A program made the position numbers and the translations under genes. The notes under the pieces are model-generated. The model was not told the DNA's origin and searched no databases. It was given only the letters and a program-made list of their open reading frames with translations. This document shows, one piece after another, positions 1 to 64,000 of a stretch of 64,000 nucleotides of DNA. The stretch's first letter is position 1; each line of letters opens with the position of its first letter. Location: contig NZ_CP097484.1 in assembly GCF_023546765.1 (NCBI RefSeq), forward strand, positions 62,001 to 126,000, read 5' to 3'. The DNA is from Methylobacterium tardum (GTDB lineage: Bacteria > Pseudomonadota > Alphaproteobacteria > Rhizobiales > Beijerinckiaceae).

Positions 1-1
1 G

Positions 2-1302
2 CTGGGACCGGATTTCACCGCTAACGCCCTGCCGGCATCGCTCGCCCGTGAGGGCTTCGCGGTGACCGGGCATGTCGGGCTGCCGACCTATCACCGCGCT
101 GCGGCGACCCACATCCACCTCGCGGTCAACGGCCGCCCGGTGCGCGACCGTCTGCTGCTCGGGGCGGTACGCGGCGCCTACGCGGACACGCTGGCCTCCG
201 ACCGGCACCCGGTGCTCGGCTTGAGCATCGCGTGCGATCCGGAGCTCGCCGACGTCAACGTCCATCCGGCCAAGACGGAGGTGCGGTTCCGCGAGCCGGC
301 CTCGTGCGCGCCCTTGTGGTGAGCGCGATCCACGACGCGCTGCGCCGCGGCGGCGCCCGGTCGGCCACGACGGGCGCGGCCCGGACCCTCGACGCCCTGC
401 GCCCGGCCGGGCCGCCGCTCGCGATCCATAGCGGGATCGCCGCGCCGAGCCTGTTTCAGCCCGCGCGACCGGGTCCGTTTCCGGCCCATGCGCCCTCGGT
501 GGCGGCGCCTCCCGGTTACGGCCGGTCGGAGGCTTGGCGGCCCGCAACGGCGGCGCGCGCGCCGGATCCGGCTTTTGCCCTTTCGGACGAGCGCGGTTTC
601 GCCGAGGCGGCCCAGGCTCCGTTCGCGCGCCCGGAGATCGAGGCCCCGCCCCATGCGGATGTCCGGTCCGTTGCCGAGGCCGCGGAAGCCATCGACCACC
701 CGCTCGGCGCGGCGCGGGCCCAGATCCACGAGACCTACATCCTCGCCCAGACCCGCGACGGCCTCGTGATCGTCGATCAGCACGCCGCGCACGAGCGGCT
801 CGTCTACGAACGGATGAAGGCCGAGCGGGCGCGTGGCGGCATCGCCCGGCAGGGCTTGCTGATTCCCGACGTGGTGGAGATGAGCCCGGAGGAAGCCGAG
901 CGGCTGGTCGCCGCGGCGCCGGATCTGGACCGCCTCGGTCTCGCGATCGAGCCCTTCGGCCCCGGCGCCGTGCTGGTGCGCGAGGTGCCCGCGGCGCTGA
1001 TCGGCGCCTCGGTACGGGACCTCGTCACCGACATCCTCGACGCCCTCGATGCCAGCGGAGACGAGGAAGGCGGCGCTCCGGCCACAGAGGGCGGTCCGCT
1101 CGGGCGGCGCCTCGACGCCGTCCTGTCGCGGATGAGCTGCCACGGCTCGATCCGTGCCGGGCGGCGCCTGCGCCCGGAGGAGATGAATGCCCTGCTCCGC
1201 GAGATGGAGGCGACGCCCAATTCCGGTCAGTGCAATCACGGGCGTCCGACATCTATCGAGCTGAAACTGTCCGACATCGAGCGGCTGTTCGGCAGACGCT
1301 GA
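2..1302 (+). CDS. mutL: DNA mismatch repair protein MutL, 3' part, with one frameshift
   Basis: The gene runs in from the left edge, so the GHKL ATPase start is missing. What is present is the end of the N-terminal domain (motif [12 protein letters not shown]), a Pro/Ala-rich linker, and the C-terminal dimerisation/endonuclease domain. That domain has the metal-binding motif [12 protein letters not shown] near 774-809, a SCHGSIRAG motif, and a CNHGRP motif near the C-terminus. MutL couples MutS mismatch recognition to strand incision; the DQHA motif indicates the nicking type found where MutH is absent. The reading frame shifts near 293-298: one G appears to be missing in the codons for REPGLV. 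Correcting it joins two perfectly MutL-like segments, so I treat it as one gene. Family identity is certain; whether the break is real is not. Confidence 0.93.
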
Positions 1303-1465
1303 CCACCGCCGCGGACGGCTTGGGCGCCGAACAGCCGCGGCACTTCGTTTCGCCTTGCGGTTGCCTGACCGGGTCCCGATCGTGGAGAGAACGGGCGAGA
1401 GCGGGTGCGCCCAGCCCGACGGGCGCCTCCCGACCGCGCACGGGCATCTGCCGGAGGCCGCGACC

Positions 1466-2671
1466 ATGGACTTCACCATCTCGCCCCGCGTCGAGGCGTA
1501 CCGCGCCCGGATCGCCGACTTCGTGGATGCCCACGTTGTGCCGCTCGAATCCGTGCCGGCAGCCTATGACGGGCACGGCAACATCAGCCTCGCCGAGCTG
1601 GCCCGGCTGCGCGGCCTCGCCCGAGATCAGGGATTGTGGTGCCTTCAGCTGAAGCCCGAGACCGGGGGCGCCGGGCTCGACAAGGTCGGCATGGCGGTCT
1701 GCTACGAGGCGATGAACCGCTCGATCTTCGGGCCGGTCGTGTTCAACTCGGCCGCGCCGGACGACGGCAACATGATGGTGCTGGAGAAGGTCGCAACCCC
1801 GGCCCAGAAGGAGCGCTGGCTCGCGCCGATCGTGGACGGACGGGTCCGCTCGGCCTTCGCGATGACCGAGCCGCATCCTGGCGGCGGCTCCGATCCCGGC
1901 ATGATCCAGACCCGGGCCGAACGCCGGGGCGACACCTACGTGGTCACCGGCCGAAAATGGTACATCACCGGCGCCGAGGAAGCCGACCACTTCATCCTGA
2001 TGGCCCGCACTTCCGACGACGCGCGGAAAGGTCTGACCGCCTTCCTGTTCCACAAGGACCAGCCCGGTTGGCGGATCCTGCGCCGCATCCCGATCATGGG
2101 ACCGGAGGAGCATGGCGGCCATTGCGAGCTGCTGTTCGAGGGGCTGGAGATCCCGGCCGAGAATGTCCTGATGAACGAGGGCGACGGCCTGAAGCTCACG
2201 CAGATCCGCCTCGGCCCGGCACGGATGACCCACTGCATGCGCTGGCTCGGCCTGTCGAAGCGCTGCGTCGAGATCGCCCGGGCCTACGCGGCCGAGCGCC
2301 ACGGCTTCGGCATCCGCCTGGCCGACCGGGAGAGCATCCAGCTGATGCTGGGCGACCTCGCCATGCGGATCGAGATCGGCCGCCTGCTGGTCATGAAGGC
2401 CGCCTGGGCGCTCGACCAGGGCAGCTTCGCCCGCAAGGAAGTCTCGATGGCCAAGGTCCACGTGGCCAACCTGCTGCACGCGGCCGCCGACGTGGCGATC
2501 CAGATCAACGGCGCCCGGGGCTATTCCACCGACACGCCGCTCGAATGGATCTACCGCTACGCCCGGCAGGCGCGGCTGGTGGACGGGGCCGACGAGGTCC
2601 ACAAGATGGTGCTCAACCGGAACCTGGAAACTGAGGGCGACGCCTTCTGGTCGTGGCCGGTGGGCGCGTGA
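1466..2671 (+). CDS. acyl-CoA dehydrogenase family protein (ACAD10/11- or LvaC-like)
   Basis: A 401-residue flavoprotein of the acyl-CoA dehydrogenase fold: N-terminal helical domain, central beta domain (MTEPHPGGGSDP and the KWYITGA stretch that contacts FAD and substrate), and C-terminal helical domain with GARGYSTDTPLEWIYR and DGADEVHK. The LGPARMTHCMRW stretch is typical of the branch containing ACAD10/11 and LvaC. The start is the ATG at 1466, preceded by GGAGG; an upstream in-frame ATG at 1355 would add 37 residues unlike the family. The next gene begins 8 bases after the stop, so it leads an operon with thiolase, SDR, kinase and DUF6285-like genes. In the Lva pathway the equivalent enzyme acts on the 4-phosphoacyl-CoA made by the kinase. 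That specific role is inferred from context; the family call is firm. Confidence 0.9.
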   Translation: MDFTISPRVEAYRARIADFVDAHVVPLESVPAAYDGHGNISLAELARLRGLARDQGLWCLQLKPETGGAGLDKVGMAVCYEAMNRSIFGPVVFNSAAPDDGNMMVLEKVATPAQKERWLAPIVDGRVRSAFAMTEPHPGGGSDPGMIQTRAERRGDTYVVTGRKWYITGAEEADHFILMARTSDDARKGLTAFLFHKDQPGWRILRRIPIMGPEEHGGHCELLFEGLEIPAENVLMNEGDGLKLTQIRLGPARMTHCMRWLGLSKRCVEIARAYAAERHGFGIRLADRESIQLMLGDLAMRIEIGRLLVMKAAWALDQGSFARKEVSMAKVHVANLLHAAADVAIQINGARGYSTDTPLEWIYRYARQARLVDGADEVHKMVLNRNLETEGDAFWSWPVGA

Positions 2672-2678
2672 GCGAGAG

Positions 2679-3865
2679 ATGACGAGCATGACCGACGTCG
2701 TGATCACAGGCGCGGTGCGGACCGCGATCGGCACCTTCGGCGGTGCGCTGGCCGCGATTCCGCCCTCGGAGCTCGCGGCCCAATGCATCGCGGAGGCGCT
2801 GCGCCGGTCCGGCACAGCGCCGGACACGGTCGGCCACGTGGTCCTCGGCAACGTGATCCCGACCGAGCCGCGGGACGCCTACATCGCCCGCGTCGCCGCG
2901 ATGGAGGGCGGCATCCCCAAGGAAGTGCCGGCCATGACGGTCAACCGGCTCTGCGGCAGCGGCCTCCAAGCGATCGTCTCGGCGGCGCAGTCCATCCTGC
3001 TCGGCGATGCCGACACGGCGGTGGCCGGGGGCGCCGAGAGCATGAGTCGTTCGCCGCATCTCCTGAAGAACGGGCGCACAGGGCAGCGCATGGGCGACGC
3101 GGTGCTGGTCGATTACATGCTCGGCGCGCTGAGCGACCCGTTCGGAAACGGCCATATGGGCGTGACCGCCGAGAACATCGCGGAGCGCTACGGCATCCCC
3201 CGCGAGACGCAAGATGCCTTCGCCGCCGAGAGCCGGCTCGTGCGGCTCAGGCGATCCAGGAGGGTCGATTCCGCGAGCAGATCCTGCCCGTCGAGATCCA
3301 GCGCAAGCGCGAGACGGTGGCGTTTGACACCGACGAGCACCCGAAATCGACCAGCGCCGAGGACCTCGCCAAGCTGCGCCCCGCCTTCTCAAAGACCGGC
3401 AGCGTCACGGCCGGCAACGCCTCGGGCCTCAACGACGGCGCCGCCGCGCTCGTGCTGTCGAGCGCGGCCCGCGCGGAGCGCGACGGCCGCACGCCGCTCG
3501 CGCGCATCGTCGGCTACGCCCATGCGGGCGTGGATCCGTCCGAGATGGGCATGGGCCCGGTCCCGGCCGTACGGCGCCTGCTGGATCGCACGGGCCTCCG
3601 CGCGGCGGATTTCGACGTCATCGAGTCGAACGAGGCCTTCGCGTCCCAGGCCTGCGCGGTGTCGCGCGAACTGGACCTCGATCCCGCCAGGGTGAATCCC
3701 AACGGCGGCGCCATCGCGCTGGGCCATCCGATCGGCGCCACCGGCGCGATCATCACCGTGAAGGCGCTCTACGAGCTGGCCCGCAGCGGCGGGCGCTACG
3801 GGCTGGTGACCATGTGCATCGGCGGCGGTCAGGGGATCGCCCTGGCGGTCGAGCGGCTGCACTGA
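2679..3865 (+). CDS. acetyl-CoA C-acetyltransferase (thiolase), with one frameshift
   Basis: Thiolase of about 395 residues once one base is restored. The acyl-accepting cysteine is Cys92 in NRLCGSG. The C-terminal half carries NEAFA, the GHPIGATG histidine and the CIGGGQG cysteine, so all catalytic residues are present. The enzyme would cleave a 3-ketoacyl-CoA to acetyl-CoA plus a shortened acyl-CoA, or run in reverse. The frame changes near 3229-3240, within the conserved [10 protein letters not shown] region; both halves are otherwise intact. An alternative start ATG lies at 2688. It sits second in the catabolic operon and its stop is one base before the SDR start, which fits a final cleavage step for the cluster's substrate. 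Confidence 0.9.
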
Positions 3866-3866
3866 G

Positions 3867-4634
3867 ATGGCAAACCCCTTCGATCTCGCCGGCCGGCACG
3901 TCCTGGTGACCGGGGCGTCGAGCGGCCTCGGCCGCCACTTCGCCGGGACGCTGGCGCGGGCCGGGGCGCACCTGACCCTCTGCGGGCGACGGGCCGACGC
4001 CCTGGCCGAGACCGTCGCCCGCGTCGAAGGGGAGGGCGGCCGTGCCCACGCGGTGGTGATGGACGTGACCGACGCGGCGAGTGTCGAGCAGGCGCTGGAT
4101 GCCGCGGAGGCGCGGTTCGGCCCCGTCCGGGTGCTCGTCAACAATGCCGGCATCACCGCGACGAAGCCCGCCCTCGACCTCGCCGAGGCCGATTGGGACG
4201 CGGTGCTCGACACGAACCTGAAGGGCGTCTGGCTGGTCGCCCAGGCGACCGGACGGCGCATGGTCCGCGACGGCACGGGCGGCAGCATCGTCAACATCGC
4301 GTCGATCCTAGGTTTGCGGGTCACCGGCGGCCTCGCACCCTACGCGGCCTCGAAGGCCGGAGTGGTGCAGCTCACCAAGAGCCTCGCGCTCGAGTGGGCG
4401 CGCCACGGCATCCGGGTGAACGCCCTGGCGCCTGGCTACATCAAGACTGAGCTGAACGACGCCTTCTTCGAATCCGATGCCGGCAAGGCGCTGATCAAGC
4501 GCGTGCCGCAGCGCCGGCTCGGTGAGGCGGCCGAACTCGACGGCCCGCTGCTGCTGCTCGCCTCCGATGCCGGCGCCTACATGACCGGAAGCGTCGTCGC
4601 GGTGGACGGCGGTCACCTCGTTTCGGGCCTGTAG
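3867..4634 (+). CDS. SDR family NAD(P)-dependent oxidoreductase (LvaD-like position)
   Basis: Classical short-chain dehydrogenase of 255 residues. It has the Rossmann motif TGASSGLG near residue 16, NNAG near 95, a catalytic Ser in NIASILG, YAASK as the Tyr/Lys pair, and the PGYIKTEL and VDGGH segments. It is translationally coupled to the thiolase gene and three bases separate its stop from the kinase start. In the levulinate cluster the equivalent SDR reduces the 4-keto acyl-CoA to 4-hydroxyacyl-CoA; a 3-hydroxyacyl-CoA dehydrogenase role feeding the adjacent thiolase is equally possible. The sequence alone does not fix the substrate. Confidence 0.9.
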   Translation: MANPFDLAGRHVLVTGASSGLGRHFAGTLARAGAHLTLCGRRADALAETVARVEGEGGRAHAVVMDVTDAASVEQALDAAEARFGPVRVLVNNAGITATKPALDLAEADWDAVLDTNLKGVWLVAQATGRRMVRDGTGGSIVNIASILGLRVTGGLAPYAASKAGVVQLTKSLALEWARHGIRVNALAPGYIKTELNDAFFESDAGKALIKRVPQRRLGEAAELDGPLLLLASDAGAYMTGSVVAVDGGHLVSGL

Positions 4635-4637
4635 CGG

Positions 4638-5651
4638 ATGGACGCGACACGCCTGCGCGACTGGATGGCCAGCCATCTCGGCTGCCCGGACCTCGTCGTT
4701 GAGGAGATCCGCCCGCTCGGCGGCGGCTCGATCCAGGAGAACAGGCTGGTGCGCTGCCGCCTCGGCGATGGCGTCCGTAACTACGTGCTGCGCATGGATG
4801 CCGCCGCCACCATCGCGTCGAGCCGATCGCGCGCGGAGGAGTTCCGTATCCTGGAGGCCGTCTGGCGCGCCGGCGTGCGCGTGCCGGAGCCGGTCGGGTT
4901 CTGCACGGACCCGGCCGTGGTCGGCGCGCCGTTCGCGCTTATGGGCCTGGTGGAGGGGGTCGGCCTGGGTCCGCGCATCGCGAAGGATCTGAGCCTCGGC
5001 GGTGACCGCGGGCGCCTCGCGGAAGATCTCGGACGAGAACTCGCCAAGATCCACGACACGCTGGATGCGCGCGAGCCGCTGCCGCCCGCACTGGCCTTCC
5101 TCGGGGCGCCGGAGGCGGACCCGGCTCGCGCCGAGATCGCACGGCTGCGCGCGAGCCTCGACGGGATCGATGTGCGGCGGCCGGCGATCGAATGGGGCCT
5201 GCGCTGGGGCGAGCTGCGCGCGCCCGATTGCCCGGAGCCGACTCTGGTCCATCGGGATTTCCGCACCGGCAACTACATGGTCGACGGGTCGGGCCTGACC
5301 GCCGTGCTCGACTGGGAATTCGCCGGCTGGGGCGATCCCGCGCAAGATCTCGGCTGGTTCTGTGCCGCCTGCTGGCGGTTCGGCAGACCGGACTTGGAGG
5401 CCGGCGGGATCGGGTCCCGCGCCGCCTTCTACCGCGGCTACACCGCCGCGAGCGGTCGTCGGATCGATCCGGACCGCGTCGCGTACTGGGAGGTGCTGGC
5501 CCATCTGCGCTGGGCGGTTATCGCCCTGGAGCAGGGTGCCCGCCACGTCTCCGGCCGCGAGTTCTCCCTCGAACTGGCGCTGACCGGCCGGATGGTCCCC
5601 GACCTGGAGCGGGCCATTCTGCAGGCGACCGCCCCCGAAGCCTGGAGCTGA
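4638..5651 (+). CDS. APH-family phosphotransferase (LvaA/ACAD10-kinase-like)
   Basis: A 337-residue aminoglycoside-phosphotransferase/choline-kinase fold protein. Visible motifs are the N-lobe LGGGSIQENRL nucleotide loop, the lysine-site-like strand VLRMDAA, the Brenner motif HRDFRTGN near residue 207, and the metal-binding DWEFAGWGDP. It is not an antibiotic-resistance gene by context: it sits between an SDR and a DUF6285-like gene inside an acyl-CoA operon, exactly as LvaA does. LvaA with LvaB, and the kinase domains of ACAD10/11, phosphorylate the 4-hydroxyl of 4-hydroxyacyl-CoAs. That assignment is inferred from family plus gene order. The stop is two bases from the next start. Confidence 0.87.
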   Translation: MDATRLRDWMASHLGCPDLVVEEIRPLGGGSIQENRLVRCRLGDGVRNYVLRMDAAATIASSRSRAEEFRILEAVWRAGVRVPEPVGFCTDPAVVGAPFALMGLVEGVGLGPRIAKDLSLGGDRGRLAEDLGRELAKIHDTLDAREPLPPALAFLGAPEADPARAEIARLRASLDGIDVRRPAIEWGLRWGELRAPDCPEPTLVHRDFRTGNYMVDGSGLTAVLDWEFAGWGDPAQDLGWFCAACWRFGRPDLEAGGIGSRAAFYRGYTAASGRRIDPDRVAYWEVLAHLRWAVIALEQGARHVSGREFSLELALTGRMVPDLERAILQATAPEAWS

Positions 5652-5653
5652 GC

Positions 5654-5977
5654 ATGCAGGACGAGCCTTCCGGCGCTGCCCTCCTCGACGCAGCCCGCCG
5701 GTCACTGATCGAGGAGGTAATCCCCGGCCTGACCGGTCGGCCGCGCTACGTCGCGCTGATGGTCGCCAACGCGATCGGGATCGCCGCGCGCGAGATCGCC
5801 GAGACCGATGCCTTGCAGGCGGCGTCCGAGCGCGTGCTGGCCGGCGCGCCGGTCGAGGCGCTGGTCCAGGCGATCCGCGCAGGCACGCGCGACGCCGATC
5901 CCGATCTGCACGCCGCGCTCACGGAGGCCGCGGAGGCCGCCGCGCAGGTTTGGAAGCCTGGGGTCGCCAAAGGCTGA
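5654..5977 (+). CDS. small DUF6285-like protein (LvaB-like kinase partner)
   Basis: A 107-residue, alpha-helical, soluble protein with no signal peptide; conserved-looking stretches are LIEEVIPGL, RYVALMVANAI and the acidic C-terminal helix. I recall this size and pattern as DUF6285 proteins that accompany APH-type kinases. In the levulinate pathway LvaB is a protein of about this size needed for LvaA activity. The ATG at 5654 lies two bases after the kinase stop, implying coupled translation and a complex. It has no catalytic motif I recognise. It is the last + strand gene of the operon; the acyl-CoA synthetase gene converges on it. Confidence 0.78.
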   Translation: MQDEPSGAALLDAARRSLIEEVIPGLTGRPRYVALMVANAIGIAAREIAETDALQAASERVLAGAPVEALVQAIRAGTRDADPDLHAALTEAAEAAAQVWKPGVAKG

Positions 5978-6061
5978 GCGGGCGGGCAGCGGCTGATCTG
6001 AGTGTCCCAACTGAGCCGCACCTCAGGATAAGGTCAGTGGTGGACCTCCCGTTTCAGCGGC

Positions 6062-7715
6062 TCACAGTGCCCGCGCCTGCTCACGCAGCACGAACTTCTG
6101 GATCTTGCCGGTCGAGGTCTTCGGCAGCACGCCGAACACGACCGTCTTCGGCACCTTGAATCGCGCCATGCGCTCGCGACAGAAAGCGATCACCTCCTGG
6201 TCGGACGGTGCGTCGCCGCCCGGTTTCACTTCGAGGAACGCACAAGGGCTCTCGCCCCAGGTCGGGTCCGGCCGCGCCACGACGGCCGCCAGCATCACCG
6301 ACGGATGGCGCATCAGCACCTCCTCCACCTCCAGGCTCGAGATGTTCTCGCCGCCCGAGATGATGATGTCCTTGGCCCGATCCTTGATCTCGACGGAGCC
6401 GTCCGGATGCCAGACGGCGAGGTCGCCCGTCCGGTACCAGCCGCCGGCCAGCGCCCGTCCGGTGGCGTCGGGATTGCCAAGATAGCCCTTCATCACGGTG
6501 TTGCCGCGCAGGCAGATCTCGCCGACCGTCGTGCCGTCCTGCGAGACGGGCCGGCCGGTCGCCACGTCGATGACCGAAACGCCCTCGAGAGTTGCGAGCG
6601 GCACGCCCTGACGCGCCATGCGGGCGTAACGGTCGGCGTCCGTCAGAGCGGTCCAATCGGGCTGCGCGAGGCAGACCGTGGCCGGCCCGTAGCTCTCGGT
6701 CGCGCCGTAGAGATGCGTCACCTGGAAGCCGAGTTCTTCCATCGTGCGGATGATCGTCCGAGGAGGGGGCCGCGCCGCCGACCGCGCACCGCACCCGTTG
6801 CGGGAAGGCCAGGCGATCGTTCTCCGGCGCGTGCGCGATCATCGAGAGCACGATCGGGGCGCCGCAGAGATGCGTCACGCCGTGCTCGGCGATGAGACGG
6901 AAGATCGCCGCCGGCTCGACCTTGCGCAGGCAGACCTGGGTGGCGCAGGCGGCGACGCTCGCCCAGGGATACGACCAGCCGCTGCAATGAAACATCGGCA
7001 AGGTCCAGAGATACACGCTCTCCGTCGTCAGGCCGAAGGTGACGGCATTGCCGAGGGCTTGAAGATAGGCGCCGCGGTGACTGTAGACCGCCCCCTTCGG
7101 GTCGCCGGTCGTGCCGGACGTGTACAGGAGGCAGAGCGACTGCCATTCGTCTTCCGGGCCGGTCCAGGCGTAGTCGGCGTTGCCTGAAGCCAGCAGAGCT
7201 TCGTACGGGATCGCCCCGGCGATGCCGGTCTCGCCGATCGTCACAACGAGAATGGGCTCGGCCCGATCCGCCAGTGCCCGTGCCGCGAGCGCTCCGTACT
7301 CGGCCTCGGCGATCACCACCCGGGCGCCGCCATGTGACAGGGAGAAGGCGATCGTCGCCGGATCGAGGCGGGTGTTGAGCGGGTTCAGCACGGCGCCGAG
7401 CATAGGCACGGCAAAATGGGCCTCGATCATCTCGGGCACGTTCGGCGCGAGGATCGCCACGGTGTCGAGCCGTCCGATTCCGAGACGCGCGAGGCCGGAG
7501 GCGAGGCGGCGGCTTCGCGTGTAAAGGTCCGCGTAGGTGAGGCGCCGGCTGCCGTCGATGACGGCGATCTTGGCTCCCGATGCGGCGGCGGCGCGCGCCA
7601 GAAGGCTCACGGGGGTCAGCGGCACGTAATTGGCGGGCGTCCGGTCCAGCCCTGTCTCGAAGGGATGACGGCCGGCCACTCTTGGCCGGAGGGACGGCGG
7701 GCAGGTCTCCGGCAT
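6062..7715 (-). CDS. acyl-CoA synthetase, AMP-binding family (LvaE-like), with one frameshift
   Basis: About 550 residues of the ANL superfamily. It has the P-loop-like LLYTSGTTGDPKG, YGATESYGP, GWYRTGDLAVWHPDG, DRAKDIIISGGENIS, and the C-terminal catalytic lysine in PKTSTGKIQ. The enzyme activates a carboxylic acid to its CoA thioester through an acyl-adenylate. The frame breaks near 6760-6775, just after GGAAP, with one base too many or two too few; before and after it the protein is complete. It is convergent to the dehydrogenase/kinase operon and supplies the acid-activation step such a pathway needs. Similar medium- and short-chain acyl-CoA ligases cannot be told apart by eye. Confidence 0.88.
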
Positions 7716-7967
7716 CGTTCTGCCTTCTGGTCGGGCGGTGGGCGTGGCGTTCGCTCCCGGGATGAAATGATTTCGCGGCAGAGCCCGCTGTCAATCGTGA
7801 ACGCCGCCCTGGTCGGGGCCCGGATCCGTTTCTGTCACAAGGTACGGTTGACGACGGGACGCCGCTGGCGGATGCCGTTGGTGCGGGCGGCCGGCGTCTC
7901 GCGAGCAACGGGAGACGACAGTGGGGAACGACAACCTGCCGGCGGTCTCCGGCCGGCCGGGCGCGCG

Positions 7968-8459
7968 ATGGCGGAGAGCGGCGTCGCGCGGGCGCGCGAG
8001 ACCTACGAGCGCTTCGCGGAGGCCGGCGAGATGGCGCTCAACGCGTTCGAGGCCTCGATGGCCCAGAGTTTCGAGGGCTGGCGCTCGGTGATGGGGTCCA
8101 GCCGCGAGACCACACACCAGCTCACCGACAGCAACGTCGCCGGCGCCCGCAAGATGCGCGAGCAATGGGACGCGGCCGGCGCGCGGCTCTACAACGCCTT
8201 CGAGGATAACGCCGTCCATGCCATGGCGGCGATGCGCGAGATCGGTCACCGGATGCTGGTGGCCACGGACACGAACGTTCGTGCCACGCTGGATTTCGCC
8301 GAGCGCGTCGCCAAGGCGGCCGACGCCCGGGAAGTCGCTGCGCTAAACGTCACCTTCCTGCAGGAACAGTCGCGCCGTCTGACTGAGCAGATGGTCGATC
8401 TTCACCAGACGACCAGCCGTCTCGCCCGCGAGGCGGCGGCCCGTACCGAAACACCGTGA
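7968..8459 (+). CDS. phasin family protein
   Basis: A 163-residue helical protein with the amphipathic pattern of phasins (RARETYERFAEAGEMALNAF, NAFEDNAVHAM, FLQEQSRRLTEQ). Phasins coat polyhydroxyalkanoate granules. The start is uncertain. The ATG at 7968 has no good ribosome site, whereas a GTG at 7921 follows GGGAGAC but is in another frame. One missing base near 7960 would fuse the two and give a more usual phasin N-terminus, so this may be another indel. The stop overlaps the start of the hydrolase gene by four bases (GTGA). Confidence 0.75.
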   Translation: MAESGVARARETYERFAEAGEMALNAFEASMAQSFEGWRSVMGSSRETTHQLTDSNVAGARKMREQWDAAGARLYNAFEDNAVHAMAAMREIGHRMLVATDTNVRATLDFAERVAKAADAREVAALNVTFLQEQSRRLTEQMVDLHQTTSRLAREAAARTETP

Positions 8460-9400
8460 CCATGCTCTCGGGGGGGCAGGTCGCGGCGGGTCCGGCCGCA
8501 ACGATGCCGCGTCTGGACGATCTCAGCCGTGCCGACGTGCCGTTCCGGACCGGGCAGTTCTGGGCCTACGCGCCGCACGACTTCCACCGGATCGCCTATG
8601 TCGAATGGGGGGATCCGGACAGCCCGCACGTGGTCATCTGCGTCCACGGCCTGAGCCGGCAGGGCCGCGACTTCGATCCTCTGGGCTACCGGCTGGCCAA
8701 GATGGGCTACCGGGTCGTCTGCCCGGACCTGCCCGGGCGCGGCCTCAGCGGGTGGCTGAAGGATCCAGAACATTACGCCCTGCCGCAATACGCCGGCGAC
8801 ATGGCGGCGCTGATCGCCCATCTCCGCGTTTCCGGGAAGATCGATTGGGTCGGGACCTCGCTGGGCGGTCTGACCGGCATGGTTCTGGCCGCGGCGGCCA
8901 ACACGCCGATCCGCCGCATGGTGATCAACGACATCGGCCCGTTCCTGCCCTGGGCGCCGATCCGCCACATCGGCTCGCGCCTGCGCGACGCGCCGCGGCT
9001 GCACCACAACCTCGCCTCGGGCGAATCGCGTCTGCGCACCGTGCTGGCCGCGTTCGGATCGCTGACCGACGAGCAGTGGCGCCACATCGCCAAGCACAGC
9101 TTCTTCCGCGAACCGCATGGCGGATGGCGCCCGCATTACGATCCCGGCATCGGCGACGCGTTCCGGCCCGGGCGGGTCTACAGCGTCAGCATGTGGCGCG
9201 ATTGGGACGCGATCACCTGTCCCGTCCTGCTGCTGCGCGGCGCGCAATCGGACCTGCTCCTGGCTTCGACGGCCGACGAGATGACGCGGCGGGGCCCGCC
9301 GACGGAGCGGATCGAGATCCCCGATTGCGGCCACGCGCCCGCATTGCTGGATGACGATCAACTCAAGATCGTGACCGACTGGCTCGGTCCTGCCGCGTGA
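8456..9400 (+). CDS. alpha/beta hydrolase
   Basis: A 314-residue alpha/beta hydrolase. The oxyanion region is ICVHGLSRQGRD near residue 60, the nucleophile elbow is GTSLGG near 135, and the C-terminal histidine lies in DCGHAPALL. There is no signal peptide, so it is cytoplasmic. The GTG start at 8456 overlaps the phasin stop; an ATG two codons later is the alternative. Coupling to a phasin suggests work on polyester granules or their monomers, but I would not call it a PHA depolymerase from this evidence: no lipase-box variant or lid specific to depolymerases is recognisable. Confidence 0.85.
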   Translation: MTMLSGGQVAAGPAATMPRLDDLSRADVPFRTGQFWAYAPHDFHRIAYVEWGDPDSPHVVICVHGLSRQGRDFDPLGYRLAKMGYRVVCPDLPGRGLSGWLKDPEHYALPQYAGDMAALIAHLRVSGKIDWVGTSLGGLTGMVLAAAANTPIRRMVINDIGPFLPWAPIRHIGSRLRDAPRLHHNLASGESRLRTVLAAFGSLTDEQWRHIAKHSFFREPHGGWRPHYDPGIGDAFRPGRVYSVSMWRDWDAITCPVLLLRGAQSDLLLASTADEMTRRGPPTERIEIPDCGHAPALLDDDQLKIVTDWLGPAA

Positions 9401-9803
9401 GAGCGGCGCCGATCGCGGCCTGCCCGAGGATTCGTCTGGCTGCTCGAGAGAACGTCGCGGACGACGGCAATCGATCCGTCAACCAAAACCCAGATGCCGC
9501 AAAATTTCACCGTCGTGATCAAATGTTCGATAGTCAATTTCCGCATCTTTTTGCTCGTTTTCATGGGCGTAAATCGAGGATCTCATAGGCCAGACGGGCC
9601 GTCACGTCATGCGCGGCTCGGATATGCTGGTGACCTCAGATTTCACGAGCGTGACCATTCGTTGCGTGCGCGGCGGGACTGTGGCATCAACGGCTGTCAG
9701 GCCGGGATCTCCGCCGCGCGATGAAGCACCTGAGGGTTGTTGTCGGCGGCATTGGTCCAGCCGACCATGCCTTCCAACTGACACGACGTTCGGACTACCT
9801 CAC
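9401..9803. other. 403-base intergenic region with an AT-rich core
   Basis: No convincing gene is seen. Bases about 9480-9600 are clearly richer in A and T than the flanking coding DNA and run up to the XRE regulator gene, so the segment is best read as its upstream control region. I found no clean inverted repeat or sigma-70 promoter pair that I would defend. Confidence 0.5.
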
Positions 9804-10253
9804 ATGGCCAATCCCACCCTCAAGCCGAAGCAGACCACAGCCATCGATCACGGGGTCGGCAGCCGCATCGCATTCCTGCGGGCCGCGAACGGGCTGAGCC
9901 AGTCGGCGCTGGCCAGCGCGCTCGGCGTGAGCTTCCAGCAGGTTCAGAAGTACGAGACGGGCAAGAACCGGGTCGGGGCGGGCCGCCTCCAGGCGATCGC
10001 CGAGCGGCTGGGCGTCCCGGTGTCGAGCTTCTTCGAGCCCGAGCCGGAAGTGGCGGGCGACAGCGGGCCGGCTCTGCTGCGCATCTCCGGCGCCGTCGAG
10101 CTTCTGCGCGCCTATAATCAGATCGCAGACGATCAGATGCGTCGCGACGTGCTGTCGTTGGTGAAGTCCGCGGCTCGGGTCGGACAGAGCCGGGCGGCCG
10201 ACGAGGCGCCCTCTCGGGAATCCGACTTGCGCGACGCTGCCAAAGGCGCCTGA
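9804..10253 (+). CDS. XRE-family transcriptional regulator (PraR-like)
   Basis: A 149-residue repressor-type protein with one helix-turn-helix domain at about residues 15-75 (VGSRIAFLR, LSQSALASALGVSFQQVQ, KYETGKNRVGAGRLQ, AERLGVPVSSFF). This pattern is that of the rhizobial PraR-type regulators, which act as dimers. The C-terminal part (ELLRAYNQIADDQMRRDVLSL) is a helical dimerisation region. I chose the ATG at 9804, where similarity to the family begins; the open frame extends upstream to 9609 but that segment looks non-coding. It stands alone, with a cupin gene 72 bases downstream on the same strand. Confidence 0.85.
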   Translation: MANPTLKPKQTTAIDHGVGSRIAFLRAANGLSQSALASALGVSFQQVQKYETGKNRVGAGRLQAIAERLGVPVSSFFEPEPEVAGDSGPALLRISGAVELLRAYNQIADDQMRRDVLSLVKSAARVGQSRAADEAPSRESDLRDAAKGA

Positions 10254-10325
10254 TCGCCGTCGGCCGAGCCGCATGCGCCGGGTGAGCCCCAGCGCCGGAC
10301 CGCCGGGTTGCGCAGGGGGAAGGCG

Positions 10326-10682
10326 ATGAAGTCTCCGACGACCGTCATCAACCTCCTGGCGGACCTACCTGCCGACTCTCCCGAGGAGGTCGTGTCCGTG
10401 CTCCTCGCCGTGCCGGGGCTGCGGGTAGAGCGCATCGTCTCGACCGGCCAGGCGAGCCCGCCGGGCTTCTACTATGATCAGCCGCAGGCGGAGTGGGTGG
10501 CGGTCCTGGCGGGCTCCGCCGATCTGCGATTCGCCGACGAGACGGAGCCGCAACACCTCGTTGCGGGAGACGCCGTCCTGATCGCGGCGCATCGCCGGCA
10601 TCGCGTAGACCGGACCGAGTCGCCGACGATCTGGCTCGCGATCCATTTCGGACCCGATGGCGAGTTGGTGGAGGCCGGCTGA
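10326..10682 (+). CDS. small cupin-domain protein
   Basis: A 118-residue single-domain cupin. The first motif is degenerate (GFYYDQPQAEWVAVLAGSADLRF: no His-x-His, the Glu of the motif kept). The second reads AGDAVLIAAHRRHRVD, supplying histidines. Such proteins are annotated as cupin-domain proteins linked to phosphoribosylaminoimidazole or sugar enzymes, but the substrate is unknown. A strong ribosome site (GGGGGAAGG) precedes the ATG at 10326. It ends seven bases from the converging rsmD stop. Confidence 0.78.
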   Translation: MKSPTTVINLLADLPADSPEEVVSVLLAVPGLRVERIVSTGQASPPGFYYDQPQAEWVAVLAGSADLRFADETEPQHLVAGDAVLIAAHRRHRVDRTESPTIWLAIHFGPDGELVEAG

Positions 10683-10689
10683 ACCGCGT

Positions 10690-11247
10690 TCAGGCGGCGT
10701 ATCGCGCGAAGCTTACGGCGGTCTCCCCGTAGACGCGGCGCTCGAGTTCGGTAAATCCCTCCGGCCACGTGACTGACGCGCCTTCGGCCTCCTCGACCAC
10801 CGCCAGGGCGTTGGGTGCCAGCCATGCCCCCGCGGCCGCGCTCGCGAGCGCGCGCGGCGCCAGATCGCGGCTATAGGGCGGGTCGCAGAACACGAGGGAG
10901 AATTGGCCGGCCGAGCCGGCAGGTCCCAGACGCGTGGCGTCCCGGCGGAAAAGCCGGGTCACGCCCCCAGCGCCGAGCGCCTCGATGTTGGCGCGAATGA
11001 CCGCGCGGGCCTCGGCGCCTTCATCGACCAGCAGCGCGTAGGCGGCCCCACGTGAGAGCGCCTCGAAGCCGAGCGCGCCGGTGCCGGCGAAGAGATCGAG
11101 AACCCGCGCGCCCGCGAAGGTTTCGTCGTAGGCGTGCAGCAGCACGTTGAACAAAGACTCGCGGAGGCGGTCCGAGGTCGGCCGGATCGCGTCAGTGCGC
11201 GGTGTTGCGAGTCGTCTGCCCCGCCACGCCCCGCCGACAATCCTCAT
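10690..11247 (-). CDS. rsmD: 16S rRNA (guanine(966)-N(2))-methyltransferase RsmD
   Basis: A 185-residue SAM-dependent methyltransferase. It has the N-terminal MRIVGGAWRGRRL, the RPTSDRLRESLFN signature, motif I VLDLFAGTGALG near residue 50, and the catalytic DPPY near residue 125. It methylates G966 of 16S rRNA on the assembling small subunit. Its ATG overlaps the TGA of the pseudouridine synthase gene (ATGA), a coupling seen in many alphaproteobacteria, and this also confirms the corrected frame of that gene's tail. Confidence 0.95.
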   Translation of the reverse strand: MRIVGGAWRGRRLATPRTDAIRPTSDRLRESLFNVLLHAYDETFAGARVLDLFAGTGALGFEALSRGAAYALLVDEGAEARAVIRANIEALGAGGVTRLFRRDATRLGPAGSAGQFSLVFCDPPYSRDLAPRALASAAAGAWLAPNALAVVEEAEGASVTWPEGFTELERRVYGETAVSFARYAA

Positions 11248-13093
11248 CGCGTTCCGCGCGGCGGTCGTCCGCCGCCGGGCTTGGCGCCGCCCCGTGGTGT
11301 ACCGGGCCGACCGCCGGGTCGCGCGTTGCCGCCGCCCGTGCCACCCCCCTTGCCGCCGCCCTTGCCGGCGAAGCCACCCGGCCTGGAACCGCCCGGCTTG
11401 GGGCCACCGAAGCGCGGTTTGCCAGCCGGCGAGTCCGCTCTCTCAGACCGGAAACCACCCTTCGCCCGCGGCCCGCCCTCGGAAGGGCCGGACCCGAAGG
11501 ATTTCCCGGGCCGACCCTCCGGTCTGGGACCACGGCGATCGTCCTGTCGGACCTGCCGCGCGGACCGTCGGCGGACCGCGCCATGTCACGACGCGGACGT
11601 TCGCCCTCGCTGCGCTCGCCGCGCGAGTCGGGTCTGCGGTCGCCACGCGGTCCCGATCGTTGCTCGCCGCGGGGCGCAAAGCCGCGCTCGCCGGACGGCC
11701 CGGCATCTCGTCCCGGGCGTCCGCCCTCGCGGCGCGGCAATCGCTCGGACGGTCCGTCCTCGGCGTAGCGGCGGCGCGGCTTGACGGCCGGCGCGGCCTC
11801 GACCGGCGTCGCCGACAGACGCTCGGCGACGACCCGGCGCTCGCCGGCGCGGATCGAGCCGACCCGTTCGCGGCCCCGTTCCGCGGCGCTCGCCTGCGCG
11901 GCGCGCGGGTCGGCACCCCGGCGCGGTACGCGAGTCCCGCGCGGCTTCGAAGCGTCCTCATCCCGCCACGTCGCGTTGCGCGGATTGGAGCCCGACCCGC
12001 CCGTCGAAACACGCGGCGCCGGTGCCGGACGAGCGGCGTTGCGCCGGCCGGCGCCTGACGCCTGCGCGGGCTTGGCGGCGGAATCGGCCTTCTTCGGTCC
12101 GCCGAACGGCGTGATGGGCTCGCGCACCGGGCTCTCGAAATCGACGCCGGCCTGCTCGGACAGCGCTTTGCCGAGCTGATCCTTGAGCACGCGGGTCCGC
12201 ACCTCCTCGGCGAGGCCGACCTCCAGGTCGCCGAGCTGGAACGGTCCGAACGACAGCCGGATGAGACGGTTCACCGAGAGACCGAGATGCTCGAGGATCC
12301 GCTTGACCTCGCGGTTCTTGCCCTCACGGAGGCCCAGCGTCAGCCAGACATTGTCGCCCTGCACGCGATCGAGGCTGGCCTCGACCGGGCCATACTCCAT
12401 GCCGTCGATGGTCACGCCCTTGGCGAGCCGGTCGAGCTGGGCTTGGTCGGTATCGCCATGTGCGCGGACGCGGTACCGGCGCAGCCAGCCCGTGTCGGGA
12501 TGGGCAATCACCTTGGCGAGACCGCCATCATTGGTCAGCAGCAGCAGCCCCTCGGTGTTGATGTCGAGGCGCCCGATGGCGACGACCCGGGGCAGATCCT
12601 CCGGCAGGATGTCGAAGACCGTCTGCCGACCCTCGGGATCTCGCGCCGTCGTGACGACACCGCGCGGCTTGTGGAAGATCCACAGGCGGCTCCGCTCCCG
12701 CAACGGCATCGGCTCGCCGTCGATCAGGATTCGGTCGTCTTCGGTGATGTTGCGCGCCGGTGAGGTCAGAGTCTCGCCGTTGACGCTGACCCGGCCGGCC
12801 AGGATCATCGTCTCGGCGTCGCGCCGCGAGGCGATGCCGGCCCGCGCCATCGCCTTCGCGATGCGCTCGCCCGGCGGTGTCGATGCCGCGGCCTCATCGC
12901 CGGCCGCGCTATCCGGCTCGGGCCGGGGCGTCTTCGGCTCCGCCGCACTCTTGCGCGGAGCGGCCTTAGCGCGCTCGCGGTCTTGGTCTTCGCTGCCCGC
13001 GTCGGTTGCAGGCGTCCAGCCCTTACCGCGCGAGATCTCGGGGTCCGGACGGTCGGAACCCTCCGGCGTCTTGTCGTTCGGCACGTCGCTCAT
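11244..13093 (-). CDS. RsuA/RluB-family pseudouridine synthase with a long low-complexity tail, one frameshift
   Basis: About 616 residues once one base is restored. The order is an acidic/charged N-terminal extension (1-75), an S4 RNA-binding domain (ERIAKAMARAGIASRRDAE), and the catalytic domain with AIGRLDINTEGLLLLTN, whose Asp is the catalytic residue. A tail of about 280 residues then runs rich in Arg, Gly, Pro, Ser and Lys. The enzyme isomerises a uridine in rRNA, probably 23S (RluB type). The naive frame runs into rsmD. Near 11540-11560 one G seems missing; after correction the tail ends in repeated PGG/GGG blocks and its TGA overlaps the rsmD ATG. The tail probably binds RNA non-specifically and is disordered; that is inference. 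Confidence 0.88.
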
Positions 13094-13167
13094 GCCAGGG
13101 CCTTACCAGAGCCCGTACCATCAGGCGAGACGGGTTCTGCAGCCGCATTGAGACGAGGCCCGCACGC

Positions 13168-13193
13168 AAAAGGGGCGGCCCATGGACCGCCCC
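13168..13193 (-). terminator. intrinsic terminator after the DUF1328 gene
   Basis: On the minus strand a 7-bp GC stem (GGGGCGG/CCGCCCC, loop containing CCATGG) is followed at once by TTTT. It lies 26 bases beyond the DUF1328 stop and before the pseudouridine synthase start. Confidence 0.7.
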
Positions 13194-13218
13194 CGCAGCG
13201 AATGCCGAACCGCTGGCG

Positions 13219-13395
13219 TCAGAGTCTCGGCGAGCGGCCGCGCATTACGCCGAACACCGCCGAGATAAGGAACAAGGCAACCGCCACGAAGAAGACGATC
13301 TTGGCCGCCTCCATGGCGGTGCCCGCGATGCCGCCGAAGCCGAGCAGAGCGGCGATCAATGCGACGACGAGAAATGTGACTGCCCAGCCGATCAT
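13219..13395 (-). CDS. DUF1328 (UPF0391/YtjA) small membrane protein
   Basis: A 58-residue protein with two hydrophobic helices: [20 protein letters not shown], then a Gly-rich turn (GGIAGTA), then [21 protein letters not shown] short basic tail follows. This is the full length of the DUF1328 family of inner-membrane proteins of unknown function, often stress-induced. The start is the ATG at 13395; the open frame reaches 13440 but that part is promoter sequence. A GGAAC-N17-GGTT element upstream indicates EcfG control, shared with the csbD gene next to it. Confidence 0.88.
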
Positions 13396-13431
13396 GGCAT
13401 CCTCGCGTTGTTCAAGTCGATCCAAGGTTGG

Positions 13432-13457
13432 AACCCGCAAAGAGCGGGCCCCGTTCC
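13432..13457 (-). promoter_or_regulatory. EcfG-type stress promoter for the DUF1328 gene
   Basis: On the minus strand GGAAC (13457-13453) and GGTT (13435-13432) are separated by exactly 17 bases, close to the alphaproteobacterial general-stress consensus GGAAC-N16/17-CGTT. The start codon is 37 bases downstream. The segment is palindromic: the plus strand reads GGAAC-N17-CGTT at 13430-13455, so part of it could also act as the csbD terminator hairpin. Confidence 0.65.
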
Positions 13458-13473
13458 AGTTAAGGCTTTAAGA

Positions 13474-13665
13474 TCAGAGCTTGTCGGTCGCCGACTTCAC
13501 GGCGCTCTTCGCGTCGCCGACGGTGCCCTGGGCCTTGCCCTTGAGCTCCTGAGCCGCACCCTCGGCCTTCAGCTTGTCGTTCCCGGACACGTCGCCGATG
13601 CCCTGCTTGGCCTTGCCGAGAGCCTCGTTGGCGGCGCCCTTGATCTTGTCCGTGGTGCTGCTCAT
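13474..13665 (-). CDS. CsbD family stress-response protein
   Basis: A 63-residue hydrophilic protein rich in Ala, Gly and Lys, with the CsbD pattern [19 protein letters not shown] near the start and [18 protein letters not shown] after it. CsbD proteins are abundant general-stress proteins of unknown mechanism. The length matches the family. Its own EcfG-type promoter (13712-13737) places it in the PhyR-EcfG regulon, as expected for this family in alphaproteobacteria. Confidence 0.9.
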
Positions 13666-13711
13666 GGCGATGTCCTTGTGGTTGCTGCGGCGGCGCCGCG
13701 TTCATCCAACA

Positions 13712-13737
13712 AACGGTCACGGTCGCTCGAATGTTCC
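13712..13737 (-). promoter_or_regulatory. EcfG-type general stress promoter for csbD
   Basis: On the minus strand GGAAC (13737-13733), then a spacer of exactly 17 bases, then CGTT (13715-13712): a perfect match to the EcfG consensus. The csbD ATG is 46 bases downstream. Confidence 0.82.
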
Positions 13738-13741
13738 AGGC

Positions 13742-13763
13742 CTTAACATTGCCCTGTGTTAAG
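13742..13763. promoter_or_regulatory. inverted repeat CTTAACA-N8-TGTTAAG
   Basis: Perfect 7-base arms at 13742-13748 and 13757-13763 with an 8-base spacer. It lies five bases upstream of the csbD -35 element and in front of tadA. No known regulator is assigned. Confidence 0.4.
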
Positions 13764-13809
13764 CAGCGGCATCCGTGAAGGCCCGCATCGGCGACGGGAT
13801 AGGAACACC

Positions 13810-14298
13810 TTGGCAGCAGATCCGATCCACGCTCAGAAGTCGGACGTATCGGCTTCGCTGACCGCCCTCGATCACGCGTTCGCGGCGGCGCGGGCCGCGG
13901 GCGCGGCCGGCGAGGTGCCGGTCGGCGCCGCGGTGGTGCGGGACGGCGTGCTCCTGGCCGTCGCGCACAACCAGCCGCGGCATCTCCTGGACCCGACGGC
14001 GCACGCCGAGATCCTGGCCATCCGCGCGGCCTGTGCGGCAATCGGCGACGAGCGTCTGGCCGGCTGTGACCTCTACGTGACCCTGGAGCCCTGCCCGATG
14101 TGCGCGGGCGCGATCTCCTTCGCGCGGATCCGGCGGCTCTATTACGGCGCGGCCGATCCGAAGGGCGGCGGCGTCGAGCACGGTCCGCGGGTCTTCAACC
14201 AGGCAACCTGCCATCATGCGCCGGAAGTCTATGGCGGATTTCGCGAGCGCGAGGCGGCCGAGCTGCTGCGCGCGTTCTTCGCAGAGAAGCGGACATAG
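13810..14298 (+). CDS. tadA: tRNA adenosine(34) deaminase TadA
   Basis: Zinc deaminase of about 162 residues. It has AGEVPVGAAVV, the catalytic HAE in PTAHAEILAIR, and the zinc-binding PCPMCAGAI, all with normal spacing. It converts A34 to inosine in tRNA-Arg(ACG). Its start is not clear: no ATG fits. TTG at 13810, after GGATAGGAA, gives a normal length; a GTG at 13756 would add 18 residues and overlap the palindrome. A guanine or cytosine deaminase is less likely given the overall match to TadA. Confidence 0.92.
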   Translation: MAADPIHAQKSDVSASLTALDHAFAAARAAGAAGEVPVGAAVVRDGVLLAVAHNQPRHLLDPTAHAEILAIRAACAAIGDERLAGCDLYVTLEPCPMCAGAISFARIRRLYYGAADPKGGGVEHGPRVFNQATCHHAPEVYGGFREREAAELLRAFFAEKRT

Positions 14299-14353
14299 GA
14301 CTGGCGGATGCCGGCCCTGGTCCCACGTTCTCATAGGATCGGAGGCCAGCACG

Positions 14354-15058
14354 ATGATCCCGACCTATGCGCGAGCCCTGATCGTCGGCGCCGGCTCCGG
14401 CCTGAGTGCCTCGCTTGCGAGACTCCTGGCGGCGGACGGCCTCAAGATCGGTCTCGCGGCCCGGAACGTCGAGAAGCTTGCGGCCCTCGCCGCCGAGACA
14501 GGTGCGGCCGTGCATGCCTGCGACGCGAGCCGGCCTGCTGAGGTCGAGGCGCTGTTCGCGCGGCTGGAGCCGGCCCTTGGGGGCGCTCCGGACGTCGTGA
14601 TCTACAATGCCAGCGGGCGGCTGCGCGGCTCCATCGCGGATCTGGATCCGGACGCGGTCGCCCGGTCGCTGATGGTGTCGGCGTATGGCGGTTTCCTGGT
14701 GGCGCAGGCCGCGGCGCGCCGCATGCTGCCGCACCGCCACGGGGCGATCCTGCTCACGGGCGCGTCGGCGAGCGTGAAGGGCTTCGCGGGCTCGGCACCG
14801 TTCGCCATGGGCAAATTCGGCCTGCGGGGGCTGGGACAGAGCCTCGCCCGCGAATTGCAGCCGCAGGGCATCCACGTCGCCCACATCGTCATCGACGGCG
14901 CGATCCGGAACCCCGACCGCGGCGGCGAGCCGGCCGACGCTCCCGACAGCCACCTCGATCCGGATGCCATCGCGCGAGCCTACCGCGACCTGCTGCGCCA
15001 GGATCGGAGCGCGTGGACGTCGGAGCTTGAGCTGCGTCCCTGGGTAGAGCGGTTCTGA
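14354..15058 (+). CDS. SDR-family protein with Phe in place of the catalytic Tyr
   Basis: A 234-residue Rossmann protein: VGAGSGLSASLAR near residue 10, YNASG in place of NNAG near 85, and LLTGASAS carrying the catalytic-Ser region. The active-site motif reads FAMGK where classical SDRs have YxxxK, so the general-acid Tyr is absent while the Lys is kept. The start is the ATG at 14354, which follows GGAGG. It lies 55 bases after tadA on the same strand. It may be a non-classical reductase or a binding protein; no substrate can be named. Confidence 0.8.
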   Translation: MIPTYARALIVGAGSGLSASLARLLAADGLKIGLAARNVEKLAALAAETGAAVHACDASRPAEVEALFARLEPALGGAPDVVIYNASGRLRGSIADLDPDAVARSLMVSAYGGFLVAQAAARRMLPHRHGAILLTGASASVKGFAGSAPFAMGKFGLRGLGQSLARELQPQGIHVAHIVIDGAIRNPDRGGEPADAPDSHLDPDAIARAYRDLLRQDRSAWTSELELRPWVERF

Positions 15059-15064
15059 TCCGGA

Positions 15065-16870
15065 TTACGGGTTGACCCGCAAGCCGAGCAGGAACGTGTT
15101 GTCCCGGAAGCTCGAACCCACCTGCGTACTGTTGATCTGCTGGTAGATGTAGGTGCCTCTGAGGGTCAGCCAGCGCGTGAAATGGTAGTCGAGCCGCGCG
15201 GTCGCGGAGAAGCCGTTCTCCCGGATCGTGCTGTTTTGATAAACGTTTTGCAGGAACGAGCCGCCGACTACGAGCGACAGGTTGCGCAACAGGTCGTGCT
15301 GGACTTCCAGCGTCGCGACATCCGTGAAGATGCCGCTGGAGCCCGGGATCGTGGTTTCGGTGACACCGGTCGCGGCCGTCAGTCGGACCGTCGTGAGCGG
15401 GCTCGCCGACCAGACCAGGGCCGCGTTGACCAGCGGCGCGTTGATGTCGCGCAGGGTCGGATCGACGTAGGTCCGATGCTGGATCCCGGCCGAGATCTCG
15501 CCCGTCAGGGACCGCGCGAGCCCGAAGCTCGCGCCGACCGCCAGAGAGATTCCATCGGAATCCCGCTGGACGCCGGTCGTATCGCGGCGGAGATCGTAGA
15601 CGCGCGTATCGCCGGTGATATCGACGAACGGGCTGAAGTCTGGATTGACTTCGTACGCGGTGCGAAGCTGCAGGCTGTACTGATTGAGGTTTCGGTCGGA
15701 CTGGTTGATGATTGTCCCGTCCGAGAGGCGGGCATTGTCGAATTCCGAGCGGTCGACCGAGCCGCGCAGCGTGACCGACAGACGATTGAAGGTCTCGGTC
15801 GCCCCAAGCGACGCGCCGTAGACGGCAAGCAGCGGTCGGCTGGTCGCGGTCGCGACCTGGACGTTGCCGGCCGCGGCCAGCAGGTTGGGGTTTCCCGTCC
15901 GCTGCGTATCGACGAGGAACCGGCCCTCCGCGTCGATGTGCAGGTCCCGGTTGGCGTCGATCCGCAGGCGCACGACTCCGTCGGCGGCCGGGCGGCTCGC
16001 GGCCTCGTTCTGGGGCGTCTCAAGGTACGAGCCGCGCAAGGAGCCCTGGAACGAGCTCGAGGACCAGTTGCTCTGGAAATCGAGGGAGGCGTCGGTGCGA
16101 AGCGCCACCGAGCCCTTGGCGAATTGCCGGCTCGTCTGGTCCGGATTTGAATCGTAGCCGAGGCTCTGCGCGAAGGTCGGCAGTATGGTGAAGCTGCCGA
16201 ACTGGTAGCCGATCGGCGCGTAGGCGGGATCCGTCGGGATCGCGCGCGCCAAGTCGGTGCCGAGAATGAAGCCCGGCGTCAGAAGGCCGAGGGCCGGGGA
16301 GATCGCCAGGAGCGGAAGGATCGTCCGGACCGGCGCCGCCACCGGCGGCAGGGGAACCCCGACCACGGGCTGCTGAATGATCGGCGTCAGCCGTAACGCC
16401 GGGCTCGGGACCTGCGTGACTTCCTGGGTGATCCTGCGGGTCGCCGACCCGATCCGCCGCGGTGGAGCCGCCCGGGTCCGGAGAAGATTTGACGGCGCCA
16501 GATTGCTTGGCGTCGTGCCGCTGCCGCCGGTGCGCTGACCGCCGTTGGTGATGCGTGTGTTGAGCTGCGAGACCCCCGGCTGCCCTTGCGTCTGTGTCGG
16601 GATCGTTGGAGGCGAGAGCGGCGAGCTCAGGCTGTCGCCGCCGGTCTGGTCGCCGCTCGTCGCGTCGCCGCCCGGAGAGCCACGCCCGTCGTCGCGTGAG
16701 AGACCGTCCGGGATCCGCCGCCGCAGCGCGGGCAAGCCGTTGGGTGCGGTGTCCTGGCCGATGCCCGGGTTGTCGGGCTGCCCCGAAACGGGGCTGGTGG
16801 CGTCAAAGCGCTGGGCACGCGCAGGGGAGGCCGCGAGCGCCAGCGCCAGCGCCGCGACAGCGAGCCGCAT
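15065..16870 (-). CDS. outer-membrane beta-barrel protein (BBP2-like)
   Basis: A 601-residue exported protein. A signal peptide (LAVAALALALAASPARA) ends near residue 19. About 180 residues of Pro/Gly/Ser/Thr-rich, probably disordered sequence follow. A C-terminal barrel of about 400 residues then alternates hydrophobic and polar residues (ILPTFAQSLGYDSNP, LSVTLRGSVDR, LTLRGTYIYQQ) and ends in LGLRVNP. This resembles the putative beta-barrel porin 2 family of rhizobia, a group linked to exopolysaccharide loci. I chose the ATG at 16870 because the signal peptide begins there. Two CtrA-like half-sites lie upstream, and mucR is divergent. Confidence 0.75.
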   Translation of the reverse strand: MRLAVAALALALAASPARAQRFDATSPVSGQPDNPGIGQDTAPNGLPALRRRIPDGLSRDDGRGSPGGDATSGDQTGGDSLSSPLSPPTIPTQTQGQPGVSQLNTRITNGGQRTGGSGTTPSNLAPSNLLRTRAAPPRRIGSATRRITQEVTQVPSPALRLTPIIQQPVVGVPLPPVAAPVRTILPLLAISPALGLLTPGFILGTDLARAIPTDPAYAPIGYQFGSFTILPTFAQSLGYDSNPDQTSRQFAKGSVALRTDASLDFQSNWSSSSFQGSLRGSYLETPQNEAASRPAADGVVRLRIDANRDLHIDAEGRFLVDTQRTGNPNLLAAAGNVQVATATSRPLLAVYGASLGATETFNRLSVTLRGSVDRSEFDNARLSDGTIINQSDRNLNQYSLQLRTAYEVNPDFSPFVDITGDTRVYDLRRDTTGVQRDSDGISLAVGASFGLARSLTGEISAGIQHRTYVDPTLRDINAPLVNAALVWSASPLTTVRLTAATGVTETTIPGSSGIFTDVATLEVQHDLLRNLSLVVGGSFLQNVYQNSTIRENGFSATARLDYHFTRWLTLRGTYIYQQINSTQVGSSFRDNTFLLGLRVNP

Positions 16871-17192
16871 CTCCTGTCGTTGTCGCCGGTCAGCCCCAGC
16901 CGTCCGCACCTGATCACGGTCCTCGCCAAAGTCCCGAGCACCGAAGCCTGGGATCCACTGGTCACGCCGCAGCCAAACAGGTCATCGGCATGGTTAATGA
17001 AGGCTAGCGGACTCATGGTTAATGCAGCGTCAACGGCCGAGGCTGCGGGCACTTGAAATCTGCCGCAGAACCTTCCGTCGACACGACAGAGCCGATTGAG
17101 ATTTGTTTTACAATCAGATACTGTCTTTCAGAATTCAATCGCATCCACGAGGGATAGATTGGTCCGAATCATTACAAAGATAGAGGTGGGCC
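16871..17192. promoter_or_regulatory. 322-base divergent control region of the barrel gene and mucR
   Basis: It holds no gene. Near the barrel gene is a direct repeat CATGGTTAATG at 16989-16999 and 17014-17024; the minus strand of each contains TTAACCAT, the CtrA 8-mer. Bases about 17090-17180 form an AT-rich stretch directly before mucR, the type of target MucR proteins bind, so autoregulation is likely. Confidence 0.55.
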
Positions 17193-17693
17193 GTGAACGA
17201 AAGCACAGTCAGCGGACATGCTGAGCACGTTGAGCTCGCGGTGGATATCATCGCGGCCTACGTGTCGAACAACTCGGTACCGTCGTCGGAGCTGGCGGGC
17301 CTGATCGCCGTGATCCACGCCGCTCTAGACAATCTCTCTACTGCGGGACGGACATCGAAATCGACCGTCGAAAAGCTGAGTCCGGCTCAGATTCGGAAGT
17401 CGATCACGCACGATCACATCGTCAGCTTCGAGGACGGCAAACCGTACAAGACCCTTCGTCGGCACTTGACGTTGCGCGGGCTCTCGCCCGAGGCCTACCG
17501 GGAGAAGTGGGGCCTGCCGCGCGACTACCCGATGACCGCGGCGAGTTACTCGGCCCAACGTTCCGAGCTCGCCCGCGCCCTGGGGCTCGGTCAGCAGCGC
17601 CGCAAGCACCGCGGCGCATCGTCGGCACCTGCAGAGGCACCGGCCGCGGCAACACGGAAGGCGCGGGCTCGACGGAAAGCACCGGCAGAGTAG
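17193..17693 (+). CDS. MucR/Ros-family regulator lacking most zinc ligands
   Basis: A 166-residue MucR-family DNA-binding protein: N-terminal helical oligomerisation part (LAVDIIAAYVSNNSVPSSEL), the Ros/MucR domain at about 70-140 (SITHDHIVSFEDGKPYKTLRRHL, LSPEAYREKWGLPRDYPM, LARALGLGQQRRK), and an Ala/Lys/Arg tail. Ros-type zinc fingers have Cys-x2-Cys and two His; here the Cys positions are Ser and Asp and the second His is missing. Zinc-less MucR homologues are known from Mesorhizobium loti. The start is GTG at 17193 after AGAGGTGGG. Its targets are probably cell-surface and cell-cycle genes, and itself. Confidence 0.9.
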   Translation: MNESTVSGHAEHVELAVDIIAAYVSNNSVPSSELAGLIAVIHAALDNLSTAGRTSKSTVEKLSPAQIRKSITHDHIVSFEDGKPYKTLRRHLTLRGLSPEAYREKWGLPRDYPMTAASYSAQRSELARALGLGQQRRKHRGASSAPAEAPAAATRKARARRKAPAE

Positions 17694-17961
17694 AAGTCCG
17701 ATCCTCTGCCGCTGCTCCTGGCAGCAGCGGCTCGCAACGAGAGTGCGTCGGGCGTTCAAAACGGCTGTGTCAGACGCAGATGCTCCAGGCGAAGACGGGC
17801 TGCGCGACGCTGTATTGGCGGCCAACCCGGCAAAAGCCTGCACGTGCGCGTCGCGCAACCGTGCGCCGCGTCCTCTCGGCTAGGCAGATCATCCCACGCT
17901 GCCATCCTGCGCATGTTGCTCCGCACAATCGTGCGAAGATCCTGCGCCGGAGAACGACCGC

Positions 17962-19136
17962 GTGCCGCCACTGCCGATTCTCGCTCTTGCCGTCGCCTCG
18001 TTCGGGATCGGCACGACCGAATTCGTCATCATGGGGCTGCTGCCGGAGGTGGCGCAGAGCTTCGGCGTCACGATCCCGCAGGCCGGCTATCTCGTCTCGG
18101 GCTATGCGATGGGCGTCGTGGTCGGCGCACCGATCGTGGCGATCGCGACCGCGGGTTTGCCGCGCAAGACCGCGCTGCTCGCCCTCGTGGGCGTCTTCCT
18201 GATCGGAAATCTCGGCTGCGCCCTGGCCCCGAGCTACGGCCTGCTCATGGCGGCGCGGATCCTCACAGCCTTCGCGCACGGCGCGTTCTTCGGCATCGGC
18301 GCCGTGGTCGCCCGGGATCTGGTGCCCCGGGAGAAGCGCACCCAGGCGGTCTCACTGATGTTCGCGGGGCTCACGCTCGCCAACGTGCTCGGCGTCCCTC
18401 TCGGCACCGCCCTCGGACAGGCCGTCGGGTGGCGGGCGACGTTCTGGGCCGTGGTGGCGATCGGCCTCGCAGCCGGCCTCGCGATCCAGCTCTGCGTACC
18501 GGCCGGGCTCCCGGCGCGCGCGGCCGGCTGGTGAGCGAGTTCCGCGCGCTCGGCCGCTGGCCGGTGCTGCGACCGATGCTGATCTCGACCCTGTCCTCGG
18601 TGAGCTTCTTCACGGTGTTCACCTACATCACGCCGTTCCTGACCGGCGTGAGCGGGTACTCGCCGCAGGGTGTGACCGGCGTGCTGTTCGCCGCCGGCAT
18701 GGGCCTGACGATCGGGAACCTCGCCGGGGGTCTGTTCGCCGATCGCGGGCAGATGACGACGATCATCGGGAGCTTCCTGGGGATCGTCGCGGCGCTACTC
18801 CTGCTCGCCGCGGTCGCCCATCATCCGGGCATGACGCTGGCGGTGCTGGTCCTGTGGTCGACCCTGGTCTTCGCGCTGGTCTCCCCGCTCCAGATCTGGG
18901 TGGTCGAAGCCGCGAGCGACGCCCCGAACCTCGCCTCCACCCTGAACCAGGGCGCGTTCAACCTCGGCAACGCGACCGGCGCCTGGATCGGCGGTACGGC
19001 CCTGACGCTGGGGGCGGGCTACGCCCAGCTTCCCCTGATCGCCGCGGCCGTATCCTTGGTCGGCCTCGGACTGGTGCTCACGGCCGTCAGCCGGACCGGC
19101 CGGCGCATGCTGTCTCCGTCCGCGACGAGGCCGTGA
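17962..19136 (+). CDS. MFS transporter, AraJ/DHA1-like, with one frameshift
   Basis: About 391 residues and twelve predicted helices after correction. The N-terminal half opens with ALAVASFGIGTTEFVIMGLLP, typical of AraJ-like sugar or drug efflux proteins, and has the motif-A-like loop around GLPRKTALL. The C-terminal half (EFRALGRWPVLRPMLISTL to LVLTAVSRTGRR) is in another frame; a base is missing near 18515-18535 in a CG-rich stretch. The start is GTG at 17962. It converges on the glutamate dehydrogenase gene with an 18-base gap. The substrate is unknown. Confidence 0.85.
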
Positions 19137-19154
19137 TCGCGGAAGCGGCCGCCT

Positions 19155-22100
19155 CTAATCGGTCCGGACGAGGTCACCGAGAAGGCTTGCCGCCACGGTG
19201 ACCTTCGAGACCGTGAGGCTGGAATCGCCGATGGCGTCCACCGCCTCGCGGATGCGCGCCAGCGGCGCACCCCGAGCCTTCGCCCAGGCCTCGACCGCGT
19301 CGGGACCGGCGCCCAGATCGGTCACGACCTCGGCCGTCAGCTTGCGATGCGCCGCCCCGATGCCTGCGACCGCGCGCTCCAGCGCAACGCGGTCGAACGT
19401 GTCGGCGACCGGAACGGTCCGCGCCGCGGCCGCGAGGTCGTCCAGCCGGAAGGCGTGCTCCAGCGCGAAGTGCGTCGCCGCCACCGCCTCCACCGGCCGC
19501 CCGCTCGCCTCAGCGACCCGAACGATGTCGGGGGCCGAGATGAGGGCGCTCAGGGAAGCTAGGCGCCGGGCCTGGGCCGGCGCCATGCCGAGCCCGGCCA
19601 GCTCCGCCTCCCGGGCTCCGACGGCCGCGAGAGCCTCCTCGCCGAGAACCTTCGGAAGCGCCGCCTCCAAGGCGGCGATGCCGTCGCGGTAGCGGGCGAC
19701 CACCGGGTCGAGACCACCGCTCAGATCGAGATTCCGGATGAACCAGACGATCCGGTTGAGCAGCAGACCCTGGACCTCCGCGTACAGGCCGAGCTGGCCC
19801 TGACCGGAGATGCGGCCGGCGAGGCTGTCGATGGCGAGGTTCAGCTCCATCAGCCCGAATGCGTCCCGGGTCACCGCATAGGCCTTGGCGATGGTCGCGG
19901 CATCGGCACCCGTCCCGTCGGCGAGGCGCGTGATCAGCGAGGGGCCGCCGCGGTTGACGATGATGTTGGCCAGCGCAGTGGCAATGATCTCGCGCCGCAG
20001 GCGGTGCCCCTGCACCGAATCCGGGAACTGCTCGCGCAACGCCTTGGGGAAATAGCGCTGCAGCTCGCGGTCGAAATACGGGTCGTTCGGAACGGCGCTG
20101 TCGAGGATCGCATCGTGCAGCGACAGCTTGGCGTAGGCCAGGAGCACCGCGTATTCCGGACGGGTCAGCCCCTCGTTCCGGCGCATGCGTTCGGTGAGTG
20201 CGGCATCGTCGGGCAGGAACTCGACCGCGCGGTCGAGCCGTCCCTCGCCCTCCAGCGCCTGCATCGTCCGCATCGCGAAGCCGGTCTCGTCGAGGCCGCC
20301 GCGCTGGGCGAGGGATAGGGCGAGGGTCTGCAATTCATTGTTGCGCAGGACGAGGTGCCCGACCTCGTCGGTCATGGCGGCCAGCAGGGCGTTGCGCGCC
20401 TCGTAGCTCAGGCGGCCGTCCCGCTCGGGCGTCATCAGCGCGATCTTGATGTTCACCTCGACGTCCGAGGTGTTGACCCCGGCCGAGTTGTCGATCGCGT
20501 CGGTGTTGAGCCGGACGCCCGCGCGCGCCGCCTCGATGCGCCCGCGCTGGGTCAGGCCGAGATTGGCGCCCTCGCCGACGACCTTGGCGCGCAGCTCCGG
20601 CCCGGTGATGCGCACGGCATCGTTGGCACGGTCGCCGGCATCCTCGTCGGTCTCCGTGGTGGCGCGGACGTAGGTGCCGATGCCGCCGAACCAGAGCAGG
20701 TCGGCCGGGGCCTTCAGGATCGCCTGCATCAGCTCGGTGGGCGTGGCCTCGGCGCGGTCGAACCCGAGGGCGGCGCGGACCGGCTCCGAGAGGGCGATGG
20801 TCTTCAGGCTGCGCGAGAATACGCCGCCGCCCTCCGAGATCAGGCTCCGGTCGTAATCGGCCCAGGAGGAGCGTCCGAGATCGAACAGCCGCCGCCGCTC
20901 GGCGAAGCTCGCGGCCGCATCGGGGTTCGGGTCGAGGAAGATGTCCCGGTGGTCGAAGGCCGCGATCAGCCGGATGCTCTCGGACAGCAGCATGCCGTTG
21001 CCGAACACGTCGCCCGACATGTCGCCGACGCCGACCGTGACGATCGGATCCGTCTGCACGTCGACATCGAGCTCGCGGAAATGGCGGCGCACCGCCTCCC
21101 AGGCGCCACGGGCGGTGATGCCCATGCCTTTGTGGTCGTAGCCCTGGCTGCCGCCGGACGCGAAGGCGTCGCCCAGCCAGTGGCCCTTCTCCAGCGAGAG
21201 GGCGTTGGCGATGTCCGAGAAGGTGGCCGTGCCCTTGTCGGCCGCGACCACCAGATAGGCGTCGTCGGGGTCGTGCCGGACGGTGTCGGGCGGCGGCACG
21301 ATCGCGTCGTCGACGATGTTGTCGGTGAGTTCGAGGAGCGTGCGGATGAAGATCCGGTAGCTCTCGGTCCCCTCCTGCATCCAGGCGGCGCGGTCCGAGG
21401 CCGGCGGCAGGCGCTTCGGGAAGAAGCCGCCCTTGGCACCGACCGGAACGATCACGGCGTTCTTCACCTGCTGGGCCTTCACGAGACCCAGGATCTCGGT
21501 GCGGAAATCCTCCGGCCGGTCCGACCAGCGCAGGCCGCCGCGGGCCACATAGCCGAAGCGCAGATGCACGCCCTCGACGCGGGGCGCGTAGACGAAGATC
21601 TCGAAGAGCGGCCGCGGCAGCGGCATCGCCGTGACCTTGGAGCAGGCGAACTTGAAGCTGATCGTCTCCCGGGGCTTTCCGTCCGCGCCCGTCTGGAAGA
21701 AGTTAGTCCGGACCGCCGCCTCGGCGAGGTTGACGAACCGGCGCAGGATCCGGTCGTCGTCGAGGCTGGTGACCTCGGCGAGCGCCGCCTCGATGCCGGC
21801 GCGGACCTCCGCCTGCTGAGCGTCGCGATCCCCCGCCAGGGCCGGGTCGAACCGGGTGCGGAACAGCGCGACGATCGCTCGGGCGATCCCGGCATGCCGG
21901 CTCAGCGTGCCGGCGAGGTAATCCTGCCCGTAGCGGATCCGCAGCTGGCGCAGGTACCGCCCGAGCGCCCGGAGCAGGGCGGCCTCGCGCCAGGGCAGGG
22001 CAGCCTCGAGGACGAGCCGGTTGTAGCCGTCGGATTCCGCCAGATCGTCCGCGATGGCGAGCATGGCGGCTTCGAGCGGCTGCTCCAGCGCCGCGAGGTC

Positions 22101-23999
22101 GATCGCCGCGCCGGTGGCCCGCTCGATCAGCATGTCGTGCAGCCAGACACGATCGGCCTCGTCGGCACCCGCGGGCATGACCCGGTAGGTCCGCTCGTTG
22201 ATGACGCGGAAGCCGAGATTCTCCAGGGCCGGAACGCGGTCTGACAGGGCGATGGCGGTGCCGCGGGAAAACACCTTCAGGCGGACCTGCGCATCCGAAT
22301 CCGACGGGCGGCGACCGAGATGCACGGCGCGCGGCTGCGCCCCGCCGAGACCTTCGAGGATGGCGACGTCCGCCACCGCGATTTCGGGCTGGAAATTGTC
22401 GCGGTAGGCGGCCGAGAACGCGTCGCCGTAGCGCGCGGACAGGATCCGCGCGCGGTCACCGCCCTGCGCTTCGGCGAGGGCGGCCCGCAACGCGTCGCCC
22501 CAGGTCCGGACCAAGTCTCCGATCCCGGCTTCGAGGGCGGCCGGGTCCTGCTCCGGCGCGCCCTGGTCGGGCAGGCCGATGATGTAGTGGATGCGGGCGA
22601 GCGGGCCCTCCGGGTAGTCCGGATAGGCGACGCTGAGCCGTCCGCCATAGGCTTCGGCGAGAAAGCCGCCGATCCGCTGCCGGACCGTCGAATCGTAGCG
22701 GTCCTTCGGGACGTAGACGAGGAGCGAGACGAAGCGGCCGAACCGGTCAGGCCGCGACAGCACCCGGATCCGCGGCCGGTCGGCGAGATTGGCGATGGCC
22801 AGGGTGAACCGATACAGCCGCTCGACGTCGATCTGGAACAGCTCGTCGCGCGGGTAGCTCTCCAGAACCGCCAGCAGGCTCCGACCGGCATGGCTCGTGG
22901 GATCGAGGCCCGCGCGCTGGACCACGGATGCCACCTTCCGGCGCAGGATCGGCACCTCGCGGGTGGGGCTCGTGTAGGCGGAGGCGGTGAACAGCCCGAC
23001 GATCCGCATCTCGCCCGAGAGCTTGCCGTGGGCGGAGAACAGCTTGACGCCGACATAATCGAGATAGGCCGACCGGTGGACGCGGGAGCGCACGCTCGCC
23101 TTGGTGATGATGAGCGGCTGCGGCTCCTCGAGGAAGGCCAGGATCTCGGGCGTGTAGTCGACCGGCGTCCGGCCGCGGCGCAGGGGCGTGGCGCCGGGAT
23201 CGCGCAGGACGCCGAGGCTCGACCCCTCGATCAGGGGATGGGCCTCGCCGTCGATACCGTGCTGCTGCATCCCGAGGATCAGGAACTGGCCGTCCGTCAG
23301 CCAGTCGAGGAAGGCGCGCGCCTCCTCCGTCTCCTCCTGCGGCATCGGTGTGGGTGCCCCGCCGAGATTCGTCGCGAGGTCCGACAGGCGCGCCAGCATG
23401 GCGTCGTGGTCGACGGCCGCCAGGGCGACATCGCGGTAGACCGGCGCGAGGGCGTCCAGCAGCCGCTCCCCGGCCTCCGCGTCCAGCCGGTCCAGGTGGA
23501 TGTGGAGGAAGCTCTCCCGCGCGAGGCTGCCATGCGCGTCCGCCGTCGTCTCACCGACCACGCGGATCAGGGAGCCGTCCGGATCGCGCTCGACGCCGAG
23601 GATCGGGTGGGCGACGAGGTGGGGCGACAGGCCCTGCTCGGTCAGCTCCGCGAGGGTCGAATCGAGCAGGAACGGACGATTGTCGTTGATGACTTCCAGG
23701 ATCGTCAGTTCGTGCCGCCGGCCGGCCCGCGACAGCTCAGCGTCGGCGAGGCGCATCCGGGCGGGATCCTGTGTCCGCCGCGGCTCGGCCAGGAAGGCGC
23801 GGGCCCGGCCTGCCAGTTCTGCCAGGACGTCGGCGGGGTAGGGGGCCAGATCCTCGGGCGTCACCCGGCCGAACAGGTCGCGCACGAACCCGCCCGGTCC
23901 GCCCTGCTCGGTGACGATGTCGGCAGCCGCATCGATCAGCCCCGTGCGGGCCGATTTCTGCTCCGATGAGGACAACGCCGTCGCAGTTTCGAGTGTCAT
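19155..23999 (-). CDS. NAD-specific glutamate dehydrogenase, large (L-GDH180-type)
   Basis: A 1,614-residue protein, full length for the 180-kDa NAD-GDH class, with no frame break. The first 700 or so residues hold ACT-like regulatory segments. The catalytic domain follows, with GGLRWSDRPEDFRTEI and GAKGGFFPKRLP near residue 855 (catalytic Lys), then the NAD-binding region (GEGANLGLTQRGR, NTSDVEVNIKI). The C-terminal helical domain ends near VSKVTVAASLLGDLV. The enzyme oxidises glutamate to 2-oxoglutarate and ammonia in catabolism. I chose the ATG at 23999, preceded by GGGAGAAG, over 24065. It is divergent from a marR gene and sits alone on its strand. Confidence 0.95.
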   Translation of the reverse strand: MTLETATALSSSEQKSARTGLIDAAADIVTEQGGPGGFVRDLFGRVTPEDLAPYPADVLAELAGRARAFLAEPRRTQDPARMRLADAELSRAGRRHELTILEVINDNRPFLLDSTLAELTEQGLSPHLVAHPILGVERDPDGSLIRVVGETTADAHGSLARESFLHIHLDRLDAEAGERLLDALAPVYRDVALAAVDHDAMLARLSDLATNLGGAPTPMPQEETEEARAFLDWLTDGQFLILGMQQHGIDGEAHPLIEGSSLGVLRDPGATPLRRGRTPVDYTPEILAFLEEPQPLIITKASVRSRVHRSAYLDYVGVKLFSAHGKLSGEMRIVGLFTASAYTSPTREVPILRRKVASVVQRAGLDPTSHAGRSLLAVLESYPRDELFQIDVERLYRFTLAIANLADRPRIRVLSRPDRFGRFVSLLVYVPKDRYDSTVRQRIGGFLAEAYGGRLSVAYPDYPEGPLARIHYIIGLPDQGAPEQDPAALEAGIGDLVRTWGDALRAALAEAQGGDRARILSARYGDAFSAAYRDNFQPEIAVADVAILEGLGGAQPRAVHLGRRPSDSDAQVRLKVFSRGTAIALSDRVPALENLGFRVINERTYRVMPAGADEADRVWLHDMLIERATGAAIDLAALEQPLEAAMLAIADDLAESDGYNRLVLEAALPWREAALLRALGRYLRQLRIRYGQDYLAGTLSRHAGIARAIVALFRTRFDPALAGDRDAQQAEVRAGIEAALAEVTSLDDDRILRRFVNLAEAAVRTNFFQTGADGKPRETISFKFACSKVTAMPLPRPLFEIFVYAPRVEGVHLRFGYVARGGLRWSDRPEDFRTEILGLVKAQQVKNAVIVPVGAKGGFFPKRLPPASDRAAWMQEGTESYRIFIRTLLELTDNIVDDAIVPPPDTVRHDPDDAYLVVAADKGTATFSDIANALSLEKGHWLGDAFASGGSQGYDHKGMGITARGAWEAVRRHFRELDVDVQTDPIVTVGVGDMSGDVFGNGMLLSESIRLIAAFDHRDIFLDPNPDAAASFAERRRLFDLGRSSWADYDRSLISEGGGVFSRSLKTIALSEPVRAALGFDRAEATPTELMQAILKAPADLLWFGGIGTYVRATTETDEDAGDRANDAVRITGPELRAKVVGEGANLGLTQRGRIEAARAGVRLNTDAIDNSAGVNTSDVEVNIKIALMTPERDGRLSYEARNALLAAMTDEVGHLVLRNNELQTLALSLAQRGGLDETGFAMRTMQALEGEGRLDRAVEFLPDDAALTERMRRNEGLTRPEYAVLLAYAKLSLHDAILDSAVPNDPYFDRELQRYFPKALREQFPDSVQGHRLRREIIATALANIIVNRGGPSLITRLADGTGADAATIAKAYAVTRDAFGLMELNLAIDSLAGRISGQGQLGLYAEVQGLLLNRIVWFIRNLDLSGGLDPVVARYRDGIAALEAALPKVLGEEALAAVGAREAELAGLGMAPAQARRLASLSALISAPDIVRVAEASGRPVEAVAATHFALEHAFRLDDLAAAARTVPVADTFDRVALERAVAGIGAAHRKLTAEVVTDLGAGPDAVEAWAKARGAPLARIREAVDAIGDSSLTVSKVTVAASLLGDLVRTD

Positions 24000-24138
24000 C
24001 GCGCTTCTCCCGAACCGGGTCACTCGCCTTAGCGATAGCAGCGTGATCGAAGGTGTCGATGACACTCCCCACCAGTTTGGCGCCCTGCTTGTGTCGATCG
24101 GTGAGAACCGTCAGGCCCCGATTGTTTTACAAATGAAA

Positions 24139-24152
24139 CGTGCATATACACG
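24139..24152. promoter_or_regulatory. short inverted repeat before the marR gene
   Basis: CGTG-CATATA-CACG, four-base arms around an AT core, lies within an AT-rich stretch (about 24118-24156) directly upstream of the MarR start. It is a possible autoregulatory operator. The arms are short, so support is weak. Confidence 0.3.
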
Positions 24153-24156
24153 CATC

Positions 24157-24576
24157 ATGACAGACGATCTGCCGGTCGAGCCCTGCACCTGTTCCGCGCT
24201 GCGGCGGGCGACCCGCGCCGTGACGACGGCCTACGATGCGGCGCTGCGCCCGTCCGGGCTTCGGGTGACCCAATTCGCGATCCTGCGCTTGCTGGAGCGC
24301 CTGGGACCGAGCCCCGTGACGCGGCTCGCCGCCGAGGCCGCTCTCGAGCGCACCACGATGGGACGCAACCTCGATCCGCTGGAGCGTCGCGGTCTGGTGC
24401 AGATCGCGGCGGGTGCGGCGGATGCCCGCGAACGCGTCGTCACGCTCACGGATACGGGGCGCGAAGCCATCGCGGCGGCGATGCCTTACTGGCGGGATGC
24501 GCAGGCGCGCATCAACGCACGGATCGCACCCGGGGCGGTCGTGGCCCTGACGGACGCCCTGATCTCCGCCGCCTGA
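24157..24576 (+). CDS. MarR-family transcriptional regulator
   Basis: A 139-residue winged-helix regulator: CTCSALRRATRAVTTAYDAAL, LRVTQFAILRLLERLG, ALERTTMGRNLDPLERRGLV as the recognition helix and wing, then TLTDTGREAI. The CxC pair at about residues 10-12 is characteristic of a MarR branch usually placed next to an MFS exporter; a thiol-sensing role is possible but unproven. I chose the ATG at 24157; an ATG at 24133 lies inside the AT-rich control segment. The MFS gene follows 35 bases downstream and is the likely target. Confidence 0.88.
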   Translation: MTDDLPVEPCTCSALRRATRAVTTAYDAALRPSGLRVTQFAILRLLERLGPSPVTRLAAEAALERTTMGRNLDPLERRGLVQIAAGAADARERVVTLTDTGREAIAAAMPYWRDAQARINARIAPGAVVALTDALISAA

Positions 24577-24611
24577 TCGACCTGCAGCAGCCGTTTCAAC
24601 CGGAGCCCGAC

Positions 24612-25898
24612 ATGTCCGCTCTCTCAGAGACGCGCCCTAAGCAGCGCCTCCACTACGCCTGGATCATCGCCGCGGTGACGTTCCTGGTCCTGCTCGTCGG
24701 GGCCGGCGTCCGGGCGACGCCGAGCGTGCTGATCGTGCCGTGGGAGCGCGAATTCGGCTGGACGGCGGCGACGATCGGGGTCGGGATCGCGCTGAACATC
24801 TTCCTGTACGGGATGATCGGTCCCTTCGCGGTGGCGATCATCGAGCGGTTCGGCCTGCGCCGCTCGGTTTGCGGCGCCCTCTTCATCCTGGCGGTCGGCA
24901 CGGCTGCCACCAGCCTGATGACCGCGCCCTGGCAGATGGTTCTGCTCTGGGGCATCGTGGTCGGCTCGGGCTCGGGCATGGTCGCGAACGTCCTCGGCGC
25001 CACCGTGGCGGGGCGCTGGTTTGCCAAGCGGCGCGGGCTGGTGCTCGGCATGCTGACGGCGAGCAGCGCCACCGGCCAGCTCGTCTTCCTGCCGGTTCTG
25101 GCCTCGCTGGCGGTCGAGCAGGGCTGGCGTTCGGTCTCCCTGGTTGTGGCGGCCGCGACGCTGGCGCTGATCCCGCTCGTCGCCTTCCTGCTGCGCGACC
25201 GTCCGGCCGATCTCGGCCTGCCCCGCTACGGCGAGGCGGCGATCACGCCGACGCCCGTCCTGACGGAGAACCCCGCGCGTCGCGCCCTGCGCGGCCTGCG
25301 GATCGGGCTGCAATCACGGGATTTCTGGCTGCTTGCCGGCACGTTCTTCATCTGTGGCGCCTCGACAAACGGTCTGATCGGCACGCACCTCATCCCCGCC
25401 TGCATCGATCACGGTATCGCGGAGGTGACCGCCGCGGGTCTCCTCGCGCTGATGGGGATCTGCGACCTGATCGGCACCACGGCGTCGGGCTGGCTCACAG
25501 ACCGGTTCGATTCGCGCAAGCTCCTGGCGTGGTATTACGGGCTGCGCGGCCTCTCGCTGATCTTCCTGCCCTATTCCTTCGACTACAGCTTCTACGGCCT
25601 GTCGCTGTTCGCGGTCTTCTACGGGCTCGACTGGATCGCCACGGTGCCGCCCACCGTCCAGCTCGCGGGCAAGTCCTTCGGCGAGGAGAACGCCGCGCTG
25701 ATGTTCGGCTGGATCGCGGCCGCCCATCAGATCGGCGCGGCCTCGGCGGCGTGGCTTGCCGGGATGGTGCGGACCGACACCGGCACGTATCTCGGCGCCT
25801 TCGTGTCGGCGGGCCTGCTCTGCCTGGTCGCGGCGCTCATGGCGGCCTTCGTCGGGCGCAAGCCCGCCGAGCCCGCCCTGCGTCCGCTGCCGGCCTGA
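24612..25898 (+). CDS. MFS transporter (OFA/monocarboxylate-like)
   Basis: A 428-residue protein with twelve predicted membrane helices. It begins LHYAWIIAAVTFLVLLVGAGVR and has the MFS loop VAGRWFAKRRGLVLG between helices 4 and 5 and TASGWLTDRFDSRKLL between helices 8 and 9. These features fit the oxalate/formate-antiporter and monocarboxylate branch. It follows the marR gene in the same direction and is probably controlled by it. The substrate is not evident; an organic acid is plausible from the branch. Confidence 0.86.
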   Translation: MSALSETRPKQRLHYAWIIAAVTFLVLLVGAGVRATPSVLIVPWEREFGWTAATIGVGIALNIFLYGMIGPFAVAIIERFGLRRSVCGALFILAVGTAATSLMTAPWQMVLLWGIVVGSGSGMVANVLGATVAGRWFAKRRGLVLGMLTASSATGQLVFLPVLASLAVEQGWRSVSLVVAAATLALIPLVAFLLRDRPADLGLPRYGEAAITPTPVLTENPARRALRGLRIGLQSRDFWLLAGTFFICGASTNGLIGTHLIPACIDHGIAEVTAAGLLALMGICDLIGTTASGWLTDRFDSRKLLAWYYGLRGLSLIFLPYSFDYSFYGLSLFAVFYGLDWIATVPPTVQLAGKSFGEENAALMFGWIAAAHQIGAASAAWLAGMVRTDTGTYLGAFVSAGLLCLVAALMAAFVGRKPAEPALRPLPA

Positions 25899-25985
25899 AC
25901 TGCGTCGGGCGGGCGCGGTTGTCACAAGTGTGCCGCGAAGGACGAGCCCTGATCGGCCCGTCCCCGCGCATCCCGAGAGCCCGCC

Positions 25986-27257
25986 TTGACCATCGCGATC
26001 CGGCCCGTACCGCCGGTCCAGGACGTCCGCGCCCCGCGCCCCTGGTCGGGTCCGGGATTTGCCGAGTTCGTCGCCATCATCGCGCTGATGATGGCGGTCA
26101 CCGCGATCTCGATCGACAATCTGCTGCCGGCCTTCCCGGCCATCGAGGCGCGGTTCGGCGTGCCGGATCCGAACCGGCTGCAGCTCCTCGTCTACGTCTA
26201 CATGATCGGCTTCGGCGTCGCGCAGATCGTCTACGGGCCGGTCTCCGACGCCCTGGGCCGCCGGCCGGTCCTGCTCGCGAGCCTCGCGATCTACGTGGTC
26301 GGCTGCGGCCTCGCCATGGTGGCGCCGAGCTTCGGCTGGCTGCTCGCCGCGCGGATTATCCAGGGGATCGGCGCGGCCGGCGGGCGCGTGCTGTCGGTGG
26401 CGATCGTGCGCGACCGCTTCTCCGGCCGCGAGATGGCGAGCGTCATGTCGCTCACCATGATGGTGTTCCTGATCGTGCCGATGATCGCGCCGGCGATCGG
26501 CGGCCTGATGCTGGCGCTGGGCTCCTGGGTCTACGTCTTCGTCTCGATGCTGGTCCTGGCCTTCTGGCTGACCCTGTGGTTCTCCCTGCGCATGCCGGAG
26601 ACCTTGCATCCGGAGTACCGCCGGCCGCTCTCGCCGGCCGCGACCTGGGAGGCGATCCGCCTGACGCTCAGGACCCGCGTCGCCATCGGCTACACCACCG
26701 CGCTCGGCCTGATGACCGGCTGCATCATGGGCTACGTGGGCTCGGCCCAGCAGGTGTTCGACACCGGCCTGTACCATCTCGGCCCGCTCTTTCCCCTGGC
26801 CTTCGGGCTGGTGGCGGGCGCCATGGGCGCGGCGACGCTGATCAATGCGCGCGTCGTCCGGCGGGTCGGGATGCGGGCGATGTCCCACGGCGGCATCATC
26901 GCCTTCACGCTGGTCGCTCTGGTGCAGGTCGGCGTCGGCTTCGCCTACCAGGGCCGTCCGCCGTTGGCGCTGTTCCTCACACTGCTGGCACTGAACCAGT
27001 TCCTGATGAGCTTCGCGATGCCGAACTTCAACGCGCTGGCGTTGGAGCCGCTCGGCGCCATCGCCGGCACCGCCTCGTCATTCCTCGGCTTCTACACGAC
27101 GATCCTGGGCGCCCTGTGCGGCTTCGTAATCGGCCAGGCCTTCGACGGCACTGTGCTGCCAGTCGGGATCGGTTACGCGAGCCTGGGCATCCTGGCGCTG
27201 CTCGTGGTGGCCTGGACGGAACGGGGCCGGCTGTTCCGCGCTGGGGTCGGTGGCTGA
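25986..27257 (+). CDS. MFS transporter, Bcr/CflA-like
   Basis: A 423-residue, twelve-helix transporter with Bcr/CflA hallmarks: TAISIDNLLPAFPAIEARFG in helix 1, YGPVSDALGRRPVLL as motif A, ARIIQGIGAAGGRVLSVAIVRD in helix 4-5, and MIAPAIGGLM (motif C of drug:H+ antiporters). It probably exports a drug or metabolite. The start is a TTG at 25986, as the frame has no better start. It follows the previous MFS gene by 87 bases. Confidence 0.88.
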   Translation: MTIAIRPVPPVQDVRAPRPWSGPGFAEFVAIIALMMAVTAISIDNLLPAFPAIEARFGVPDPNRLQLLVYVYMIGFGVAQIVYGPVSDALGRRPVLLASLAIYVVGCGLAMVAPSFGWLLAARIIQGIGAAGGRVLSVAIVRDRFSGREMASVMSLTMMVFLIVPMIAPAIGGLMLALGSWVYVFVSMLVLAFWLTLWFSLRMPETLHPEYRRPLSPAATWEAIRLTLRTRVAIGYTTALGLMTGCIMGYVGSAQQVFDTGLYHLGPLFPLAFGLVAGAMGAATLINARVVRRVGMRAMSHGGIIAFTLVALVQVGVGFAYQGRPPLALFLTLLALNQFLMSFAMPNFNALALEPLGAIAGTASSFLGFYTTILGALCGFVIGQAFDGTVLPVGIGYASLGILALLVVAWTERGRLFRAGVGG

Positions 27258-27332
27258 AGCGTCGGGCTTAACGCGGTCTTCAGCGGGAAACCGTCAAGCT
27301 CCGGTCCTCATCCCCGCTGACCGGACCCGCCC

Positions 27333-27857
27333 ATGATCGCCCGCGCCCAGGACGGAACCCTCCTCGCTGCGCGTCTGCTGCTCGCGGCCGCGCTGCTGCC
27401 CACCGGGATCGCCCGGGCGCTGAACGTCTCGGGCTTCGCGCTGACGCTGGCCGGCAACGGCATGCCGTTTCCGAACGGCGTCGCCACCGCGGCCGTGGTG
27501 GTCCAGGTCTTCGGACCCTTGGCGCTGATCCTCGGCGTGCTGCCGCGCCTGACCGGGCTCGCCCTCGCCGTGTTCGCGACCGCGACGGCTTTCGTGATCC
27601 ACGATTTCTGGCACTACATCGGCCCGACGGCTGTCGCCGAGCGCACGCTGATGCTGGCCGATCTCGGCCTTGCGGGCGGCTTCCTGATGTATGCCCTCAC
27701 CGGACCGGGCGCCTGGAGCTGGCAGGGCTGGCGCGCGGGCGCGATGGCGCCTGCGCCGAGCGCCAAGCCGGCCGCCAAGACCGCGGCGAAGAATGCTGCG
27801 GCGCGCGGCGGGGGCAAGCGCACGGCCGGCCGCCAGCCCGCCCGGGCCGCGGCCTGA
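27333..27857 (+). CDS. DoxX family membrane protein
   Basis: A 174-residue protein with four hydrophobic helices (LLAARLLLAAALLPTG, VVQVFGPLALILGVLP, LALAVFATATAFVIHDFW, LMLADLGLAGGFLMYAL). A hydrophilic Ala/Lys/Arg tail of about 45 residues follows. The DoxX fold is recognisable by the N-terminal segment and HDFWHY. Function in this family is poorly known (redox or quinone-linked membrane complexes). Its TGA directly abuts the stop of the converging MFS gene. Confidence 0.83.
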   Translation: MIARAQDGTLLAARLLLAAALLPTGIARALNVSGFALTLAGNGMPFPNGVATAAVVVQVFGPLALILGVLPRLTGLALAVFATATAFVIHDFWHYIGPTAVAERTLMLADLGLAGGFLMYALTGPGAWSWQGWRAGAMAPAPSAKPAAKTAAKNAAARGGGKRTAGRQPARAAA

Positions 27858-29306
27858 TCAGCCGTGCCGCGGCGTCATCTCGGCCGACGGCGGCGTCGCC
27901 GCCGCGACCCTCTTCCGGCCGGAGACCTCGGCTCCGGCATCCGGCGACAGCTGCCGGAAGCCTAGGACGGAGGCCGCCGAGATCATCGCCACGGCGAAGA
28001 AGGCCGGCCCGAAATCGCCGGCCTCGATCTGCGTCCGCCCATGCCAGGCGGCTGTCCCCTCCAGGGCCAGCGCCCCGAGGGTGACGCCGAGGCTCAGCGA
28101 GAGCTGCTGGCAGACGCTCGCGAAACTGGTCGCCGCACTCATCTCACGCGATTCGAGATCGGCATACGCGATGGCGTTGACGCAGGTGAACTGGACCGAG
28201 CGCGAGCAGCCGCCGATGAACAGCAGGACCAGCATGATCCAGTGGGGCGTCTCGGCGGTGTAGAGCCCGTTGACCGCCAGGAAGACCGAGGCGAGCAGCG
28301 CGTTCCAGACCATCAGCGTCCGGAACCCGGTGCGGCGCAGGATCTTGGGCGCCAGCGTCTTCACGAACATGGCGCCTGCGGCCGCCGCGAAGGTGATCAG
28401 GCCGGAATGCAGGGCGTCGAGGCCGAAGCCGACCTGCAGCATCAGCGGCAGCAGGAACGGGATCGCCCCGGTGCCGATCCGGAACAGGCTGCCGCCGATG
28501 ACGGCGACTCGGAAGGTCGGGCGCTGGATCAGGTCGAGCCGCACGATCGGGTGGGCGACCCGCCGGGCATGCGCGAAGTAGACCGGCAGCAGGACCGCCC
28601 CCGCGGCGAGGCAGCCCCAGGAGATTGCGGACGGCAGGAGGTGGCGGCCCAGCGATGCGAGGCCGAGCATCAGCGCGGCGAGCCCGGTGCCGAGCAGCAC
28701 GAAGCCGAGCAAGTCGAGAGGCGGCCGCTCCGGCTCGCGGATATCCTCGAAATACAGGCTCGCCAGCACGATCCCCGCGGAGCCGATCGGCAAGTTGATG
28801 AAGAAGATCCACCGCCAATCGAACCAGGTGGTGATCAGGCCGCCGACCGGCGGCCCGAGAACCGGGCCGACCAGCGCCGGAAAGGTCAGGTAGGCCAGAG
28901 CGGTGACGAGCTGCGATTTCGGCACGCTGCGCAGCACCACCAGGCGCCCGACCGGCACCATCATGGCGCCGCCCATGCCCTGGAGGAACCGCGCCGCGAC
29001 GAACCAGGCCAAACCGTTCGCGGCCGCGCAGGCCAGCGAGCCCGCCATGAACACCACCAGGGCGGCGCGGAAGACGGTCCGCGACCCGTAGCGGTCGGCC
29101 ATCCAGCCGCTCACCGGGATGAAGATCGCGAGGCTGACCAGGTAGGAGGTCAGGGCGAGCTTCAGCGCGATCGGGTCTTCGTGCAGGCTCGCCGCGATGC
29201 TGGGCAGCGCCGTGGCGATCACCGTCGAGTCGGTGTTCTCCATGAACAGCGCGGTGGCGACCGTCAGCGGGACGATCCAGAGCGGTCTTTGGGCTGTAGG
29301 GGGCAT
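27858..29306 (-). CDS. MFS transporter, DHA2 (14-TMS) family
   Basis: A 482-residue transporter. Helix 1 reads ENTDSTVIATALPSIAASL, motif A is GWMADRYGSRTVF, helix 4 is AARFLQGMGGAMMVPVGR, and WRWIFFINLPIG is typical of EmrB/QacA relatives. About fourteen helices are expected, so it is likely a proton-driven multidrug exporter. The start at ATG 29306 follows family similarity; the open frame to 29396 adds a Cys-rich segment that looks non-coding. No membrane-fusion partner gene lies next to it. Confidence 0.86.
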   Translation of the reverse strand: MPPTAQRPLWIVPLTVATALFMENTDSTVIATALPSIAASLHEDPIALKLALTSYLVSLAIFIPVSGWMADRYGSRTVFRAALVVFMAGSLACAAANGLAWFVAARFLQGMGGAMMVPVGRLVVLRSVPKSQLVTALAYLTFPALVGPVLGPPVGGLITTWFDWRWIFFINLPIGSAGIVLASLYFEDIREPERPPLDLLGFVLLGTGLAALMLGLASLGRHLLPSAISWGCLAAGAVLLPVYFAHARRVAHPIVRLDLIQRPTFRVAVIGGSLFRIGTGAIPFLLPLMLQVGFGLDALHSGLITFAAAAGAMFVKTLAPKILRRTGFRTLMVWNALLASVFLAVNGLYTAETPHWIMLVLLFIGGCSRSVQFTCVNAIAYADLESREMSAATSFASVCQQLSLSLGVTLGALALEGTAAWHGRTQIEAGDFGPAFFAVAMISAASVLGFRQLSPDAGAEVSGRKRVAAATPPSAEMTPRHG

Positions 29307-29511
29307 CAGACAGCAGACGCATGTCGTGCCGCGACGGTTGCACGGCAGCACGGCCAACTCGCACCCTCGTGTTTCGCGATTGTATCTCTCCTGCAACAGA
29401 CGTCGGGCGCCTGAGGTCGGCCACCTTTTTTGCGGGAGGCCGAATGGCTACGTTTAATCACGCGGCCGTGAAGTGGCTGCAGCCGGCACGATGTCGGGCC
29501 ACGAGGAAATG

Positions 29512-30402
29512 ATGCAGTCCAGCCCCGACAAGGTCCGCTCCCTGACGCGGATCGCCGCCGGCGTCGCGCTTCTCTCGATGGTGGCCGCCTGCGGCACCGT
29601 CCTGCTCAACGATCGCGGCTCACTCACCCGCTATGACCGTCTGAAGTCCAGCGACCAGGTGGCGTCGGCCTCGCGGATCTACGTCGACCGTCCGGCGCTG
29701 GCGAAAGCCCGCACCGTCCGCATCATCCCGACGGCCTTCCACGCCGATGTCGCCGGAGCCGCGCCGCTGACCCAGGCCGAACGGCGTCTCATCGCCAACG
29801 CCGCCGACCGGGCGCTCTGCTACGACCTGTCGCTGAAGTACGACGTCGTCACGAGCCGCGATGCGGACCTGACCGTGCGGGCGCAGGTCACCCGGGTGGA
29901 CCCGACGGATCTGCTCGGGGCCGGGGCCACGATCGCCGGCTCGGCCGGCGTCACGGTCGCGTCGCAGCTCGGCCTGAGCTTCGCTGAGGGCGTCGGGCGC
30001 GTGCCGATCCCGCGGGTGCCGATCGGCCTCGGCAGCCTGACGGTGGAGGCCGAGGCGCTCGACCGGAGGCGCGAGCAGCGCGCCGCCATGGTCTGGGGCG
30101 GGGCAGCGAACTCCTTCACCAGCCAGCCGCGCTTCTCGCGGGCGAGCGACGCCTACGATCTCGCCGGCGAGTTCGGGCAGGATTTCGGCTTCATGCTGGC
30201 GACCGGCGAGGATCCGTTCACGGCGCCCAACACGCTGCCGACCTGGGACCGCATCCGCATCACCACGTTGGGCGAGGCGCCGCTGGATCCGGATTGCGAG
30301 GCGTACGGCCGGGCGCCCGGCATCGACGGGATGCTGGGCGACTATATCGGCCTGCCGCCCGAATACACCGACAAGGGCGCCAGAACGCCGGCGATGCGCT
30401 GA
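29512..30402 (+). CDS. DUF3313-family lipoprotein
   Basis: A 296-residue lipoprotein precursor. The lipobox LSMVAAC lies about 35 residues in, and +2 Gly favours the outer membrane. The mature part has RGSLTRYDRLKS, IIPTAFHADVAG, DLTVRAQVTRVDPTDLLG and a Gly-rich stretch, matching DUF3313. Function is unknown. The ATG at 29512 follows GAGG with good spacing; ATGs at 29509 and 29491 are alternatives. It is divergent from the DHA2 MFS gene and converges on argE. Confidence 0.78.
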   Translation: MQSSPDKVRSLTRIAAGVALLSMVAACGTVLLNDRGSLTRYDRLKSSDQVASASRIYVDRPALAKARTVRIIPTAFHADVAGAAPLTQAERRLIANAADRALCYDLSLKYDVVTSRDADLTVRAQVTRVDPTDLLGAGATIAGSAGVTVASQLGLSFAEGVGRVPIPRVPIGLGSLTVEAEALDRRREQRAAMVWGGAANSFTSQPRFSRASDAYDLAGEFGQDFGFMLATGEDPFTAPNTLPTWDRIRITTLGEAPLDPDCEAYGRAPGIDGMLGDYIGLPPEYTDKGARTPAMR

Positions 30403-30419
30403 GCCGGCCGCGCGAGCGG

Positions 30420-31552
30420 CTAGCCGCCCGCTTCGTCGATGCACAGCCGCCGGATTAGATCCGTGTAGAGGGCCTGCGCCTCCTCGATCCGGTCGACGCG
30501 GCAATGCTCGTCGGTCTTGTGGCACTGCGCCGCCTCTCCGGGGCCGATCACCACGGTCGCGACGTTGTCGAAGGCGGGCACCAGGGCTGACGCGTCCGTG
30601 AAATAGGGCGCGCCCGCCGGCTCGGCGGCCAACCCGGTCCGCTCATGCAGCAGCGCGAGCAGCGGTGCGGCAGCGGGATCTTCGACCGCCGTCGAGAAGC
30701 CCGGGAAGCTCGTGACCACCCGGATCTCAGCATCCGGGCCGAACAGCGTTCTCAGCGCATTGAGGAGCCGGCCGTGGTCCTGCTCGGGAAGGGTGCGGAT
30801 GTCGACGGAGAACTCGGCCCAGTCGGGCACGGAGTTGATGTTCTCGCCGCCGCGGAACGTGGTGACGCAGGCCGTGGTCGTCCCGAGCAGCGGATGGCGG
30901 ACACCGAAATCGTGCGTGCCGAGGGCGTGGATCCAGGCCGCAGCCCTGGCGACGGCGTTCTGCCCCTCCTCGGGCATGGACGAATGCGCGGTGCGGCCGC
31001 GGGCCGTCACGATCACGCGGAGCGAACCCTTGTGGGCGAAGATCGGGGCGTTGGAGGTCGGCTCCGCCACGATCAGGAGCTCTGCCGGCCCGAGGACCTG
31101 TTCCCGGCCGACATGGAAGGCGCCCTCGCAGCCGGTCTCCTCGCCGGCCGTGATCACCAGGGTGAGGCCGCGGTGGAAGCGAGGCTCGTCCGCGCGCACA
31201 TTGCACGCGGCCGCGATGAAGGCGGCAACCCCCGCCTTCATGTCGCTCGCGCCGCGCCCGTACAGCCGGCCCTCGTGCACGATCCCCGCGAAGGGGGAAA
31301 CCTCCACGGGTTCGTGCCCACCGGCACGACGTCGATATGGCCGGTGAAGCAGAGCGGCTTGCCGCTGCCTGTTCCGGGGATGCGCGCGATGAGGGTCGGG
31401 CGATCCTCCGCGAAGGCGTAGCTCTCGACCGCGAAACCGTGCTCCGACAGCAGCTCCGCGAGAAACGCGGCACACTCCTTCTCGAGTCCGGGCGGATTGA
31501 GCGACGGGAAGCGGATGAGCTGCTGCGCCAGCGTGACGGCATCGATAGGCAT
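30420..31552 (-). CDS. argE: acetylornithine deacetylase / succinyl-diaminopimelate desuccinylase family (ArgE-like), one frameshift
   Basis: Metallopeptidase family M20, about 377 residues when corrected. It has the N-terminal LIRFPSLNPPG, the zinc motif FTGHIDVVPVG near residue 75, GRGASDMK, TAGEETGCEG with the catalytic Glu, AEPTSN, and a C-terminal zinc His in CHKTDEH. This pattern fits DapE/ArgE, and bacterial dapE genes look similar; I give argE as the more likely name only. The frame breaks in a run of five Cs (31293-31297 as G on the plus strand), where a sixth restores the consensus. It is divergent from guaB. Confidence 0.8.
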
Positions 31553-31757
31553 GCGGGAGATCCTCCGGCCGGGCGGCTGAGACAACGCCGGGCGGTCCGG
31601 ATCGACTCCGCAGGATCCGTGCCCGACTTGACCCGAATCTACGTCAACGCCGCGGCGTGAATTTCCTGCACAGCCAAGCGTGGAAAAGCCGCGAGCCATG
31701 CGTGTTTTCGTAGGACGACGCGGCAAGCGTGCATTGGCGCCTTCGCGGGGCCCGTGA

Positions 31758-33320
<1,563 letters not shown>

Positions 33321-33327
33321 GGCACCG

Positions 33328-34272
33328 ATGCGCACGCTGATCGTCGGAGCCGGCGCGACCGGCGGCTATTACGGCGCCCGGCTCGCCGAGTCGGGCGCCG
33401 ACGTGACCTTCCTGGTCCGGCCGGCACGGGCGGCGAAGCTCGCGGCGGACGGGCTCGTCGTCCGCAGCCCGCTCGGCGACCTGCATCTGCCGAACCCGCC
33501 GACGGTCACGGCCGACCGGCTGGCTGAGGCAGGGCGCTTCGACCTGATCCTCTTGTCCTGCAAGGCCTACGACCTCGACAGCGCTCTCGCAGATCTCGCC
33601 CCCGCCGTGGGTGCGGAGACCGCGATCCTGCCGGTGCTGAACGGCATGTCGCATCTCGACGCGCTCGATTCCCGCTTCGGCGCCGCACGCGTGCTCGGCG
33701 GATCCTGCGCGATCGCCGCGACGGTCGCGCCGGACGGAGCGATCCGGCACATGAGCGAGCTGTGCAGCATCACCTACGGCGAGCGGGACGGATCGCGCTC
33801 AAGTCGGATCGAGGCGGTCGACGCCCTGATGCGCGGGCTGAAGTTCCAGTCCCGGCTCAGCGACGTGATCCTGCTCGAGATGTGGGAGAAGTGGGTCTTC
33901 CTCGCGACGCTCGCGGGCGCCACGACCCTGATGCGCGCCGCCGTCGGCGACATCGTGGCGGCGCCCGAGGGGACCGCGTTCATCGCGGCGCTCCACGCGG
34001 AATGCACGGCCGTGGCCGCCGCGAGCGGATTCGAGCCGCGGGCCGTCGTGGCGGAAAGGGCCCGGGCGCAGCTGACCACGGCCGGGTCGACGTTCACGGC
34101 CTCGATGCTGCGCGACATCGAGAACAAGGGTCGGATCGAGGCGGACCATGTGATCGGCGATCTGATCGCCCGTGGCCAGCGGCTGGCGCCGGAGGCGTCG
34201 TTCCCGGTCCTGGCCGCGGTCTATACCGGCCTCAAGGCCTACGAGGCCCGCCGGGCGCGGGAAGCGGCCTGA
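33328..34272 (+). CDS. panE: 2-dehydropantoate 2-reductase
   Basis: A 314-residue ketopantoate reductase: N-terminal GAGATGGYYGARLAESG NADPH site, CKAYDL with the catalytic Lys, LPVLNGM, and the C-terminal helical domain with EMWEKWVFLATLAG and ENKGRIEADHV. It makes pantoate for coenzyme A, although many bacteria have several paralogues with other 2-keto substrates. It lies seven bases after guaB and is probably co-transcribed. Confidence 0.85.
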   Translation: MRTLIVGAGATGGYYGARLAESGADVTFLVRPARAAKLAADGLVVRSPLGDLHLPNPPTVTADRLAEAGRFDLILLSCKAYDLDSALADLAPAVGAETAILPVLNGMSHLDALDSRFGAARVLGGSCAIAATVAPDGAIRHMSELCSITYGERDGSRSSRIEAVDALMRGLKFQSRLSDVILLEMWEKWVFLATLAGATTLMRAAVGDIVAAPEGTAFIAALHAECTAVAAASGFEPRAVVAERARAQLTTAGSTFTASMLRDIENKGRIEADHVIGDLIARGQRLAPEASFPVLAAVYTGLKAYEARRAREAA

Positions 34273-34293
34273 GCCGCGCCCCGCGCCGATCGC

Positions 34294-34467
34294 TCAGTAC
34301 CGGCCGGGCGGCGGCGGAGGCGGGTTGCCGTATTCCAGCTGGGTCTTGGCATCGGCCGGCCGGCGCGGGGGCGGCGTGAGGTCCGGCTGGGCGGCGGGTG
34401 CGCTCGCGCAGGCAGCGAGGGAAGCGGCGACCAGGGCCGCGCAGGCGACCCGAACAACGCTCGTCAT
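34294..34467 (-). CDS. small proline-rich lipoprotein
   Basis: A 57-residue precursor: signal sequence VVRVACAALVAASLAAC with lipobox LAAC, then about 37 residues rich in Pro, Ala and Arg ending LEYGNPPPPPPGRY. No known domain. It is the kind of small outer-membrane lipoprotein conserved between close relatives. The larger open frame to 35907 is a shadow of rsmB; the ATG at 34467 begins the signal peptide. Confidence 0.7.
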   Translation of the reverse strand: MTSVVRVACAALVAASLAACASAPAAQPDLTPPPRRPADAKTQLEYGNPPPPPPGRY

Positions 34468-34677
34468 GGGCTGAGATACTCCTGAGAGGCGACCGGCGGC
34501 GGTCCGCGCTGGTCGGCCGCAGACGGATGCCATAGGACACGCGGCGGGCCGCGATGGACCAACCGCCGGACGGTCTGGGCCGCGAACGTGCTGGAAGCTC
34601 GGCCGTATCGTGGCGGCTTCGTGGGCCAAGCGTGGCCGTTTTACGTTGTCGTTGACGCATTCCAAAGGATCCGAACC

Positions 34678-35979
34678 CTGACCCCCGCCGCTCGCTGCTC
34701 CGCCGCCATCGAAGTCCTCACCGATATCGCCGAGCGCCGCCGGCCCGCCGCCGATGCGCTGAAGGATTGGGGCCTCGCGCACCGTTTCGCCGGATCGGGC
34801 GACCGCGCCGGCATCGCGAGCTTGGTCTACGACGCCCTCCGCCGCCGGTCGTCGGCCGCATGGATCATGGGCTCGGACACGCCGCGCGCCATCCTGATCG
34901 GTGCGCTGCGGCTCCAGCAGGGGCTCGCCGCGGCCTCGGTGGCGTCCCTGTTCTCGGGCGATCGTTTCGCGCCGGAGCCCTTGAGCGACGTGGAGCGCGT
35001 CCGCCTGGAGACCGGCACGCTGGAGGACGCGCCGCCCGAGGTGGCGGGCGATGCGCCGGCCTTCGCGCTTCCGGAACTGGCGGCCGCGCTCGGTGACGAT
35101 CTCGTTCCCGAGCTGAAGGCGCTGGCCCGGCGCGCACCTCTGGATATCCGCGTCAACGCCCTGCGCGGCAGCCGCGAGGACGTGATGCCGGCACTCGCGG
35201 CGTTCGAGGCGGCGCCGGCTCCCCACGCACCGCAGGGCCTGCGGATCCCGATCGGCGCGGATGGACGCGGGCCTGCCCTCCATGTCGAGGCGGAGTTCCT
35301 GGACGGCTGGTACGAGATCCAGGATGAGGGCTCGCAGCTCGCCGCACTCCTGGCGGCCCCGCGGCCCGGCGAGACCATCGTCGACCTCTGCGCTGGCGGC
35401 GGCGGCAAGACCCTGGCCCTTGCCGCCGAAACCCGGAACGGCGCGCGCCTCATCGCCACCGACGGCGACCCGCGCCGCCTCGCGCCGATCCATGAGCGCC
35501 TCCGCCGCTCGGGCGCCGTGGCCGAGGTGCGCACGCCGCGGACCGGCAAGGCGCGCGCCGACGTCCTGGAGGATCTGGACGGCCGCGTCGACCGGGTCGT
35601 CGTCGACGCACCCTGCACCGGCTCCGGCACGTGGCGCCGCAACCCGGACGCCAAGTGGCGCCTGCGGCCCGGCAGCCTCGCGCTTCGGACGGCCGAGCAG
35701 GCCCAGGTCCTCGACCGGGCGGCGCGGCTGGTGAAGCCCGGAGGGCGGATCGTCTACATCACCTGCTCGCTGCTCCCTTCCGAGAACGACGCGGCAGTGG
35801 CCGGCCTGATCTCCCAGTGGCGCGGTCGCTTCGACGTCGTTCCAGCGGAAGATGTGCTGGCGGCGGGACCGGCCTCGCTGCGGGACGCGGTGCGCATCAC
35901 CGCGCACGGCGTGCAGATGAGCCCGTTGCGCACCGGCACAGACGGATTCTACGTGGCTGTGATCGCCCGACGGGGTTGA
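34678..35979 (+). CDS. rsmB: RsmB/NOP-family RNA (cytosine-C5) methyltransferase
   Basis: About 433 residues: NusB-like N-terminal domain (AAIEVLTDIAERRRPAADALKDW), then the methyltransferase with IVDLCAGGGGKTLAL (SAM motif), DAPCTGSGTWRRNPD (motif IV, proton-donor Cys) and ITCSLLPSEN (motif VI, the nucleophile Cys). It methylates a cytosine in rRNA, C967 in E. coli RsmB. Family likeness begins at a CTG at 34678 preceded by AAAGGA, which suggests a rare CTG start; GTG codons at 34621 and 34588 are alternatives with longer, unusual N-termini. Confidence 0.88.
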   Translation: MTPAARCSAAIEVLTDIAERRRPAADALKDWGLAHRFAGSGDRAGIASLVYDALRRRSSAAWIMGSDTPRAILIGALRLQQGLAAASVASLFSGDRFAPEPLSDVERVRLETGTLEDAPPEVAGDAPAFALPELAAALGDDLVPELKALARRAPLDIRVNALRGSREDVMPALAAFEAAPAPHAPQGLRIPIGADGRGPALHVEAEFLDGWYEIQDEGSQLAALLAAPRPGETIVDLCAGGGGKTLALAAETRNGARLIATDGDPRRLAPIHERLRRSGAVAEVRTPRTGKARADVLEDLDGRVDRVVVDAPCTGSGTWRRNPDAKWRLRPGSLALRTAEQAQVLDRAARLVKPGGRIVYITCSLLPSENDAAVAGLISQWRGRFDVVPAEDVLAAGPASLRDAVRITAHGVQMSPLRTGTDGFYVAVIARRG

Positions 35980-36009
35980 GGCGCGAAACCGCGACGGGAC
36001 CGCGACGTT

Positions 36010-36038
36010 GGACCCGGGCTCCCGCGGGAGCCGGGTCC
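36010..36038 (+). terminator. hairpin after rsmB
   Basis: A 13-bp GC stem with one bulged G and a two-base loop (GGACCCGG...CCGGGTCC) lies 31 bases beyond the rsmB stop and before the esterase start. It has no T tract, so it may be a weak terminator. Confidence 0.45.
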
Positions 36039-36075
36039 GTCGACGGGCGGCCTCGAATGCGGCCTCATCCCGGAG

Positions 36076-37099
36076 ATGCCCTTGCGCCTAGACCGTCGAC
36101 TGCTGCTCGCCGGACTGGGGAGCGCCTTCGGTCTGCGCTCCGCGCGGGCTGAGAGCGAGGGAACGTCGCATGCCGCTCCCCAGGCGGCCCCGCACGAGGC
36201 GATCCGCGCGCTGCCGCGCTCGCTGCCGGGAGCGGATCTGCAGGTGATCGACCTCTGGCCCGGAGCACCGCCGGGCGGCGGCAGCGGACCCGACGCCGAC
36301 GGGTATCGCTACGTGGAGGGCACCTTCGGCGACATCACCCGCGTGGCCCGACCCTGCCTTCTGGTCATGCGGCCGGCGAACGCCAACGGCGCGGCGGTGA
36401 TCGTCGCGGCGGGGGGCGGCTACGAGTTCATCGCGCTCGGCAACGAGGGCGTTCCGGTCGGTCGGGTGCTCAACGCCGCGGGGATCACGGTCTTCCTGCT
36501 GGTCTACCGCCTGCCCGCCGAGGGCTGGGCGGCGGGGCCGGACGCCCCGCGGCAGGACGCGCAGCGCGCCCTCCGGCTGGTTCGGGCGCGCGGTACGGAG
36601 CTCGGCGTGGACCCCGCACGGGTTGGCGTCCTCGGCTTCTCGGCGGGCGGACATCTGATGGGCGAGACGGCGGTGGGCAGCGCCCTCGACCTCTACCCGG
36701 GCGTCGATGCGATGGATTCCCAGCCGGTGCGGCCGGCCCTGGCCGGGCTGATCTACCCGGTCATCACCATGCGCAAGCCGTTCGACCGGACCCACACCCG
36801 CCGGATCCTGGTGGGCGACGAGGTCACGCCCCTGGAGATGAAGACCTACTCGGTCGACCTGCAGGTCGGGCCGGAGACGCCGCCGACCTTTTTGGTGCAG
36901 GCCATCGGCGATCCTGTCGCGGTGGCCGACCACCCGTTGCTGATGTTCTCAGCCCTGCGGAAGGCGCGGGTCCCGGCCGAGCTCCACCTGTTCGAGCGCG
37001 GTGGACACGGGTTTGGTCTGGGCGCGCCCGGCACGCCCGTGGCTGCGGCCCGGCCTGTTCCTGGCCTGGATCCGGCTGCACGGCTTCCTGCGGAGCTGA
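36076..37099 (+). CDS. exported alpha/beta hydrolase (BD-FAE/acetylxylan-esterase-like), one frameshift
   Basis: About 341 residues. An N-terminal signal, DRRLLLAGLGSAFGLRSARA, has a twin-arginine look. The hydrolase domain shows IVAAGGGYEFIALG (oxyanion loop), GVLGFSAGGHLMGE (nucleophile Ser near residue 200), and GGHGFGLG with the catalytic His. This is the BD-FAE/acetyl-xylan esterase pattern. The last 18 or so codons are in another frame: one extra base (or two missing) near 37038-37045 separates GTPV from WLRPGLFLAWIRLHG, the usual C-terminus. It ends four bases from the converging membrane-protein gene. Confidence 0.8.
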
Positions 37100-37103
37100 T
37101 CCC

Positions 37104-38342
37104 TCAGCTCTCGCTGGTGTTCAGGCGGTGCAGCTTGGCGACCTTCGGCCGGCTGGTGCGGAACTGGCCCCGCTCCACCGACACGAACACGACAATCGCG
37201 ATGGCGAGCGTCGTCAGCCACCAGATCGCCGTCAGGCCGACGCCGAGGCAGGCGACCGTGAAGGCGGCCGCGAAGCAGCCCATCGCGCCCGGGACCAGGG
37301 CTGGACCGTCCCGTCCCGCCCGCCGGATCGAGGCGTAGAGCGCGAAGGCGGCCGCCAGCGCCCCGACGATGCCGAGCTCGTACCAGAACTCGAACAGCGC
37401 CGTGGTCGGCGCATTCAGCGGCAGGAGCCCGACCAGACGACCGCGCAGGGCCGTCTCGAAGCCGTGGCCGGTGATCAGACGCACCGGGTCGGTGGTCACC
37501 ACCTTCTGCCAGCTCTTCAGGGACAGCACCGCCGGGGCGAGGGGTCCCAGGATGGTCGCGCCGACCGGGCGCGCCAGGAAGGGCAGCAGCGGCGCCACGG
37601 CCAACAGCAGGGCCGACAGGGTCGCCGTCAGGATCGCGCCGAGCTTCGGCCGGTAGCTCGTCACCGCGAAGGCGAGGGCGCCGACCGCGAGCGCGGCGAT
37701 CTGGGTCGCGTCCGGCTGGACCGTGAGGGCGAGGGCGACGAGGAGGGCGAGCCCGAGGGCCTCGCGGTCGCGGCGCCGGGACCGGAGCCAGGCCAGAGCC
37801 GGCCAGACGAGGAGGATCAGCAGGACGAGGCCGCGATCCAGGGCGCCGTCATCCTCGGTGCCGGACGGCGCCATATGGGCCCCGAAGACGCCGAGCACGA
37901 TCGCCACGATGGCGCCGGCCACGACGCCGAGCGGAAGCAGGTAGAGGTTCGCCGAGCGCATCCGGTCGGGCAGCGCCAGGTAGCCCAGCAGCGCCAGCCC
38001 GATCGTGGCGGCGAGGTTCGCCAGCCGCTCGAGGGCGGCCCCGGGGAACGGCGTCCAAGTCAGCGACAGGGCCGACCACAGCACCACCAGCATCCCGGCC
38101 AGGAAGGCCGGGGCGGTCAGCAGGCGGGAGGTGGCCGGCCGCACCGGCCGCTGCCGCCTGTCAATGACGCTGGCGATGATCAGCAGGATCACGGCGATCG
38201 GCGCCAGGATCACGGAGGCGCGCCGCGCCACCTGCGCGAGGACGGGAAGCACGACGAACAGGCCGAAGAAGCCGATGCGCCGCAGCAGCGCGGCGGCGTC
38301 GAGCGCCGGGTCGATGGTCGTGGATTTCGACGCGCGCGGCAT
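37104..38342 (-). CDS. polytopic membrane protein, O-antigen-ligase-like
   Basis: A 412-residue protein with about ten to twelve hydrophobic helices and a periplasmic-type loop near residues 270-310 containing TGHGFETALRGR and LPLNAPTTALFEFWYELG. The loop His and the ELG at the start of the next helix resemble the Wzy_C region of O-antigen ligases and polymerases. Function would be transfer of a polysaccharide or lipid-linked glycan at the inner membrane, which is inference only. It is the last gene of a minus-strand series with DUF2937, WD40 and DUF1275 genes. No glycosyltransferase genes lie nearby. Confidence 0.68.
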   Translation of the reverse strand: MPRASKSTTIDPALDAAALLRRIGFFGLFVVLPVLAQVARRASVILAPIAVILLIIASVIDRRQRPVRPATSRLLTAPAFLAGMLVVLWSALSLTWTPFPGAALERLANLAATIGLALLGYLALPDRMRSANLYLLPLGVVAGAIVAIVLGVFGAHMAPSGTEDDGALDRGLVLLILLVWPALAWLRSRRRDREALGLALLVALALTVQPDATQIAALAVGALAFAVTSYRPKLGAILTATLSALLLAVAPLLPFLARPVGATILGPLAPAVLSLKSWQKVVTTDPVRLITGHGFETALRGRLVGLLPLNAPTTALFEFWYELGIVGALAAAFALYASIRRAGRDGPALVPGAMGCFAAAFTVACLGVGLTAIWWLTTLAIAIVVFVSVERGQFRTSRPKVAKLHRLNTSES

Positions 38343-38458
38343 CGTGTGCCTTTTCCCGGACCGGGACGGCCGGATCCCTGCTCGATACGCAAGGCTCGCG
38401 CAAGCCGCTGTAGACGTTGCGCCACACTGCGCGGCGCACTTCCAGTTGCGCGCTGCCC

Positions 38459-39019
38459 TCAGGCGACCGTCGCAGCCGTGCGCGGGCGACGGCGCACGAC
38501 CCGCCGGCCGACATCCGACACGACGCGCCAGCCGCTCCAGGCCGCGAAGAACCCGATCAGACCGGCCGCCAGGCCGTCGGCGGTGGTGGGAACGGCCGGG
38601 CTGAAATCGTGGTAGGCGGCTCGAACGACCGGAAGGTCGGGATCGCGCAGCATCGCCACGACGCGGCCGAGCGGGCTGCTCGCCGTCGCCAGGGCTTGTT
38701 GCTGGGCGCTGAGCCGGGCGAGCCGTGCGATGTCGTCGCGCGCCGCCTCGCCGCGCCGCGCGACGAGCTGGTCCGGATTGGACCGAAGCCGGTCGACGGC
38801 GCCGTCGCGGGTCGTGCCGGACGCCTGCGCGTCGGATTCCAGCACGGCTACCTGCCGGCGCAGCTCATCGGCGGCACCGCCGAGACGTTGCGCGTATTGC
38901 TGCGCGAATTCGGGCGCCTGCGCCGCGACCACACCGCCGAGCAGGCCCAGGGCGAGGCCGAAGGTGCGGATGACGCGGAACACGGCGAAACTCCGGCGGG
39001 GTGACTCGGTCACCGACAA
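38459..39019 (-). CDS. DUF2937 family membrane protein
   Basis: A 186-residue protein: an N-terminal helix (VIRTFGLALGLLGGVVAAQ), the signature QAPEFAQQYAQRLGGAADELRRQ, a charged helical middle, then FSPAVPTTADGLAAGLIGFFAAWSGW as a second membrane helix, and a basic tail. This matches what I recall of DUF2937. Function unknown. It lies 34 bases downstream of the WD40 gene on the same strand. Confidence 0.75.
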   Translation of the reverse strand: MSVTESPRRSFAVFRVIRTFGLALGLLGGVVAAQAPEFAQQYAQRLGGAADELRRQVAVLESDAQASGTTRDGAVDRLRSNPDQLVARRGEAARDDIARLARLSAQQQALATASSPLGRVVAMLRDPDLPVVRAAYHDFSPAVPTTADGLAAGLIGFFAAWSGWRVVSDVGRRVVRRRPRTAATVA

Positions 39020-39053
39020 AGAGCATGCCGGCCGTCCCGGTTCCAGCAGCGGC

Positions 39054-40067
39054 TCAGCCCGGCAGGGTCAGCAGCCCCGCCTTGCCGTCGCCGCAGCCGA
39101 AGAGCAGCCGGCTGCCGCGGCCGTCCCAGGCGAGCGCGGTCACGCCGCTGCCGGGCACCGCCGGACGCACGAGAAGTTCGGCGGCATCGGTGAAGCGCAC
39201 CAGCAGGATGCAGCCGTCCTCGTAGCCCATCGCCAGGACCGGTGCCTTCGGGTGGAAGGCGACCCGGGAGACCCGCGCCGGCCGGACGCCGCATTCTCGC
39301 GGGGCCTTTCCGGTCGGGCCCTCCTTCGAGTCGAACGGCCAGACGATCGCCGCCTCGGCACCGCTGGTCGCGAGCCAGTGTCCGTCCGACGACCACGACA
39401 TCGAGCGGACCTTGCCGGGATAGCCCGACATCCGCATGTGGCCGCGATCCGGCTGAAGACGCCAGCCGTGAAGGGCGTTCTCCTGCATGGTCGAGACCAC
39501 GAAGCGGCCGTCCGGCGACCACGTCACGTCGATATGCGAGCCCTTCCAGCTGATCACCTCGGCGGGGGTCTCGAGGTTCGGGTACCAGAGGCTGACGCCG
39601 TTGTAGTGGGCGACCCCCAGCCGGTAGCCCTTGGGCGCGAAGACGAGGCCGCGGGCCGTCGAGGGCGCCTCGAAGCTGCGCTCCCGGCCCTTGGCGTCGC
39701 GCGCCACGACGGCGCGGCCGGCCGACCAAGCCACCGCGCCGTCCGGATGGACCGCGAGCGCGTCGATCCAGGCGCCGCCCTTGGCGAGGCCGAGCTGGTC
39801 CATCGCTCCGTCGGCCCGGATCGCGACCACGCGACCGTCATCGCCACCGGTCACCAAGCGGTCGCCGCCACTGGCCGCAACGAGGATCCCGCTCTCGGGA
39901 TGAGCGGCAACACGCGTGGCGTCGCCGCCGCGGGACAGGGCGACCGTGCCGTCGCTGAGCGCCAGGGCCGGAACGTCCTTCAGGAAGTGCGCCGCGACGA
40001 CGTGAGCGCCGGCTTCGAGGGCGGCGACGTGCTCGGTGAGGGAGGGATTGCTGACGGAGCTGCTCAT
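39054..40067 (-). CDS. WD40-repeat beta-propeller protein
   Basis: A 337-residue soluble protein with seven or so degenerate WD40 blades. Repeating elements include VAAHPESGILVAASGGD, LAVHPDGAVAWSAG, VTWSPDGRFVVST, MSWSSDGHWLATSG, VAFHPKAPVLAMGYEDG and LAWDGRGSRLLFGCGDG. No enzyme domain is attached, so a scaffold or binding role is likely. In rhizobia similar proteins occur next to CobW-type GTPases; none is present here. Its ATG overlaps the stop of the DUF1275 gene by four bases, implying coupled expression. Confidence 0.85.
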   Translation of the reverse strand: MSSSVSNPSLTEHVAALEAGAHVVAAHFLKDVPALALSDGTVALSRGGDATRVAAHPESGILVAASGGDRLVTGGDDGRVVAIRADGAMDQLGLAKGGAWIDALAVHPDGAVAWSAGRAVVARDAKGRERSFEAPSTARGLVFAPKGYRLGVAHYNGVSLWYPNLETPAEVISWKGSHIDVTWSPDGRFVVSTMQENALHGWRLQPDRGHMRMSGYPGKVRSMSWSSDGHWLATSGAEAAIVWPFDSKEGPTGKAPRECGVRPARVSRVAFHPKAPVLAMGYEDGCILLVRFTDAAELLVRPAVPGSGVTALAWDGRGSRLLFGCGDGKAGLLTLPG

Positions 40068-40738
40068 AGCGAAGGAACTTTCGTGGCCGGCGGACCGGCG
40101 CGCAAGACGAGAATGGCGGTGATCAGCGCGAGACCGCCCGAGATCGCGGCCGGAGCGATCAGGGCGTACAGGCTGAAGATCCCGTAGGCGTGCGCCCCGA
40201 GATACGCGCCGAACAGCAGAGACAGCCAGACCAGCCCGTCGCCGACCCAGCCCAGGGGATCACCAGTGCGGGTCAACGCCTGGGCGATCTTCTGGCCCAG
40301 GCTGAACAGCGCCCCCGTGACGAAGGTCGTGCCGGCGCGGAAGCCCTTCACCTGCGCGAGGACCGCGTTCTGCGAACCCATCGCCACGGCGACGAAAAAC
40401 GCCGCGAGGCCGAGCTCAGGCGACTCGAGCCCCAGCCCGAGGCCGCCGAGGATCAGCAGCGACTCGTAGGCGAGCACGATCGGCGTCGTCCATCGCGGGG
40501 GCACCAGGATCGCCAATCCGCTGCCCAGGACGGACCCGGTGAGGAAGGCGAGGAGCAGTGTCGCGGGCAGCACCATCCGGTGAAGCTCGGCCTCCGCGCC
40601 GAAGACGGCGAGCTGCGTAGTGTTCCCGCTCATGAACGAGGTGTAGAGGCCGCCGAGGCGCACGAAACCGAGGGCGTCGACGTATCCGGCGAGCCCGGTC
40701 AGCAGGAGGCCGATGCCCAGCTGCCAGGACCGGCTCAC
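40064..40738 (-). CDS. DUF1275 (YoaK-like) membrane protein
   Basis: A 224-residue protein with six to seven hydrophobic helices. The family signature is clear: GLAGYVDALGFVRLGGLYTSFMSGNTTQLA near the start, MGSQNAVLAQV in the middle, TGALFSLGQKIAQAL later. DUF1275 proteins are inner-membrane proteins of unknown transport role. It is the first gene of the WD40/DUF2937 series. A CtrA-like box lies 26 bases upstream of its ATG. Confidence 0.88.
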   Translation of the reverse strand: MSRSWQLGIGLLLTGLAGYVDALGFVRLGGLYTSFMSGNTTQLAVFGAEAELHRMVLPATLLLAFLTGSVLGSGLAILVPPRWTTPIVLAYESLLILGGLGLGLESPELGLAAFFVAVAMGSQNAVLAQVKGFRAGTTFVTGALFSLGQKIAQALTRTGDPLGWVGDGLVWLSLLFGAYLGAHAYGIFSLYALIAPAAISGGLALITAILVLRAGPPATKVPSL

Positions 40739-40763
40739 GCTTCGGCTCCGTGGTCGCGTCTCG

Positions 40764-40782
40764 GTAACCAGTCGTTAACCAT
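40764..40782 (-). promoter_or_regulatory. CtrA-like box upstream of the DUF1275 gene
   Basis: GTAA (40764-40767), seven bases, TTAACCAT (40775-40782). This fits TTAA-N7-TTAAC with one mismatch and contains the full 8-mer TTAACCAT. It lies between the DUF1275 gene and the receiver-protein gene and could serve either. Confidence 0.5.
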
Positions 40783-40945
40783 TACAGCTGCTTCGTTGAG
40801 GAGTGCCGGGGCGGGGTTAACGCACCGCTCACCAAACCCAAGCAATTTGATCGAAACAGGGTGAACACCCCGTCGGAGGGGGCCGTTGCCCCTGCGATCC
40901 GGTCCGGGGACACCGTGCCCCCGCCGGGTGAGTGGGAGTTGCGTC

Positions 40946-41377
40946 ATGGTTCCGTTCGCCGCCGCTTTCGTCTGCCCGTCCATGCCTGTGCTGGACTCGG
41001 CCGCCGCCACGATCCTGGTTGTCGAGGACGAGCCGACCGTGTGCGAGCTGGCCGCCGAAGTGCTCATCGGCGAGGGGTATCGGGTGATCACCGCCGCGGA
41101 TGCTTGGGAAGCCGAGGCGATCCTCGCCCGGGAGAGCATCGACCTGCTCTTCACCGATATCGACCTCGCCCGCAATACGAACGGCCTGTCGCTGGCGCGC
41201 CGGGCGCGCAGCCTCTGCCCGGATCTTCCGGTGGTCTACACCTCGGGCGGCCGAGCCTGCCTGCCCGCCGGCGAGGCCGTCACGGATTCGGTGTTTCTGC
41301 CGAAGCCCTACCGCCCCAGCCAGCTCGTGGGACTCACTCACGACATCCTGCGCGTCGCGCACCTTCACCACGCCTGA
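40946..41377 (+). CDS. single-domain response regulator (receiver protein)
   Basis: A 143-residue protein consisting of a CheY-like receiver only: ILVVEDEPTVCEL (acidic pocket), LLFTDIDLARNTNGL with the phosphorylatable Asp, VVYTSGG (Thr/Ser switch) and LPKPY (conserved Lys). No output domain follows, so it would signal by protein contact or act as a phosphate sink. GGGAG precedes the ATG at 40946; an ATG at 40982 is the alternative. No histidine kinase gene is in the window. Confidence 0.87.
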   Translation: MVPFAAAFVCPSMPVLDSAAATILVVEDEPTVCELAAEVLIGEGYRVITAADAWEAEAILARESIDLLFTDIDLARNTNGLSLARRARSLCPDLPVVYTSGGRACLPAGEAVTDSVFLPKPYRPSQLVGLTHDILRVAHLHHA

Positions 41378-41401
41378 ACTGGATCTTCGAGGATCACCGC
41401 C

Positions 41402-41764
41402 ATGTGGCGCTCCCTAACCGCGACCGGCCTTGCTCTCGCCCTTGCGGCCGTCGCTCTGCCGGCGCGGGCTGCCTGCGATGTGAAAGGTGCGCAGATCGAG
41501 GAAGCGATCGCCGCCAAGAGCGAGCTGCGCGCGGACGCCAACGCTCAGACGGTGCGGGACCTGCGCACGTTGCGCGACGCCGCCATCGTTCTCGAGACGT
41601 ATAAATTCCCCGGAGAGTGCGAGGTCCTGCTCGGGATCGCAAAGTCGCTGCTGGCCAATCCGGGCAAGACCATCGAGCAGGGCGGCGACACTGACGAGGA
41701 CAAGGCCGAGGGCCTGGTCGAGGCGCGGGAGCCCAAGGACGCGTCCGGCGCCAAGGCGAAATGA
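41402..41764 (+). CDS. small exported protein of unknown function
   Basis: A 120-residue precursor with a clear signal peptide (LTATGLALALAAVALPARA, cleavage before ACDVKG), giving a periplasmic protein of about 100 residues. Two Cys remain (one just after cleavage, one in FPGECEVLLG) and could pair. The sequence QTVRDLRTLRDAAIVLETY is helical; the C-terminus is acidic and Lys-rich. I recognise no family. It lies 24 bases downstream of the receiver gene and converges on the DUF2939 gene. Confidence 0.7.
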   Translation: MWRSLTATGLALALAAVALPARAACDVKGAQIEEAIAAKSELRADANAQTVRDLRTLRDAAIVLETYKFPGECEVLLGIAKSLLANPGKTIEQGGDTDEDKAEGLVEAREPKDASGAKAK

Positions 41765-41780
41765 CGCCACCGCCCGCAGA

Positions 41781-42412
41781 TCACTGACGCTCCTCTCCCG
41801 CGCTGGCTCCGATCTTGGCCCGCGCCAGCGCCCGTCCGAGCTTCGCGGCAATCTGTTCGCGCAGCATGTCGGCCATCTCGATATCGACCAATCGCCAGCT
41901 GAGACCGCGCAGGCGCAGGCGAATCCGGGTCCGCTCCGTGCGGGGTCCATCGGGGGAATCGGGATGACGACGGCGCGAAAGCCCCGCATCTCCAGCGCCG
42001 CATAATACGGCATCAGCCGCCCGACACTGCGGATCGCGAGGCCCTCCGGTCGCGTGCCGGCCGGACGCTCCACGTCGAGCTTGTCCGGCCAGCCGTTCGC
42101 CAGCAGATCGATGACGGTCTCAGGCGTGACCATCGTCTCGGACAGGGCCAGCGCAAGCCCGTAGGCGGCATCGTTGAGGCGCTGGCGGTCACGGGGTTCC
42201 AGATCCGGATCGGTCTCCGACGCACTCCGCATGGCGGCCGTGATCTGGCGCACCAGGGACAGCCGGAGCGTCCGGAAGTTCACGTGGTTCTCGACATAGA
42301 CGGTGTCGTGCCGCCGGACCGCCTGGGCGAGATCGTAGAGCGACCAGAGCGGACTCATCGTGAAGGCGAGCCACGCGAGGGCAATGCCGAGCGGGATCGC
42401 CAGCCAGCGCAC
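41781..42412 (-). CDS. DUF2939 family protein, one frameshift
   Basis: About 210 residues once corrected: one N-terminal membrane helix (LAIPLGIALAWLAFTMSPLWSLYDL), then a soluble part with VNFRTLRLSLVRQITAAM and, in the other frame, RLRLRGLSWRLVDIEMADML. The Pfam DUF2939 pattern is recognisable; function unknown. The frame breaks near 41929-41936 by one missing base, and the corrected protein ends at a TGA at 41781. It lies 24 bases downstream of rppH. Confidence 0.75.
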
Positions 42413-42436
42413 CGCCTCAGATCCCCGGAGGCGGCG

Positions 42437-42979
42437 TCATGGCCGGCTCGCCCATGTTTCGAGGCCGGAGAATGCCGTTGCCACGCTCTCGTAGACGGGT
42501 CGCTTGAACGGCACGATCAGGTCGGGGAGCTCGGACATCCGCGCCCAGCGCCACGCGTCGAATTCCGGCTTGTGGGCGCCGCCGCCCGGACGCTGCACGT
42601 CAATCAGATCCTCGCTGCCCAGGAACCCATAGGCGAACCACTTCTGGGACTGCCCGCGATAGCGGCCCTTCCAGGCCTGCTTCATGACGGCGGGCGGCAG
42701 GTCGTAGGCGAGCCAATCCGGGATCTCCGCGAGCAGCTTGACCGCTTCCGGCGGAACATTGGTCTCCTCGAACAGCTCGCGGCGGGCCGCGACTTCCGGA
42801 TCCTCACCCGGATCGATGCCCCCTTGCGGCATTTGCCACATATGCGGGCCAGCCACGTGCTCGGGTCCGGCATCCTTGCTCCGGCGACCGACGAAGACGC
42901 CGCCCGAAGGCGCGATCAGCGCGATGCCCACGCAGGGCCGGTAGGGCAGGGCGTCGCCCGGGTCCGAATCCGTCGTCAT
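42437..42979 (-). CDS. rppH: RNA pyrophosphohydrolase RppH
   Basis: A 180-residue Nudix hydrolase: [37 protein letters not shown], then [12 protein letters not shown] completing the Nudix box, and KGQSQKW-type sequence [12 protein letters not shown], all characteristic of RppH/IalA. It removes pyrophosphate from 5'-triphosphorylated RNA to start decay, or hydrolyses dinucleoside polyphosphates. I chose the ATG at 42979; one at 42991 is possible. It follows the polysaccharide deacetylase gene, the order usual in alphaproteobacteria. Confidence 0.92.
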
Positions 42980-43086
42980 CGCCAGGACCATAGGTCAGCC
43001 ACATCCGGCGCGGCAACGGCGATCGCCGAACGCGATCCCGGCATCGCCCCCGGATCGACTTGCCCGCTATAAGACTGACTGATCAC

Positions 43087-44319
43087 TCAATCAGCTGTAG
43101 AGACGCGCTTGTCACGGGCGCCGCGCAGCGCCACGCTGGCCGGCACGAGGCGAAGACCACGCGCATCAAGATCCTTGGCCCAGCGGACGATCCGGTCGAC
43201 GCTGAGGACGGATCCGCTCGTCGAGACGAGGACGAATCCGTCGGCGCGCGCTCGGGCCTCGGCCTGGGCCAGGGCCGCATCGATGGCTTCAGCGCGCGGC
43301 GTGGCATCGAGGACGATCTCGGCACGGGCGATCGGCGTCCGGCTCTTGTTGGCGGGCGCGTTGACCGGCTTCGGCCCGGTCCCGTCATCGAGGAAGCCGA
43401 GACCGCGGGCGCCGATCTCGCGGAGAACGGGCTCGAAGGCGGCGTCCGCCATCATCTTGGAGCCCATGAAGTTCGCCACTCCGACGTAGCCGGGAAACCG
43501 CGCCAGCGCCCAGGCGAGGCGCTCGGCGTTTTCCGGTCCCTTGAGTGCGGTCAGAAGAGTCTGCGGGCCGGGATCACTGTCGGGGTAGTCGAACGGCTCC
43601 ATGGGCAGCTGGAGGAAGACCTCATGGCCGGCATCGCGGGCCCGGGCCGCGGCGCGCTCGGCCTCTCCGCCATAGGGCAGGAAGGCGAGGCTGACGGCCG
43701 CCGGCAGGCGTGCCGTCGCGCCGGCCGTGGCGGCCTGACCGACGCCGAGGCCCGTCACCACGACGGCGATGCGTGGGCCGGTGCCGGGCTCCTCGGCCCG
43801 GGCGTAGACGTCGAGCGCGCGGACGCGGCCCTCGCCGAGCTTCGGCAAAAGGCCGTGGCGTCCCGTCTCGCTGATCCGCGGATCCGGCGCCGGGGCGAGC
43901 CGCGGCGCGGTCGGCGGCGGGATCCGGATCAGCACCGCATCGGTGGGCCCGGAGCCGGCCGGACGCACGACCGTGACGCCTGACGCGGTTTCCAGCTCCT
44001 CGGCGCTCCGCTGGAGCCGGGACGCCGCGGGCGCTGGCGCTGTAGCCTGCGGATCGACGGCGGGCGGAATCGGAGCAGCGGGCCGAATCGAGGGTTCGCG
44101 GAGGGTGATCTTCGCCTCGACGCGCGGCTCGCCGCCCTGGGGATCGCCGAGCAGCAGGACGAGGCCGGCCGAACCGGCGAGGGCGATCGCGATCGCGCTG
44201 CCCGCAACCATGGGCCGGCGCAGCACCGCGACGAGGCGCTCGAACCGGCCGGCGGGTGGCTCCGGCGCCTCCGGCACCCCGAGGGGCCGCGTGAGGATAT
44301 CGTCGGTGGACTCGGTCAA
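43087..44319 (-). CDS. divergent polysaccharide deacetylase family protein
   Basis: A 410-residue protein: cytoplasmic N-terminus, one membrane helix (MVAGSAIAIALAGSAGLVLLLG, about 37-58), a Pro-rich linker, and a C-terminal domain from about residue 180. Its signatures are RIAVVVTGLGVG, VSLAFLPYGGEAERAAARAR, EVFLQLPMEPFDYP, VANFMGSKMMAD and LGFLDDGTG. This is the divergent polysaccharide deacetylase family usually found beside envC and ctpA, with a presumed role in envelope or peptidoglycan turnover. Its own promoter seems to lie between the ctpA terminator and its start, with a CtrA-like box at 44392-44410. Confidence 0.87.
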   Translation of the reverse strand: MTESTDDILTRPLGVPEAPEPPAGRFERLVAVLRRPMVAGSAIAIALAGSAGLVLLLGDPQGGEPRVEAKITLREPSIRPAAPIPPAVDPQATAPAPAASRLQRSAEELETASGVTVVRPAGSGPTDAVLIRIPPPTAPRLAPAPDPRISETGRHGLLPKLGEGRVRALDVYARAEEPGTGPRIAVVVTGLGVGQAATAGATARLPAAVSLAFLPYGGEAERAAARARDAGHEVFLQLPMEPFDYPDSDPGPQTLLTALKGPENAERLAWALARFPGYVGVANFMGSKMMADAAFEPVLREIGARGLGFLDDGTGPKPVNAPANKSRTPIARAEIVLDATPRAEAIDAALAQAEARARADGFVLVSTSGSVLSVDRIVRWAKDLDARGLRLVPASVALRGARDKRVSTAD

Positions 44320-44391
44320 GCGGATCTCTTGCGGGATCGCGGTCCATGCGCCGGCGAGCGCGGCGCGGATCCCGCCCCATTCCGGTTCGGC

Positions 44392-44410
44392 ATGGTTAAC
44401 GTTCCGCTAA
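44392..44410 (-). promoter_or_regulatory. CtrA-like box upstream of the polysaccharide deacetylase gene
   Basis: The plus strand reads ATGGTTAA, then seven bases from 44400, then CTAA, i.e. TTAA-N7-cTAA with one mismatch; its minus strand holds TTAACCAT. It is 73 bases upstream of the deacetylase ATG. Confidence 0.5.
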
Positions 44411-44427
44411 CGGCAGCCCCGGAAGAC

Positions 44428-44460
44428 AAAAATCCCGCCCGGCTGGTGTGCCGGACGGGA
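44428..44460 (-). terminator. intrinsic terminator after ctpA
   Basis: On the minus strand a stem of five plus five base pairs with one mismatch (TCCCG/CGGGA and GCCGG/CCGGC, 6-base loop) is followed by TTTTT. It lies 30 bases beyond the ctpA stop and closes the proB-to-ctpA gene run. Confidence 0.85.
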
Positions 44461-44489
44461 CCGCTTATCGAGCTGTCTCTGCGACAGAA

Positions 44490-45830
44490 TCAGTTCGGCA
44501 GGCTTGGCTTCTGCTGCTGCGCCGCCGGCGTGCCGTTGGCCGCGCCCTTCTGGATCCCGTGCAGGAAGTCCACGGCCGAGATCAGCTGCTTGTCCTTGGC
44601 CGGATCCGGCGGCACGTAGGCGGACGAACCGCCGCGCTCGTCGGTATCCTTCTGCTTGAGGTGCCCCTTGAGGCCGGCCTCGCCCTTAGTCTCGTCCTTG
44701 CCCTTCAGCTCGTCGGGAACGTCCTGCAGCACCTCGACGTCGGGCTCGATGCCCTTCGCCTGGATCGAGCGGCCCGACGGCGTGTAGTAGCGAGCCGTCG
44801 TGAGCCGCAGCGCGCCTGAGCCGCCGAGCGGGATGATCGACTGCACCGAGCCCTTGCCGAAGGACCGCGTGCCCATGATGGTCGCGCGCTTGTGATCCTG
44901 GAGGGCGCCGGCGACGATCTCGGACGCGGAGGCCGAGCCGCCGTTGACCAGCACCACCACCGGCTTGCCCTTGGTCAGGTCGCCGGCCTTGGCCGAGAAG
45001 CGCTGCGTCTCGTCCGGGTTGCGGCCGCGGGTCGAGACGATCTCGCCGCGGTCCAGGAACGCGTCCGAGACCATCACGGCCTGGTCGAGCAGGCCGCCCG
45101 GGTTGTTACGCAGGTCGATGACGTAGCCCTTGATCTTGTCGGCACCGATATCGCTCGTGAGCTTGTCGATGGCGGCGCGCATGCCGTCGAAGGTCTGCTC
45201 GTTGAACTGGGTGAGACGGATGTAGGCGACGTCGCCGCCCTCGACCTTCGAGCGCACCGGCTTGATCTTGATCACGTCGCGGGTGAGCGTGACGTCGATC
45301 GGCTCCTTCGACTCCTTGCGGGAGATCTTGAGCTTGACGCTGGAATTCACCGGGCCGCGCATCTTGTCGACGGCTTGGTTCAGGGTGAGGCCCTGGACCT
45401 GATCGTCGTCGATCTGCGTGATGACGTCGTTGGCGAGCAGGCCGGCCTTGGCGGCGGGAGTGTCGTCGATCGGGGTGACGACCTTGATCAGGCCGTCCTC
45501 CATCGTGACCTCGATGCCGAGCCCGCCGAACTCGCCGCGGGTGGTGGTCTGCATGTCGCGGAACGCCTTGGCGTCCATGTAGCTCGAATGCGGATCGAGG
45601 GAGGTCAGCATGCCGTTGACCGCGGCCTCGATCATCTTCGACTCATCGGGCTTCTCGACGTAGTCGGTGCGGACCTTCTCGAACACGTCGCCGAACAGGC
45701 TGAGTTGACGATAGGTCTCGGCCGAGGCGGCCACGGCCCGCGGCCCCGACAGGAAGTCGGTCTGGGTGGCCACCATGGAGGTGCCGGCACCCAGGAAGGC
45801 GCCCAGCATGATCAGGGATGTCTTGCGCAT
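44490..45830 (-). CDS. ctpA: S41 family carboxy-terminal processing peptidase
   Basis: A 446-residue exported protease. It has an N-terminal membrane anchor/signal (SLIMLGAFLGAGTSMVATQ), a PDZ domain at about 100-180 (GGLGIEVTMEDGLIKVVTPIDDTPA), and the catalytic core VVLVNGGSASASEIVAGAL with the nucleophile Ser and FGKGSVQ with the general-base Lys. It cleaves periplasmic or envelope proteins near their C-termini. The ATG at 45830 overlaps the envC stop by one base (TGATG), so the two are co-translated. A terminator follows. Confidence 0.95.
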   Translation of the reverse strand: MRKTSLIMLGAFLGAGTSMVATQTDFLSGPRAVAASAETYRQLSLFGDVFEKVRTDYVEKPDESKMIEAAVNGMLTSLDPHSSYMDAKAFRDMQTTTRGEFGGLGIEVTMEDGLIKVVTPIDDTPAAKAGLLANDVITQIDDDQVQGLTLNQAVDKMRGPVNSSVKLKISRKESKEPIDVTLTRDVIKIKPVRSKVEGGDVAYIRLTQFNEQTFDGMRAAIDKLTSDIGADKIKGYVIDLRNNPGGLLDQAVMVSDAFLDRGEIVSTRGRNPDETQRFSAKAGDLTKGKPVVVLVNGGSASASEIVAGALQDHKRATIMGTRSFGKGSVQSIIPLGGSGALRLTTARYYTPSGRSIQAKGIEPDVEVLQDVPDELKGKDETKGEAGLKGHLKQKDTDERGGSSAYVPPDPAKDKQLISAVDFLHGIQKGAANGTPAAQQQKPSLPN

Positions 45831-47212
45831 CAGCCGCGAACCTTCTCGCCAAGTACCGTATTGTTGGGGCTCTTCGCCCACCACGGCTCCGGATCGATGG
45901 AGCCGCCGTCCTTCTTGAACTCGACGTACAGGGTGGGATCGCCGTCGGACCCGCCTGGGCCCGCACCCTTCTCGCCCATGTTGCCGACCGGTTCGCCCGC
46001 GAGCACGAACTGGCCGACCTCGACGCTGATCTGATCCATCCCCGCGAGCAAAAGATAGTAGCCGTCGCCCGCGTTGATGATCAAGAGTTGGCCATAGGAC
46101 CGAAAAGGGCCCGCGAACTGCACCCATCCATCCGCCGGCGAGGACACCACCGCCTTCGGGCGCGTCGCGAAGGACACGCCGCGGGTGCTGCCCCCATTGC
46201 CGTCGGGCTGGTTAAAGCCCCGCGCCATGCGCCCGCTCACCGGCCGCGGCACTTCGCCCCGCGCGTCGGCGAAATGCATCTTGGGTGCCAGGCGGGCGGG
46301 ATCCCGGAAGCCCGCCGCGGCAAATCGCTCCTGCGTCACCCGGATCTCGCGCTCGGCCGCGGCCTTCGCCTCCTCGGCCGACCGTTTCGCCGCTACGACT
46401 TCCGCCTCGGTCCTGTCCAGCAGATCCTTCAGGTTCTTGGCCTGGACGCCGAGCTCTGCGGCGCGCCGCCGCTCCGCGGTGAGGCCGCTCTCGATCTCGG
46501 CTTGGCGGGCGCGCCGGGCTGCGACCAGCGCCTGAAGCCGCTGCTGCTCACGCGCCCAGCCCGCAAGGTCGTTGCTGAGGCCTTCCTTGTCCTGCGCGAT
46601 CAGGCCGCGCAGGCGGATCATCTCCGCGAGATCGGCCGCCAGGGTATCGACCTCCCCGCGCAGTTCCGGGACCACCGCGCCGAGCAGCATCGACGTCCGG
46701 ATCGCCGCCAGCATGTCCTCCGGGCTGACCAGCACCGCGGGCGGAGGCCTGCGTCCCATCCGCTGCAGTGCGGCCAGGATCTCGGCCACGATGCCGCGCC
46801 GGGCCTGGAGCGAATGCCGGATCGCGGCCTCGCTCTCGCTCATCGCCTTCAGGCGCTCCTCGAGGCGGCTCAGCCGCTCCTCGGTGGCTTGCGCCTGTCG
46901 TCCGGCATCGAGGAGGGCGGCGTCCAGCTTGGCACGATCGGAACCGATCGCGGCGATCTCGGATTCGAACTGCGTCCGCTGGCCGGCGCTGGCGGCGAGC
47001 GCCTCCTGCACCCGCTTCAGGTTCTCGGCCCGGCGGGCACGCTCCTCGTCCGCGCGCTGGATCGCCTCCGCGTCCTTCGGCGGCGGCGTTTCGGCCCAGA
47101 CCGGCACGGCGAGCGACACGAACGCCGACACAGCCAGGAGCGCGGCGAGGGCCGTCCGGAACGCGCGAACTTGATTGGGGTGACCAGTCGGGCCTGCGTC
47201 TGCGGTCGCCAC
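45830..47212 (-). CDS. envC: EnvC-like murein hydrolase activator (degenerate LytM/M23)
   Basis: A 460-residue exported protein: signal peptide (LAALLAVSAFVSLAVPVWA, to about residue 40), a long coiled coil at about 45-300 rich in Ala, Glu, Arg and Lys, then a LytM domain. The zinc ligands of active M23 peptidases are lost: the HxxxD motif reads RGVSFA, the His before HL reads LLLAG, and HLHFE reads LYVEF. This is the EnvC/NlpD situation, in which the domain activates amidases at the septum. Its neighbour ctpA and the deacetylase belong to the same envelope theme. Confidence 0.88.
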   Translation of the reverse strand: MATADAGPTGHPNQVRAFRTALAALLAVSAFVSLAVPVWAETPPPKDAEAIQRADEERARRAENLKRVQEALAASAGQRTQFESEIAAIGSDRAKLDAALLDAGRQAQATEERLSRLEERLKAMSESEAAIRHSLQARRGIVAEILAALQRMGRRPPPAVLVSPEDMLAAIRTSMLLGAVVPELRGEVDTLAADLAEMIRLRGLIAQDKEGLSNDLAGWAREQQRLQALVAARRARQAEIESGLTAERRRAAELGVQAKNLKDLLDRTEAEVVAAKRSAEEAKAAAEREIRVTQERFAAAGFRDPARLAPKMHFADARGEVPRPVSGRMARGFNQPDGNGGSTRGVSFATRPKAVVSSPADGWVQFAGPFRSYGQLLIINAGDGYYLLLAGMDQISVEVGQFVLAGEPVGNMGEKGAGPGGSDGDPTLYVEFKKDGGSIDPEPWWAKSPNNTVLGEKVRG

Positions 47213-47218
47213 GTCGGA

Positions 47219-47713
47219 TCAGCCTGCTTCGCCCCGGTGATACGGGTGGCCGGCCAGGATCGCCAGGCTGCGATAGATCTGTTCGAGAGCCAGCACGCGC
47301 ACGAGTCCGTGGGGCAGAGTTGCAGCCCCGAACGACAGGATCAGCTCCGCCTTCGTCCGAATTGAGGCGTCCAGACCGTCGGGCCCGCCGATCGCCACGA
47401 CCAGCGTCGGCCGGCCGACATCGCGCCACGCTGCGACGCGCTGCGCGAGAGCCTCGCTGGCTAGATCGGCCCGGCCACGTTCGTCGTACGCGACGAGGAC
47501 GCCGCCGGAGGGCAGCAGAGCGGCGAGCGCCGCAGCTTCCTCGCTAGAACGATCGACGGCCCTCCGTGCGCGAGATTCCGGAATCTCGACGCTGTCGCAG
47601 GACGGGAAGCCGAGCCCGCGGCCCAATTGGGCGGTCCGGTCGCGGTATCGTGACGCGAGTTCGCGCTCCGGGCCGGCCTTCAGCCGCCCGACCGCTGCGA
47701 GGAGCAGGCGCAA
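47219..47713 (-). CDS. rlmH: 23S rRNA (pseudouridine(1915)-N(3))-methyltransferase RlmH
   Basis: A 164-residue SPOUT methyltransferase: RLLLAAVGRLKAGPERELASRY at the start, VAIGGPDGL, LILSFGAATLPHGLVRVLALEQIYR, and the C-terminal HPYHR signature. It methylates pseudouridine 1915 of 23S rRNA. The normal N-terminus begins at a TTG at 47713, 13 bases past the rsfS stop; the frame extends to 47776 but that part overlaps rsfS and is unlike the family. Confidence 0.93.
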   Translation of the reverse strand: MRLLLAAVGRLKAGPERELASRYRDRTAQLGRGLGFPSCDSVEIPESRARRAVDRSSEEAAALAALLPSGGVLVAYDERGRADLASEALAQRVAAWRDVGRPTLVVAIGGPDGLDASIRTKAELILSFGAATLPHGLVRVLALEQIYRSLAILAGHPYHRGEAG

Positions 47714-47726
47714 GCGGGTGAGACGC

Positions 47727-48164
47727 CTAGCCGGCCGCGAGCCCGACCGGACGGTCCGCGCCCCACATCTTCTCAAGATTGTAGAAGCCGCGCACCTCGG
47801 GGCGGAAGATGTGAACCAGCACGTCGCCGGCGTCGATCAGGACCCAGTCGCAGGCCGGCAGACCTTCGACCCGGGCATTGCCGAAGCCGCGGTTCTTCAT
47901 CTCCTGGATGATCTTGTCGGCGATCGAGCCGACATGGCGCTGCGAGCGTCCCGACGCGATGATCATCGTGTCGGCGAGCGATGTCTTGCCGGCCAGATCG
48001 ATCGCGATCGTCTCCTCCGCCTTCATCTCGTCGAGGCATCCGAGAGCGAGAGCCTTCAAATCGTCCGAGCGCGCCTGACCGGATTCCTCCGGTGCCTGGA
48101 CGGGGGTGCGGATCGTCTCCGTGCGGATGGTCTCGGGCAGAGTCCTAGTTCCTCGTGATGCCAC
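47727..48164 (-). CDS. rsfS: ribosome silencing factor RsfS
   Basis: A 145-residue protein with a variable 30-residue N-terminus and then the RsfS/DUF143 domain: LGCLDEMKAEETIAIDLAGKTSLADTMIIASGRSQRHV, IADKIIQEMK, DWVLIDAGDVLVHIF, RGFYNLEKMW. It binds uL14 and blocks subunit joining in starvation. It lies between nadD and rlmH, the standard order. Confidence 0.95.
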   Translation of the reverse strand: MASRGTRTLPETIRTETIRTPVQAPEESGQARSDDLKALALGCLDEMKAEETIAIDLAGKTSLADTMIIASGRSQRHVGSIADKIIQEMKNRGFGNARVEGLPACDWVLIDAGDVLVHIFRPEVRGFYNLEKMWGADRPVGLAAG

Positions 48165-48173
48165 GCGGCCGCA

Positions 48174-48848
48174 TCATGGCTCGTGGGATAGTATGAAATT
48201 GGCGGCTTCGGGCGCCGATTGCAACTGCGCCGCGACCTGTCGCTCACGACTTCCCTGCATTCCGTTGCGGATGGCGGTCGAGGAGAGATGCGACCGGGGA
48301 CCGTGCAGGAAGATCCAGGCGGGGGGCGGGCGCAGCGCGAGCGTCGGCGCAGCCGCCTCCGGCAGACGCGTTCCCGCCAAGCGGCGCGCAGCCCGCGCGC
48401 TCAGCGGGGTCAAGGTCCAGCCGGGCCGGTCGATGACTGCGATCGGCACGCGATGCGCGATCTCGGCGAAGCCCTTCCAGCGGTGAAACGTCCCGAGCGA
48501 ATCAGCCCCCATGATCCAGACGAAATGCACGCCGGAACATCGGCGGGTGAGGACGCGCAGGGTCTGCACGGTGAAGCGAATGCCGAGCACCGCCTCGACG
48601 CCGGTCACGGCGATGCGCGGATGCCGGGCGATCCGCTCGGCTTGGCGACACCGAACCTCGACAGGCGGCAGAGCGTTCCGGCTCTTGAGCGGGTTGCCTG
48701 GGCTCACGAGCCACCAGACCCGGTCCAGCCCGAGCCGGCGCAGGGCCATCAGGGTGACGTGGCGATGGCCGGCATGGGCCGGATTGAAGGATCCGCCGTA
48801 GAGGCCGATCCGCATCCCGGGCGCGCTCGGCGGCAGGTTCAGCCGCAC
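48174..48848 (-). CDS. nadD: nicotinate-nucleotide adenylyltransferase
   Basis: A 224-residue nucleotidyltransferase: GLYGGSFNPAHAGHRHVT (the HxGH nucleotide motif), WWLVSPGNPLK, WIMGADSLGTFHRW, and SSTAIR near the C-terminus (the ISSTxxR motif). It makes NaAD in NAD synthesis. The ATG at 48848 gives an 11-residue leader; another at 48815 (MRIGLYGG) is possible. It is flanked by proA and rsfS. Confidence 0.94.
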   Translation of the reverse strand: MRLNLPPSAPGMRIGLYGGSFNPAHAGHRHVTLMALRRLGLDRVWWLVSPGNPLKSRNALPPVEVRCRQAERIARHPRIAVTGVEAVLGIRFTVQTLRVLTRRCSGVHFVWIMGADSLGTFHRWKGFAEIAHRVPIAVIDRPGWTLTPLSARAARRLAGTRLPEAAAPTLALRPPPAWIFLHGPRSHLSSTAIRNGMQGSRERQVAAQLQSAPEAANFILSHEP

Positions 48849-48867
48849 GCCGGGCCTTGGGCTGACA

Positions 48868-50166
48868 TCACGGGCGAATCTGACCGCTGCCGTGGACGCG
48901 ATACTTGAAGGTGGTCAGCTGCTCGACACCGACCGGCCCGCGCGCATGCATGCGTCCGGTGGCGATGCCGATCTCGGCCCCGAAACCGAACTCGCCGCCG
49001 TCGGCGAACTGCGTCGAGGCGTTGTGGGTCACGATCGCCGAATCCACCTCGGCCAGGAAGCGCGTGGCCTCGACATCATCCTGCGTGATGATCGCGTCGG
49101 TGTGGTGCGAGCCGTAGGTCTCGATGTGCTCGATGGCCGCATCGATCCCGTCCACCACGCGAACCGCGATGATAGCGTCGAGATACTCGGTGTGCCAATC
49201 CTCCTCGGAGGCGGCAGTCACGCGCGGGTCGATCGCCTGGGTCTCGGCATCGCCCCGGACGGCGCAGCCGGCATCGGCCAGTGCGGTGACGAGGGGCGCG
49301 AGATGCGTCGCCGCGCAGGCGCGATCGACCAGCAGGGTCTCGGCGGCACCACAGACGCTGGTCCGCCGCATCTTGCTGTTCAGCAGGACAGTCCGGGCCA
49401 TGTCGAGGTCCGCCGCCGCGGCGACGTAGACGTGGTTGATTCCGTCGAGATGCGCGAAGACCGGCACCCGAGCCTCGGCCTGGACGCGCTCGGCGAGGCC
49501 GCGGCCGCCCCGGGGCACGATCACGTCGACGCAGCCATCGAGGCCGGCCAGCATCAGGCCGACGGCGGCCCGATCGCGGGTCGGCACAAGCTGGATCGCG
49601 TCCTCCGGCAGACCGGCATCGGCCAAACCGCGGCTCATCGCCCGGGCGATCGCCATGGCTGTCCGATGAGAGTCGGACCCGGCCCGGAGGATCGCCGCGT
49701 TGCCGGCCTTGAGGCACAGGGCGCCGGCATCCGCGGTGACGTTCGGGCGGCTCTCGAAGATCACGCCGACGACTCCGAGCGGCACAGCGATGCGCTCGAT
49801 CAGCAGGCCGTTCGGCCGCTCGATCGCGGCGAGCTGGCGCCCCACCGGATCGGCCAGCGATCCGACCTTCTCCACGGCATCCGCCATGGCAGAGAGACGG
49901 CCGCGATCGAGGGTCAGCCGATCGATCAGCGCGGCGCTCTGGCCGGCATTGCGGGCCGCCGCGACATCGCGGGCATTCTCGTTCAGGATCTCATCCCGGC
50001 TCGCCCGCAGGCGCTCCGCGATCGCCTTCAAGGCGACATCCTTGGTCCGGGCCGAAGCCAGCGCCATCCGCCGTGCCGCCGCCCGAGCGCGACGGCCGAT
50101 GGCGGCCATCTGCTCCGGAAGCGCGTCAGCCTCGGCGAAATCCGATCTCAGGTTCAGGACGGGCAC
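48868..50166 (-). CDS. proA: glutamate-5-semialdehyde dehydrogenase
   Basis: A 432-residue aldehyde-dehydrogenase-fold enzyme, second step of proline synthesis: [60 protein letters not shown] with the catalytic Cys, and [23 protein letters not shown]. The family length and GAGGACGCC favour the GTG at 50166; an ATG at 50241 would add 25 residues. proB lies upstream with a 160-base gap. Confidence 0.95.
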
Positions 50167-50325
50167 TTCGGCGTCCTCGCTACGCGACGGCCGCTCATCT
50201 GGCCGGACGGGGTTGAGGGACGCTATTTGCACACCGGACACCGCACATACAAGAGCGCTTGGTTGCCCTTCAGCTCAGTCATCGATCCCGGAAAGATTAA
50301 GCAGATTGCGGGAGAACCGGATTAA

Positions 50326-51441
50326 CTAGAACAATGCCAAGTCATCGCGGTGCACCATCCAGGCACGGCCGGGATAATTGAGCACGTCCGGAATACGGGC
50401 GCTCGGGTGTCCGATAATCAATCCGGCCTCGGCACTGTCATAGGCCACAAGACCTCGGCCGAGCACGCGGCCCTCCGGATCACGGATCACCACGGCATCG
50501 CCGCGGGAGAAGCTGCCTTCGATTGCGCGCACGCCGACGGGGAGCAGGCTGGCGCCACCGCGCAGGGCTTTGACGGCACCGGGATCGATGGTCAGCGTCC
50601 CGCGCGGCTCGAGCGAGCCGGCGATCCAGGTCTTGCGCGCGGCGGTCGGCGTGGAGCCCGACAGGAACCACGTGCAGCGAGCCCCGTCCCGCATCGCCTT
50701 CAACGGGTTTTTTCCCCGCCCGTCGGCGATCACCAGATGCGTGCCGCCGGACGCGGCGATCTTGGCCGCCTCGACCTTGGTGCGCATCCCGCCCCGCGAC
50801 AGCTCCGAGGCCGGGCCTCCCGCCATCGCCTCGATCTCGGGGGTGATGCGCTCCACCACCGGCAGGTGGCGCGCGTCCGGATCGCTCTTCGGCGGCGCCG
50901 TGTAGAGGCCGTCGATATCCGAGAACAGGACCAGCACGTCGGCATCGATCATGGTGGCGACGCGGGCGGCGAGTCGATCGTTGTCGCCGTAGCGGATCTC
51001 CGAGGTCGCCACCGTGTCGTTCTCGTTGACCACGGGCACCGCACGCATCTCCAGGAGCTTCAGCACCGTCGCCCGGGCGTTCAGGTAGCGGCGGCGCTCC
51101 TCGGTATCCTGGGGCGTCACCAAGATCTGCCCGGCGACGATGCCGTGGTGGCCCAGCGCCTCGGCCCAGTGCCGCGCGAGGGTGATCTGACCGACCGAGG
51201 CAGCCCCCTGGCTCTCCTCGAGCCGCAGGGCGCCGGCCGGCAGGCCGAGCACCGTCCGCCCGAGCGCGATGCTGCCCGAAGACACGACGAGCACATCGAC
51301 CCCGCGGGCGTGCAGTTCCGCGATGTCCTCGGCCAAGGCCGCAAGCCAGGCGTGCCGCAGGCGGCCGGCGCCGCGATCGACCAGAAGCGCCGAGCCGACC
51401 TTGATGACGATGCGGCGGAAATCTTCGAGGGCAGGGATCAT
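50326..51441 (-). CDS. proB: glutamate 5-kinase
   Basis: A 371-residue enzyme: amino-acid kinase domain ([51 protein letters not shown]) and a C-terminal PUA domain from about 275 ([24 protein letters not shown]). It phosphorylates glutamate and is the usual site of proline feedback inhibition. The ATG at 51441 begins [10 protein letters not shown], the conserved start; the frame to 51633 is upstream sequence. The upstream neighbour on this strand would be obgE, but an oxalate decarboxylase gene lies between on the other strand. Confidence 0.96.
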
Positions 51442-51738
51442 GATTCTTGTAGCGGCGGCTGCACCGACGCGGTTTGGACGAAGACCGAGCGGTTGAACAG
51501 CCACCGGGGCGCAGTGCAGCCCCGGGTCCGCACTGCCGAATCCCGAAAACATCCGCCGCTTCTGGTCGACCGTCACGCCTGACACGTTTTCCGAAGCGTC
51601 ATCATCCCTCACGACCTCGTGAGTATTTGGCATTCCAAATGTCGATATTGCAGCGCGACAGCGCGCCGGGCCTCACGGGTGGCGCGTCGTAGCGGGCGCA
51701 GGGTCGCCCGGCCTCACGACAGACAGGAAACAGACACG

Positions 51739-52929
51739 ATGGACGCGAATCGACGCGCGTTTCTCGGGACCGCCGCGCTCGGCGCTGGCGGTCTCGTCGC
51801 TCTCACGCAGCAGGCCGCTGCGGCGGCGACCGACCACGGCGCGCCGGGCGCCGGCGGCTTCGGCCGTGACGTTCAGCAGCTCCCCCCGGGCGCTCAGGTT
51901 GCCTACCACGATCCCAAGGATGTCGGCGCCATGCCCGACTTCCACTTCTCGCTCGACGGCAATGTGCCGAAGATCACGTCCGGCGGCTGGGCCAAGGAGG
52001 CCACGGTCCATCAGTTCCCCATCAGCAAGGGGATCGCGGGCGTGCACATGTTCCTCGACCCCGGCGCTTCGCGCGAGCTACACTGGCACGCGATCGCGGC
52101 CGAGTGGGCCTACGTGATCGACGGCCGCTGCCAGACCGTGGTTCTCGACCCGTCGGGGGCGAGCGAGATCAACAATTACGAGCCGGGCGACCTCTGGTTC
52201 TTCCCGAAGGGCCACGGCCACTCGATCCAGACGATCGGTGACAAGCCGTGCCACTTCATCCTGTCGTTCGACAACGGCGCTTTCTCGGAGCACGGCACCT
52301 TCTCGATCACCGACTGGGTCGACGTGTCCCCGAAGGACATGCTGGCGGCCGATTTCGGCCTGCCGAAGGAAGCGCTCAACGCCTTCCCGAAGGGCGAGGC
52401 CTATATTCAGGCCGGCCCGGTGATCCCGCTCTCCCAGGCGCTGGATGCGCCCTGGCCGAAGGAATCGACCCACAAGTTCCGGCTCCTCAAGGACCCGCGC
52501 GCCGTGCGCGAGTTCGACGGCGGCACCTTCCGCCTCGCCACCGTGGACGAGTGGCCGATCTCCAAGTCGATGTCGGGCGGCGTCATGACCATCCGGCCCG
52601 GCCAGATGCGCAAGTTCCACTGGAACGTGAACGCCAACGAATGGCACTTCTACCTGAAGGGTAAGGGCGAGGTGGCTTTGTTCGGCTCGGGCGGTCGCGG
52701 CAAGGTCGCGGAGTTTAATCCGGGCGACGTGGCCTACATCCCCCAGGGCTTTGGTCACGCGATCAAGAACGTCGGCGACGAGGACCTGGAGATCATCCAG
52801 ACCTGGGACAACGGCAAGTTCGAGGAGATCGACCTCGATGCCTGGATCAAGGCCAGCCCGAACTACCTCGTGTCGAACAACTTCGCCGGCGTGCCGGCCG
52901 AGACGATCGCCAAGCTGAAGCAGGGCTGA
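51739..52929 (+). CDS. exported bicupin oxalate decarboxylase-family protein
   Basis: A 396-residue protein with a twin-arginine signal (NRRAFLGTAALGAGGLVAL). Two cupin domains follow. The first keeps all Mn ligands: His115, His117, Glu122 and His161 (ELHWHAIAAEW, PKGHGHSIQ). The lid equivalent to SENST of Bacillus OxdC reads SEHGT at 183-187, keeping the acid-base Glu184. In the second cupin the first motif is FHWNVNANEW: His294 and Glu301 are present but the expected second His is Asn296; His340 is kept. It would convert oxalate to formate and CO2 in the periplasm. ACAGGAAACAG gives a good ribosome site before 51739. Confidence 0.88.
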   Translation: MDANRRAFLGTAALGAGGLVALTQQAAAAATDHGAPGAGGFGRDVQQLPPGAQVAYHDPKDVGAMPDFHFSLDGNVPKITSGGWAKEATVHQFPISKGIAGVHMFLDPGASRELHWHAIAAEWAYVIDGRCQTVVLDPSGASEINNYEPGDLWFFPKGHGHSIQTIGDKPCHFILSFDNGAFSEHGTFSITDWVDVSPKDMLAADFGLPKEALNAFPKGEAYIQAGPVIPLSQALDAPWPKESTHKFRLLKDPRAVREFDGGTFRLATVDEWPISKSMSGGVMTIRPGQMRKFHWNVNANEWHFYLKGKGEVALFGSGGRGKVAEFNPGDVAYIPQGFGHAIKNVGDEDLEIIQTWDNGKFEEIDLDAWIKASPNYLVSNNFAGVPAETIAKLKQG

Positions 52930-52950
52930 TCGCACGCACCGAAACGGATC

Positions 52951-52984
52951 GCCGGCAGGGCTCGCATCGAGCGGCCCTGCTGGC
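52951..52984. terminator. hairpin between convergent oxalate decarboxylase and obgE genes
   Basis: An 11-bp stem (GCCGGCAGGGC with GCCCTGCTGGC, one G-T wobble) sits in the 59 bases between the two stops. It lacks a clear T tract on either side and may serve both genes. Confidence 0.5.
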
Positions 52985-52988
52985 GCCT

Positions 52989-54082
<1,094 letters not shown>

Positions 54083-54131
54083 TCATCCTCGTCAGCGGCC
54101 GCCGGCCATCGCCGGTTCCGCGGGGCTGCCC

Positions 54132-54728
54132 TCAGGCAGCCTCCGTCATCGCGGGCTCGGATTCCAGCATCTGCCACCGCCGCCTGTCGAGGCGGAAGCG
54201 ATCGACCGGCAGATCCGCGCCCCGAGCCGGAAACGGCCGCAGGCCGGTGCCGACATGCTGGAAGCCGCACGACTCCAGGACGCGCCGGGACGCCGGGTTG
54301 ACGCTGCGCGCCGAAGCCGCGAGCTCGGTTCCTCCGGCATAGGCGAAGAAGGCGTGGCACAGGCTCGACACCGCCTCGCGTATCAGGCCAGCGCCCCAGT
54401 ACGGCTTTCCGAGCCAGTAGCCCAGTTCCGGCATCCGATCAGGCCCGACCTCAATGCTGACGACGCCGATCGCGGTCGCAGGGGCCGCGCGCCGTGCCAG
54501 GGCGAGCGTCAGCGCCGACCCGGCCGCGTTCTCCGAGCGCGCCTGCAGCAGGAAGGCATCCACCACGGGTGCCGGCAGCGGGTGTGGGACCCGCGCCAGC
54601 ATCTCCGACACGGCCGGATCCCCGGCCAGCTTCAGGATCGCGTCCCTGTCCTTGGCGGCCGGCCAGCGCAGCCATAGCCGGCGCGTCTCGATCCGGAAGA
54701 CGTCATCACGGGTCAGATCGGGGAACAT
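54132..54728 (-). CDS. GNAT family N-acetyltransferase (RimJ/RimL-like)
   Basis: A 198-residue acetyltransferase: [19 protein letters not shown] at the start, [21 protein letters not shown] as the acetyl-CoA motif A, and [19 protein letters not shown] as motif B. These are hallmarks of the RimJ/RimL branch. The substrate is unknown. It lies between obgE and rpmA on the same strand, the usual place for this gene in rhizobia. Confidence 0.87.
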
Positions 54729-54783
54729 CGTGCCCTCGCTGGGCAGCGCGCCCGGCTCCGGGGCACCGCCTCAAGACGACGAA

Positions 54784-54809
54784 GGGGAGGATGGCGTCCC
54801 ATCCTCCCC
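54784..54809 (-). terminator. intrinsic terminator after rpmA
   Basis: A perfect 11-bp stem (GGGGAGGATGG/CCATCCTCCCC) with a 4-base loop lies about 105 bases beyond the rpmA stop. On the minus strand it is followed by a T-rich but interrupted stretch (TTCGTCGTCTT). It probably ends the rplU-rpmA transcript. Confidence 0.65.
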
Positions 54810-54913
54810 GGTGTTCCGTCCGATCCGGCCCGTCAGGGGCTCGGCAACGACGTCTCCGGTCCGGTGTGGGACACCGGGCGGGACGCCAGCTTCGCCTCTC
54901 GGGCGCCCGCCTC

Positions 54914-55180
54914 TTATTCCGCGGCCTCGGCCAGCGGTGCTACGGCTACGAAGGCGCGCCCGCGGCGCGTCTCGAAGCGGACATGGCCCGGTACCAGCGC
55001 GAAGAGCGTGTGGTCCTTGCCCATGCCGACATTGGCGCCGGGATGCCATTTGGTGCCGCGCTGGCGCACGATGATGTTGCCCGGAATCACGGCTTCCGAG
55101 CCGAACTTCTTGACGCCGAGGCGCCGGCCTTCCGAGTCGCGACCGTTGCGGGACGAGCCGCCAGCCTTTTTGTGTGCCAT
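54914..55180 (-). CDS. rpmA: 50S ribosomal protein bL27
   Basis: An 88-residue protein with the invariant N-terminus [21 protein letters not shown], then [28 protein letters not shown]. Its N-terminal tail reaches the peptidyl transferase centre. It follows rplU by 88 bases, the universal order. Confidence 0.97.
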
Positions 55181-55268
55181 GGGATGAGCTCCGAATTCTG
55201 ATCTGCTTGGATGCGGTCGCGGATCGGGTCCTCAGGGACCGTGACGCGCCCAGCGCTTGCGCCGTGCC

Positions 55269-55583
55269 TCAGGCCGAGATGCCGGTGATGCGCACGACCG
55301 TGTGGTCCTGGCGATGGCCGCGCTTGCGGCGGGAGTTCTGCCGGCGGCGCTTCTTGAAGGCGATGACCTTCTTGTCGCGACCGTGGCGCACGATCTCGCC
55401 CGTGACGCTGATGCCCGACAGGGTCGGAGCGCCGACCTGGGTCGCGCCGGCGCCGTCGGCGAACAGAAGGACCTCGCCGAAGGTCACGGCCTCGCCGGCC
55501 TCGCCCGCGAGCGACGCGATGGTGATGGTGTCGTTGGCGGCGACGCGGTACTGCTTACCGCCCGTCTTGATGACTGCGAACAT
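55269..55583 (-). CDS. rplU: 50S ribosomal protein bL21
   Basis: A 104-residue protein: MFAVIKTGGKQYRVA at the start, then AFKKRRRQNSRRKRGHRQDHTVVRITGI, the basic rRNA-binding end. The ATG at 55583 is the conserved start; the frame to 55745 is leader sequence, which includes a GC hairpin at 55680-55706 (7-bp plus 4-bp stem) that might be a weak terminator for the gene upstream or part of the rplU leader. Confidence 0.97.
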   Translation of the reverse strand: MFAVIKTGGKQYRVAANDTITIASLAGEAGEAVTFGEVLLFADGAGATQVGAPTLSGISVTGEIVRHGRDKKVIAFKKRRRQNSRRKRGHRQDHTVVRITGISA

Positions 55584-55771
55584 CGTTCTCTCGTGTTCTC
55601 GAACGGCCTCCGGGGGCTGCCCCTGGACCGGCTTCTTGTTTGAAGTCATTGCGCGGGCTTGTGCCCGGACAACGCGAAACGCGCGGACCTCAGGAGAGGC
55701 CGCGCGCCATGCGGGGTCACTACGGGCGCTGCGGCTTCGTGTCAATCCTCACGGCCGGGGCGCGGCCTGGA

Positions 55772-56176
55772 TCAGCGGATCGGTGCGCCGGTGGCCAGGA
55801 CGCCCTTGGCGATGGTCCCCTGCGGGCCGAAGGCGGCCAGTGCCTCGGCGCACCAGGCCTCCCGGCCATCGGCCGCGAGCTGCTGCCGAACCTGCGAGGC
55901 CCGCGTGCGCAGCTTCTCCTCCAGCACAGCCTCCTGACCGGGATTGACCCGGGCCGCGAGGCGCAGGGTCGTGAGCTGCCCGGCCCTGACCTGAACGCCC
56001 GGACAGGCCTGCTCGGCGATGATCGTGGTTGAGGCCGCCGCGGCGTAATTGTCGAGGGGCGAGAGCGGGCTGGCCGGCGCGCTGGGGGCAACCGGCGGCG
56101 GTGCCGGCGCCTGTGCGCTGGCCTGGCCGGCGAGGGCGAGAGTCAGGACGACGCCGAAGAGTCTCGTACCCCGCAC
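55772..56176 (-). CDS. small exported protein of unknown function
   Basis: A 134-residue precursor with a signal peptide (RLFGVVLTLALAGQASAQ). A Pro/Ala-rich linker follows, then a helical domain (LDNYAAAASTTIIAEQACPGVQV, TLRLAARVNPGQEAVLEEKL, WCAEALAAFGPQG). The two Cys, in QACPG and WCAEA, could form a disulfide. No family recognised. It lies between the YceI gene and rplU on the same strand. Confidence 0.72.
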   Translation of the reverse strand: MRGTRLFGVVLTLALAGQASAQAPAPPPVAPSAPASPLSPLDNYAAAASTTIIAEQACPGVQVRAGQLTTLRLAARVNPGQEAVLEEKLRTRASQVRQQLAADGREAWCAEALAAFGPQGTIAKGVLATGAPIR

Positions 56177-56290
56177 CGCTTGAATCTCCCTGATGCCACC
56201 GACACGCGCGGCTATCCCTCCGCGGCCGCCCGCGGTGGCGGCTGACTACACCCGTGCCGCGGCGGCGTCACGGGCCGGCTTCCGACCGCG

Positions 56291-56914
56291 TCAGGGCGCG
56301 GCCTTGAACTCCCCCTCGATCCGCAGGGTCACCTCATCGCCGAGCTGCGGCAGATACGCATTGATGCCGAAATCGGAGCGCTTGATTACGGCCCGCCCAT
56401 CGAAGCCGACCGTGTAGCGCTGATCGACCGGGTGGATGCCGGCCTGATTGAAGGTCGCGTCGATCGCGAGCGGCCGGACGGTGCCGCGGAGATTCAGATC
56501 GCCGGTGATCCGCGCCGTCGTGGGGCTCGTCGGCTCGATCTGGGTGGCCTTGAAGGTGGCGTTCGGGAACTTGACCGCATCGAAGAAATCCGGCGCCGCG
56601 AGATGCTCGTTCAGCCGCGCGCTGCCGGTGATGACGCCGCCGAGAGGCACGGTGACGTCGAGGCCGCTCTTCTCCGGCGCCTTCGGATCGAGCTGCAGGG
56701 TCCCGGTCAGGCCGGTGAACTGGCCGTAATAGGTCGAGTAGCCGAGATGGGAGACCGACCACGTGATCTTGCCGTGATCGGGATCGAGCACGTAGGCGCC
56801 CGGTCGCACCTGGGTCGGATCGGCACTGGGGCCCACGGGCGGTGCAGGATTGTCCGCCGCCTGGGCCGAAGCCAGGCACAGCAGCCCGATCAGGGCAAGA
56901 AATGGCACACGCAT
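56291..56914 (-). CDS. YceI family periplasmic protein
   Basis: A 207-residue precursor: signal peptide (FLALIGLLCLASAQA), then the lipocalin-like YceI domain (YVLDPDHGKITWSVSHLGYSTYYGQF, ARLNEHLAAPDFFDAVKFPNATF, ITGDLNLRGTVRPL, RSDFGINAYLPQLGDEV). YceI proteins bind polyisoprenoids or similar long-chain lipids. It is divergent from ruvA. Confidence 0.93.
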   Translation of the reverse strand: MRVPFLALIGLLCLASAQAADNPAPPVGPSADPTQVRPGAYVLDPDHGKITWSVSHLGYSTYYGQFTGLTGTLQLDPKAPEKSGLDVTVPLGGVITGSARLNEHLAAPDFFDAVKFPNATFKATQIEPTSPTTARITGDLNLRGTVRPLAIDATFNQAGIHPVDQRYTVGFDGRAVIKRSDFGINAYLPQLGDEVTLRIEGEFKAAP

Positions 56915-57046
56915 GGTCGTCCCCCGTGCCGGCCAAGGTCGGCCCGCGCAGCAAACCTGATTTCATGAAGTCCAGGCCGGCTCAAGCACGTCTGGCGGAG
57001 GCGGTTGCGCTTCTGTAGGCATCCCGGGTTGGCGGACAGGCAAGGC

Positions 57047-57664
57047 ATGATCGGCAAGCTTAAGGGAATCGTGGACTCGTTCGGCGAGGATTTCGTGATC
57101 CTCGACGTCTCGGGCGTCGGCTACATCGCGCATTGCTCGGCGCGGACGCTCCAGCGTATGCCGAAGGCGGGCGAGCCGGCGGAACTGTCGATCGAGACTC
57201 ATGTCCGCGAGGACATGATCCGGCTCTACGGCTTCCGCTCCGATGCCGAACGGGAATGGTTTCGTCTGCTCCAGACCGTCCAGGGGGTCGGGGCCCGCGT
57301 GGCTCTGGGTGTCCTGTCGGCCCTTGAGCCGGAGGCGCTGGCCAACGCAATCGCCACGGGCGACAAGGCTGCGATCAGCCGCGCACCGGGTGTCGGACCC
57401 CGGCTCGCAGCCCGGATGGCCGCCGAACTGAAGGACAAGGCCCCGGCTTTCGCTCCGGTGGATCCGTCGCTGGTCGCCCTGACCGACGCCGTGGGCGCGG
57501 GCGCCGCTCCGCAGCCCGTGGCCGACGCGATCTCGGCTCTGGTCAATCTCGGCTACCCCCAGGTCCAGGCCGCCACCGCGGTCGCCGCCGCCCTCAAGAG
57601 CGCCGGGGAGGGGGCCGAGGCCAGGGTGCTGATCCGCCTGGGCTTGCGGGAGCTCGCGCGCTGA
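57047..57664 (+). CDS. ruvA: Holliday junction DNA helicase subunit RuvA
   Basis: A 205-residue RuvA: domain [27 protein letters not shown], then the helix-hairpin-helix domain ([35 protein letters not shown]), and domain III ([20 protein letters not shown]) that contacts RuvB. It clamps the four-way junction. Neither ruvB nor ruvC lies in this window, although in many alphaproteobacteria the three are adjacent. The ATG at 57047 is the conserved start. Confidence 0.95.
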
Positions 57665-57749
57665 TCCGTTTCGCGACGCCGTCCGTGCGGGACTGGCGAC
57701 TTGACCCGGGCAAGCGCGGGTGTCATGTGCAGCGCCGACCAGTAAATGA

Positions 57750-57782
57750 TTGAAAAGTCAGTTACTTTTCAAAGCTTCTAAA
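57750..57782 (+). promoter_or_regulatory. palindrome and Irr-like half-site upstream of bfd-bfr
   Basis: A perfect inverted repeat TTGAAAAGT-N5-ACTTTTCAA occupies 57750-57772. It overlaps TTTTCAA-AGC-TTCTAAA (57766-57782), in which the right half TTCTAAA matches the iron-control element bound by Irr and the left half matches 5 of 7 bases. It lies 71-103 bases before the bfd ATG in an AT-rich island. Iron-responsive control is inferred. Confidence 0.55.
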
Positions 57783-57852
57783 CTGGCGGATGTGCCCGGT
57801 TCGGCCCAGTGAGGCTGCGACCGGCTCGGAGAAGGCGGGATCTGCGGCGCGC

Positions 57853-58125
57853 ATGATCGTCTGTTCTTGCAATGTCATCTCGGACGGCGCGGTACGCAGT
57901 TGCCTCTCGCCCGGCCCCGGCTGCCCGCGCACCCCGGCCCAGGTCTATGCGTGTCTGGGCTGCAGCCCGAAATGCGGTCGCTGCGCCCGCACCATCCGCT
58001 CGATCATGGAGACCGCCCTCGGCCAAGCTGCGCAAGCGGAGAGCAGCCATGCCTGCACGACCGCTTGCGCAAGCGCGTGTAGTTTGGTGAAATTCCAAAC
58101 TGCGGATGAGGGAGTCGCGGCCTGA
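57853..58125 (+). CDS. bacterioferritin-associated ferredoxin (Bfd-like)
   Basis: A 90-residue [2Fe-2S] protein: Cys4 and Cys6 (MIVCSCNVIS) with Cys41 and Cys44 (KCGRC) are the expected cluster ligands. Extra cysteines occur at 17, 24, 34 and 37, and a C-terminal tail past residue 65 contains HACTTACASACS. E. coli Bfd has only 64 residues, so the tail is an addition. Bfd delivers electrons to the Bfr haem to release stored iron. bfr follows after 44 bases. The ATG at 57853 begins the conserved domain. Confidence 0.88.
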   Translation: MIVCSCNVISDGAVRSCLSPGPGCPRTPAQVYACLGCSPKCGRCARTIRSIMETALGQAAQAESSHACTTACASACSLVKFQTADEGVAA

Positions 58126-58169
58126 TGCTTCTGCCCCCCGCCTGAAAACACGGTAAGGAGTACGGGGGC

Positions 58170-58667
58170 ATGAAGGGCGACACCAAGGTCATCGAGTATC
58201 TCAACCGGGGTTTGCGCAGCGAACTGACCGCTGTCAGCCAGTACTGGCTGCATTTCCGGATGCTCAATGACTGGGGCTACGTTGAGCTGGCCAAGTTCTG
58301 GCGCAAGGAATCGATCGAGGAGATGAACCACGCCGACCGGTTCATCGACCGGATCCTGTTCCTCGACGGCTTCCCGAACCTGCAGGAACTCGATCCGCTG
58401 CGCATCGGCCAGAACGTCCAGGAGATCCTGGATTCCGATCTCGCCGCCGAGAACGAGGCCCGCAGCCTCTATCTCGAGGCTGCAAAGTACTGCGATTCGA
58501 TCAACGACCGCGTGTCCAAGCGCCTGTTCGAGGATCTGGCCGAGGACGAGGAGGGTCACATCGACTTCCTTGAGACGCAGCTGGAGCTGATCAAGCAGAT
58601 CGGCCTGCCGCTCTACGCGCAGAAGCATATCGGCGGGCTTGAGCAGATCGCTCCCGAGAAGGAATAA
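58170..58667 (+). CDS. bfr: bacterioferritin
   Basis: A 165-residue ferritin-fold protein. All signature residues are in place: Glu18 (RSELTAV), Glu51, Met52 and His54 ([12 protein letters not shown]), a Glu in LAAENEARS, and Glu127/His130 in EDEEGHIDF. Met52 is the haem ligand, so this is a haem-binding bacterioferritin, not a plain ferritin. It assembles as a 24-mer storing iron as ferric mineral. TAAGGAGTACGGGGGC gives a strong ribosome site. Confidence 0.97.
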
Positions 58668-58721
58668 CCGCGCGCGGGCGCCCGTCATGACTGCGGTGGA
58701 TTGGGCGCCCGGCGGACGACA

Positions 58722-58755
58722 CGGGGCGGAGCGGGCCTTCTCGGCCCGGGCCCCG
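58722..58755 (+). terminator. GC hairpin after bfr
   Basis: CGGGCC-TTCTC-GGCCCG (58732-58748) is nested in an outer CGGGGC/GCCCCG pairing, 55 bases beyond the bfr stop and before dapB. There is no T tract. Confidence 0.4.
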
Positions 58756-58783
58756 CGAACCCTGTGACGGAGTTGGAAACCGG

Positions 58784-59581
58784 ATGCGGCTCGTAGTGGT
58801 CGGCGCCGACGGGCGCATGGGGCGGATGCTGGTGCGCGCGGTTGCGCAGGCCGAAGGCTGCACCCTGTCGGCGGCAATCGAGCGCGAGGGCTCCCCGGCC
58901 CTCGGGCAGGATGCGGGCACGCTGGCCGGCCTGTCGCCCCTCGACGTGCCGGTGACCGACGATCCCCTGGCGGCCTTCGCGGCGGCCGATGGCGTGCTGG
59001 ATTTCACCGCGCCGGCAGCCACGGTCGCGTTCGCCGAACTCGCGGCCCAGGCCCGCATCGTCCACGTCGTCGGCACGACCGGCCTGTCCGAGGACGACTT
59101 CGCCAAGTTGCGCGCGGCGTCCTACCACGCCCGGATCGTGCAATCGGGCAACATGTCCCTCGGCATCAACCTGATGACCGAACTGGTGCGGTGCGTGGCC
59201 AAGTCGCTCGGCGACGAGTTCGACATCGAGATCTGCGAGATGCACCACCGCATGAAGGTGGACGCCCCCTCCGGCACAGCGCTGATGCTGGGCGAGGCCG
59301 CCGCGGCGGGACGCGGCGTCGATCTGAAGGCGGTCCGGGTCTCGACCCGGGACGGGCATACCGGCGCCCGCAAGCCCGGTGACATCGGTTTCGCCACGCT
59401 CCGGGGCGGCAGCGTCGTGGGCGACCACAGCGTCATCTTCGCCGGCACCGGAGAGAGCCTCACGATCAGCCACCACGCCGGCGACCGCGGCCTTTTCGCG
59501 ACCGGTGCGGTGAAGGCCGCACTCTGGGCGCATCCGAAGCCGCCGGGCTTTTACACGATGGCGGACGTGCTCGGCCTTTGA
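58784..59581 (+). CDS. dapB: 4-hydroxy-tetrahydrodipicolinate reductase
   Basis: A 265-residue DapB of the lysine/diaminopimelate pathway: [16 protein letters not shown] (NAD(P)H site), [26 protein letters not shown], and the active-site [25 protein letters not shown] site precedes the ATG. gpmA follows after 14 bases and probably shares its transcript. Confidence 0.96.
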
Positions 59582-59595
59582 CAGGCGGTGCGGAC

Positions 59596-60234
59596 ATGGA
59601 ACGGCTCCTCGTCCTCGTCCGGCACGGCCAGAGCGACTGGAACCTCAAGAACCTGTTCACTGGCTGGCGCGACCCCGACCTGACGGAGCGCGGCGTGGCC
59701 GAGGCCCGCTCGGCCGGGCGCGGGCTGAAGCGGGAGGGCTACAGCTTCGACGCGGCGTTCACGTCGGAGCTGGTGCGGGCGCAGCGGACCTGCGCCCTGC
59801 TCTTGGAGGAGATGGGCTTGGGCGATCTCGCGGTTGTTCGCGATCGGGCCCTCAATGAGCGCGACTACGGCGAACTCTCGGGCCTCAACAAGGACGATGC
59901 CCGGGCCCGCTGGGGCGACGCGCAGGTCCATGCCTGGCGGCGATCCTACGACGTGCGTCCACCCGGGGGCGAGAGCCTCAAGGACACGGCGGCGCGGGTG
60001 CTGCCCTACTACATTACTGCGATCCTGCCGCGGGTCATGGCCGGCCAGCGGGTTCTGGTAGCGGCCCACGGCAACTCGCTGCGCGCCCTGGTGATGGTTC
60101 TCGACCGCCTGGACGGCGACGCCGTCACGGACCTTCAGATCAGGACCGGCGTCCCGCTGGTCTACCGCCTCAACGCCGACACCACGATCGCCGCCAAGAC
60201 GGTGCTGGCGTGGGACGGCGATGCGGGCCCCTGA
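59596..60234 (+). CDS. gpmA: 2,3-bisphosphoglycerate-dependent phosphoglycerate mutase
   Basis: A 212-residue histidine-phosphatase-fold enzyme: [27 protein letters not shown] at the start (phospho-His in RHG), [18 protein letters not shown] with the catalytic Glu, and [13 protein letters not shown] with the second His. It interconverts 3- and 2-phosphoglycerate. The length suits the alphaproteobacterial form. The next gene starts at the base after its stop. Confidence 0.95.
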
Positions 60235-60889
60235 GTGGCGACCGAACTCGCGCCCGGCCTGATCCATCATCCGGGCTTCCTCGACGCGGCCGCCCGCGCG
60301 CGTCTTGCCGCCGAGATCGCTGCGGTCCTCGAAGCCGCCCCGCCAGTCACGCCGCGCATGCCGCGCACCGGCAAGCCGTTCTCGGTGCGGATGACGAATG
60401 CCGGCCCCCTCGGCTGGGTCTCGGACATCAGCGGCTACCGCTACCTGCCGACACATCCCGAGACGGGGCGCGCACTGGCCGCCTCTGCCGCCGACCGCCC
60501 GCGCGGCCTGGGAGGCGCTGGCGGCATATCCGGCGCCACCAGAAGCCTGCCTGATCAATCTCTACGCACCGGGGACCCGCATGGGACTCCACCAGGATCG
60601 GGATGAGGCGGATCTCGCGGCGCCGGTCCTGTCGCTGTCCCTCGGTGCCGCCGCGCTGTTTCGCTACGGCGGACTGAACCGCTCCGATCCGACCCGCTCG
60701 GTGCGCCTTCAATCCGGAGATGCCCTGGTGATCGGCGGCGCGTCGCGGCTGATCTATCACGGGATCGACCGGCTCTACCCGAGCGCCGACCTCCTCGACG
60801 AGGAGGGTGGGCTCGCCTTCTTGCCGCCGAGCGGCCGCTGCAACCTGACCCTTCGTCGGGTCACGGCGGCAGGAGGGGCGGCTCGTTGA
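60235..60889 (+). CDS. alkB: DNA/RNA alkylation repair dioxygenase AlkB, one frameshift
   Basis: About 217 residues after correction. It has GKPFSVRMTNAGPLGWVSD with YRYLP, the Fe ligands in NLYAPGTRMGLHQDRDE (His-x-Asp) and LIYHGIDR (distal His), and the 2-oxoglutarate-binding Arg in CNLTLRRV. It removes N1-methyladenine and N3-methylcytosine by oxidative demethylation. One extra C near 60474-60476 shifts the frame after ETGRA; removing it gives the usual WPPLPP sequence. The start is a GTG directly abutting the gpmA stop. Its TGA overlaps the TTG of the next gene. Confidence 0.92.
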
Positions 60890-62235
60890 CGTCAGCGCCT
60901 GATCGCGACTCGTCCGACGAACCGGCTCCGCCGAAGAACGGTGTCAGCGCAGCGGCACAATGGCAGGCGATCGGGCGCTTCATCGTCGCCGAGGCGCGCC
61001 TGCAGGAGGCGGTCGTTGCGCATGGCCGCGTCGCGGCCGCAATCTATGAATTCGTGCGCTTCGGGCTGAAGCAGGGCTGGGCCTGCCTTTTCGGCGGCCT
61101 GCTGCTGGCGCTGATGCTCGGCACACGCTTGGTCTGGCCGGAGCACGCACCAATCGCACGGTACGACGCGCTGTTCCTCGCAGCCGTGATGCTTCAAGTG
61201 CTCCTGCTACGGCTGCGGATGGAGACGTGGTCCGAAGCCAGGGTGATCCTGGTCTTTCACGTCATCGGCACCGCGATGGAGATCCACAAGACGGCCATCG
61301 GAAGCTGGGTCTATCCGGAAGCGAACCTCTTCCGTCTGGGTGGCGTACCGCTGTTCACGGGTTTCATGTACGCGGCCGTCGGCAGCTATCTCGCTCGCGT
61401 GTGGCGCCTCTTCGATTTCCGGTTCAAACGGCATCCAAGCCTGCGCCTGTTGGCGCCGCTCTCGGTGGCGATCTACGTCAACTTCCTCACCGATCATCTC
61501 GGCTACGATTTGCGCGTTCCTCTCCTTCTCATCGCCGCGGCAGCGTTCGCCCCCGCGATCGTGTACTTCAAGATCTGGCGACAGCACCGCGCGATGCCGC
61601 TGCTGCTCGGACTTCTGCTCGTTGCGCTGTTCATCTGGTTCGCGGAAAACCTGGGTACTCTTTCGGGCACTTGGCTCTATCCGAGCCAGAGGCATCACTG
61701 GTCCATGGTTCCAGTGGCCAAGCTTTCCTCCTGGTTCCTGCTGATGATCGTGTCCTACACCCTCGTCGCCCGGGTGAACGGAATTGCCAGCTGGCCGGCC
61801 GCGACCCCGATGACGGCACCGCCACGCCTCCCGGCCGCTCGTTGGACGCACCTCGGCCTCGCCATTGCTGTGATCGGGCTGGGCCTTCTGCTGCGGGTGC
61901 CAACCTGGCATCTGCCGCTCCCGGTTCACCATTACGGCGGCGGCATTCTATGGGGTGCGATGGTGTTCCTGCTCGTAGCTGCCCTGCGTCCGGCGCGATG
62001 GGGCCTGCGCGGCTGTGTGATCGCCGCCGCGATCGGTGCGGCGCTCATCGAGACGAGCCGGCTGATCCACACCGCAGCCCTGGACGCGTTCCGGTCGGCG
62101 ATGGCCGGCCAGCTCCTGCTCGGCAACATCTTCTCGGTGTGGAACTTCGGAGCTTACGCCGCCGGCATCGGTGCGGCCGCTCTGCTGGCGGTTTCCCTTC
62201 ATCGTGATCGCAGGCGCGCCGCGCTGCCGGCTTGA
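60886..62235 (+). CDS. DUF817-DUF2809 fusion membrane protein
   Basis: A 449-residue polytopic protein. Residues about 45-300 carry the DUF817 pattern: IYEFVRFGLKQGWACLFGG, METWSEARVILVFHVIGTAMEI, GVPLFTGFMYAAVGSYLARVWRLFDFRF and FAENLGTLSGTWLYPSQ. After a short linker, about 315-440 resembles DUF2809 (ILWGAMVFLLVAAL, AALIETSRLIH, LLLGNIFSVWNFGAYAAGIG). About eleven to twelve membrane helices are expected. Function of both is unknown. AGGAGG precedes the TTG start at 60886, whose bases overlap the alkB stop, so it is translationally coupled to a DNA-repair gene. Confidence 0.8.
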   Translation: MTSAPDRDSSDEPAPPKNGVSAAAQWQAIGRFIVAEARLQEAVVAHGRVAAAIYEFVRFGLKQGWACLFGGLLLALMLGTRLVWPEHAPIARYDALFLAAVMLQVLLLRLRMETWSEARVILVFHVIGTAMEIHKTAIGSWVYPEANLFRLGGVPLFTGFMYAAVGSYLARVWRLFDFRFKRHPSLRLLAPLSVAIYVNFLTDHLGYDLRVPLLLIAAAAFAPAIVYFKIWRQHRAMPLLLGLLLVALFIWFAENLGTLSGTWLYPSQRHHWSMVPVAKLSSWFLLMIVSYTLVARVNGIASWPAATPMTAPPRLPAARWTHLGLAIAVIGLGLLLRVPTWHLPLPVHHYGGGILWGAMVFLLVAALRPARWGLRGCVIAAAIGAALIETSRLIHTAALDAFRSAMAGQLLLGNIFSVWNFGAYAAGIGAAALLAVSLHRDRRRAALPA

Positions 62236-62310
62236 CAGATCGAACTGCCGGGCAGACCCATCGCCTGCGGGCTAACCCCAAGTTGGGTTCACCAGGAGAA
62301 CCGGTATTCG

Positions 62311-63279
62311 ATGCTGATGCGCAACCTGATGCTGCGTCTCGGACGGGTTCTCTGCGCCGCGGCGCTGGCGGCCAGCCTTGGATCCGCCGCCCATGCCGCC
62401 GACCCCGTCTTCCCGCCGGGCTCGCGGTTCGGCTTCGAGCCGCCCGCCGACATGGTGCTGTCCCGCCGCTTCTCCGGATTCGAGCGGAAGGAGGGCGGCG
62501 CGACGCTGTCGATCGTGGAACTACCCGCGAACGCCTTCGCGGAACTCGTCAGCGGTTTCACCGACGCCAACCTGCTGAGCCAGGGCTTCGCGGTCGAGAA
62601 GCGCGAGGAGGTCAAGATCGGCGACAACGAGGGCATGCTCTATACCGGTGAGCAGCCTGCCGATCCGAACGCCTCCGCGCCGGCGATCCGCAAGTGGATC
62701 CTCGTCGTCGGCGCGCCGAGCGTGACCGGCCTCGTGATCGCGCAGGCGCTGCCCGACGCCGAGACCGAAGCGACGATGCGCAAGATGGTGACCGGCGTGA
62801 CCCTGCGGCCGGCCCTGAGCCTGACCCAGCAGGTCGACGCGCTGCCGTTCCGCATCGCCGACCTGGCGGGCTTCAGGCCGGTGCGGGTTCTGGCGGGAAA
62901 CTCGGTCCTGCTGACCCAGGGTCCGAAGGACCAGATGCAGAATCTGGAGCAGCCGATCCTGGTGTTGGCCCAAGCCGTGCAGCAGCCGCCGACGGCGGAG
63001 CAGCGGGACGGCTTCGCCCGGGCCGCCCTCGCGTCGAACCAGACCCTCAAGGATTTCGTGATCGAGCGCTCGCAGAGCTACCGCTCGAACGGCGTCGACT
63101 GGCACGAGATCGTGGCCCGCGCCATCGACCAGCCGACCAACGTGCCGGTGGTCGTCTCGCAGACCATCCGGTTCGCGCCGGATGGCTACCTGCGCGCCCT
63201 CGGGGTGGTCCGCGAGGATCAGCGGACCGGCGTGCTCGCCAAGTTCCGCGAGGTGGTCGACAGCGTGCAGGTGAAGTAG
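62311..63279 (+). CDS. exported protein of unknown function
   Basis: A 322-residue precursor. The signal peptide (RLGRVLCAAALAASLGSAAHA) ends near residue 29. The mature protein has a two-part look: residues 40-170 (RFGFEPPADMVLSRRFSGFERKEGG, then MRKMVTGVTL) and 180-320 (DLAGFRPVRVLAGNSVLLTQG, then KFREVVDSVQVK). Each half resembles a single-domain periplasmic fold, perhaps an internal duplication. I recognise no named family. AGGAGAA precedes the ATG. Confidence 0.72.
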   Translation: MLMRNLMLRLGRVLCAAALAASLGSAAHAADPVFPPGSRFGFEPPADMVLSRRFSGFERKEGGATLSIVELPANAFAELVSGFTDANLLSQGFAVEKREEVKIGDNEGMLYTGEQPADPNASAPAIRKWILVVGAPSVTGLVIAQALPDAETEATMRKMVTGVTLRPALSLTQQVDALPFRIADLAGFRPVRVLAGNSVLLTQGPKDQMQNLEQPILVLAQAVQQPPTAEQRDGFARAALASNQTLKDFVIERSQSYRSNGVDWHEIVARAIDQPTNVPVVVSQTIRFAPDGYLRALGVVREDQRTGVLAKFREVVDSVQVK

Positions 63280-63283
63280 CGCC

Positions 63284-64000
63284 TCACCACACCACAGCCT
63301 GGCCGTCCCGACGCGGATCGCTCGCCGCGACGTAGCCCTCCACCGACGGGTCGCCCATCCGCCAGATGAACTGGCCGGCTCCGAAATCCTGGTAGCTGTC
63401 CTCGATCACCTCCAGCTGGTGGCCGAGGGCCTTCAGGCGGTCGAGGGTTGCAGCCGGCATCGCCGCCTCGACGTTGATGTCGAGGCCCTCGTTCACACGC
63501 CACCGCGGCGCATCACAGGCCGCCTGCGGATTCTGGCCGTGATCGATCATCCGCACCAGCGTCTGGACGTGACCCTGCGGCTGCATGTTGCCGCCCATCA
63601 CGCCGAAGCTCATCACCGGCGCGCCGTCCTGGGTGAGGAAGCCCGGGATGATCGTGTGGAACGGGCGCTTGCCCGGCGCCACCACGTTGGGGCTCGCCGG
63701 ATCGAGCGCGAAGCCGTAGCCGCGGTTCTGCAGCGAGATTCCCCAACCCGGGACGACGACGCCGGAGCCGAAGCCCATGAAGTTCGACTGGATGAAGCTC
63801 ACCATCATGCCGGATTCGTCGGCCGCGGTGAGGTAGATCGTGCCGCCGGCGGGCGGCTTGCCGGTCCGAACACCTGGGCCCGGTTGCGATCGATCAGCTT
63901 CGCGCGCTCCGCCAGATAGGCCGGATCGAGCATCGCCTCCGGCGTCACCTCCATGCTGCGCGGGTCGGCGACGTACCGGTAGGTGTCGCTGAACGCGAGC
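63284..64000 (-). CDS. ggt: gamma-glutamyltransferase family protein, C-terminal part, one frameshift
   Basis: The gene runs off the right edge, so the N-terminal subunit is missing. The part present holds the end of the large subunit (RSMEVTPEAMLDPAYLAERA), the autoprocessing site GGTIYLTAAD with the catalytic Thr, and the small subunit (SFIQSNFMGFGSGVVVPG, MGGNMQPQGHVQ). The wording resembles YwrD-type GGTs. One base is missing near 63857-63863 (FGPGKPP). Such enzymes cleave gamma-glutamyl bonds, usually in the periplasm; location here cannot be judged without the N-terminus. Confidence 0.87.
   Translation of the reverse strand, partial: ARVQRHLPVRRRPAQHGGDAGGDARSGLSGGAREADRSQPGPGVRTGKPPAGGTIYLTAADESGMMVSFIQSNFMGFGSGVVVPGWGISLQNRGYGFALDPASPNVVAPGKRPFHTIIPGFLTQDGAPVMSFGVMGGNMQPQGHVQTLVRMIDHGQNPQAACDAPRWRVNEGLDINVEAAMPAATLDRLKALGHQLEVIEDSYQDFGAGQFIWRMGDPSVEGYVAASDPRRDGQAVVW

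Follow-up and report, generated by a model that had tools for sequence, protein, structure and literature searches.

Gene content and layout of the cluster

Analysis of the window, a 64 kb stretch of the Methylobacterium tardum genome, revealed five genes packed on the forward strand between 1466 and 5977, encoding an acyl-CoA dehydrogenase (ACAD), a thiolase, an SDR, an APH-type kinase and a DUF6285 protein, with a convergent AMP-forming acyl-CoA synthetase; all six lay where the first-pass annotation had placed them (Table 1). The intergenic gaps among the five forward genes were 1 to 7 nt. A Pfam profile search placed the main domain of each cluster protein above its cut-off. With the genes lettered C (ACAD), T (thiolase), D (SDR), A (kinase), B (DUF6285) and E (synthetase), the order was C-T-D-A-B with E convergent.

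Table 1. Genes of the cluster, with positions in the window
Gene product	Position	Strand	Length	Evidence
LvaC-like ACAD-family enzyme, predicted to eliminate phosphate from 4-phosphoacyl-CoA	1466..2671	+	401 aa	Pfam ACAD domains
BktB-like thiolase, frame change near 3235 in the assembly	2679..3865	+		Pfam Thiolase_N and _C
LvaD-like SDR, predicted 4-oxoacyl-CoA reductase	3867..4634	+	255 aa	56% to annotated LvaD
LvaA-like APH-fold kinase, predicted 4-hydroxyacyl-CoA kinase	4638..5651	+	337 aa	46% to annotated LvaA
LvaB-like small protein (DUF6285), predicted kinase partner	5654..5977	+	107 aa	PF19802
LvaE-like AMP-forming acyl-CoA synthetase, convergent, frame change near 6758	6062..7715	-		53/62% to LvaE

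Five of the six proteins could be matched to a single annotated operon of the lvaABCDEFG type, on plasmid NZ_MF344569 (L024). The lvaABCDEFG operon of Pseudomonas putida was reportedly described by Rand et al. in 2017. LvaA-, LvaB-, LvaC-, LvaD- and LvaE-like proteins are all shared between these operons and the window, which differs in its gene order with the convergent synthetase, in its built-in BktB-like thiolase and in an ACAD of another subclade. The regulator LvaR (sigma-54) and the symporter LvaG had been described as absent, and tblastn indeed gave no match to either in the 64 kb window; the strict marks of the P. putida operon (lvaABCDE order, LvaR and LvaG) were thus not found. The pathway had also been called complete, which held for the presence of Lva-type genes but not for completeness, as two of the six genes are frameshifted as assembled and no 3-hydroxyacyl-CoA dehydrogenase gene is present inside the cluster.

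The frame changes of the thiolase, the synthetase and the upstream mutL (near 296) had been missed earlier. Those of thiolase and synthetase could mark true pseudogenes of a cluster decaying in this strain; such decay is very unlikely, given that the ACAD, SDR, kinase and DUF6285 frames are open in the window and that both affected genes are full-length and open in the relative G071. A rough test on genes picked by base composition showed 9 of 44 matched genes to be frameshifted in the window against G071, including mutL, the thiolase and unrelated genes (the synthetase was not in this list), compared with 3 of 48 in the reverse direction. The two frame changes therefore look like assembly error rather than decay, and this is probably what they are.

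Distribution and genomic context

The gene string C-T-(D)-A-B recurred at all 40 genus-group loci with DUF6285 that were examined, comprising the window and 39 fetched places (41 are listed, one of which was not fetched), so the cluster is not a chance arrangement. The SDR and DUF6285 occurred in the same 38 of 111 genus-group genomes, a co-occurrence that partly reflects shared ancestry; in 5 of the 38 the SDR was at a separate locus, at mutL-phasin. The thiolase was located between ACAD and SDR, as first described, and was present in all 40 places, while one scan of the fetched flanks of 57 non-genus kinase loci found no thiolase of at least 45% identity in any of them. It is this built-in thiolase that sets the cluster apart. 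The gene order does differ from that of P. putida, as had been claimed, but it is not an unusual trait, since 18 of the 57 non-genus kinase loci read LvaE-LvaD-LvaC-LvaA-LvaB.

Alphaproteobacterial clusters of E-D-C-A-B order (Pelagibius, Tistlia, Kiloniellaceae and others) have all five Lva-type genes in common with the window and include some of the kinases and ACADs closest to those of the window outside the genus group; unlike the window, they have no thiolase of at least 45% identity in the fetched flanks. A plasmid cluster of Massilia putida (L026) resembles the window in its ACAD-SDR-APH-DUF6285 genes and adjacent BktB thiolase (725 bits, exactly the BktB equivalog cut-off). It differs in that the thiolase follows DUF6285 instead of standing between ACAD and SDR, the ACAD falls in the LvaC subclade, and an AMP-forming enzyme and an enoyl-CoA hydratase follow. 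The available excerpts of PMC6692424 credit Rand et al. with the earlier discovery of lvaABCD homologues across Alpha-, Beta- and Gammaproteobacteria, which means that such genes are not new to this class. Among the literature matches listed, no title concerned a Methylobacterium lva-type cluster, and DUF6285 did not occur in the 20 of 35 papers listed by one search; subscription papers were mostly outside this coverage, and absence is not proven.

A phasin gene beside the cluster had been offered as support for a link to PHA. Five sites (L074-L078) were chosen for having mutL and the hydrolase a few kb apart with DUF6285 elsewhere in the genome, and at each of them the order was mutL-SDR-synthetase-phasin-hydrolase, with no gene for the ACAD, thiolase, kinase or DUF6285 protein. 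The synthetase also adjoins the phasin in L080 and L081, where the cluster is on another contig. Phasin, hydrolase and synthetase thus form a chromosomal block which also occurs without the cluster, and the phasin was therefore ruled out as evidence for PHA.

Kinase and DUF6285 protein

The kinase carried an APH domain (PF01636) and a VHRDF motif at 204, whose catalytic Asp (D207) aligned to the Asp changed in 8v3u. Phylogenetic analysis placed it in an LvaA-type clade of 34 rows, including the annotated lva-operon kinase, split at 100/100 from five others of the ACAD10/11 type. Of the kinship proposed with both Lva and ACAD10/11 kinases, the LvaA side was thus upheld and the ACAD10/11 side was not.

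The DUF6285 protein scored 44.9 bits against PF19802 (cut-off 28.1), the same family as the annotated LvaB of L024 (85.3 bits), which bears out its description as an LvaB homologue; direct comparison of the two gave 52% identity over 44 aa only. Its gene starts 2 nt after the kinase gene, and DUF6285 followed an LvaA-type kinase in 40/40 genus-group places examined. The AlphaFold model was all-helical (mean pLDDT 89.2, pTM 0.67). Since 0 of 27 Foldseek matches of this model to the PDB reached E <= 0.001, and a sequence search of the PDB gave no believable match (best E 0.088), structure offers no hint of its role. The available excerpts of PMC6692424 report an LvaB-LvaA pulldown for P. putida and also a P. 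citronellolis lva cluster without lvaB, which would mean that LvaB is not universal. In the window organism, the kinase and the LvaB-like protein may be in contact.

Over 39 genus loci, kinase and LvaB formed the best-correlated pair in divergence (Spearman 0.70), followed by ACAD-thiolase (0.68), SDR-kinase (0.67) and SDR-LvaB (0.67). In six loci (L032, L034, L041, L042, L049 and L069), the ACAD was 92-95% and the thiolase 89-96% identical, but the kinase only 64-73% and LvaB 50-59%. These values are no more than suggestive of kinase and LvaB diverging together.

Acyl-CoA dehydrogenase

The window ACAD showed 44% identity to the annotated LvaC (L024) and 38% to mouse ACAD11. The available excerpts of PMC11342911 give 62%/56% for P. 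putida LvaC against ACAD10/11, values not reproduced with the plasmid LvaC (L024, not the KT2440 protein), which showed 34% to mouse ACAD11. Alignment revealed that R248, H256, R259 and D373 match ACAD11 R626/H634/R637/D753, so that, as in ACAD11, an Asp takes the place of the Glu base and the Arg/His/Arg helix is present. The residues changed in the ACAD-dead and kinase-dead ACAD11 proteins, as described in the available excerpts of PMC12440821, are conserved in the window ACAD and kinase.

In the ACAD tree, the window protein belonged to a third subclade of 16 rows (99/99), with mostly alphaproteobacterial relatives, outside both ACAD10/11 and the LvaC subclade; the latter held eight rows (100/99) with three lvaR-linked operons. 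A separate module of the ACAD10/11 type, without an LvaB gene, is present in the same genome, and is 61% identical to ACAD11 compared with 38% for the window ACAD.

The Pfam and NCBIfam labels are those of an ordinary ACAD, and the protein could accordingly be a fatty acyl-CoA dehydrogenase and the neighbouring APH kinase unrelated to it, the two lying in a beta-oxidation patch with no phospho-intermediate. A 74-77% identical ACAD was also kept by 20 of the 111 genomes of the genus group that gave no match to DUF6285 or the SDR, and the cluster kinase, LvaB and thiolase were not found in the fetched flanks of the ACAD in the seven of these inspected; the ACAD can thus persist without its partners. 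This ordinary reading is nevertheless most improbable. The R/H/R/D set occurred in 130/130 ACAD rows across the three clades, which include mouse ACAD11, duplicate loci and eight rows from L162-L169 and are not independent, but in none of three other ACADs tested from the same genome, all with Glu at the Asp column. The stable C-T-(D)-A-B string also argues against it, as does the scan, in which 79 of 80 loci had DUF6285 close to the kinase.

Thiolase, SDR and synthetase

Both thiolase pieces scored best with BktB models of NCBIfam. The intact copy of the relative L055 reached 650.8 bits against the BktB subfamily model (cut-off 565) and 614.4 bits against the BktB equivalog model, under its cut-off of 725. 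The first piece contains a Cys motif, which we take to be catalytic, and the second NEAF, GHPIG and CIGGGQG, presumably thiolase motifs. BktB prefers C5 substrates. The SDR and the two synthetase pieces were compared with LvaD and LvaE of the annotated lva operon (Table 1). As the window synthetase is in two frames, the PRK08162 subfamily model (cut-off 677 bits) was scored on the intact L055 copy, which gave 782 bits, and on LvaE of L024, which gave 856.

Predicted pathway and substrate

Judged from sequence, the cluster quite likely encodes an Lva-type route for 4-oxo and 4-hydroxy carboxylic acids, with chemistry as given in the available excerpts of PMC11342911, PMC12440821, PMC6692424 and PMC9399607. 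Neither of the two sequence outcomes named beforehand as refuting such a pathway was observed, namely a kinase outside the LvaA/ACAD10 clade or a small protein not homologous to LvaB. Counted in favour were the matches to the annotated operon and its DUF6285-type LvaB, the conserved ACAD11 residues, the kinase split, the co-occurrence of SDR and DUF6285 and the BktB-like thiolase. The synthetase would form the CoA thioester and the SDR would reduce 4-oxoacyl-CoA to 4-hydroxyacyl-CoA. The 4-OH would then be phosphorylated by the LvaA-like kinase in association with the LvaB-like DUF6285 protein, and the LvaC-like ACAD, with its Asp base and Arg/His/Arg phosphate site, would eliminate the phosphate to give 2-enoyl-CoA and some 3-hydroxyacyl-CoA. 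A 3-hydroxyacyl-CoA dehydrogenase encoded elsewhere would produce 3-ketoacyl-CoA, which the built-in BktB-like thiolase would cleave to acetyl-CoA and, in the case of a C5 substrate, propionyl-CoA. Each of these reactions is predicted for the window organism.

Mammalian ACAD10/ACAD11 (PMC11342911, PMC12440821) have in common with this scheme a 4-OH kinase step followed by phosphate elimination, as predicted here, and share the catalytic Asp residues and the Arg/His/Arg site; the window differs in its separate polypeptides, LvaA-clade kinase and DUF6285 partner gene. Points counted against the Lva-type route were the ACAD outside the LvaC subclade, its occurrence without partners in 20/111 genomes, the frameshifts, the BktB equivalog cut-off missed by the L055 copy, the L080/L081 layout, the lack of a 3-hydroxyacyl-CoA dehydrogenase in the cluster, the part of the SDR/DUF6285 co-occurrence that reflects common descent and the lvaB-free P. 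citronellolis cluster.

Levulinate or 4-hydroxyvalerate may serve as a first guess for the substrate. The same kinase and elimination chemistry could, with a likelihood somewhat short of even, act on another natural substrate, such as longer 4-hydroxy fatty acids, gamma-lactone products or a branched or cyclic plant 4-hydroxyacid. Consistent with this, the window ACAD groups with mostly alphaproteobacterial relatives in a subclade of their own, apart from the lvaR-linked LvaC, and neither LvaR nor LvaG had a match in the window. The variety of 4-hydroxyacids on which mammalian ACAD10/11 act (PMC12440821, available excerpts) points the same way. Against it stand the closeness of the SDR to LvaD and of the synthetase to LvaE, and the BktB-like thiolase, which suits a C5 substrate. 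More tentatively, and rather unlikely, a third phosphate-eliminating ACAD branch may have been joined with its own divergent LvaA-LvaB pair and a thiolase devoted to this route, and tuned to a non-levulinate 4-hydroxyacid (e.g., a plant lactone product), beside a separately evolved ACAD10/11-type module.

Significance

On the Lva-type reading, some members of the Methylobacterium group carry a full set of Lva-type genes into which a thiolase is built, and this thiolase may be of practical interest for levulinate use. DUF6285 gains a concrete role to test, that of an LvaB-like kinase partner. A single genome would hold both a 4-hydroxyacyl-CoA kinase module that includes LvaB and one that lacks it, so that the function of LvaB becomes directly testable. 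If the ACAD does represent a third branch tuned to another 4-hydroxyacid, the two kinases would directly reveal why LvaB is required in only one of the two lineages.

Organization of the gene cluster and its relation to the lva operon

The window carries a real and conserved Lva-type gene cluster, in which the spacing among the five forward-strand genes was 1 to 7 nt. The six genes proposed in the first-pass annotation were located exactly at the positions it had assigned to them.

Positions of the cluster genes and their neighbours in the window
Gene	Position (nt)	Strand	Remark
mutL			upstream of cluster; assigned by eye and from its relatives
Acyl-CoA dehydrogenase (ACAD)	1466-2671	+	
Thiolase	2679-3865	+	
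SDR	3867-4634	+	
APH-type kinase	4638-5651	+	
DUF6285 gene	5654-5977	+	
AMP-forming synthetase	6062-7715	-	
Phasin	7968-8459		downstream of cluster
Alpha/beta hydrolase	8456-9400		downstream of cluster

When plasmids were searched by tblastn for relatives of the window kinase, a canonical lva operon was found on a plasmid from Pseudomonas (L024). It consists of a PrpR-type activator, kinase, LvaB, ACAD, SDR, synthetase, DUF485 and cation-acetate symporter, with the small gene annotated as '4-hydroxypentanoyl-CoA kinase subunit LvaB'. Identity to the L024 counterparts was 46% for the kinase, 44% for the ACAD, 56% for the SDR, and 53% and 62% for the two parts of the synthetase; the small protein reached 52% over a stretch of 44 residues. 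The L024 LvaB belongs to Pfam PF19802 (DUF6285; 85.3 bits), and the window small protein matched the same family with 44.9 bits (cut-off 28.1). In a kinase tree of 39 chosen rows, which carries a long-branch warning (9o56, Thermus), 34 rows including the window kinase and the L024 LvaA were split with 100/100 support from five others, namely mouse ACAD11, 3dxp, 9o56, a M. aquaticum plasmid kinase and the window genome's own second kinase. Among the database kinases closest to the window kinase, those that carry a genus name came mostly from Methylobacterium. The Lva-like core suggested earlier is supported by the grouping of the kinase in the tree and by the shared family of the small protein. 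The AlphaFold model of the small protein was confident and all-helical, and no PDB fold match to it was obtained at E <= 0.001. LvaB is reported to be absent from one lva cluster of P. citronellolis (PMC6692424). In L023 (9328-10005), L025 (7258-7911), L146, L151 and L154 the kinase or DUF6285 gene was followed by a gene of the histidine phosphatase family, and such a gene is reported to lie beside lvaA in P. citronellolis too (PMC6692424).

Conservation and the embedded thiolase

DUF6285 was present in 38 of the 111 genus-group genomes at 41 places, 40 of which were examined (the window and 39 fetched). The order ACAD-thiolase-(SDR)-kinase-DUF6285 was conserved in 40/40, with the SDR inside in 35 and not in 5. 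DUF6285 was sparse in the wider family, with 13 carriers among 199 genomes, one of them the window genome, and two of 14 control genomes, Caulobacter and Thermus, gave matches. A species-genome scan was conducted with an LvaA-type kinase alignment, and the best 80 of 481 loci were kept. Among these, all 23 loci of the genus group (two of them titled Beijerinckiaceae MAGs) had the thiolase, and none of the 57 non-genus loci had one (at least 45% identity, at least 40% coverage) in the flanking sequences retrieved, of which some were truncated at contig ends; a 43% thiolase piece lay further off in L105. An open DUF6285 frame was found in 79 of these 80 loci, L086 ending too early, and 18 of the 57 non-genus loci showed the order synthetase-SDR-ACAD-kinase-DUF6285. 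A Massilia plasmid cluster was the only locus outside the genus group, among those examined, with a BktB thiolase adjoining DUF6285. The thiolase of a relative with an intact gene scored above the BktB subfamily model and below the stricter BktB equivalog model. Two cluster copies were present in some genomes (L034 and L043 in G006; L048 and L051 in G066). In L034, the kinase (64%) and LvaB (59%) had diverged much further than ACAD, thiolase and SDR (92-96%), as if the kinase-LvaB pair had been swapped.

The reading frame changes inside thiolase, synthetase and mutL in the window assembly. Thiolase and synthetase are open and full-length in the relative G071, whose DNA is 90-93% identical to the window over aligned stretches. 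In a rough test with genes picked by base composition, 33 of 44 matched G071 genes were intact in the window and 9 were frameshifted, the latter including mutL and thiolase and not the synthetase; in the opposite direction, 42 of 48 window genes were intact in G071 and 3 were frameshifted. Residual insertion/deletion error in the window assembly is the simplest explanation, and from these comparisons the assembly seems rich in single-base indel errors. Catalytic motifs were found across both pieces of the thiolase and of the synthetase.

Split clusters and the phasin neighbourhood

Five genomes (L074-L078), chosen since mutL and the hydrolase are close together there and DUF6285 is not, carried mutL-SDR-synthetase-phasin-hydrolase at the mutL site. 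Their SDR was 87-92% identical to that of the window, and their ACAD-thiolase-kinase-DUF6285 genes were located elsewhere (L032, L041, L042, L049, L069). The 38 of 111 genomes with an SDR match were precisely those with DUF6285, related genomes not being independent, and this same-genome occurrence links the SDR to the kinase and LvaB genes even when they are apart on the chromosome. In three loci the synthetase follows DUF6285 in the same direction, at a distance of about 0.1 kb in L033 and L037 and of 1.5 kb in L034. The connection to PHA synthesis read earlier from the phasin was not supported, because L074-L078, L080 and L081 have phasin and hydrolase next to the synthetase where the cluster is absent; the L079 contig stops after the phasin. 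The phasin neighbourhood of the cluster is positional.

ACAD active site and phylogeny

The two solved ACAD11 proteins differ in the Asp of the kinase and in that of the ACAD, which allowed both positions to be fixed in the alignments. The window ACAD has R248, H256, R259 and D373, and the kinase D207. R/H/R/D was present in 130/130 rows of the three ACAD clades; the rows are not independent, since they include the mouse enzyme ACAD11, loci present in duplicate and, for L162-L169, 8 rows. Six other ACAD-like loci of the window genome were fetched, and none of the three past the length filter had the full set; Glu occupied the Asp column in all three, and R637 was Arg in two. The ACAD tree (33 chosen rows) revealed an ACAD10/11-type clade (6 rows, 100/100), a clade that contains the LvaC proteins from three lvaR-linked operons (8 rows, 100/99; 9 rows with Thermus, 93/88), and a third one, of 16 rows (99/99), in which the window ACAD stands together with Azospirillum, Tistlia, Pelagibius, Ruegeria, Paracoccus, Comamonas and Corallococcus. 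Since it falls in the third clade and keeps R/H/R/D, the window ACAD can be regarded on sequence grounds as LvaC-like by residues, yet outside the LvaC subclade.

An ACAD match of 74-77% with no DUF6285 or SDR match was found in 20 of 111 genus-group genomes. No cluster kinase, LvaB or thiolase was detected within the flanks in seven of these (L162-L164, L166-L169), whose ACADs keep R/H/R/D; because these inspected loci have the ACAD without the cluster kinase, a window-type ACAD can persist without it. In four of the seven loci the neighbours were checked, and they included Abhydrolase_3 proteins (L164, L166, L168) and a TRAP solute-binding protein (L162). L165 (G040) was a remnant cluster with ACAD (84%), thiolase (78%), a 32-residue SDR fragment and no kinase or LvaB.

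The window genome also carries an ACAD10/11-type pair elsewhere (L030 3288-8967; G000 contig 1, ~953.8-959.5 kb), with an ACAD 61% identical to mouse ACAD11, an APH kinase 29% identical to the window kinase, two SDR-like genes and an AMP ligase. The only DUF6285 match in the genome was that of the window; L030, of the ACAD10/11 type and the second module for 4-hydroxyacids in this genome, gave none.

Proposed pathway

According to PMC6692424, the founding study (Rand et al. 2017) had found lvaABCD homologues in members of the Alpha-, Beta- and Gammaproteobacteria. Nothing on a Methylobacterium lva-type cluster appeared among the literature matches listed, and the accessible text of a paper on levulinate-inducible expression in Methylorubrum extorquens deals with promoters from P. 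putida and with no native pathway. The core of the Lva-like idea is supported, and calling the pathway complete was too strong, as thiolase and synthetase are frameshifted in this assembly and a 3-hydroxyacyl-CoA dehydrogenase must come from elsewhere. By homology with the steps reported in P. putida and mammals (PMC6692424, PMC9399607, PMC11342911, PMC12440821), the acid would be ligated to CoA, a 4-oxo group reduced, and the 4-hydroxyl phosphorylated by the kinase plus LvaB. Phosphate elimination would then yield 2-enoyl-CoA and partly 3-hydroxyacyl-CoA for beta-oxidation with the dehydrogenase encoded elsewhere, and the thiolase would make the last cut, so that a C5 acid would give acetyl-CoA and propionyl-CoA.
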